Positions 1 to 32,171 of a stretch of DNA of 32,171 nucleotides are shown piece by piece. The DNA comes from Alphaproteobacteria bacterium (GTDB taxonomy: Bacteria; Pseudomonadota; Alphaproteobacteria; Rhizobiales; Aestuariivirgaceae). The translations under genes were made by a program, and so were the position numbers. The notes under the pieces are model-generated. The model ran no database searches and was not told where the DNA came from. It worked only from the letters and a program-made list of their open reading frames with translations. The DNA lies in the NCBI GenBank assembly GCA_024279095.1, contig JAJRRY010000218.1, positions 1-32,171 of the forward strand, read 5' to 3'. Each line of letters begins with the position of its first letter. Positions within the stretch are counted from its first letter, which is position 1.

Positions 1-1
1 C

Positions 2-799
2 ATTTCCGAATCGGCGAAGATCTTCGCCGGCGTGGACGTCACCCGCGAACCGATCCCCGTACTGCCCACGGCGCACTACAACATGGGCGGCATTCCCACC
101 AACTACCACGGCGAGGCCATCTGTCCGCGCGACGGCGATCCCGATGCCGTGGTGCCCGGCCTCTTCGCCTGTGGCGAGGCCGCCTGCGCTTCGGTCCATG
201 GGGCCAACCGGCTGGGCTCCAACTCCCTGACCGACCTGGTGGTCTTCGGGCGCGCCGCTGCCATGCGTGCAGCGGAGGTGGTCACTCCCGGCGCACCCCA
301 TCGCCCACTGCCGCGTGATGCCGGCCTTGGAGCACTGGATCGACTGGATCGGCTGCGCTACGCAAACGGCTCCACGCGCGTCTCCGCGTTGCGGCTCGAC
401 ATGCAGAAGAGCATGCAGCACTATTGCTCGGTGTTCCGCACGGGCGAATCCCTCAAGGAGGGCTCCGAACGCATCGGGCAGGTCTGGCGGGGACTGGACG
501 ACGTGGCCGTGGCCGACCGCTCGCTGGTCTGGAATACCGATCTGGTGGAGGCGCTGGAGCTGGAGAACCTGCTCATGAACGCGGCGGTGACCATCGACTC
601 CGCTCTCGCCCGTACCGAGAGCCGCGGCGCCCACGCCCGGGAGGACTTCCCCGAGCGCGACGATGCCGAATGGATGAAGCACACCCTCTCCTGGGCCGAT
701 GCCGATGCCCGCGCGACGCGGCTCGACTACCGGCCGGTGCATGCCTTCACCCTGACCGACGAAGTGGAATACATCCCGCCGAAAAAGCGGGTCTACTGA
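2..799 (+). CDS. sdhA: Succinate dehydrogenase flavoprotein subunit, C-terminal part (5' end outside window)
   Basis: The reading frame is open from base 2, so the N-terminal FAD-binding half lies upstream of the window. Visible landmarks of the SdhA/FrdA flavoprotein family are the [10 protein letters not shown] segment, the FAD-contacting [11 protein letters not shown] segment, and the C-terminal helical domain ending in [10 protein letters not shown]. SdhA oxidises succinate to fumarate on the covalent FAD of complex II at the cytoplasmic face of the inner membrane and passes electrons to SdhB. The stop codon is followed 12 bases later by sdhB, so the two are cotranscribed. An SdhAF4-like FAD-assembly factor is encoded at 6973-7179. 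No frameshift is seen in the visible part. Identification is firm; only the truncated start is unknown. Confidence 0.96.
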
Positions 800-811
800 G
801 GGGCGCATCCC

Positions 812-1591
812 ATGGTGCAGTTCAGGTTGCCGAAGAATTCCCGCATCACCGAGGGGCGCACGTGGCCCGGGCCGGAAAGTGCGGCTCGGGTGAAGGAGTT
901 CCGCATCTACCGCTACGATCCGGAAACGGGCGACAATCCGCGCATCGACACCTACTATATCGATCTCGACGACTGCGGGCCGATGGTGCTCAACGCCCTC
1001 ATCAAGATCAAGGACGAGGTGGATTCCACGCTCACTTTCCGCCGTTCCTGCCGGGAGGGCATCTGCGGCTCCTGTGCCATGAACATCGACGGCGAGAATA
1101 CGCTGGCCTGCCTGAAGCCCATCGACGAGATCGACGGGCCGGTGAAGGTCTATCCGCTGCCGCACATGCAGGTGGTCAAGGATCTGGTGCCCGACCTGAC
1201 GCTGCTCTATGCACAGCACCGCCTCATCGAACCGTGGCTCAAGACCGATACGCCGGAGCCGGAGCGCGAATGGCTTCAGTCGAAGGAAGAGCGGGCCCGG
1301 CTGGACGGTCTCTACGAATGCATCCTGTGCTTCTGCTGCGCCACCTCCTGCCCCTCCTACTGGTGGAATTCCGACCGCTATCTTGGGCCGGCGGTGCTCT
1401 TGCAGGCCTGGCGCTGGATTGCCGATTCGCGCGACGAGGCCGCCGGCGAGAGGCTGGATGCTCTGGATGATCCCTTCCGCCTCTACCGCTGTCACACCAT
1501 CCTCAACTGTGCCCGCGTCTGTCCCAAGGGCCTCAATCCCGCAAAAGCCATAGCGGAGATCAAGAAAACGCTTGCCGAACGCAAGCTTTGA
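812..1591 (+). CDS. sdhB: Succinate dehydrogenase iron-sulfur subunit
   Basis: This 259-residue protein carries all three cluster motifs of the complex II electron wire. C80, C85, C88 and C100 would bind [2Fe-2S]. C170, C173, C176 and C237 match the [4Fe-4S] ligands, and C180, C227 and C233 match the [3Fe-4S] ligands. The SCPSYWW segment after C180 is characteristic of the family and lies near the quinone site. The length is normal. The start at 812 follows sdhA closely and has a GAGGGG stretch upstream. The membrane anchors sdhC and sdhD are not downstream, so they probably precede sdhA as in other alphaproteobacteria (inference). A 6-bp hairpin overlaps the stop codon but is a poor terminator. 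Confidence 0.97.
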
Positions 1592-1597
1592 TCTACC

Positions 1598-1626
1598 TTA
1601 CGTTGCGTAAATTAGTTCTGTCTAAT
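1598..1626 (+). promoter_or_regulatory. Candidate promoter covered by two adjacent inverted repeats, upstream of the ArsR-type gene
   Basis: Two perfect dyads sit side by side: TTACG-N3-CGTAA at 1598-1610 and ATTAG-N6-CTAAT at 1611-1626. A possible promoter with -35 TTACGT (1598-1603) and -10 TCTAAT (1621-1626), separated by 17 bases, overlaps both. The ArsR-type start codon is 29 bases downstream. ArsR proteins are dimers that bind dyads over promoters, so autoregulation is a natural reading, but it is inferred from position and symmetry only. Confidence 0.45.
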
Positions 1627-1655
1627 CATGCGCGAATCAAGTAAAATCCGCTTTC

Positions 1656-1964
1656 ATGAGGGTCGAGGAAGCAAGCGGCATATTCGCGGCCATGGGCCAG
1701 TCGCACCGGTTGTCCATCCTGCACTGTCTTGCCCCCTATTCACGGGGCGACGCGGCACGGGGGCTGCCGGCCGGTGAGATTGCCCGGCGTCTGGAGCTGG
1801 CGCCGGCGACGCTGTCGTTTCATCTGAAGGAAATGACGGGCAAGGGGCTTTTGATGCAGGAGCGCGACGGTCGCAGGATCTTCTACCGTGTGAACGTTCC
1901 TCGTCTTCTCGAAGCCTTGGAATACGTGATCACCCACATCTGCGAATACTCGTCCGGCGCCTAG
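1656..1964 (+). CDS. ArsR-family winged-helix transcriptional regulator
   Basis: This 102-residue protein has the ArsR/SmtB fold by pattern. An N-terminal helix ends in GQSHRLSILHCL, a helix-turn-helix covers LPAGEIARRLELAPATLSFH (about residues 37-56), and the beta-wing includes RDGRRIFYRVN. The classic metal-binding ELCVCDL motif in the recognition helix is absent. Only two cysteines are present, one near residue 24 and one near the C-terminus in ICEYSSG, so the inducer cannot be read from sequence. The gene is 64 bases after sdhB and has its own dyad-covered promoter candidate. No obvious target operon such as an arsenic cluster is next to it. The family call is solid and the signal unknown. 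Confidence 0.88.
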   Translation: MRVEEASGIFAAMGQSHRLSILHCLAPYSRGDAARGLPAGEIARRLELAPATLSFHLKEMTGKGLLMQERDGRRIFYRVNVPRLLEALEYVITHICEYSSGA

Positions 1965-2022
1965 GCTGTCGGGGAAGGGGGCGCCCTTTCGTGCGTTCAC
2001 AGAAAAGGCTTTTTGCGGTATC

Positions 2023-2706
2023 ATGTCGGCCGTTCGCAGGAGGATGACTGGAGCGGGGAGCGGATCTTTGGACGGATATCGGGGTTCGGAATTCGGACGC
2101 TCGCGCATATGGGGACTGGCGGGCCTCGTGCTGGTCATGTCGTTGGCTGCCGCAGGTGCGCTGATGTATTTCGCCGCTGCGGAAACGGGTTCCGTCTCGG
2201 CGGCCCGCGCCGAGGAAGGCCATGAAACCGGTGCGCTTGCCGCCTTGCCAATGATGAAAGGGCCTAGCGGCTTGCCCCTGCCCCGCTTCGTATCCCTGAA
2301 AAGCGACCGGGTGCGGGTGCGGCGCGGCCCTTCCACGCAACATCAGGTAGCCTGGGTCTACAGGGCCAGGGGGCTGCCGGTGGAGATCATAGCGGAATTC
2401 GAGGACTGGCGGCGCATTCGCGATGCTGATGGTGAGGAGGGCTGGATCCGGCGCAGTCTGCTTTCCGGCTGGCGGACGGCCATGATAGCACCTTGGCGCA
2501 AGAGCGAGCGCCTGCCATTGCGCGCCCGCCCCGAAAAGGGTGCGCATACCGTGGCCATGCTTTCCAGCGGCGTCATCGGGCAGGTCGTTTCGTGCACGGG
2601 AAGCTGGTGCAGAATCAAGGTCAGCGGTTATGAGGGCTGGATCGAGCAGGCCATGCTCTGGGGTGTCTACGCAGGTGAGGTCTATCCGGGGCGCAAGATC
2701 AATTGA
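2023..2706 (+). CDS. Membrane-anchored or secreted protein with two bacterial SH3-like domains
   Basis: A hydrophobic segment at about residues 30-52 is followed by the sequence PLPRFVSLKSDRVRVRRGPS, typical of alphaproteobacterial SH3 proteins (SH3_4/DUF1058). Two SH3-like units are visible, at about residues 88-148 and 153-215; the GWI pattern near the end of each is characteristic. Such domains usually bind cell-wall or protein ligands in the periplasm; the partner here is unknown. The start is uncertain. ATG 2023 has no clear ribosome site, and an AGGAGG lies directly against the in-frame ATG at 2044, too close to be ideal. The gene converges on the thiamine pyrophosphokinase gene, with 58 bases between stops and no strong terminator. 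Confidence 0.85.
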   Translation: MSAVRRRMTGAGSGSLDGYRGSEFGRSRIWGLAGLVLVMSLAAAGALMYFAAAETGSVSAARAEEGHETGALAALPMMKGPSGLPLPRFVSLKSDRVRVRRGPSTQHQVAWVYRARGLPVEIIAEFEDWRRIRDADGEEGWIRRSLLSGWRTAMIAPWRKSERLPLRARPEKGAHTVAMLSSGVIGQVVSCTGSWCRIKVSGYEGWIEQAMLWGVYAGEVYPGRKIN

Positions 2707-2764
2707 ATTGCGGAAAAAGGCTCGAGAAGGCTGCAAACTGCGATCTCCGGAGCCGGTTTGCCCC

Positions 2765-3418
2765 TCAATCTTCCGCAATGACGGGACGCGCCAGCAGCAG
2801 TCCCGTTCCTGCTCCGACTTTCACGCTGACCGCTCCTTCCGCCACGTTGGAAAGCGTACGGGTGGAGGCGAAGGGAATATCCGCGTCATGCAGAGGCCAC
2901 CGGGCACCGGCCAGGGTCACGCCGCGCAGAGGCGCAAAGCCGAACAGCGAGAAGGTGCTGCCGGGAGGCAGGTCTATGGTGACCGGTCGGCCGGGCAGCA
3001 GAGGCCAGGCTTCTTCCCGACCGCTTGTGGCCAGTGCATCCACACCACGTCCGGCCAGCTCCAGTACCTGCGCCAGATGGGCCAGCACGTGATCGGCACG
3101 TCCACCGAAGGCCCCCGCGAGTATGATCCGTTCCGCTCCGGCCTCCAGAGCATGCGCGATGGCCAGCGCTCCATCCGTCAGGTCCTTGTCACAGGGGTAG
3201 ACATGGCGGCTGACATTCTCCGAGGCTTCCCGCATGTCATGATCGGAGGTCGAATCGAAATCGCCAATCCAGGCCTCTGGTGATGCGCCCAGAGCCGCGG
3301 CATGACGCATGCCCGCATCGGCGGCCAGGAAACGCGAGCCTCTGAGCTGGTCCTGCAGTCGTGCCGTGGGCAGAAGCTCACCCGCCAGAAGGATGGTCCA
3401 TGTGCGGGGGCGTGTCAT
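2765..3418 (-). CDS. thiN: Thiamine diphosphokinase (thiamine pyrophosphokinase)
   Basis: This 217-residue protein has the N-terminal catalytic pattern of thiamine pyrophosphokinases: LAADAGMRHAAALG, IGDFDSTS, and then DKDLTDGALAIAHAL and AGAFGGRADH. The acidic residues of GDFDS and DKDLTD coordinate magnesium-ATP in the family. The C-terminal half is a beta-rich thiamine-binding domain. The enzyme transfers pyrophosphate from ATP to thiamine in the cytoplasm, giving thiamine diphosphate, the cofactor of pyruvate and 2-oxoglutarate dehydrogenases. It lies 55 bases downstream of the same-strand murein peptidase gene. No thiamine transport genes or THI box are visible nearby. The enzyme call is strong; thiN is the Bacillus-type symbol. 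Confidence 0.9.
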   Translation of the reverse strand: MTRPRTWTILLAGELLPTARLQDQLRGSRFLAADAGMRHAAALGASPEAWIGDFDSTSDHDMREASENVSRHVYPCDKDLTDGALAIAHALEAGAERIILAGAFGGRADHVLAHLAQVLELAGRGVDALATSGREEAWPLLPGRPVTIDLPPGSTFSLFGFAPLRGVTLAGARWPLHDADIPFASTRTLSNVAEGAVSVKVGAGTGLLLARPVIAED

Positions 3419-3473
3419 GATGTTTCCACATGCGGAAAGCGGTCGGATGGAAGCCGGAGTGTGCCGGCCCGGA

Positions 3474-4841
3474 TCAGCGGAAGCGCAGTGGCTTGCCGTC
3501 TTCGATGGCCGGATCCAGGACCGCCTGATGGCGGATCGCCGCGAAAGGCTTCAGCGTCAGCAGATCGCCCTTGCCGGTACGGTTCACCCGCTGCGTGCGG
3601 GCACTGGCACGTCCACCCATGGAAGGCAGCGGCAGCATGCTCGCCGTTGCTGCCTTCATGCGCGGATCCGTCGGCATGTCCTGTTCGGAAAGCGGAACCG
3701 GCGCTCCGTTGCGGCGGATGAGACCTTCCGCCGTGGCATGGACGCGGCCCAGCCAGCTGTCCCCCTTGCCTGTGGGGACTTCCGCCCGCGCCGTCACGAG
3801 CGGCCGGATCAGTGGCACGCCCTTGGCCCGGCCCTGCAGGATGTCGCGGGCGAGATCACCCTTGCCGGCGCGGTTCACCCGGGGATAGTCGGGTTTTGCG
3901 GCAGGCGCCTCCAGCAGAGTGGGATCATCCAGCACCGTATTGGCGATCATCATGCCGATGCTGTCCACGCCGCCCTTGCGGCCGGCGAAATTGGTAACGG
4001 TGGCAGGAGCGGAAACCGGCGTGACTTCCATGGTGGCCGCCGCCTGTACCAGCACCTGATAGGGCCGCGGCTTCGGCCGGGGCACATTGGCCGAGGCCAG
4101 CACGACCGGCTTCTTCACGAGGGTGACCGGACCGGCGCTCCTCTGTGTGGCATCATGTTTCTTTCGGGATGCCGCAAGACGCATGCCCTTCTTGCCTGCG
4201 AAATTGGTAGTGCGGCGCGCCGAAGCGACCATGACCGGCCGGTCGGTGCGGCCGTGCCGCCCGATCAGCTTGCGGTACTGGCGAATGATGGAGGCCACCT
4301 TGGTGCGTGGCATGCGCGGCCAGTGCCGCACAGAGCCGGTGTCCACGTGGATGAAGCCGGAGCGGCCATAATAGCCCACGCCGCCGATGCCGTAGGCCAG
4401 CGCCAGATTGCGCACCTTCCAGTTGGGCACGTCGGGGAAGCGGAAGTCGATGGCCTGTCCCGTGATGTGGCGCGAGCGGCGCGCCACGTTGCGGCCAATG
4501 CGGCGCAACATGGCGTTAGTGGCTGCGGAACGGTGGCCGCAGATGATCTCCACCGGCTTCTTCGAGCCGAGGTCCGTATGCAGCTTCCAGATCAGGTCGA
4601 TGGTGCGCGGATCCATGCGCACGGCGCGGTTCTTCCGCCAGTCGCGCAGGAACCAGTTGAGCTTCTTCAGGGCGGAGGGGATGAAGCGGCCGTTCTTCCA
4701 GTAGGTGATGGTAATGCGCTCGTTGGTGTGCATATGATGCATGGAAATGGTGCGCGTCTCCGCGTTTGCGGTTGCCGACGCGACGACCCACCCCGACGCG
4801 AGACACATCGTGACGAAAGTCGTGCGCACGGATCTTTTCAT
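3474..4841 (-). CDS. DUF882/MepK-like murein peptidase (M15-type zinc site) with long repeat-containing tail
   Basis: From the start at 4841 the protein has 455 residues. This ATG is preceded by GGAGGC and is followed by a signal peptide of about 27 residues ending in TANA. An upstream in-frame ATG at 4886 would bury the signal peptide. The peptidase domain, about residues 28-190, carries the zinc motif H125-x2-G-x-A-x-D132 and the later H165-x-D167, matching the YcbK/MepK family, which cleaves peptide cross-links in peptidoglycan. The remaining ~265 residues are not a known domain to me. They contain the pairs TNFAGKKG/TNFAGRKG and VNRAGKGDL/VNRTGKGDL plus VPTGKGDS. A full-consensus CtrA box lies 249 bases upstream. 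Confidence 0.87.
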   Translation of the reverse strand: MKRSVRTTFVTMCLASGWVVASATANAETRTISMHHMHTNERITITYWKNGRFIPSALKKLNWFLRDWRKNRAVRMDPRTIDLIWKLHTDLGSKKPVEIICGHRSAATNAMLRRIGRNVARRSRHITGQAIDFRFPDVPNWKVRNLALAYGIGGVGYYGRSGFIHVDTGSVRHWPRMPRTKVASIIRQYRKLIGRHGRTDRPVMVASARRTTNFAGKKGMRLAASRKKHDATQRSAGPVTLVKKPVVLASANVPRPKPRPYQVLVQAAATMEVTPVSAPATVTNFAGRKGGVDSIGMMIANTVLDDPTLLEAPAAKPDYPRVNRAGKGDLARDILQGRAKGVPLIRPLVTARAEVPTGKGDSWLGRVHATAEGLIRRNGAPVPLSEQDMPTDPRMKAATASMLPLPSMGGRASARTQRVNRTGKGDLLTLKPFAAIRHQAVLDPAIEDGKPLRFR

Positions 4842-5245
4842 GAAGACGCCTCCGAGCACCTTGCCGCGGTTTGCCAGTCTACGCATTACTCACACCAACA
4901 ATCGGAGAAGACCTGTGGCAGGAACCCCGATCCCCTGAAGACTTTTCGACTACATAACACATCCGCCGGAAAAAAGACATGCCGCAACAACCCGGAAATC
5001 ATCCCGGCACGCAGGAACACCTCATGATGCATCCCACATGATTGCGGCCACCTTTGGGCAGATCCTTCCGACAGTATTTACGTTTTTTGTTAATCGGACA
5101 TTAAACACGCGCCCAAGCGTACACATTGATTTCGATCATGTGAAAATGCATGCAGTCAGAAGCCTCCGCGGACAGGAATCATCTCCTTTCCGCACAGGCT
5201 CCGGAAAAAGGCGGTGTTGTCGAGAAACGGTGTGGGCAGGCGGGA
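4842..5245. other. Gene-free 404-bp region between DUF971 and the murein peptidase gene
   Basis: No open frame here looks like a protein. The central part, about 5070-5150, is distinctly richer in A and T than the flanking genes and contains the CtrA-box match at 5090-5104. I see no strong sigma70 promoter and no terminator. The region probably provides promoter and leader sequence for the minus-strand peptidase gene. Confidence 0.6.
5090..5104 (-). promoter_or_regulatory. CtrA-box match (TTAA-N7-TTAA), upstream of the murein peptidase gene
   Basis: The sequence is an exact TTAA-N7-TTAA. On the minus strand the next base is C, giving the complete TTAAN7TTAAC consensus described for the Caulobacter cell-cycle regulator CtrA. 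It points toward the peptidase start 249 bases away, in a gene-free region. An exact match in an otherwise GC-rich window is unlikely to be trivial, and the same window encodes RcdA, which acts on CtrA. Binding is not demonstrated. Confidence 0.55.
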
Positions 5246-5620
5246 TCAGGGTTCGCGTTTCAGGCCTTCCTTCTCCAGGCGCTGGAGATAGTCCTGCCAC
5301 AGCGCATCCATGTTGCGCCCCACTTCGAGGAAGTAGTCCCAGGTGAACAGGCCCGTATCGTGCCCGTCGTCGAAGACCAGCTTCACGGCATAGTTGCCGG
5401 ACGGCTCGATCTTGGTGATCTTGACGTCTTTCTTGCCGGGCACGGTCTTGCGCTGCGAGGGATGATGGCCCTGCACTTCCGCCGAAGGCGAAGTCACGCG
5501 CAGGAATTCGGCGGTATATTCATATTTCTCGCCATTCTCGAAGCTTACGGTCAGCTTGCGGCCCTCGTCCGTCAGGCGTATCTCCTCGGGCCAGACATCG
5601 AGTTGCGGATTGTCGCTCAT
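5246..5620 (-). CDS. DUF971 (gamma-butyrobetaine-hydroxylase-like N-terminal domain) protein
   Basis: This 124-residue protein is a single DUF971 domain. WPEEIRLTDEGRKLTVSFENG at the N-terminus and the DGHDTGLFTWDYF segment with its histidine are typical. The family is homologous to the N-terminal domain of gamma-butyrobetaine hydroxylase and is often found beside or fused to ApbC/Mrp iron-sulfur carriers, suggesting a role in iron-sulfur protein maturation; the exact reaction is unknown. GAGGAA lies upstream of the ATG. It starts 7 bases after the Trm112 gene on the same strand, so the two are cotranscribed, probably with cnoX. Confidence 0.9.
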   Translation of the reverse strand: MSDNPQLDVWPEEIRLTDEGRKLTVSFENGEKYEYTAEFLRVTSPSAEVQGHHPSQRKTVPGKKDVKITKIEPSGNYAVKLVFDDGHDTGLFTWDYFLEVGRNMDALWQDYLQRLEKEGLKREP

Positions 5621-5627
5621 GGGTTGC

Positions 5628-5810
5628 TCATTCCTCGATTTCTCGGGCTTCCTCGATCAGCATGATAGGGATGCCCTCGCGGATGGGATAGGCCAGTTTC
5701 GCGGCGCGGGATACCAGCTCCTGCCGCTCCGCGTCGTATTCCAGCGTGGTGCGCGTTTTCGGGCACACCAGAATCTCCAGCAGCCGGGGATCGATGGCGG
5801 CTTCCGTCAT
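5628..5810 (-). CDS. Trm112-family small protein
   Basis: Sixty residues with the full signature of bacterial Trm112/YcaR proteins: LLEILVCP near the N-terminus, then [13 protein letters not shown]. Eukaryotic Trm112 activates several methyltransferases as a zinc-containing partner. Bacterial members keep the fold, but most, like this one, have a single cysteine instead of the zinc-binding set. The ribosome site GAGGAGG is well placed before the ATG. The gene sits 10 bases after cnoX and 7 bases before DUF971. The methyltransferase partner cannot be told from this window. Confidence 0.93.
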
Positions 5811-5820
5811 GACGTCCTCC

Positions 5821-6792
5821 TCAGGAGAAGAGAATCGAGGACAGCCGCCGACGCCCCTTCACCGTCATGGGATCGGTCGGCCCCCAGGCCTCAAAGAATT
5901 TCAGCAGCTCCTTGCGGGCCGCTTCGTCGTTCCATGCGCGATCCTTCTCGATGATGTGAAGAAGCTGCTCCATGGCCTCCTCGCGCCGTCCGGCGGCGTT
6001 GAGGAGTTCGGCCAGCTTCATGCGGGCCTCGAAATCGTCCGGGTTCTCCTCCACCTTGCGGCGGTATTCTGCCATCTCGCCTTCGTCCACCGGAGTGGCG
6101 GCCAGTTCCAGCGCTGCCAGCGCCGAACGGATGTCCGGATCGTCGCGTTTCGATTCCTCTACCGTGTCGAGAATGGCACGTGCCCCCTCGATCTCGCCCA
6201 GCTCGATCTGGGCCCGGGCAAGCCCGGCGACGGCCTTCATGTTCTCCGGGTCCATCTGCGCCGCCTGCGCATACAGGCCGAGTGCCCCGGACCAGTCCTT
6301 CTGCTTCATGGCCTCGTCGGCCATCTTCAGCATTTCCTCCACCGCCTTTCCGGGGCCGCCCATGGAGATGACCTTCTCCACGAAGGCGCGGATCTGGCTT
6401 TCCGGCAGGGCTCCGGCGAAGCCGTCGACCGGCTGGCCGCCGACGAAGGCATAGACCATCGGCACCGACTGGATGCGCATCTGCTGCGCCAGCGCCTGAT
6501 TGCGGTCCACGTCGATCTTCACCAGCCGGACCTTGCCGGCATGCTCCTTCACCACCTTCTCCAGAACCGGTCCGAGCTGCTTGCACGGCCCGCACCAGGT
6601 AGCCCAGAAATCCACCAGCACCGGAACCTCCTTCGAGGCCTCGATGACGTCCTGGATGAAGTTCGCGGTGTCGGAATCCTTGATCACCTCCGCAGAGGCC
6701 GGCGGCGTGGCGCCGTCACCACCGGCGGCGGGCGCACCCGTTCCCTGCCCGGCGGAAAAGCTTGTTCCCATGGAAAAGTTCTTCTCGGTCAT
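5821..6792 (-). CDS. cnoX: Co-chaperone thioredoxin with TPR repeats (CnoX/YbbN type)
   Basis: From the ATG at 6792 the protein has 323 residues. A thioredoxin domain at about 40-145 has an intact WCGPCK active site (C67, C70). Beyond it lie tetratricopeptide-like helices from about 165 to the end, including [18 protein letters not shown]. This layout matches CnoX, a holdase that protects thiols and hands clients to GroEL/DnaK. Escherichia coli YbbN has lost one active-site cysteine, whereas Caulobacter CnoX is redox active, and the intact pair here suggests the second type. An in-frame TTG nine bases upstream is a less likely start. An N-terminal Gly/Ala-rich stretch of about 30 residues precedes the thioredoxin fold. 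Confidence 0.9.
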
Positions 6793-6972
6793 GATCCGCA
6801 AATTCCTGATGTTTCATCCCCTTCCGGCGTGCGGCCGGGCAGGGCATCTTCCCGAAACGTATTCCTTACATGGCCCATCACGGCGCATCTTGCAATGGTC
6901 GGGCCGGGCCGCAATCCTGCCGGATGACGAAAAGCCGGCCTGGCGGCAGGGGTGCAGCTGCAGGGAACGACC

Positions 6973-7179
6973 TCAGAAATCGGAAACGATGCCTTTGCGT
7001 TCCCAGTCGCCATATCGGGTCGGCTCCGGGCCTTCCGGCCCGCCGATCTCCCGCGGTACTTCCCCGCTCCGCCGTTCTTGTGCCTCGTGTGCGGCCCGCC
7101 GGGCCTCGGCCTCGGCAAGTGCGCGTTTCGCCGCCTCGCGGATGCGTTCCTGCGGTGTCTTTCCGTCGTTCGGCAGCAT
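6973..7179 (-). CDS. SdhAF4-like succinate dehydrogenase assembly factor (DUF1674)
   Basis: A 68-codon gene starts at 7179, 5 bases after the trxC stop. Its C-terminus contains GPEGPEPTRYGDWERKG followed by a serine, aspartate and phenylalanine, which is the invariant block of DUF1674. Mitochondrial SdhAF4 and bacterial relatives bind flavinylated SdhA and help it join SdhB. The first 40 residues are a charged helix. The gene is easy to miss because its frame runs open much further upstream through trxC. It lies 5.4 kb from sdhAB. Another 180 bases separate its stop from the cnoX start; that gap shows no further gene. Confidence 0.88.
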   Translation of the reverse strand: MLPNDGKTPQERIREAAKRALAEAEARRAAHEAQERRSGEVPREIGGPEGPEPTRYGDWERKGIVSDF

Positions 7180-7184
7180 GACGG

Positions 7185-7619
7185 TCAGATGCTTGCCTCG
7201 ATCCACTGCTTCAGCTGCGAGGCCGGCATGGCGCCTGCCGTCTGCGCCACGGGACGGCCTCCATGGAAAATCATCAGCGTCGGGATGGACATGATGCGGA
7301 ACTGGGCCGCCGTGGCCTGGTTGCGTTCGGTGTCCACCTTGATGAAGCGGGCCTTCGGTTCCATCTCCGCGGCCACCTTCGCGAATTCCGGCGCCATCAT
7401 CTTGCACGGCCCGCACCATTCGGCCCAGAAATCCACCACCACCGGAATGGAGTTCTTCGTGGCCATTTTCGCAAACAGCGCGTCGTCCACCTCCACAGGC
7501 TTGCCGTTGAACAGCTTGCCGCCGCACTTGCCGCACTTTGCCTTCAGCGGATCCTTGCCCGCCGGAATCCGGTTGATCGCCCCGCAGGAGGGGCAGACGA
7601 TCTGAAGCGTCTCGCTCAT
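7185..7619 (-). CDS. trxC: Thioredoxin 2 (zinc-ribbon thioredoxin)
   Basis: This 144-residue protein starts at the ATG at 7619; the open frame extends further but lacks family sequence. An N-terminal zinc ribbon has C9-x2-C12 and C29-x2-C32. The thioredoxin fold follows, with active site WCGPCK (C69, C72), cis-proline in SIPTLMIF, and a normal C-terminus. TrxC reduces protein disulfides in the cytoplasm and is typically part of the oxidative-stress response. It is the first gene of the minus-strand run trxC, SdhAF4-like, cnoX, Trm112, DUF971, and it diverges from the dihydrolipoamide-dehydrogenase-like gene across 162 bases. Confidence 0.94.
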   Translation of the reverse strand: MSETLQIVCPSCGAINRIPAGKDPLKAKCGKCGGKLFNGKPVEVDDALFAKMATKNSIPVVVDFWAEWCGPCKMMAPEFAKVAAEMEPKARFIKVDTERNQATAAQFRIMSIPTLMIFHGGRPVAQTAGAMPASQLKQWIEASI

Positions 7620-7704
7620 GGTTTGCAATCCGTCCGTGAGAATGAAAAACAGGGTTGCAAGACCCATATAGGAGGATCATCCGTCATTTCCAGAGAAAAA
7701 GGCA

Positions 7705-7733
7705 TTGACTGCGATCAACGGATCACTTTCCAT
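7705..7733 (+). promoter_or_regulatory. Weak candidate promoter for the flavoprotein disulfide reductase gene
   Basis: TTGACT at 7705-7710 is a good -35 hexamer, followed after 17 bases by TTCCAT, a poor -10. It lies 49 bases before the start codon in the divergent intergenic region and is the best sigma70-like match I find there. Confidence 0.28.
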
Positions 7734-7781
7734 CCGAATCTACGCATCATTCATCCACGGACATTTCAGGGGAATTCGCCA

Positions 7782-9224
7782 ATGACTCGCAAGGTGGACG
7801 TCTGCATCATCGGCGCCGGCTCGGCCGGCATGTACGCGACCGGGCAGGTGGCGCGGCACACGAAGGACTTCGTGCTCGTCAATGCCGGGCCACTGGGCAC
7901 CACATGCGCCCGCGTGGGCTGCATGCCCTCCAAGGTGCTCATCCAGGCTGCGGACGATCTGGCCCATTCCCGTCATTTCGCCACCGAGGGCATCCATGGC
8001 GCGGAGCACCTGAAGGCTTCCATTCCGGAGGTGCTGGCCCATGTGCGCAAGATGCGCGACGGCTTCGCCTCCGGTCCCGCCGGCAAGGCACGCAAGATCG
8101 GAGAGCACGGCAAGCTGGTGGAGGGCGAGGCCCGCTTCGTCGCCCCGGACACCATCGAGGTGGGGGGCGAGCGCATCGCCGCGAAGGCCTTTGTCATCGC
8201 CGCCGGCTCCCGTCCCGTCGTGCCGCAGGCCTGGATCGACACCTTCGGCACAGGGCGGCTGCTGACCACCGAGACCCTCTTCGAGCAGGAGGATCTGCCG
8301 GGCGAGATTGCGGTACTCGGAATGGGCGCCATCGGGCTGGAAATGGGCCAGGCCCTCTCCCGTCTCGGCATCCGGGTGGTGGGCGTGGACATGGCGGAAA
8401 CCATTGCCGGACTTACCGATGACGGCGTGAGCTATCCGGCCATTGCGCTGATGCGTGAGGAATTCGAGGTCTGGCTTGGCGCTCCGGCCGAGCTGGAGCC
8501 TGCGGAGGATGGTCGCATCCGCGTCCGGGCGGGCGAAAAGGAAACGGTGGTCGACAAGGTGCTGGTGGCGCTGGGCAGACGTCCCAACATCGACCGGCTG
8601 AACATCGAGGCCACCGGCGTGGAGCTGGATTCGCGCGGCATTCCCGTCTTCGACCGCCATACCATGCGCATCGGCGAGACGAACCTGTTCATCGCCGGCG
8701 ACGTCAATGGCGAGCGCCAGCTTCTCCACGAGGCCGCCGACGAGGGCCGCATTGCCGGCTGGAACGCCGGCAGCCTGGCGAAAGGCGAGCCGCTGCGCCG
8801 CTTCCGCCGCAAGGTGCCGCTGGGTGTCGTGTTCTGCGATCCCAACATCGCCACGGTGGGCGAAACCTTCGCCCAGCTCGACGCCACGCTGGTGGAAGAC
8901 GAGGGTTTCGTGGTCGGCGAGCGCGATTTCTCCACTCAGGCCCGCGCCCGCGTCATGCAGGCCAACCGCGGAATCCTGCACGTCTATGCCCGCAAGTCCG
9001 ACGGGCTGATCCTGGGGGCGGAGATGTGCATTCCGCGCGCCGAGCACATGGCCCATCACATCGCCTGGGCCATGGAACGCGGCATGACCATCGCCGAGAT
9101 GATCGCTCTGCCGTACTATCATCCGGTGCTCGAGGAGGGCCTGCAGAACGCCCTGCATGACGCATATTCGCAACTCGATGATTCCGCGAAGGTGGACGGC
9201 ATCCCCGACGTGCCATTCGAATGA
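7782..9224 (+). CDS. Dihydrolipoamide dehydrogenase-like FAD/NAD disulfide oxidoreductase
   Basis: This 480-residue protein starts at ATG 7782, preceded by CAGGGG. It has the FAD-binding GAGSAG motif (residues 11-16), a redox-active pair C42-x4-C47 within GTTCARVGCMPSK, a second nucleotide fold starting at AVLGMGAIGLEMGQAL, the FAD motif TNLFIAGDVNG, and a C-terminal H447-P-x2-E-E452 catalytic dyad. These are the parts of a class I disulfide reductase acting on lipoamide. It is not next to pyruvate or 2-oxoglutarate dehydrogenase genes, so it may be a stand-alone or stress-related member (PRK06292-like) rather than the main E3 subunit. It ends in a strong terminator and is monocistronic. The substrate is not certain. 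Confidence 0.88.
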   Translation: MTRKVDVCIIGAGSAGMYATGQVARHTKDFVLVNAGPLGTTCARVGCMPSKVLIQAADDLAHSRHFATEGIHGAEHLKASIPEVLAHVRKMRDGFASGPAGKARKIGEHGKLVEGEARFVAPDTIEVGGERIAAKAFVIAAGSRPVVPQAWIDTFGTGRLLTTETLFEQEDLPGEIAVLGMGAIGLEMGQALSRLGIRVVGVDMAETIAGLTDDGVSYPAIALMREEFEVWLGAPAELEPAEDGRIRVRAGEKETVVDKVLVALGRRPNIDRLNIEATGVELDSRGIPVFDRHTMRIGETNLFIAGDVNGERQLLHEAADEGRIAGWNAGSLAKGEPLRRFRRKVPLGVVFCDPNIATVGETFAQLDATLVEDEGFVVGERDFSTQARARVMQANRGILHVYARKSDGLILGAEMCIPRAEHMAHHIAWAMERGMTIAEMIALPYYHPVLEEGLQNALHDAYSQLDDSAKVDGIPDVPFE

Positions 9225-9272
9225 CTGCAGGGGCGGCCCTCAGACCGCTGCTGGACGCAATTTCGGACAAAG

Positions 9273-9299
9273 CCCCGCATGCCCTGCGTGCGGGGTTTT
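9273..9299 (+). terminator. Intrinsic terminator after the disulfide reductase gene
   Basis: CCCCGCA at 9273-9279 pairs perfectly with TGCGGGG at 9289-9295 across a 9-base loop and is followed by TTTT. It lies 48 bases after the stop codon. Confidence 0.85.
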
Positions 9300-9525
9300 C
9301 GCATGCGCAGACGTGTAAGGAAAATCTGTATACGTAAATACATGCTGGAAGCAAGTAGATGCGGAGATTTCCGGATGTTTCAGTCAGCATATGAGCATAA
9401 ATGAATATCATGAAATACTTATAATAAGACCAAAGTCGAATGTCTTGATCTTGATTAATCCTTCTATAACAAAGCAAAAACGGCAGAAACCGCAAGAACA
9501 TGCCACAGGAAGGGGAAACGCCATC
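9300..9525 (+). promoter_or_regulatory. AT-rich intergenic leader upstream of the YeiH-type transporter
   Basis: This 226-base stretch is markedly richer in A and T than its surroundings. A perfect -10 hexamer TATAAT lies at 9420-9425, but the -35 position is weak, so an activator may be needed. The transporter frame can be read back to an ATG at 9391, but that extension is AT-rich and unlike the family. The ATG at 9526, preceded by AGGAAGGGG, is the better start. A CtrA-like one-mismatch site at 9455-9470 is not convincing in such DNA. Confidence 0.4.
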
Positions 9526-11088
9526 ATGGTATACACTCATCGGCACCCCGCCACCCTGATCATGGGAGCGATCTTCCTGCTGATCGGGCTGGCGACGGGA
9601 TCGGGGCTGCTTGACGGCCTGATCCAGTATCTGCATGCGCAGAAATACGTCGGAGAGATGGTCTGGCTCGGCTACATCTTCGGCGTGGCGGGCATCGTCG
9701 TCGGTGCCTGGCATCTGTGGGGCACGCACGAAGAGGGCGATCTCGACTACTATCTCTCCACGGTCGCAGGAGCCCTGTTCATCCTTCTGGTCGCTCTTCT
9801 GATCCGCTGGTACGTCGCGCCGTGGGTCGCGGTGATTTCCAAGGCCATGGGGCCGGTCATGGGCGACAAGCCGATCCACAAGGTGCTCGGCCTCAACTAC
9901 GTGGTACTGGGCATTCTCGCCGGTATCCTGATCACCAATACCATCGGCGTCCCGCAATGGGCGCGCAATGGCGTACGGCTTTCGCGTCTCGGCCTGAAGA
10001 CCGGCGTCATCCTGCTGGGCACGCTCTATTCCTTCGCCGAGCTGGCGCAGCTGGGCAAGCTGTCGGTGGTGCTCATCGGCGTGTTCGTGTTGGGATCCGT
10101 GGGGCTGGTGCTGCTGTTCGGCCGGCTGCGCGGCCTGCCCAACACCATGACCGGCGTGCTTTCTGCGGGCATGGGCGTGTGCGGCGTCTCCGCCACGGTG
10201 GCCGCCGCGCCGGTGGTGAAGGCGCGGCCGGTGGACATCGCCTATACCATCGGCACCATCCTGATCTGGGGTGTGGGCTGCATGTTCCTGTTCCCGATCA
10301 TCGGTCACGTGCTGGATATGGGGCACGTGCAGTTCGGCGCCTGGGCCGGCACCGGCATTCTCAATTCCGCTCAGGTGGCCGGCGCCGCCCTGGCCTATCA
10401 GCCGGACGGCATCGAGACGCTGAAGGTCGCGGAGATTTTCAACATCACCCGCGTGCTGTTCCTGCCGATCATCGTGCTGTGGCTGGCGCTGTGGTTCGTC
10501 AAGCGCGAAGAGGGTGCGGAAAAGGTCAATATCGGACAGGTGGTGATCCAGAAGTTCCCGCTCTTCGTGCTGGGCTTCATTCTGATGTTCGCATTGTCTT
10601 CCACAGGTGTCTTCGCACCGCCACAGCACTACAAGGGCAAGTACTTCGACAACAACATTCCGGAATCGAAGCTGCTGAAGCCCGAGGAAGCGGCAGTGCT
10701 GAAGTCCGAGATCGATGCGGTACGGGCGAAGAAGCCGGAATACGTGGGGGCTCTGGAACGGCTGGTGGAGAACCGCAAGATCATGAGCCGCGAGGATGAC
10801 GCCATGATCCGCGGTCTCAATAACGCCAAGGTGATGTCGAAGCAGGCCAACAAGCTTCTCAAGAAGGCCCACAAGGCGGTGCGGCACACGGCGAAGAAGA
10901 TCAAGAAGTTCCGGCAATGGATCACGCTGCTCTTCGCCTTCGGTCTGACCGGTCTGGGCATGCAGATCACCATTGCCGCGATCCGGCAGGCCGGCGGGCA
11001 GCCGCTGGTGGTCGGCGGCATCGTGGGCACCCTGAAGGCGGTCCTGTCGCTGATCGTCATCATCCTCTTCGTCCACGAGACGATCTGA
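9526..11088 (+). CDS. YeiH-family putative sulfate exporter, enlarged form
   Basis: This 520-residue polytopic membrane protein belongs to the YeiH/UPF0324 family. Diagnostic stretches are LGLKTGVILLG, the MGVCGVSATVAAAPVVKA segment, the GTILIWGVG helix and GAWAGTGILNSAQVAGAAL. Usual members have about 350 residues. The extra length has two sources. About 100 N-terminal residues add two or three membrane helices, and a hydrophilic, lysine-rich insert of about 100 residues (around 362-460, including KQANKLLKKAHKAVRHTAKK) sits before the last helices. Family members have been proposed to export sulfate or act on sulfonate breakdown; the substrate is unproven. It leads a four-gene operon. Confidence 0.87.
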   Translation: MVYTHRHPATLIMGAIFLLIGLATGSGLLDGLIQYLHAQKYVGEMVWLGYIFGVAGIVVGAWHLWGTHEEGDLDYYLSTVAGALFILLVALLIRWYVAPWVAVISKAMGPVMGDKPIHKVLGLNYVVLGILAGILITNTIGVPQWARNGVRLSRLGLKTGVILLGTLYSFAELAQLGKLSVVLIGVFVLGSVGLVLLFGRLRGLPNTMTGVLSAGMGVCGVSATVAAAPVVKARPVDIAYTIGTILIWGVGCMFLFPIIGHVLDMGHVQFGAWAGTGILNSAQVAGAALAYQPDGIETLKVAEIFNITRVLFLPIIVLWLALWFVKREEGAEKVNIGQVVIQKFPLFVLGFILMFALSSTGVFAPPQHYKGKYFDNNIPESKLLKPEEAAVLKSEIDAVRAKKPEYVGALERLVENRKIMSREDDAMIRGLNNAKVMSKQANKLLKKAHKAVRHTAKKIKKFRQWITLLFAFGLTGLGMQITIAAIRQAGGQPLVVGGIVGTLKAVLSLIVIILFVHETI

Positions 11089-11103
11089 TACAGGGAGGAC
11101 ATC

Positions 11104-11292
11104 ATGAGCGAGAAACAGGAAAAGGACATTGTCGAGGGTGATGCCCAGAACATCGACATCCAGGAGGTGGACGGCTTCCGGTTCCATCGCGGCTCGGCAC
11201 TCTCCATCTTCGGCTCCGACCGCCGCGAGGACATGATGGCGCTCCTGCTGGCGCTGCTCATCGCCCTTGGCGTCTATCTGCTCGTGCCCTGA
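11104..11292 (+). CDS. Small single-span membrane protein, unknown function
   Basis: A 62-residue protein starts 15 bases after the transporter stop, with GGGAGG upstream of the ATG. The first 40 residues are acidic and polar, with a VDGFRFHRGSALSIFGSD segment. The last 20 residues form one hydrophobic helix ending at the C-terminus (MALLLALLIALGVYLLVP). It looks like a tail-anchored partner or accessory subunit of the transporter. I recognise no family. Confidence 0.75.
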   Translation: MSEKQEKDIVEGDAQNIDIQEVDGFRFHRGSALSIFGSDRREDMMALLLALLIALGVYLLVP

Positions 11293-11379
11293 GAGGCATG
11301 ACACAGGCACCGCATGGCCCGGAGGGAGTCCTCTTCCTCCGGGCCGTCGCATGGATCGCGGAGCACGGGAAGGAAACGC

Positions 11380-11841
11380 ATGAGAAAGATCCTGCTCGCC
11401 AGTCACGGTACGCCGGGGGCCCGGGCGGCGGAACGCGCGGCTCTGGAAATGGCCGCAGCCGAAGGCGCCGCAGTCGTGCACCTTTACGTCGTGCCCGAAT
11501 TCTGGCGTGGCATGCGCGGTGACGACTGGCTCAACAATGCCAGCACGCAGGAAACGTTCGGCAACTATGTGGAAGGGGAACTGGCCAGGGAGGCCCGGGA
11601 AGAGGTGGAGCGGCTGGCCGCCGATGCCCGCGCAGCCGGTGTCACCCTTTCCAGCCGCGCCATGTTCGGGGCACCCGTCGACTGTCTGTTGAAAGCGGCT
11701 GACGAGGAACAGCCGGACGTGGTTGTCATGGGCATGCCGCGGCCGAAGGGCGAAAGCGGCTACAATTCCCGCATGAAGCTCGACCTGCTGGTACGGGAGC
11801 TGAAGGTGCGCCTGCTGATCGTCCCGCGGGAGCCATCATGA
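11380..11841 (+). CDS. Universal stress protein (UspA family)
   Basis: This 153-residue protein starts at ATG 11380, preceded by AAGGAAA. It begins with RKILLASHGTPGARAAERAA and continues into the family pattern: VVHLYVV, the long helix EAREEVERLAADARAAGV, and VVVMGMPRPKGESGYNSR where nucleotide-binding members carry GxRG-x9-GS. The ATP-binding motif is degenerate here, so this may be a non-ATP-binding member. It overlaps the next gene by four bases (ATGA) and follows the small membrane protein by 87 bases, so it is probably part of the transporter operon. UspA proteins next to transporters often regulate them; that role here is inference. Confidence 0.85.
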   Translation: MRKILLASHGTPGARAAERAALEMAAAEGAAVVHLYVVPEFWRGMRGDDWLNNASTQETFGNYVEGELAREAREEVERLAADARAAGVTLSSRAMFGAPVDCLLKAADEEQPDVVVMGMPRPKGESGYNSRMKLDLLVRELKVRLLIVPREPS

Positions 11842-12494
11842 ACGACATTGCGGAAAGGGCGCCCGCCATTCCGGCAGGGCAGGGTGCGTCTGCGGAGGAA
11901 CCGGACTTCGCCCGGCTGGAGATCGAAACGCCTTTCGATGTCGGTTGGCTTCGCGATTTCCTGAGCGTTCCGGAGCGCATCCTGCGTCTCAACCCGTTCA
12001 TGGAATTCTCCCGCTTCGAATCCGTTTCCCCGGACAAGTGGCGCATTGCCGGGCGCAATCTGGCGGTGGAACGCGACTTTGACGCTGTCTTCCGGCATGA
12101 GCCTTTCCCTGACGGTGGTTTCCGCCTGCACTGGGAGGGGCTGCTGAAGACCTGCACCGAGGTGCGCATCGTCCCGGAACCGGACGGAACGGCGAAACTC
12201 GTGGTGACCGACGACTACTCCGGCACACCGGAAGAGGAACGCCGGCAGAGAGTGGACGAGGTGGATACCTCCTTCATGCCATGGGGGCAGGCGATATGGC
12301 GCTATCTGCGCAACTGGAAGCGCTGGTCATGGCTTCCGGGCTGGAAATGGTACATGGGTCGCTACTGGTTGCGCATGAAACCGGCGGCGCGGCGCATTTC
12401 CTTCATTCTGCTGGTTCTTTTCGCCATGGAGACGGTCCTTGTCTTCTTCGTTCTGCTCATCCTGTGGCTGGAACTGGATCGGTTCATGAACTGA
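11838..12494 (+). CDS. SRPBCC-like soluble domain joined to a Trp-rich membrane anchor, unknown function
   Basis: This 218-residue protein is translationally coupled to the universal stress protein by a 4-base overlap. Residues about 28-140 resemble a START/SRPBCC ligand-binding fold in pattern ([20 protein letters not shown], then alternating strands), but I call this tentatively. A striking segment, about residues 148-182, holds eight tryptophans with many lysines and arginines (for example [14 protein letters not shown]). A hydrophobic helix of about 25 residues near the C-terminus follows. The segment looks like an interfacial membrane-binding helix, which would place the soluble domain on the cytoplasmic face next to the transporter. 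The family is unrecognised. Confidence 0.7.
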
Positions 12495-12579
12495 TGTTCA
12501 TGCCGCCTTCCCTTGCGCCCGAGGGATCGTGCACGCATATTTGCATGACGACAAGCAACCGAGGGCAAGACGCGAGGCG

Positions 12580-13578
12580 ATGAACTATCTCAAGACGACA
12601 TTCCTGCTGGCGGCGCTTACCGCCCTATTCATGGGGCTGGGCTACCTGATCGGTGGCCAGACCGGCATGCTCATGGCGCTGGTCTTCGCCGGTGCCATGA
12701 ACGTCTGGTCGTGGTGGAACTCCGACAAGATGGTGCTGCGCATGAACGGCGCGGAGCCGGTGGACGAGGCCTCGGCGCCGGAGCTGTACGCGCTCGTGCG
12801 CGAGCTGGCTGCGCGGGCCGGGCTGCCCATGCCGAAGGTCTATATCATGCACACCGATCAGCCCAACGCCTTCGCCACCGGTCGTGATCCGGAGCATGCG
12901 GCGGTGGCCGTTACAACGGGGCTGATGCAGCTGCTGAACCGTGAGGAGCTGGCCGGGGTGATCGCCCACGAGCTGGCGCACATCAAGAACCGTGATACCC
13001 TCATCATGACCATCACGGCGACCATCGCCGGCGCCATATCCATGCTGGCCAACTTCGCCATGTTTTTCGGCGGACGTGACCGCAACAATCCTCTGGGATT
13101 GGTCGGCACCCTGCTGATGATGATCCTCGCCCCGCTGGCCGCGATGCTGGTGCAGATGGCCATTTCCCGCACCCGGGAGTATGCCGCCGACCGCGAGGGC
13201 GCCCGGATCGCCGGCAACCCTCTGTGGCTGGCTGCGGCGCTGGAAAAGATCTCCGGCTATGCCCATTCCATCCCCAACCCGCGGGCCGAGGAACATCCGG
13301 AAATGGCGCACCTGTTCATCATCAACCCGTTGACCGGGCGGGGCATGGACAATCTTTTCTCCACGCATCCCAATACGGAGAACAGGATTGCCGCCCTGAT
13401 GGAACTGGCCGGGGAAATGGGAATTGCCGGCGGCGGGGCGGTGCCGCAGAGTGCCGGTTCCGACCCCTACGCCCGCCCCGATGACTACTACCGGCGGCGC
13501 GGTGAGAACACGTCCTCCTCCGGGCCGTGGTCGAAGGCCGGATCGAGCCGGACCCGCCGGCGCGGCCCCTGGGAGTGA
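12580..13578 (+). CDS. htpX: HtpX membrane zinc metalloprotease
   Basis: From ATG 12580 the protein has 332 residues. Two N-terminal membrane segments (about 5-50) precede the M48 zinc motif H130-E131-x2-H134 in [12 protein letters not shown]. Two further hydrophobic segments follow (about 150-205), and the third zinc ligand Glu is expected in [13 protein letters not shown]. HtpX degrades damaged membrane proteins together with FtsH and is normally heat- or envelope-stress induced. An upstream in-frame ATG at 12529 would add 17 hydrophilic residues unlike the family. The Ser/Arg-rich C-terminal tail after about residue 295 is variable in the family. rsmB starts 6 bases after the stop, a pairing common in alphaproteobacteria. 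Confidence 0.95.
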
Positions 13579-13584
13579 GCGCGG

Positions 13585-14931
13585 ATGGCACGCACAGGTG
13601 GCGGCAGGAAGGAAAACGTACCGGGACTGGCGGCCAGACGGGCCGCCGTCTTCGTTCTGGAGCAGGTGCTAAGACAGGGGCGTACTCTGACCTCGGCCCT
13701 GGAGGCGGCGGATACGCGGCTCTCGGCGCTCGAAAGTCGCGACCGGGCACTGGCCGGACATCTGGCGCGTACCGTGCTGCGCCGCCTCGGACAGATTGAT
13801 GATGCCCTTGCCCGCTTCCTGTCGCGGCCTCTACCGAAACGGGCGGAGCGGGTGCGTACCGTGCTGCGCGCCGGTGTCGCCCAGATTCTGTTCATGCGTG
13901 TTCCGGCTCATGCGGCTGTGGATCTTTCCGTGCGCCTGGTACGCGAGGACCACCCGATCGCCCGGCTTTCCGGCCTTGCCAATGCCGTGCTGCGCAACGT
14001 GCTCAGGAACGCGCGGGACATCCTTGCCGGACAGGATCCCTTCCTCCTGAATGTCCCGGAATGGCTGCGTCATAGCTGGACGGATGCATGGGGCGAAGAG
14101 GCGGCCCGTGCCATGGCGGAGGCCCTGCTGGCAGAACCGGCCCTCGACCTCACGGTTCGCCAATCGGAAAAGGCGGCGGAATGGGCTGCCGCGCTGGGAA
14201 GCGCGCTTCTCCTGCCCACCGGCACGATCCGGATCCGTGAGCCGCAGGCATCGGTTCCGCGGCTGCCCGGCTTCTCCGAAGGGGCCTGGTGGGCACAGGA
14301 TGCGGCCGCCGCTCTGCCGGCCCGTCTGCTGGGAGACGTGCGTGGGCGGAATGTGCTGGATCTGTGCGCGGCTCCGGGTGGCAAGACGGCCCAGCTGGCC
14401 TCTGCGGGTGCGCATGTCACGGCCGTGGACGCCTCTGCGGAGCGTCTTCAGATCCTGCACCGGAATCTGGAGAGGCTGCGGCTTGCCGCCGACGTGGTAC
14501 AGGCGGACGTGCTGGAATATGCTCCGCCGAAGCCGTTCGAGGCTGTACTGCTGGATGCACCCTGCTCCGCCACCGGCACGGCGCGGCGGCATCCGGAAGT
14601 CCTGCATCTGAAAACGGCACGACAGGTGGAAAGCCTTGCCCGTCAGCAGGAGCGGATGCTGGACCGCGCTGCGGAGTTCGTCGCCCCGGGTGGTCGCCTG
14701 GTCTACTGCACCTGCTCCCTCCAGACCGAGGAAGGCGAGGAGCGCGCCCGGGCCTTCCTGCAGCGGCAGGGCGCACGGTTTCGCCTCTGCCCGGTGACTT
14801 CCGAAGAGGTGGGCAGACAGGCGCATTTCGTTACCGAAGAGGGCTTCCTGCGCACCCTCCCGCACATGCCCGTGGGAACGGAGAGGTACCTGGACGGGTT
14901 CTTTGCCGCCCGTTTCGAGCGCACCGAATGA
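13585..14931 (+). CDS. rsmB: 16S rRNA (cytosine-C5) methyltransferase, RsmB/Fmu family
   Basis: This 448-residue protein has an N-terminal NusB-like RNA-binding domain (about 10-140) followed by a SAM-dependent methyltransferase domain. Visible motifs are the SAM-binding DLCAAPGGKTAQLA, the motif IV DAPCSATGTARRHPE with the product-release cysteine (about residue 326), and the motif VI CTCSLQTEEGE with the nucleophilic cysteine (about residue 376). Both cysteines of rRNA m5C enzymes are present. In Escherichia coli RsmB modifies C967 of 16S rRNA. It is cotranscribed with htpX. A terminator-like hairpin follows at 15035-15064. Confidence 0.93.
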   Translation: MARTGGGRKENVPGLAARRAAVFVLEQVLRQGRTLTSALEAADTRLSALESRDRALAGHLARTVLRRLGQIDDALARFLSRPLPKRAERVRTVLRAGVAQILFMRVPAHAAVDLSVRLVREDHPIARLSGLANAVLRNVLRNARDILAGQDPFLLNVPEWLRHSWTDAWGEEAARAMAEALLAEPALDLTVRQSEKAAEWAAALGSALLLPTGTIRIREPQASVPRLPGFSEGAWWAQDAAAALPARLLGDVRGRNVLDLCAAPGGKTAQLASAGAHVTAVDASAERLQILHRNLERLRLAADVVQADVLEYAPPKPFEAVLLDAPCSATGTARRHPEVLHLKTARQVESLARQQERMLDRAAEFVAPGGRLVYCTCSLQTEEGEERARAFLQRQGARFRLCPVTSEEVGRQAHFVTEEGFLRTLPHMPVGTERYLDGFFAARFERTE

Positions 14932-15034
14932 AGCAGAGGTGACGGATCTGTGCCGTCCCGGGACAGGTGCTGCTGAGGGTGGGGGTGGGAGAAATATTCC
15001 CCGGTGAGAAAATGGCGGAATCATGTTCTTTCGA

Positions 15035-15064
15035 CATGGCGGCAAGAAAAAAATGCCATGTTTT
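15035..15064 (+). terminator. Terminator-like hairpin after the htpX-rsmB operon
   Basis: CATGGC (15035-15040) pairs with GCCATG (15055-15060) across a 14-base A-rich loop, followed by TTTT. It lies 104 bases after the rsmB stop. The loop is large and the stem short, so confidence is moderate. Confidence 0.45.
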
Positions 15065-15073
15065 CGATTTCTG

Positions 15074-15089
15074 TTAACCGATTGGTAAC
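15074..15089 (+). promoter_or_regulatory. CtrA-box-like site (one mismatch), upstream of the candidate small RNA and rcdA
   Basis: TTAA-N7-GTAAC differs from the CtrA consensus TTAAN7TTAAC by one base. The same bases form an imperfect dyad, GTTAACC-gatt-GGTAAC. It lies in the 408-bp gene-free region between rsmB and rcdA. In Caulobacter rcdA is, to my recollection, in the CtrA regulon, which makes the location suggestive. Confidence 0.4.
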
Positions 15090-15094
15090 GATAT

Positions 15095-15214
15095 TTCCGT
15101 CATCATGGTTAACGTAATCCAGATATCTGGATTTCTTCCGAGTGGCTCCTGTCCACTCTGTTTGACGCCTCCCTGTTAGACTGCGAGCCGCGCATGTTTG
15201 CGCGGCTCTTTTTT
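15095..15214 (+). ncRNA. Candidate small RNA gene between rsmB and rcdA
   Basis: Within 120 bases and with no open frame there are three consecutive stem-forming elements on the plus strand. The first is a perfect 18-bp palindrome at 15116-15133 (AATCCAGAT/ATCTGGATT). The second is a hairpin with GAGTGG (15140-15145) and CCACTC (15153-15158). The third is a strong intrinsic terminator at 15185-15214. Another terminator-like hairpin ends just before, at 15064, so the second terminator must serve a transcript that begins between them. The CtrA-box-like site at 15074-15089 is in promoter position. The 5' end is not fixed. Alternatively, the 18-bp palindrome is a protein-binding operator. Confidence 0.45.
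15185..15214 (+). terminator. Strong intrinsic terminator with no gene directly upstream
   Basis: GAGCCGCGC (15185-15193) pairs perfectly with GCGCGGCTC (15200-15208) around a 6-base loop and is followed by six T. It is 254 bases past the rsmB stop and oriented away from it, 126 bases before rcdA. Confidence 0.9.
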
Positions 15215-15267
15215 GTCTGGCCCGGTGCTTGCATCGGGCCTGCCGCCGGGGAACAAGGTGGTTCATC

Positions 15268-15308
15268 TTGACCTGACTGGCGCATGAATTCATCATGACG
15301 CGCAGTCA
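15268..15308 (+). promoter_or_regulatory. Candidate rcdA promoter with nested dyads
   Basis: TTGACC (15268-15273) and CATCAT (15291-15296) are separated by 17 bases, 43 bases before the rcdA ATG. The perfect palindrome ATGAATTCAT (15284-15293) overlaps the -10. A wider imperfect dyad, TGACTG (15274-15279) with CAGTCA (15303-15308), encloses the -10 and the expected transcription start. Confidence 0.45.
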
Positions 15309-15339
15309 GTGGGGTGCAGAATAACAAAGGTAAAGGCTG

Positions 15340-15870
15340 ATGGAGAACCATGGGAGCGCAAAGGGCGCGGGAGAGGAAAAGCTGGTGGACTTCATGGCCC
15401 GGTTCACCGAATCCGAACAGTTCAACCGGGTCTTTCAGGAGGGCATGAGTCTGGTCGAGGAGACGGCGGACTATCTGGACGGTCCGGGCCGGGAAGAGGC
15501 GCGCAGGCTGCCGCGCCCGGCGGCGCTTGCCTATGCGACGGAAAGCATGCGTCTGACCACCCGGCTGATGCAGATGGCCTCCTGGCTGCTGCTGCAGCGG
15601 GCGGTGAGCTGCGGAGAGATTTCCGAGGAGGCGGCGCGCGAGGAGAAGAGCCGCATCTCGCTGGCCGACAGCGCACCGGAGCCCCTGCAGAACACTGATG
15701 AGCTGCCCGAGGGCCTGCGCGTGCTGTCCACGCGTTCGAGCCGGTTGTATGAGCGGATCATGAAACTTGACGAGATGATCAGCAATCGCTGCACGCCGGA
15801 TGCCGATCCCAATCCCGTGGCCGTACACATGAGCCGGCTGGCCGAGGTGTTCAGCACGCCCCGCTCCTGA
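15340..15870 (+). CDS. rcdA: RcdA-family protease adaptor (DUF1465)
   Basis: This 176-residue helical protein belongs to DUF1465. The core LVEETADYLDGPGREEARRL, the block ALAYATESMRLTTRLMQMAS and WLLLQRAV are the conserved features of Caulobacter RcdA. RcdA works with CpdR and PopA to deliver the cell-cycle regulator CtrA, and other clients, to the ClpXP protease at the cell pole. The acidic, disordered C-terminal region also fits. The gene is monocistronic, with a candidate promoter at 15268-15296 and a long terminator at 15905-15938. It sits between a candidate small RNA and mmsA, and the flagellar cluster begins 1.8 kb downstream. The family assignment is strong; the client in this organism is inferred. 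Confidence 0.9.
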   Translation: MENHGSAKGAGEEKLVDFMARFTESEQFNRVFQEGMSLVEETADYLDGPGREEARRLPRPAALAYATESMRLTTRLMQMASWLLLQRAVSCGEISEEAAREEKSRISLADSAPEPLQNTDELPEGLRVLSTRSSRLYERIMKLDEMISNRCTPDADPNPVAVHMSRLAEVFSTPRS

Positions 15871-15904
15871 TGAAAGGCACGCGCGGTTGGGAAACCGAAA
15901 CATG

Positions 15905-15938
15905 AAAGGGACGCTGGCCGCAGGGCCGCGTCCCTTTT
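15905..15938 (+). terminator. Intrinsic terminator of rcdA
   Basis: AAAGGGACG (15905-15913) pairs with CGTCCCTTT (15929-15937), with an inner GGCC/GGCC stem, followed by a T run. It is 34 bases after the rcdA stop. Confidence 0.85.
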
Positions 15939-16076
15939 GCATGATTGCCGCGAGGAACTGGCCAGACCTTTGAGGGCATCTGGCGCTATCTCTTCACATC
16001 TCAGGTCGCGCTATATGACATGTCCGGAAGGAAAGAGAAGATGGGCATTGCCACAGGCAGGCCGGGAGAAGAAGCG

Positions 16077-17582
16077 ATGACGCAACGGCTTGACAACTTC
16101 ATCGGCGGCAGCAGAGTGGCCTCGCGCTCCGGGCGCACGGCACCGGTGTTCGATCCCTCCACTGGCGAGGTGCGGGCGGAAGTCGGGTTGTCGACGCCTG
16201 AAGAGGTCGCCGCCGCCATTGAGACCGCGAAGGAGGCTCTGCCCGGCTGGGCCGGCATGCGCCCCCTGAAACGCGCCCGCATCATGGAGCGCTTCCGCAT
16301 TCTCTTGGAGGACAATCAGGAGGAGATTGCCCGGCTGATTTCCACGGAGCATGGCAAGATGTTCGCTGATGCCCTCGGCGAGGTGGCACGCGGCATCGAG
16401 AACGTGGAATATGCCTGCGCCGCGCCGCAGCTGCTGAAGGGCGAGCACTCCCGTGAGGTGGGGCCGCATATCGACAGCTGGACACTGCGTCAGCCGCTTG
16501 GCGTGTGTGCCGGCATCACGCCCTTCAATTTCCCCGTCATGGTGCCGCTGTGGATGTATCCGTCCGCGCTGGCCTGCGGCAACACCTTCGTGCTGAAGCC
16601 CTCCGAGCGCGATCCTTCTGCGCCGCTGTTCGTCATGGAGCTGGCCCGCAAGGCTGGTATCCCTGACGGGGTTCTGAATCTGGTCAACGGAGACAAGGAG
16701 GCGGTGGACACCATCCTGCACCATCCGGACGTGGCGGCGGTGAGCTTCGTCGGCTCCACGCCCATCGCGAAATACATCTACGCCACTGCCGCGGCGGAAG
16801 GGAAACGCGTCCAGGCGCTGGGCGGCGCCAAGAACCACATGGTGATCATGCCCGATGCCGACATGGACCAGGCTGCCGACGCCCTCATGGGTGCCGTTTT
16901 CGGTTCCGCCGGCGAGCGCTGCATGGCCATTTCCGTCGCCGTGCCGGTGGGGCGGGAGACCGCCGAAGAGCTGCGACGCCGACTGGAACCCCGGATCCGG
17001 GCGCTGAAGGTGGGCCCCTGGAACGACCCGGAGAACGAGATGGGACCGCTGGTCACCGCTGAGCATCTGCAGCGGGTGAAGGGATACATCGAGAGCGGCA
17101 TCGAGGAAGGGGCGGAGCTGGTGATCGACGGCCGGGGCCTGACGGTGCCGGGCCACGAGAACGGCTTCTTCATCGGCGGCACCTTCTTCGACCACGTGAC
17201 ACCACGGATGCGCATCTGGCAGGAGGAAATCTTCGGGCCGGTCCTGTCCATGGTACGTGTGGAAGATTTCGAGGAGGCCGTCTCCCTGATCAATTCGCAC
17301 ACCTTCGGCAACGGCACCGCCATTTTCACCCGTGACGGCGACGTGGCCCGCGAGTTTGCCGACCGCATCGAGATCGGCATGGTGGGCATCAACGTGCCCA
17401 TCCCCGTGCCCGTGGCCTGGCACAGCTTCGGCGGCTGGAAGGATTCCCTCTTCGGTGCTCATGCCATCTACGGCCCGGACAGTTTCCATTTCTATACCCG
17501 CCTGAAGACTGTCACCCAGCGCTGGCCGACCGGCATCCGTTCCGGCGTGGCTTTCAACTTCGGCGGTACCGGGGACCACTGA
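16077..17582 (+). CDS. mmsA: CoA-acylating methylmalonate-semialdehyde dehydrogenase
   Basis: From ATG 16077, preceded by GGGAGAAG, the protein has 501 residues, normal for the family. It is an aldehyde dehydrogenase with NADP/NAD-binding [13 protein letters not shown], catalytic C282 in AGERCMAIS, and the MmsA-specific [15 protein letters not shown] in place of the usual ELGGK general-base segment. [12 protein letters not shown] and the C-terminal [12 protein letters not shown] are also typical. The enzyme converts methylmalonate semialdehyde to propionyl-CoA in valine catabolism, and malonate semialdehyde in inositol or beta-alanine catabolism. No other valine-pathway gene is adjacent. An ATG at 15945 is in frame but would add sequence that overlaps the region just after the rcdA terminator. 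Confidence 0.95.
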
Positions 17583-17601
17583 GAAACGGTCCGCCACAAG
17601 C

Positions 17602-17644
17602 TACGGACAAGCTAGCCCGCCTATCGTTCCGGTACGGACAATCT
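17602..17644 (+). promoter_or_regulatory. 31-bp-spaced direct repeats upstream of flgB
   Basis: TACGGACAAGCT at 17602-17613 and TACGGACAATCT at 17633-17644 match at 11 of 12 bases, and their starts are 31 bases apart, close to three helical turns. A CGTTCC/GGAACG dyad (17625-17630, 17645-17650) interleaves with the second copy. They fill most of the 86-base gap before flgB and may be activator sites for the flagellar operon. Confidence 0.45.
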
Positions 17645-17668
17645 GGAACGGCCGGGAGGGCGGCAAGG

Positions 17669-18046
17669 ATGCAGATCTTCTCCATAGCCTCGCAGCGGGC
17701 GCAATGGCTCAGTGCCAGGCTCGGCGTGATTGCGGGCAATGTCGCCAACGCCAGCACGCCGGGTTATCGGGCACGTGAAATCACGCCGTTCTCCGCCGTT
17801 CTCGAAAACCGCCAGGTGCACATGGCGCGCACGCATTCGGCGCATCTCAACATGGCCGGACAGGCGGAGCGCGCCCGCTTCGAGACTCGCGAGGCGGAGG
17901 CGGCGCGCATGACCCATTCCGGCAATACCGTCTCTCTGGAAAAGGAAATGCTGAAGGGAGCGGAAACGGTGCGGGCCTTCCGTCTGAACACCGGTATCGT
18001 GCGCGCCTATCACCGCATGTTCCTGCTCAGCCTGAGGGACAACTGA
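17669..18046 (+). CDS. flgB: Flagellar basal-body proximal rod protein FlgB
   Basis: This 125-residue protein has the FlgB layout. The N-terminal helix contains RLGVIAGNVANASTPGYRAR, with the NxANxxTPGY rod signature. The C-terminal helix contains LEKEMLKGAETVRAF and ends close to the FlgB-type termini. It is exported through the flagellar type III apparatus and forms the base of the rod in the periplasm. GGAGGG precedes the start. It is the first gene of an operon running to fliP, and flgC starts two bases after its stop. The upstream gap holds the 31-bp-spaced direct repeats. Confidence 0.95.
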   Translation: MQIFSIASQRAQWLSARLGVIAGNVANASTPGYRAREITPFSAVLENRQVHMARTHSAHLNMAGQAERARFETREAEAARMTHSGNTVSLEKEMLKGAETVRAFRLNTGIVRAYHRMFLLSLRDN

Positions 18047-18048
18047 CC

Positions 18049-18471
18049 ATGACCGATCCGCTGCTTGCACCGCTGAGTGTCGCCGCGTCCGGGCTTCATG
18101 CCCAGTCGGAACGCATGCTGGTCGCGGCACAGAACATCGCCAATGCCAGAACCACGGGCAACGCACCGGGAGCCGATCCCTACCGGCGCAAGACCATCAG
18201 TTTCGTCTCGGAGCTCGACCGTCAGACCGGCGTGGACGTGGTGCGCGTGGCCCGCTACGGCACCGATCCCTCGCCGTTCAAGGTGGAGTACAACCCGGGA
18301 CATCCGGCCGCCGACAAGAACGGTTACGTCAAGATGCCGAATGTCAACACGCTGATCGAGACCGCGGACCTGCGTGACGCCAACCGGATGTATCAGGCCA
18401 ATTTGCAGGTGGTGCGGCAGGCCCGCGAGATCGTCTCGATGACCATTGATCTGCTGAGGACAGGCGGATGA
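18049..18471 (+). CDS. flgC: Flagellar basal-body rod protein FlgC
   Basis: This 140-residue protein has N-terminal LSVAASGLHAQSERMLVAAQ followed by NIANA, and C-terminal YVKMPNVNTLIETADLRDAN with LRDANRMYQANLQV, the FlgC pattern. The usual YRRK segment after the rod signature is present. FlgC is a periplasmic proximal rod subunit between FlgB and FlgF. It overlaps fliE by four bases (ATGA), so the two are translationally coupled. Confidence 0.96.
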   Translation: MTDPLLAPLSVAASGLHAQSERMLVAAQNIANARTTGNAPGADPYRRKTISFVSELDRQTGVDVVRVARYGTDPSPFKVEYNPGHPAADKNGYVKMPNVNTLIETADLRDANRMYQANLQVVRQAREIVSMTIDLLRTGG

Positions 18472-18782
18472 TCGAGGGTATCGGAAATGTGGCCGGCATC
18501 ACCGGCATCGGGAGTTTGCCCGGCCCTGTGACGGCGGGGCGTCCGTCGGCTGCCGCCGGAGCCGGGACGGATTTCGCCGAGGCGCTGAAGGCCGCTGCGG
18601 GCGAGGCCGTGCATGCACTGCAGAAAAGCGAGATGACGGCGATTGCCGGCATCGAGGGCAAGGCCGACATCCAGACGGTGGTCGATCAGGTGATGGCGGC
18701 CGAACGCACCCTGTCCGCCACCATGGCCATAAGAAACAAGCTGGTCGCCGCCTGGCAGGAGATCAGCCGCATGCAGATCTGA
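18468..18782 (+). CDS. fliE: Flagellar hook-basal body complex protein FliE
   Basis: This 104-residue protein has a Gly/Ala-rich N-terminus followed by the conserved FAEALKAAAGEAVHALQKSE and the C-terminal block VVDQVMAAERTLSATMAIRN ending RNKLVAAWQEISRMQI. FliE links the MS ring to the rod and is the first substrate of the flagellar export gate. It is coupled to flgC by overlap and is 12 bases before flgG. Confidence 0.96.
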   Translation: MIEGIGNVAGITGIGSLPGPVTAGRPSAAAGAGTDFAEALKAAAGEAVHALQKSEMTAIAGIEGKADIQTVVDQVMAAERTLSATMAIRNKLVAAWQEISRMQI

Positions 18783-18794
18783 GGAGGGCACGCC

Positions 18795-19577
18795 ATGAGA
18801 GCACTCGCCATCGCTGCCACGGGCATGGCCGCCCAGCAGCTCAACGTCGAGGTGATCGCCAACAATATCGCCAATATCAACACCACCGGCTTCAAGCGGG
18901 CCCGCGCGGAATTCACCGATCTGCTCTACCAGATCGACCGCATGCCGGGCACCGCCTCGCGCGGCGGCGAGGGCACGGTGCCGGAAGGTTTGCAGCTCGG
19001 CCTGGGCGTGCGTTCCGCGGCCATTCGCAAGCTCCATGTGCAGGGCACGCTGACCAACACCGGCAACCGGCTCGACATGGGGCTGGCCGGGCGCGGCTGG
19101 TTCCGCATTTCCGGTCCCAACGGCGAAACGCTCTATACCCGCGCCGGCGCCTTCAACAAGAGCGCTACCGGACAGCTGGTGACCATCGACGGTTTCGCCG
19201 TCCAGCCTTCCATCACCATCCCGCAGGAAGCGGTGGACGTGATCGTCAACGAGAACGGACAGGTCTTCGCCCGGCTGGAGGATCAGACGGAGCTCCAGCT
19301 GCTCGGCCAGATCTCGCTGGCCACCTTTGCCAACGATGCGGGGCTGGAACCGCTGGGCGACAACCTGTTCCGCGAGACGGCCGCTTCCGGTGCCGCGGTC
19401 GTGGGCAATCCGGGCGATCCCGGATTCGCCACGGTGCGGCAGGGATACCTGGAGGCGTCCAACGTGGACGCGGTGAAGGAAATCACCGAACTGATCACCG
19501 CCCAGCGGGCCTACGAGATGAATTCCAAGGTCATTCAGGCGGTGGACGAGATGATGAGCACGGTATCGAGGCGGTAG
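18795..19577 (+). CDS. flgG: Flagellar distal rod protein FlgG
   Basis: This 260-residue protein begins [20 protein letters not shown], with the rod signature [16 protein letters not shown], and ends with [20 protein letters not shown] and [18 protein letters not shown]. These termini and the length separate it from FlgF and from hook protein FlgE. FlgG forms the distal rod through the P and L rings. A GGAGGG site precedes the start, and flgA follows after three bases. Confidence 0.97.
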
Positions 19578-19580
19578 GCA

Positions 19581-20060
19581 ATGAAACGGCGGGCTGCGGC
19601 ATGGCTTTTCGCGATCATGGCGCTGCTGGCCGGCAACGTTCCGGCAGCGGCTGCCGGTGGTGGAAACGCACGTCCGGAAATCCCGGTGGCGGCGACGACC
19701 ATCTATCCCGGAGAGGTCATCCGGCCCGGCATGCTGCGCATGCGTCCCGTGCCCCGGCGCTACTACGAGCGCGGCGGCTTCGTGAAGGATCCGCGGCGCA
19801 TAATGGGCAAGATGGCCGCTCGCACGCTGGTGCGCGGCCGGCCCATTCCGCCCAACGCGCTGCGTGAACCCTATGCGGTGCGCAGCGGCAAGGCGGTGCG
19901 GGTGATCTACCGTTCCGGCGTCCTTTCCATCAGCGCACTGGGGACGGCACTGGATTCGGTCTCCGCCGGGGAAATGGTGGCGGTTCGCAATGTGGATACC
20001 GGACGCATCGTCTACGGCATCGCGCGCAAGGACGGAACGGTGGTGGTGAACGCACGATGA
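19581..20060 (+). CDS. flgA: Flagellar P-ring assembly chaperone FlgA
   Basis: This 159-residue protein has a signal peptide of about 25 residues ending in PAAAA. The body contains the SAF-type domain: IPVAATTIYPGEVIRPGML at the start, GRPIPPNALREP in the middle, and VSAGEMVAVRNVDTGRIVYG at the C-terminus. FlgA escorts FlgI in the periplasm for P-ring assembly. It is shorter than enterobacterial FlgA, as is usual in alphaproteobacteria. It overlaps flgI by four bases. Confidence 0.92.
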   Translation: MKRRAAAWLFAIMALLAGNVPAAAAGGGNARPEIPVAATTIYPGEVIRPGMLRMRPVPRRYYERGGFVKDPRRIMGKMAARTLVRGRPIPPNALREPYAVRSGKAVRVIYRSGVLSISALGTALDSVSAGEMVAVRNVDTGRIVYGIARKDGTVVVNAR

Positions 20061-21172
20061 ATGCGGCGCTTCGACATGTGATGGCCCTGGCCGCCATGAT
20101 GCTGCTGGTGTCTGGCGGCGGTGCCGATGCGATGGTGCGCATCAAGGACATCACCACGATGGACGGCGTGCGGGGCAATCAGCTGGTCGGCTACGGTCTC
20201 GTGGTCGGCCTGCAGGGCACCGGGGACAGCATGCGCGCCTCGCCGTTTACCGAACAGTCCCTGCGCGCCATGCTGGAACGTCTCGGGGCGAAATACGAAC
20301 GGGGTGCCTCACGTTCGCGCAACGTGGCTTCGGTGATGGTCACCGCCAACCTGCCGCCCTTCGTGCGCAAGGGCTCGCGCATCGATGTCAACGTGGCCTC
20401 CCTGGGAGACGCTTCCTCGCTGGTCGGCGGCACCCTTATCATGACTCCGCTGAAAGGCGCCGATGGGAAGGTCTACGCCGTGGCGCAGGGATCGCTCACC
20501 CTCTCCGGTTTCACCGCGCAGGGGCAGGCCGCGCAGGTTACCCAGGGCGTGCCGACCAATGCCCGGATTCCCGACGGCGCGATCGTCGAACGGGAGCTGG
20601 AGGGCGACTTTCATCGCAAGAAGGTTCTGGTGCTCAGCCTCAAGAATCCGGATTTCGGCACTGCGGTGCGCATCGCGAAGACCATCAATGAATACGCCCG
20701 CAAGCGGTTCGGCCAGAAGATCGCCGCAGCGCGGGATCTGCGCACCGTCTTCGTGAAGCGTCCGCCAAAGGTCACCGTGGCCCGCCTGGTAGCGGAGATC
20801 GGCATGCTGACCGTGCAGCCGGACACCCCGGCGCGGGTGGTCATTGACGAGCGCACCGGCACCGTGGTGATCGGCCATGCGGTGCGCGTCTCCACGGTGG
20901 CGGTCACCCACGGCAACCTCACCGTCCGCATTGCCGAGATGCCCGTGGCCTCGCAGCCCGCCCCCTTCTCGAAGGGGCGCACCGCCATCCTGCCACAGAC
21001 CTTCATCACCACCGAGGAGAAGAAGGGCAACATCGCGGTTCTGAAGGGTGCCGATCTGCAGGAGCTGGTCAGCGGCCTCAACCGCATCGGCGTGAAACCC
21101 AAAGGCATCATCGCCATCCTCCAGGCCATCAAGTCCGCCGGGGCACTGCAGGCGGAACTGGTGGTGGAATAG
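20057..21172 (+). CDS. flgI: Flagellar P-ring protein FlgI
   Basis: This 371-residue protein has a signal peptide of about 25 residues, followed by the FlgI hallmark VRIKDITTMDGVRGNQLVGY and GLVVGLQGTGDS. RIDVNVASLGDASSLVGGTL and TPLKGADGKVYAVAQG are also conserved, and the C-terminus has LVSGLNRIGVKPKGIIAILQ. FlgI polymerises in the periplasm around the distal rod in peptidoglycan. It lies between its chaperone gene flgA (overlapping) and motE (11 bases). Confidence 0.97.
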   Translation: MNAALRHVMALAAMMLLVSGGGADAMVRIKDITTMDGVRGNQLVGYGLVVGLQGTGDSMRASPFTEQSLRAMLERLGAKYERGASRSRNVASVMVTANLPPFVRKGSRIDVNVASLGDASSLVGGTLIMTPLKGADGKVYAVAQGSLTLSGFTAQGQAAQVTQGVPTNARIPDGAIVERELEGDFHRKKVLVLSLKNPDFGTAVRIAKTINEYARKRFGQKIAAARDLRTVFVKRPPKVTVARLVAEIGMLTVQPDTPARVVIDERTGTVVIGHAVRVSTVAVTHGNLTVRIAEMPVASQPAPFSKGRTAILPQTFITTEEKKGNIAVLKGADLQELVSGLNRIGVKPKGIIAILQAIKSAGALQAELVVE

Positions 21173-21183
21173 GGAGGCGGACC

Positions 21184-21801
21184 ATGACGCGGACGGGCAG
21201 GAACATCGTGACGGGGCTGGCGCTGGCAGCCATGCTGCTGGCGGCCTCCTCCGTCGTGGCCGCGGCGGCCGGCGGCGGTCACGGCGGAGGGGGTGGGGCG
21301 CAGGAGCACGGTACTGCCCCGGCGGCTCCGGAGGAGCAGGCCGTCAGTCCGGAAAAGAAGCTGATGCCGAAACTGCCGCCGGACATTCGCGAGGACTACC
21401 AGAAGTACTGCTACAATATCGCCGATGCGGCCCGTGATGCCCGTTATGCTCGTCAGAAGCGGCAGATCCGCGAGATGGAGCAACACCTCGAAAAGCTGCT
21501 GCGGAAGCTGGAGAAGAAGCGGGCGGAATACAAGACCTGGGTCATGCGTCGCAAGGAGATCACGGACCGCATGACCAGGGCCATGCTGGACGTCTACGCC
21601 AAGATGGAACCCGAAGCGGCGGCGGCGCAGATCGCGCAGATGGAATATGCCGTGGCGGTGGCCATCCTGACCGGACTGAAACCGCAGAAGGCTTCCGCCA
21701 TTCTCACCGAAATGGATCCGAAGAAGGCCGGAAGGCTCGTCAACGCCATCGTGGGCGTGGTGGCCGAGGCCACACCGCAGATGGCAGGGGAGACGAACTG
21801 A
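21184..21801 (+). CDS. motE: MotE-like periplasmic motility protein
   Basis: This 205-residue protein has a signal peptide of about 30 residues, a Gly/His-rich stretch, a coiled-coil region (about residues 80-130, for example QIREMEQHLEKLLRKLEKKR), and a C-terminal MgtE_N-like domain (AAAQIAQMEYAVAVAILTGL, then MDPKKAGRLVNAIVG). In Sinorhizobium meliloti MotE is encoded at this same position between flgI and flgH and is the chaperone that stabilises periplasmic MotC. A MotC homologue is encoded at 28958-30124. This is not a magnesium transporter, because no membrane domain is present. The stop and the flgH start share one base. Confidence 0.88.
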   Translation: MTRTGRNIVTGLALAAMLLAASSVVAAAAGGGHGGGGGAQEHGTAPAAPEEQAVSPEKKLMPKLPPDIREDYQKYCYNIADAARDARYARQKRQIREMEQHLEKLLRKLEKKRAEYKTWVMRRKEITDRMTRAMLDVYAKMEPEAAAAQIAQMEYAVAVAILTGLKPQKASAILTEMDPKKAGRLVNAIVGVVAEATPQMAGETN

Positions 21802-22526
21802 TGCCGATACGCAGGGGATTGATCGTCTTGCTCGCCGCCATCGCGCTGTCCGGCTGCGCGGCCAGACTGACCGAGATCGGGCGGGACCCAGACCTTGCCC
21901 CCATCGGAGCGGGGATGACCGCTTCCGTCAGCCGCGTCATCGCACCGCCGAGGCCCGAACCGCAGCCGGCACGCTATTCCCTCTGGCCGGAGGGCAAGGA
22001 CAGCATGTTCCATGACCAGCGGGCACGCACCGCCGGCGACGTGATTACCGTCCTCATCCAGATCAATGACTGGGCGACGCTGGACAACTTCACCAAGCGG
22101 GCCCGCAAGGCGGATCTCAGCGCCGGGTTCGGTGCCGAATACGCGCTGGACGACAAGGCCTCGGGAGCTTCCGAGAAATTCACCTCCAGCGGCAAGGGCA
22201 CGGCCGGTTCCGATTCCAGCTTTTCCGGGAAAGGCTCCATCGGCCGTTCCGAAAAGATCAAGCTGGCCATCGCCGCCGTCATCACGAAAGTTCTGCCGAA
22301 CGGCAACTTCATCATCTCCGGCTCGCAGGAGGTGCGGGTGAACAGCGAGCTTCGCGTGCTGACCGTGGCCGGCATCGTGCGGCCGCAGGACATTTCGCAG
22401 GAAAATACCGTGAACTACGACCGGATCGCCGAGGCCCGCATTTCCTACGGTGGGCGTGGCCGCATCACCGAGGTGCAGCAGCCCGGCTGGGGGCAGCAGA
22501 TCTGGGACATGATCAATCCGTTCTGA
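21801..22526 (+). CDS. flgH: Flagellar L-ring lipoprotein FlgH
   Basis: This 241-residue protein has a lipoprotein signal with lipobox LSGC (C19). YSLWPEGKDSMFHDQRARTA and GDVITVLIQIND are typical of FlgH, as are LPNGNFIISGSQEVRVNSEL and a C-terminus with AEARISYGGRGRITEVQQPG. It forms the outer-membrane L ring. It is translationally coupled to motE and 11 bases before fliL. Confidence 0.97.
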   Translation: MPIRRGLIVLLAAIALSGCAARLTEIGRDPDLAPIGAGMTASVSRVIAPPRPEPQPARYSLWPEGKDSMFHDQRARTAGDVITVLIQINDWATLDNFTKRARKADLSAGFGAEYALDDKASGASEKFTSSGKGTAGSDSSFSGKGSIGRSEKIKLAIAAVITKVLPNGNFIISGSQEVRVNSELRVLTVAGIVRPQDISQENTVNYDRIAEARISYGGRGRITEVQQPGWGQQIWDMINPF

Positions 22527-22537
22527 GGGGCAGGGCC

Positions 22538-23050
22538 ATGTCCGGAGAGGAAAAGGCGAAGGAAAAGAGCGGCGGAGGCAAGGGAGCCATGATCGGCTTT
22601 CTCGTCGCCACTCTGGTTGCTGCTGGTGCGGGAGCCGGGATGGGCTTCGTGCTGGGGCCGAAATTTGCAGCCGGAGCAACCAGTCATGCAAAGGAAGAGG
22701 CCGCCGCGGAGGAGAAGAAGGCGGAGAAGATTGCCGAACCCTACGCCGGCGACAGCATGGTGGTGAAGCTGCAGCCGGTGACCACCAACCTGCGTCAGCC
22801 CTTCCGCTCCTGGGTGCGGCTCGAGGGGGCGCTGATCGTGAAGGGGAAGGAGGCGGAGGAGAAGGCGCTGGAGGAGCTCGGCGCGCTGGTGCAGCAGGAT
22901 GTTCTGGCCTACCTGCGCACCCTCGCACTGAAGGATCTCGAGGGAGCCAGCAATCTGACCTTCCTGCGTGACGACCTCAACGAACGCGCACGGCTGCGTT
23001 CCGAGGGGCGCGTCGCCGAGTTCGTCATTCTCTCGCTGGTGGTCGAATGA
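22538..23050 (+). CDS. fliL: Flagellar basal-body-associated protein FliL
   Basis: This 170-residue protein has a short charged N-terminus, one membrane helix (about residues 14-38), an acidic/lysine linker, and a periplasmic FliL domain ending with VLAYLRTLALKDLEGASNLT and FVILSLVVE. FliL surrounds the stator and supports torque. It overlaps fliP by four bases. Confidence 0.93.
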   Translation: MSGEEKAKEKSGGGKGAMIGFLVATLVAAGAGAGMGFVLGPKFAAGATSHAKEEAAAEEKKAEKIAEPYAGDSMVVKLQPVTTNLRQPFRSWVRLEGALIVKGKEAEEKALEELGALVQQDVLAYLRTLALKDLEGASNLTFLRDDLNERARLRSEGRVAEFVILSLVVE

Positions 23051-23835
23051 TGCGCCCTGCGGTCCGTATCGCGATTCTCGTCCTGCTGTCCGTGATGGGG
23101 GCCGGCAGCGCCATGGCCCAGCAGGCTGCCGGCGCCGGGGACCTGCTGCCGGCCGGTGAGCTGGTCACCGGGCGCATCGTGCAGCTCGTCGTCCTGCTGA
23201 CGCTTCTGTCGCTGGCCCCGGGGCTGCTCATCATGGTCACCAGCTTCACCCGCATCGTGGTGGCGCTGGCCTTCCTGCGCTCCGGTCTCGGGCTCCAGAC
23301 CACACCGGCCAATCTCATTCTCATTTCCCTGGCGCTGTTCATGACGTTCTTCATCATGCAGCCGGTATTCGAGAAGGCATGGAATGAAGGTGTACGTCCA
23401 CTCATGGACAACCGCATCACCCAGGAGGAGGCCTGGACCCGGACCGTTGCGCCCTTCCGGGAATTCATGCTCGACCATGTGCGGGAAAAGGATCTGGCCA
23501 TGTTCCGCGATCTGGCGGAAGGAACGGCGGCAGGGCGCGCCGACCGCAGAGACGCCCCGCAGCGGCAGGAACAGAATGCGGAAGGGGAAGAAGTGCCCTT
23601 GCGCATCCTCGTGCCAGCCTTCATGATATCCGAGCTGCGCCGTGGCTTCGAAATCGGCTTCCTGATCGCGTTGCCGTTTCTCGTCATTGATCTGATCGTC
23701 GCCACCATCACCATGTCCATGGGCATGATGATGCTGCCACCCACGGTCATTTCCCTGCCCTTCAAGCTGCTTTTCTTCGTGCTGATCGATGGCTGGAATC
23801 TGCTAGTCGGCGGGCTCGTGCGCTCCTTCTTCTGA
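23047..23835 (+). CDS. fliP: Flagellar type III export apparatus protein FliP
   Basis: This 262-residue membrane protein has a cleavable signal (about 24 residues), TSFTRIVVALAFLRSGLGLQ followed by PANLILISLALFMTFFIMQP, a polar loop, and the C-terminal LVPAFMISELRRGFEIGFLI with the MGMMMLPPTVISLPFKLLFF segment. FliP forms the core of the export gate with FliQ and FliR. It is the last gene of the flgB operon. No terminator directly follows, and the next 269 bases are the flagellin upstream region. Confidence 0.97.
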   Translation: MMRPAVRIAILVLLSVMGAGSAMAQQAAGAGDLLPAGELVTGRIVQLVVLLTLLSLAPGLLIMVTSFTRIVVALAFLRSGLGLQTTPANLILISLALFMTFFIMQPVFEKAWNEGVRPLMDNRITQEEAWTRTVAPFREFMLDHVREKDLAMFRDLAEGTAAGRADRRDAPQRQEQNAEGEEVPLRILVPAFMISELRRGFEIGFLIALPFLVIDLIVATITMSMGMMMLPPTVISLPFKLLFFVLIDGWNLLVGGLVRSFF

Positions 23836-23936
23836 AGAGCCCAGGGCCGGATGCTGGTTTTCGGAAATTATGATATTTCAGAAAAATCAATGACTTGATA
23901 TTCCCTGCAGGATCTTTTTCCGCATCCGTCACGGCC

Positions 23937-23952
23937 GTTAACATTTTTTTAG
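23937..23952 (+). promoter_or_regulatory. CtrA-box-like site (one mismatch) upstream of the flagellin gene
   Basis: GTTAA-N7-TTAG, or on the other strand CTAA-N7-TTAAC, differs by one base from the CtrA consensus. It is 153 bases before the flagellin ATG in an AT-rich patch. It is a reasonable site for the flagellin promoter because the hairpins downstream leave no room for a promoter nearer the gene. Chance is not excluded, given the T run. Confidence 0.35.
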
Positions 23953-23988
23953 GACTTTCCCGGCAGCATCGGTGCATCACATGACGAA

Positions 23989-24062
23989 TTGAGCTTGAGA
24001 CGCATCTCGCTCAAAGGCATGAGGCCGCTTTCGTCATGTCGGTGCGAGTCCGACATGTTTTT
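23989..24062 (+). promoter_or_regulatory. Two-hairpin flagellin 5' leader, second hairpin terminator-like
   Basis: Hairpin 1 has TTGAGC (23989-23994) with GCTCAA (24009-24014) and an inner GAGA/TCTC stem. Hairpin 2 is a perfect 8-bp stem, CATGTCGG (24035-24042) with CCGACATG (24050-24057), followed by five T. Only 42 bases separate the T run from the flagellin ATG, so the flagellin promoter should lie upstream and both hairpins should be in the mRNA leader. This suits attenuation or binding by a protein such as FlbT, which acts on flagellin leaders in Caulobacter. Confidence 0.55.
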
Positions 24063-24104
24063 CCCCAACAGTACAGTAACGCGTAACAGAAAGGGGCTAG
24101 AAGC

Positions 24105-25031
24105 ATGTCTAGCATCAGGACGAACGCTGCCGCCATGACGGCGCTCCAGACCCTCACCCAGACCAACAAGGAACTGGAGCAGACCCAGAATCGTATCTCC
24201 ACCGGCTACCGTGTCTCTACCGCTACGGACAATGCCGCCTACTGGTCCATCGCCACCACCATGCGCTCGGACAACAAGGCGCTGAGCACGGTGAAGGATG
24301 CTCTCGGTCTGGGCAAGGCGACCGTGGACGTCGCCTATACGGCTCTGGAAAAGTCCATTGATGTCGTGACCGAAATCAAGGCCAAGCTGGTGGCCGCCCG
24401 CGAACCGGGCGTGGACCGGGCCAAGATCCAATCCGAAATCGACGAACTGCAGAATCAGCTGACGAGCATTGCCGAATCGGCTTCCTTCTCCGGCGAGAAC
24501 TGGCTGAAGGTCGATTCCTCGGCCGCGTCCTACAATGCCACGAAGTCGGTGGTCGCTTCCTTCACCCGCACCAGCACCGGCGTGTCGATCGGCACCATCA
24601 GCATCAACATCGACAACATCAAGCTCTTCGACGCGTCCGCGACGGCCACCGGTATCCTGGACAAGGAGAGCACCACGACCAACGGCGGCGTGACCTATTC
24701 CGTCTCCACCCTGGACATTTCCACGCTCACGGATTCCGCTGCCGATCTAGCCGATCTGGAAGAGATCATCGGCACGGTCGATACTGCCATTTCCTCGATG
24801 ACCACCGCCGCCAGTGATCTTGGTGCCGGCAAGAAGCGCATCGAGATGCAGACCGATTTCGTGAGCAGCCTCATGGATGCCATCGATCGCGGTATCAGCC
24901 AGCTCGTCGATGCGGACATGAACGCCGAATCCACCCGCCTGAAAGCTCTGCAGACGCAGCAGCAGCTGGGTGTCCAGGCGCTGAGTATCGCCAACGCTTC
25001 CAGCCAGACCATCCTCTCGCTCTTCCGGTAA
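24105..25031 (+). CDS. Flagellin
   Basis: This 308-residue protein is a compact flagellin. The N-terminal D0/D1 part contains MSSIRTNAAAMTALQTLTQT and NRISTGYRVSTATDNAAYWS. The C-terminal part contains GAGKKRIEMQTDFVSSLMDA and ALQTQQQLGVQALSIANASS, ending in SLFR. The middle, about residues 150-235, is short and rich in Ser and Thr, as in the alphaproteobacterial Rhizobium/Caulobacter type. It is exported by the flagellar apparatus and assembled as filament. Only one copy is visible, whereas relatives with the same gene order often carry several in tandem. AAAGGGG precedes the start. The leader and the 3' region both contain strong secondary structure. Confidence 0.96.
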   Translation: MSSIRTNAAAMTALQTLTQTNKELEQTQNRISTGYRVSTATDNAAYWSIATTMRSDNKALSTVKDALGLGKATVDVAYTALEKSIDVVTEIKAKLVAAREPGVDRAKIQSEIDELQNQLTSIAESASFSGENWLKVDSSAASYNATKSVVASFTRTSTGVSIGTISINIDNIKLFDASATATGILDKESTTTNGGVTYSVSTLDISTLTDSAADLADLEEIIGTVDTAISSMTTAASDLGAGKKRIEMQTDFVSSLMDAIDRGISQLVDADMNAESTRLKALQTQQQLGVQALSIANASSQTILSLFR

Positions 25032-25187
25032 GACCCTGAGCGGCAGCCGTCTCCTACCTCTACCTCCCCTTATCCTTCCCTACCTCCAGCAGGGGACGGC
25101 TGCCGATCTTCCGGAGCTTTCCGGAAACGACCCGCTCTTGTGGTTTTACTCCGTCAACTTGCCGCGACATTTTTGTCGCGGCCTTTT
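25032..25187 (+). ncRNA. Structured flagellin 3' region, candidate 3'-UTR-derived small RNA with anti-SD loop
   Basis: Three hairpins fill the 156 bases after the flagellin stop. SL1 pairs 25041-25055 with 25091-25105 (15 bp, one G-U). Its 35-base loop is almost free of G and contains ACCTCT once and ACCTCC twice, the anti-Shine-Dalgarno sequence of 16S rRNA. SL2 pairs TTCCGGA (25109-25115) with TCCGGAA (25120-25126). SL3 is the terminator at 25161-25187. No open frame is present. The architecture of stable stems with exposed CCUCC and an intrinsic terminator is known from several alphaproteobacterial small RNAs; function here is inferred. Confidence 0.55.
25161..25187 (+). terminator. Intrinsic terminator of the flagellin transcript
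   Basis: GCCGCGACA (25161-25169) pairs perfectly with TGTCGCGGC (25174-25182) around a TTTT loop and is followed by CTTTTG. It separates flagellin from fliF, so fliF needs a promoter in 25188-25279. Confidence 0.9.
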
Positions 25188-25279
25188 GTGTTCCCCTTTC
25201 GTTCGATCTGTCCGCAATCCTCGCGCAAGATTGGTCGCCGATCATTCACCCGGCAACGTTTTCCAATCAGGGGCAGACC

Positions 25280-26998
25280 ATGGGCTGGCGCGAGAATCTT
25301 TCCCGTCTTGGCGCAAATCTGGCGCAACTCGGATATCGCCGTCTGGCCGCTCTGGCCGTGGCCGGCGTTCTCATGACCGTCGCCGTCGCGGTTTCCGGCT
25401 ACATGCTGACCCGGCCGAACTTCGAAGTGCTTTATACCGGCCTGTCGCCGCGTGACGTGAGCGCCATAGGGGCCGCCCTGAGCGAGGCGCGCATCCGCTA
25501 TGACGTCAGCGAGGACGGAAAGACCGTCAAGGTGGCCTATGGCGAGGCGCCCCGGGCCCGCATGCTGCTTGCGGAGAAGGGGCTGCCCCGTTCCGCCCGG
25601 GCCGGTTACGAGCTGTTCGACAACATCGGTGCACTGGGACTGACCTCCTTCATGCAGGAAGTGACGCTGATCCGCGCACTGGAAGGCGAGCTGGCGCGTA
25701 CCATTCAGTCGATCACGGGTGTCAAGGCGGCGCGCGTGCATATCGTGCTGCCCAAGAAGAACAGCTTCCGGCGCACCTCCCGGGAGCCTTCCGCTTCGGT
25801 GCTCATCCGTACCGATTCGGCCTATTCCCCGTCTTCCGCCGATTCCATCCGTTATCTGGTGGCCGGCGCGGTGCCGGGGCTGTCCGTGGGGCGGGTTACC
25901 GTGCTCAACACCGACGGAACCCTGCTGGCCAGCGGCGATGATCGCAAGTCCGCCGCCCCCCGGCGTCTCGTGGACCTGGAAATGACCGTCTCCCGGCGCA
26001 TCCGCGACAACGTGCGCAGCACGCTCATGCCCTATCTGGGAGCTGGCAACTTTCAGGTCTCCGTGGCTGCCCGTCTGAACACCGACAAGAAGCAGGTCAG
26101 CGAGACCATCTATGATCCCGCTTCCCGCGTCGAACGTTCGATCCGCGACATCAAGGAGAAGACCTCCTCCATCAATTCCAGCAAGTCCGCCGCCACGTCC
26201 GTGGAGCAGGAGATCCCGGAAAACGAGACGGCGGCAGGTCCAGCCAGCAAGAACAAGGAAAGCCGCGAGCGCAAGGAGCGACTCACGAATTACGAAATCA
26301 GTTCGCGCCGGATCAGCACGGTCAGCGATGGCTATGACATCGCCCGTCTCTCCATAGCCGTGGTTGTGAACCGCAAGAGTCTGGAAACGGTACTCGGCCG
26401 CAAGCTCTCCGACGAGGAGCTGGAGCAACAGAAAAAGGAAATCGCCGATCTGGTCCGCACGGCAGCCGGCATCAACACGGCCCGGGGCGACCAGCTGAAA
26501 ATCACGGCGGTGGATTTCATCCAGTCGAAGAGTCCGTTGCAGCCGGTACCCGGCCCAAGCATCGCCGAATATGCCATGAAGATGGCACCGGCGGCCATCA
26601 ATTCCCTGGCCCTGCTGGCGGTGACCGGAATCGTCATCTGGTTCGGTGTGCGGCCTGCCGTGCAGGCCCTCACCGCGTCGCCGCAGGTGGTGAAAGAGGA
26701 GCTGGCCGAAGGCGTGGACAGGCTCGAGGCCCCAGCCGCCGCACCTCAGCTGGAGGGCCCGGAGGGTGCTTCGGTCGCGCAGGCAGACCCGCAGCAGGCC
26801 CCCACCTCCACAGCGGGCACAGCGGGCGCTCCGGCGGATGCTTCCGCCGTGCAGGAGGGCGACGATAATCTCATTGTCGATCTGGTCGATTCCGCTGCCC
26901 GTCTGCCGTTGAAGCGGCTGCGCCAGATGGTCGAATACGACGAGAAACAGGCCGCGGCAGTCATCCGCGAATGGCTGCGTGAGGAGGATGCCGCATGA
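25280..26998 (+). CDS. fliF: Flagellar MS-ring protein FliF
   Basis: This 572-residue protein has a first membrane helix at about 22-43 and then the YscJ/FliF ring domains, with YTGLSPRDVSAIGAALSEA, AEKGLPRSARAGYELFDNIG and GVKAARVHIVLPKKNSFRR. A second helix lies at about 437-458. The last 26 residues, including LRQMVEYDEKQAAAVIREWL, form the conserved FliG-binding tail, so a fliG gene must exist elsewhere. Its position after flagellin is unusual compared with the rhizobial order. It overlaps the FliH-like gene by four bases. The 92-base upstream gap shows no convincing promoter. Confidence 0.97.
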   Translation: MGWRENLSRLGANLAQLGYRRLAALAVAGVLMTVAVAVSGYMLTRPNFEVLYTGLSPRDVSAIGAALSEARIRYDVSEDGKTVKVAYGEAPRARMLLAEKGLPRSARAGYELFDNIGALGLTSFMQEVTLIRALEGELARTIQSITGVKAARVHIVLPKKNSFRRTSREPSASVLIRTDSAYSPSSADSIRYLVAGAVPGLSVGRVTVLNTDGTLLASGDDRKSAAPRRLVDLEMTVSRRIRDNVRSTLMPYLGAGNFQVSVAARLNTDKKQVSETIYDPASRVERSIRDIKEKTSSINSSKSAATSVEQEIPENETAAGPASKNKESRERKERLTNYEISSRRISTVSDGYDIARLSIAVVVNRKSLETVLGRKLSDEELEQQKKEIADLVRTAAGINTARGDQLKITAVDFIQSKSPLQPVPGPSIAEYAMKMAPAAINSLALLAVTGIVIWFGVRPAVQALTASPQVVKEELAEGVDRLEAPAAAPQLEGPEGASVAQADPQQAPTSTAGTAGAPADASAVQEGDDNLIVDLVDSAARLPLKRLRQMVEYDEKQAAAVIREWLREEDAA

Positions 26999-27666
26999 AA
27001 GTCATTCCCGCATCCTGCGCCCTGACGGACTTCGGCGGTCGCTCTCCGCGTCCCTTCGCCGACCTGCGGTCCGCCCCGGCATCCGGAAAGACGGACGTGG
27101 AAAACACGGAAACCCGGGGAGAAATGCCGCATGCGGAAGAGGATCTGTCCGCTCGTCTTGCCCGCGCTTTCGAGGATGGCGTGGCGCACGGCCGGAAGGA
27201 GGCGGAGGCCGCCCTTGCCGGGGAAGGCCGTCGGCTCGAAGCCGAGTACGCGGAGAAACTGGCCGCCCGTGAGCGGCAGTGGCGCGAGGAGACGGGCCGG
27301 ATGCTGGCGGAACGGCTGCGTGAGGGGCTGGAAGGCTTGGAAAAAGCACTTGGGGAACGGCTTGCGGACATTCTAGCGCCCGTCCTGGAAGAGGCGGCCA
27401 GAGACGTTGCATTGCGACGGCTGCGTGATGCACTGCGGCGCATGCTGGCGGCGGAGGAGGGCCTGAAGGTCCATGTTTCCGGCCCGCCCGAGCTGCTGGA
27501 GGCCCTGAGGGGGCAACTGGGCGATGTTGCCGCAGCGGTGGTGATGGAGCCGGACGGGGAAGCGACCCGCATCGTCGTGCATGTCGACAATACCGTCATC
27601 GAGACGGGGATTGCGGAATGGGCCGCTGCGGTGCTGCCGCGGACGCGGCCGGATGAGGCGGCATGA
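26995..27666 (+). CDS. FliH-like flagellar export regulator
   Basis: This 223-residue protein has a variable N-terminus, a long charged helical region (about residues 48-125, alanine/glutamate/arginine-rich), and a C-terminal FliH/HrpE-like domain with VALRRLRDALRRMLAAEEGL, VHVSGPPELLEALRGQLGD and IVVHVDNTVIETGIAEWAAA. FliH-type proteins bind and restrain the export ATPase FliI and link it to the C ring. In Caulobacter the equivalent next to fliF and fliG is FlbE. It is coupled on both sides by 4-base overlaps with fliF and motB. The sequence is divergent, so the name is a family-level call. Confidence 0.78.
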   Translation: MKVIPASCALTDFGGRSPRPFADLRSAPASGKTDVENTETRGEMPHAEEDLSARLARAFEDGVAHGRKEAEAALAGEGRRLEAEYAEKLAARERQWREETGRMLAERLREGLEGLEKALGERLADILAPVLEEAARDVALRRLRDALRRMLAAEEGLKVHVSGPPELLEALRGQLGDVAAAVVMEPDGEATRIVVHVDNTVIETGIAEWAAAVLPRTRPDEAA

Positions 27667-28961
27667 GCAAGCAGGAAGAGGACAAACCCGCCGAGATCGT
27701 CATTGTGCGCCGGAAACGCGGTGGTGACGGCGACTGTCATCACGGTGGCGTGTGGAAGGTGGCCTATGCCGACTTCATGACGGCAATGATGGCCTTCTTT
27801 CTCGTCATGTGGCTCATCAATGCCGCCAACGAGGAGACGCGCTCGCAGGTGGCCAGCTATTTCAATCCCGTGAAGCTCGTTGACACCACCACCAATCCCC
27901 GCGGCCTTCAGGAGAACAAGGACAGTTCCAGCGGAGATGTGGAGAATAAGGAACTGAAGTCCGAGGCCCTCGCCCAGTCGGACGATGGCGAGGCCAATGC
28001 CAATGACGAAAAGAAATCGAAACAGGAACGGAAGAAGGGCCCTGCAACGCATTTCAGCGGAGGAGACATCCCGGAAAGCGAACTGTTCCGGGATCCGGTG
28101 CGGACGCTGGACAAGATCGCCGGCGGCGCCCCCGATCTTCTGAAAGGTTCCGCACGACCGCAGCACCGGCCCGACACGCTGGGAGCCGAAGGTGGCGAGC
28201 AGTTTCGCGATCCTTTTTCACCGCGCAGCTGGGAAAGCCTGGAAAAGGTTCTGCCTGATGATGAACCGAACAATCCCACCGAAGGTGGTCCCGACCTGAT
28301 GGCCGAGAAGGCCGGTGGCAAGGACGCCGCGAAGAAGCGGCACGAAAAGGCGATGCCACAGGCGCGTCGTGCCGGAAAAAAGAAGGAGAAGGGACAGGCG
28401 ACGGCCCGCCGCAAGGAGATGCACCTTGCGCAGCGTGATGTCACGAAGGGCAGGAACGTCGATCGCGGCAAGAGCACGGAAAAAAGTCGCAAGAAGAAGG
28501 TCGACGAAACCTACCGGGAAATCAGAGAGGCATTGCGCAAGGAACTTGCCGGTGGAGACATTGCGCACCTGCCCGATGTCAACGTGAAACGCACCCCGGA
28601 GGGCATTCTCATTTCCCTGACCGACAAGGCCGGCTTCGGGATGTTCGAGGTAGGATCGGCCAAACCGCGGCGGGAGACGGTGAAGTTCATGGAGAAGATC
28701 GCCCGCATCCTGCGTGACAAACCCGGCAGGATCGTCGTGCGCGGACATACCGACGGGCGCCCCTTCCGCACGGATCTGTATGACAACTGGAGACTGTCCA
28801 CCGCCCGTGCCCATACCGCCCGCTACATGCTGCTGCGGGGCGGCATCCCGGAAGACCGGATCGTGCGGGTGGAAGGATATGCGGACCGCAGGCTGGCCGT
28901 ACCGGACGATCCCCTGGCGGCCCGCAACAGACGCATCGAGATCCTGCTACTGGAGAAATGA
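27663..28961 (+). CDS. motB: Flagellar stator protein MotB, rhizobial type with long linker
   Basis: This 432-residue protein has a single membrane helix (about 38-55) preceded by WKVAYADFMTAMMAFFLVMW, in which D37 is the proton-binding aspartate. The C-terminal OmpA-like peptidoglycan-binding domain (about 305-432) includes VRGHTDGRPF, NWRLSTARAHTARYML and RNRRIEILLLEK. Between them lies an unusually long, highly charged linker of about 245 residues, far longer than in Escherichia coli MotB, as in Sinorhizobium-type MotB that works with MotC. motA is not in the window. The gene overlaps its neighbours at both ends. Confidence 0.95.
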   Translation: MSKQEEDKPAEIVIVRRKRGGDGDCHHGGVWKVAYADFMTAMMAFFLVMWLINAANEETRSQVASYFNPVKLVDTTTNPRGLQENKDSSSGDVENKELKSEALAQSDDGEANANDEKKSKQERKKGPATHFSGGDIPESELFRDPVRTLDKIAGGAPDLLKGSARPQHRPDTLGAEGGEQFRDPFSPRSWESLEKVLPDDEPNNPTEGGPDLMAEKAGGKDAAKKRHEKAMPQARRAGKKKEKGQATARRKEMHLAQRDVTKGRNVDRGKSTEKSRKKKVDETYREIREALRKELAGGDIAHLPDVNVKRTPEGILISLTDKAGFGMFEVGSAKPRRETVKFMEKIARILRDKPGRIVVRGHTDGRPFRTDLYDNWRLSTARAHTARYMLLRGGIPEDRIVRVEGYADRRLAVPDDPLAARNRRIEILLLEK

Positions 28962-30124
28962 GCATGGGCCGGATGCTTTTCGTGCTGCTGACGCTGCTGC
29001 TGACGTTCAACGCCCTGCCCGGCAGCCGGGCCGGCGCTTCCGAGCCGTGGCGCTACCTGCAGGCTCTGCAGGCCCTGCAGGACAGGGTCGCGCACGGGGA
29101 TCGGAAGGCCTACCGCGCTCAGGTACGGCTGATCGCCTATCTGGGCCGGGAGTTCGCCGCCATGCCGGAGGAGACGTGGAAGAAGCGGCTGAATGCCGAA
29201 GCCCTCTTCGTCTATGTGCTCAGCGGAGGCAATCCCGCAGCCGCCAAGGCCCTGCTGGAGCGCAAGGCGGAGATCGCGCTGCCGGAAGGCGCGCTCGAAG
29301 GTGCGGTGGCCTTCGTGCAGGGACGCAATGGCGAGGCCTGGAAACATCTCCAGTCGGTGGACGATCATGACCTGTCCATTACCGCGCAGGCTCAGCTTGC
29401 CCTGGTGAAGGCTTCGCTGCGCGCCGCTGCGGAGCCCCTGAAGGCGCTGGACCTGCTGGCCCGCGTCCGGCTTCTGAAGCCCGGTACGCTGATGGAGGAG
29501 GCGGCCTTGCGGCGCGCCCTTTTCCTTGCGGGAGGAGAAGGGGATGTGAAGGTCTTCATGAGCCTGGCTTCCGCCTATATCCGCAGGTTCCGCAATTCGT
29601 GGTACGTGTCTGATTTCCTGCGCCGCTTCGCCTGGCTCCTGGTCCGCCTCGACTATGGCCGCAAGCCCTTTCTCGTGGAGCGCATGCAGCCGCTGATCTC
29701 GATGCTCACGAAACGTCGGCAGGCCCTGCTCCATGCCGCCGTGGCGCGGGCGGCCGTGCTGGAGGGCAAGCGGCAGCTGGCGGTCGTTGCCGGCCGCAGG
29801 GCACTGTCCATCTATCCTGACGCTCCACGCTTCGCTGCCCGCGTCAAGACGTGGATCGCCGCCGCCGAGGTGGCCTCTCCGGACCCCGGCAAGGCCATGG
29901 AGACGCTGGAAAGGATCCCGCCCGGGAAGCTGGACGAACGCGATCGCAAGCTGCGTACGGCCGCCCTCGTCGTCGGCCGGGCCATTGTCGGAGAGCCCCG
30001 TTTGCCGGATATGACCGGGGGCAAGGTCGGGACAAGCCGGGAAGAGGATACTCCCGCCGTGGTGGTCAGGGCTCGGGCCATGATCGCCGGTGTGAAGAGA
30101 CTTCTGGAGGAAGACACACGATGA
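28958..30124 (+). CDS. motC: MotC-like periplasmic motility protein
   Basis: This 388-residue protein has an N-terminal signal peptide of about 27 residues (ends near SRAGAS) and then a helical, TPR-like body. YLQALQALQDRVAHGDRKAY and AYIRRFRNSWYVSDFLRRFA are typical of rhizobial MotC. In Sinorhizobium MotC is periplasmic, binds MotB and is required for rotation, with MotE as its chaperone; both partners are in this window. The start overlaps the motB stop (ATGA), and the stop overlaps the fliK start. Confidence 0.88.
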   Translation: MSMGRMLFVLLTLLLTFNALPGSRAGASEPWRYLQALQALQDRVAHGDRKAYRAQVRLIAYLGREFAAMPEETWKKRLNAEALFVYVLSGGNPAAAKALLERKAEIALPEGALEGAVAFVQGRNGEAWKHLQSVDDHDLSITAQAQLALVKASLRAAAEPLKALDLLARVRLLKPGTLMEEAALRRALFLAGGEGDVKVFMSLASAYIRRFRNSWYVSDFLRRFAWLLVRLDYGRKPFLVERMQPLISMLTKRRQALLHAAVARAAVLEGKRQLAVVAGRRALSIYPDAPRFAARVKTWIAAAEVASPDPGKAMETLERIPPGKLDERDRKLRTAALVVGRAIVGEPRLPDMTGGKVGTSREEDTPAVVVRARAMIAGVKRLLEEDTR

Positions 30125-31407
30125 AGGCGATGCCCGCCCTTTTCGCGCCGGATGTCGCCCCCCGTACGAATCCGGGGGACCGGAAGATTGCCGACGGGGA
30201 GAGTGGAAGGCAGGAAACGGGCTTCACTCGGGAACTCCGGAAACGGGAGAATCCCGAACGGCAGATCCGGGCATCCGGCGAACCTGTGAAAGACGGCAAG
30301 GAATCCCGGGGCACCGGTGGCGGCATGAAAATGGAGGGAGCCCCCTCCCTCCCGGATCCGGAGCTTTCCGCCCGGCCTGACGCGGCTGGAGATCTGTACG
30401 CTTCCGGACATGTCCGGCGCGGACGACCCATGGGGCGTCAGGGCGATACCCCTGCCGAAACATTGCCGGACATGGATGCGGAGATGTCGAAAGGGATCAT
30501 CCCTGCGGTAGAACTTTCCAGCCTGCCGTTGCAGGCTGCACCACTGGTAGCCGGCACTCGAATCGGGAAGGTGGAAGGGGGCGCAATGCCGGAAACGGAT
30601 CCCGTCCTTTCCATCGACGGCCTGCTCCCGGATGCCGGTGCAGAGGCCGAAGAGACAATGGATTCCGCCTTGGCCGGAGAGCTGCGAACCGGACGGACGG
30701 AGGTTGCCGATGGCAGGGGGCGCCTGCGCCATGCCCGGGAGATGATGCGCCTCGAAACCGTCGGGGGCGAGGAACGAATGCCCATGAAAGTCGTCTCGGC
30801 TTCCGTCGAGCGGCATCTGGAGCCTGCAGGCACGCTGATCCCCGGCGGGCGGGAAGGCCTGTGGCGCGGTGCAGCCGCGCAGGTGCTTGCAGCTCTCGAC
30901 GAGGGGCTCGTGCCCCATGCCCTCGCCGGCCTGGACGGGACGCGCACGGGCGGTCCGAAGGTGATCCGCAATCTGGAGATTCAGCTTCACCCGGCCAGCC
31001 TGGGTACCGTGACGGCGCGTCTGACCATCACCGGCGGCAACATGGAAATCACCATCAGCGTTCCCGACCGTCGGTTGGCAGATCAGATGGAGCGCGGCCT
31101 CGATCAGCTCGTGCGTCGCATCCGCGCCCGGGATCACGGATCCGGGCAAACGGTTGTTCACCTTGTCACCGAGCCGCAGAATCAGCCTCTTGATCGCTTG
31201 CAGCAGCAGCTTCCCGGGCAGCCGGCGGCAGACGGCAGGCCGGCCTTCGGTGGCCACGCCAGGGAACAGGCAACCGGCGGTCATGACGGCAGAGGAGGAC
31301 ACGGAAGTGCCGACGCCCATGCTGAAGGAGGTACAGGCCATGACGGGATGCGGGATCCGGATGGTGCTGGCCATGGTGGCCGTCGTGGCGGTGTACTCTA
31401 TCTCTGA
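30121..31407 (+). CDS. fliK: Flagellar hook-length control protein FliK (MotD-like)
   Basis: From ATG 30121, preceded by GGAGGA, the protein has 428 residues. The first ~280 are low-complexity, charged and poorly conserved, as expected for the FliK ruler region. The Flg_hook domain (about 284-350) is clear: LEIQLHPASLGTVTARLTIT, MEITISVPDRRLADQM and then LDQLVRRI. After it comes a Gln-rich segment and a Gly/His-rich tail (for example GGHDGRGGHGSADAHAEG). FliK measures hook length and switches export specificity at FlhB. In S. meliloti this position was first named motD. Its last 68 bases overlap the transglycosylase gene. Confidence 0.88.
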   Translation: MKAMPALFAPDVAPRTNPGDRKIADGESGRQETGFTRELRKRENPERQIRASGEPVKDGKESRGTGGGMKMEGAPSLPDPELSARPDAAGDLYASGHVRRGRPMGRQGDTPAETLPDMDAEMSKGIIPAVELSSLPLQAAPLVAGTRIGKVEGGAMPETDPVLSIDGLLPDAGAEAEETMDSALAGELRTGRTEVADGRGRLRHAREMMRLETVGGEERMPMKVVSASVERHLEPAGTLIPGGREGLWRGAAAQVLAALDEGLVPHALAGLDGTRTGGPKVIRNLEIQLHPASLGTVTARLTITGGNMEITISVPDRRLADQMERGLDQLVRRIRARDHGSGQTVVHLVTEPQNQPLDRLQQQLPGQPAADGRPAFGGHAREQATGGHDGRGGHGSADAHAEGGTGHDGMRDPDGAGHGGRRGGVLYL

Positions 31408-31924
31408 AGCCTCGGCAAAGCCGCCACGGTCGCCCGGAGTATGCGAACGGCAGATGGCGGCGGCCGCCAGTCGTCACGGCGTGCCGCTGGGTTTCCTCTA
31501 TGCGATAGGCCTGACCGAGACGGGGCGCAGAAAGTCCCTGCATCCCTGGGCACTCAACATTCATGGACGGACCCTGTTTCCGCCTTCCAGAAAGGCGGCC
31601 CTGGAAGCCTTCCGCAAGGCGCGGGCCGAGGGGAAGAGCCTCATCGATCTGGGGTGCATGCAGATCAATCATCATTACCACGGCCGCAATTTCCGCTCGC
31701 CGGCCGAGATGCTCGATCCGGCGCGCAACGTGGACTATGCCGCCCGTTTTCTGAAACGCCTGTACCGCAGGGAGGGAACGTGGACTCTGGCCGCCGCCCG
31801 CTATCATGCCGGCCCGAACAACAACGCCGCCCAGAAACGTTACGTATGCATCGTCATCCGCAATCTCGTGGCCAGCGGGTTTGGTCGTTGGACTCCGCAG
31901 GCCCGCACCTTCTGCAAGAAATAA
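31340..31924 (+). CDS. Flagellum-associated lytic transglycosylase
   Basis: From ATG 31340 the protein has 194 residues. This start has a textbook GGAGGT (31327-31332) at correct spacing and gives a signal peptide of about 26 residues ending in SEASA; earlier in-frame ATGs would hide it. The SLT-type domain is evident: GVPLGFLYAIGLTETGRRKS with catalytic E60, DLGCMQINHHYHG, and AAARYHAGPNNN. Such enzymes open peptidoglycan for rod passage. In S. meliloti orf38, a lytic transglycosylase gene, also follows the motB-motC-fliK genes. The gene begins inside fliK in another frame. Confidence 0.9.
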   Translation: MTGCGIRMVLAMVAVVAVYSISEASAKPPRSPGVCERQMAAAASRHGVPLGFLYAIGLTETGRRKSLHPWALNIHGRTLFPPSRKAALEAFRKARAEGKSLIDLGCMQINHHYHGRNFRSPAEMLDPARNVDYAARFLKRLYRREGTWTLAAARYHAGPNNNAAQKRYVCIVIRNLVASGFGRWTPQARTFCKK

Positions 31925-32152
31925 GACACTGAATTTCCTGAAGAAAATTTCTGGTGGACAGGCTGCCGACAATATCGCCGATGCGGCATGCATTCCTGCT
32001 GCCCGTACAGGACGAATCAATCGGGCGCGGAATATACTCCGTACACGGGAATCAGGTCAATGGACTGAACCTGCAAGTGCACAGTTTTGTGCCGATTGGC
32101 GACAATCTCCCTGATTCGACTTACCGAATGGTAAAGGGCTGGGAGAGAGGCA
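31925..32152 (+). other. Intergenic region between the transglycosylase and the right-edge gene
   Basis: These 228 bases show no protein-like frame. A perfect inverted repeat TTACC-gaat-GGTAA lies at 32121-32134, and GACAATCT at 32101-32108 repeats the 3' part of the second flgB-upstream repeat. No intrinsic terminator is evident. The region probably holds the promoter of the next gene. Confidence 0.45.
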
Positions 32153-32171
32153 ATGATCATAATCGTCGACA
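32153..32171 (+). CDS. Start of a further gene, possibly an FtcR/Rem-type response regulator (3' end outside window)
   Basis: An ATG at 32153, preceded by GGGAGAGAGG, opens the reading MIIIVD up to the window edge. A short beta strand ending in aspartate is how OmpR-like receiver domains begin. In the rhizobial flagellar cluster the master regulator Rem/FtcR, with a very similar MIVVVD start, is encoded near this position. Six residues are too few for a firm call. Confidence 0.4.

Follow-up and report, generated by a model that had tools for sequence, protein, structure and literature searches.

The described systems closest to the element analyzed here are bacterial small RNAs (sRNAs). The alpha-R8 sRNAs (Rfam RF00519, suhB/mmgR), which include MmgR of Sinorhizobium meliloti and SisA-D of Caulobacter, are defined in the accessible part of one report by three features, namely, a hairpin of low stability, the sequence UUUCCUCCCU in unpaired form, and a terminator, and a reporter system in E. 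coli with Caulobacter Hfq is described there for SisA (PMC12559287); the accessible part of a review places the anti-Shine-Dalgarno (anti-SD) motif of MmgR in its first loop (PMC7143759). FliX of Escherichia coli derives from the 3′ end of the fliC mRNA and lowers flagellar output, and the pairing described in the available portion of that paper lies inside coding sequences (PMC10578931). The alpha-r14 or cuckoo sRNAs (NfeR1, SmelA075, and SmelA099) are the classic RNAs with anti-SD loops; going by the available portions of two papers, they have several hairpins, keep the loop with its ultraconserved CCUCCUCCC, and vary the stems (PMC3927594, PMC10746234).

The window, that is, the whole 32,171-nucleotide stretch of DNA analyzed, is contig C32 of a 2.4-Mb genome (G000) that encodes an Hfq gene. 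Hairpin I, hairpin II, and an intrinsic terminator all lie between the flagellin stop codon (TAA, at 25031) and fliF (25280) (Table 1). Compared by position, this locus resembles that of FliX, as a conserved module (25149 to 25187) lies where the flagellin mRNA ends and a candidate sRNA taken from it would be tied to flagellin transcription; the available description of FliX differs in that its pairing lies inside coding sequences, and the RNA considered here is a candidate predicted from sequence. The likeness to alpha-R8 sRNAs is one of layout, comprising a weak hairpin predicted in the window's own sequence, the unpaired CUCC stretch, ACUU, and the intrinsic terminator, with variable spacing between CUCC and ACUU. 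With the alpha-r14 sRNAs, the locus shares a hairpin loop bearing anti-SD letters, but only one such hairpin is present, CCUCCUCCC is absent from hairpin I, and the loop is not conserved, which is the opposite pattern.

Table 1. Features of the flagellin gene and its 3′ region (window positions)
Feature	Position	Strand	Basis
Flagellin gene whose mRNA carries the 3′ UTR (Flagellin_N and Flagellin_C)	24105-25031	+	Pfam
Hairpin I (15-bp stem; 35-nt pyrimidine loop, TACCTCC twice)	25041-25105	+	Sequence, fold, genus comparison
Hairpin II, 7-bp stem and GCUU loop	25109-25126	+	Fold
Match to RF00519 (suhB/mmgR, alpha-R8), 32.5 bits, under the 41-bit gathering score	25125-25197	+	Rfam, permissive settings
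Weak 4-bp hairpin ahead of the unpaired bases, matching the alpha-R8 layout	25132-25143	+	Fold, Rfam alignment
Mostly unpaired UUUUACUCCGUCAACUU, candidate seed	25144-25160	+	CUCC/ACUU conservation in all seven flagellin UTRs
Intrinsic terminator, 9-bp stem and U tract	25161-25187	+	Terminator scan, genus alignment

Relatives were drawn from a group of 11 genomes, including that of the window, belonging to a genus which we take to be Thermopetrobacter or one close to it. Flagellin of this type was present in six of them, with seven genes in total, as one genome (G003) carries two copies (G003a and the paralogue G003b), and seven flagellin 3′ regions were compared. The flagellins of G003 are those of Thermopetrobacter sp. 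TC1 (L012 and L013), in which both flagellin UTRs bear the conserved module. The nearest relative by flagellin is G001 (91% identical). A wider comparison took in 76 flagellin loci from Hyphomicrobiales; five of them are genus UTRs and belong to the seven as well. To gauge chance occurrence, we used 523,640 bases of the window's genome, made up of the window itself and a sample of 40 other contigs or parts of contigs. Two other elements flank the flagellin gene and its UTR. A leader hairpin, CATGTCGG..CCGACATG, at 24035 to 24057 (+ strand) recurs with few changes and conserved flanks upstream of all seven genus flagellin genes; it is possibly a promoter-region element or one of FlbT type. Upstream of fliF, CTCGCGCAAGATTG (25220 to 25233, + strand) is perhaps a flagellar promoter element; slightly altered copies of it follow the flagellin terminators in G001, G002, G005, and G007.

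The original prediction held that hairpin I displays an exposed, multisite anti-SD loop which slows the translation of other flagellar genes. Its structural part checks at every coordinate. The stem pairs 25041 to 25055 with 25091 to 25105 (15 bp, one G.U), the loop (25056 to 25090; 5 A, 19 C, 1 G, and 10 T) is open in the predicted fold and holds TACCTCC at 25061 to 25067 and 25081 to 25087, and the second 7-bp hairpin and terminator follow. The flagellin 3′ region is also highly structured, as had been proposed, with a predicted fold of −66.4 kcal/mol for the 156-nt interval from 25032 to 25187 (z score, −7.7; none of 200 shuffles as good). Likewise, GGAGGTA at 31327 to 31333 is real and could pair with the loop; after a gap of 6 nt comes the ATG (31340) that opens a reading frame encoding an SLT transglycosylase domain. 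Among 29 hairpins in the 523,640-base sample with stems of at least 13 bp and loops of 25 to 45 nt, only hairpin I had two CCTCC in its loop, another point in favor of an anti-SD loop. When the loop was shuffled 100,000 times, keeping its C/T-rich composition, 16% of the shuffled loops contained two CCTCC and 0.03% contained two TACCTCC. Paired ACCTCC 4 to 30 nt apart are not rare across the whole genome (17 places versus 54 for a reversed control pattern).

Conservation of the CCTCC loop among relatives had been named beforehand as a test that could refute the anti-SD loop, and the loop is not kept. TACCTCC occurs in one of the seven genus flagellin 3′ regions, that of the window's genome, and was found within 150 nt of the flagellin stop in none of the 76 Hyphomicrobiales loci, five of them being genus UTRs already counted. 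As for the stem, in G001 a GC-rich hairpin is predicted after the stop codon with stem letters partly similar to those of hairpin I, and its loop is C/A-rich and lacks CCTCC; the predicted hairpins of the other five genus UTRs are unrelated to hairpin I. That the loop is not kept also runs counter to the alpha-r14 precedent, in which the loop is kept and the stems vary.

Pairing predictions were similarly unfavorable to the loop. Against the first 150 of 322 automatically called, noisy background starts from the genome, 53 of 60 shuffled loops paired at least as well as the real one. Pairing was somewhat stronger with 17 flagellar-cluster starts than with the full background set (P = 0.021), as the anti-SD loop would lead one to expect, but a plain anti-SD showed a similar bias (P = 0.047), and therefore the preference may reflect better start calls and stronger SD sequences in the flagellar cluster. 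The anti-SD letters used were those of the consensus, because no 16S rRNA gene could be located in this assembly. No preference for flagellar-cluster starts was seen for the module (P = 0.20) or for MmgR (P = 0.27), and 42 of 60 shuffles paired with the start regions at least as well as the module. On conservation and these pairing controls, the pyrimidine loop was rejected as a seed, and translational slowing of flagellar genes by it, including through the flagellar ribosome sites proposed as targets, is improbable. The loop, unseen in any relative examined, is probably not the working part, and in our reading hairpin I is a lineage-specific accessory, useful at most as a stabilizer or extra pairing surface.

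Pairing of the C/U-rich 3′ UTR with the ribosome-binding site of its own flagellin mRNA, giving feedback on flagellin translation, was also considered. Uninterrupted complementarity (G.U allowed) to the gene's own start region reached 10 pairs in G001 (8 of 200 shuffles as good) and 11 pairs in G002 (2 of 200), but the pairing sites differ between these two genomes. Only they clearly beat the shuffles: in the window's genome, where the comparison with the flagellin mRNA was limited to the start region, 6 pairs were found and 166 of 200 shuffles did as well, and for the other four UTRs between 51 and 109 of 200 did so. Such cis-regulation is very improbable and was rejected.

What is conserved lies further downstream. 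All seven genus flagellin genes are followed, at the terminated 3′ end of their message, by a module which in the window consists of the anti-SD core CUCC (25149 to 25152), ACUU (25157 to 25160), and the terminator stem (25161 to 25182) with its TTTT. Each of the seven UTRs contains ACUUGCCGC, and in each CUCC lies no more than 18 nt upstream of ACUU, with variable spacing; the register CUCCGU-NN-ACUUG is identical in only four. Outside the module, no 5-mer is common to all seven UTRs, and the longest common substrings of pairs were below the shuffle maximum in 20 of 21 comparisons and equal to it in one (G007 with G002). The module has been kept with flagellin behind 60 to 482 nt of unalignable UTR, including in both G003 copies, whose downstream sequence, by eye, is without the fliF-type start of the others. 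As the seven UTRs are related, their agreement does not represent seven independent events.

Conservation is among the highest in the terminator stem. In the seven sequences, both partners have changed at two of its pairs, 92.9% of cells are paired, and the paralogue G003b accounts for the four that are not. Support from covariation is modest, since 27 of 500 shuffles do as well. This conservation is what would be expected of a plain 3′ UTR, in which a sequence-conserved intrinsic terminator ends the transcript, GC-rich hairpins shield an abundant mRNA from exonucleases, and CUCC and ACUU persist by descent or for terminator efficiency, with no action in trans. We regard this as a close rival of the sRNA reading and nearly as likely. 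Standing against it, the unpaired bases beside the stem (ACUU and CUC or CUCC) are kept while the remaining UTR cannot be aligned. A further point concerns how seldom these bases precede a terminator in the same genome. Of 81 terminator-like sites in the 523,640 bases, CTCC followed by ACTT was found upstream of only three (none in the reversed control), namely, the flagellin module, the genuine MmgR, and a site on contig C24 in the 3′ UTR of a small exported protein, so that apart from flagellin it precedes just 2 of the other 80. This background is, if anything, raised, because earlier matches had guided the choice of C24, C80, and many more of the contigs sampled. The scan used looser rules on more sequence and replaced a stricter one of the first 262,348 bases, which had given 22 sites, two with the CTCC and ACTT arrangement (flagellin and the C24 3′ UTR).

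The same letters are not a signal genome-wide. The pattern CTCCSTN{0,7}ACTTG was found at 59 places in the 11 genomes versus 146 for the reversed control and was ruled out as such. The exact two-base spacing accounted for 20 of the 59, where about 7 would be expected if the eight spacings were equal, a comparison made post hoc. Of 15 distinct sites inspected by eye, 11 precede terminator-like hairpins, but many of these loci had been chosen with RF00519.

A covariance model (R1) built from five modules found the remaining two, those of G002 and G007, approximately 460 to 500 nt after the flagellin stop. The G002 module scored 29.8 bits (E value, 8.4e−4) and that of G007 a weak 22.7 bits (E value, 0.038), each the best R1 match of its genome; R1 matches of similar or lower E value than that of G007 in other genomes cover the terminator only. 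At an E value of up to 0.001 and with stricter filters, R1 matched 4 of 297 genomes of the order, three of them from this genus, and in the fourth the match covers only model positions 26 to 56, which are the terminator. The genus flagellin mRNAs also have unusually long 3′ UTRs. In five genus loci, 78 to 500 nt separate the flagellin stop from the first terminator. The median distance is 37 nt for the 35 loci from outside the genus at which a terminator was detected; the scan detected none in 36 of the 76 flagellin loci. One of these 76, L058 from a Phyllobacteriaceae flagellin, is the only locus outside the genus with CTCC and ACTT before the flagellin terminator, carrying CTCCTCCCAAGAACTT and then a terminator approximately 44 nt after the stop.

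Given its layout, the module was compared with RF00519. The permissive match in the window had an E value of 3.7e−5 for the 301 bases searched, and, falling short of the gathering cutoff, it was not reported when the entire window was scanned with Rfam at the gathering threshold. Among the other six modules, three scored amid unrelated terminators (G001, 18.1 bits; G003a, 17.3 bits; G005, 13.2 bits), and the remaining three were absent among the matches listed. A genome scan with RF00519 scored 150 of 199 first-look candidates; the window's own module was absent among the matches listed, and we take it to lie outside those 150. The alpha-R8 10-mer UUUCCUCCCU is not intact in the window's module, which has UUUACUCCGU (8 of 10 matching), and fewer positions match in the other modules. 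A Rho-independent terminator is present directly downstream, as in alpha-R8 sRNAs, and the predicted folds of this segment and of genuine MmgR have a two-hairpin layout in common.

Unlike the known alpha-R8 RNAs, the module lies within the 3′ UTR of flagellin, where the scan revealed no promoter, and the genome holds a genuine alpha-R8 copy elsewhere (G000:C80:4912-4984; 66.5 bits). Genuine copies above the cutoff were present in 9 of the 11 genus genomes, and in their alignment the 10-mer and ACUUG are invariant and the spacing between them is variable. A reciprocal model (R2) was made from these genus MmgR copies. It recovered no flagellin module among six matches in 47 sources (E value of up to 10), and none of its three matches in the 76 flagellin loci (E value of up to 5) was at a flagellin 3′ UTR, a test weakened because the R2 alignment split the terminator stem, leaving 5 pairs. 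Conversely, R1 matches to the MmgR copies (12 to 19 bits) could not be separated from other terminators. Direct homology with alpha-R8 was therefore rejected on the failed R2 test and the indistinct R1 matches, and because of the low RF00519 scores and the R2 result, the module at most works like an alpha-R8 RNA and is not filed as a member. The negative R2 test also speaks for a plain 3′ UTR, as do the lack of a target preference for the module and the absence of any σ70-type promoter in a scan from 23840 to 25300, by which a separate sRNA promoter was discounted.

The explanation we favor, held at a little less than even confidence, is that the module is a genus-specific, Hfq-type 3′ UTR sRNA module acting like the alpha-R8 siblings or like FliX; that it is of either kind is not proven. 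Most likely, the flagellin mRNA would be cut to yield an sRNA that binds Hfq, with the module as its 3′ portion. The flagellin message would end in the unpaired CUCC stretch, ACUU, and the GC-rich intrinsic terminator, and cleavage of the mRNA by an RNase would leave a 3′ fragment bearing the terminator, which Hfq could hold by its U tail. Once flagellin is transcribed, the CUCC core may then pair with the SD regions of other mRNAs. Such pairing would parallel that of the alpha-R8 sRNAs with UUUCCUCCCU, and FliX, derived from fliC, would be the parallel for action within the flagellar program. The sequence with its conservation pattern, the layout, and the presence of an Hfq gene are observed; transcription, processing, Hfq binding, targets, and the direction of regulation are inferred. 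The original idea that the flagellin mRNA end is a source of an sRNA with an anti-SD core survives in an altered form, in that a different element (25149 to 25187), and not the hairpin I loop, has the alpha-R8 layout.

A more specific version appears unlikely, in which the flagellin 3′ UTR has given rise to a genus-specific sRNA whose seed and terminator are alpha-R8-like, an extra sibling in the alpha-R8 network that is released only while the filament is being made. If it were true, flagellin transcription would compete with or add to MmgR in controlling mRNAs for carbon storage and others. In E. coli, as FliX shows, the flagellin mRNA supplies a regulator, and the module raises the question of whether this principle arose in a second lineage with another type of seed. 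In the literature searched, which covered few subscription journals and was judged by titles and the starts of abstracts, no flagellin 3′ UTR sRNA in Alphaproteobacteria was found among the matches listed. Within the same coverage, nothing linked flagellin with MmgR or with an anti-SD sRNA, and no title concerning Thermopetrobacter was among the matches listed.

Several further sRNA-like elements were recorded. BjrC1505 (RF02356), an alphaproteobacterial sRNA, was identified in the window at 15067 to 15215 (+ strand; 76 bits versus a cutoff of 50), and its 3′ half (CCUCCCUGUUAGAC plus the terminator) also weakly matches the MmgR model. At the C24 site (L133:10736-10816), the 3′ UTR of a gene for a small helical exported protein finishes with an MmgR-like module (RF00519, 28.5 bits, under the cutoff), a candidate for a second 3′ UTR sRNA in this genome. 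UAUCCUCCCUGAACUUG or a similar sequence precedes a terminator in L163, L175, and L178 (from G006, G004, and G002, respectively) and in L179 (G003), all under the RF00519 cutoff, and these are possible further siblings. In addition, 26 partial R1 matches were evenly spaced at roughly 73 nt across G004:C118:7892-9751, an arrangement which suggests a palindromic tandem or CRISPR-type array.
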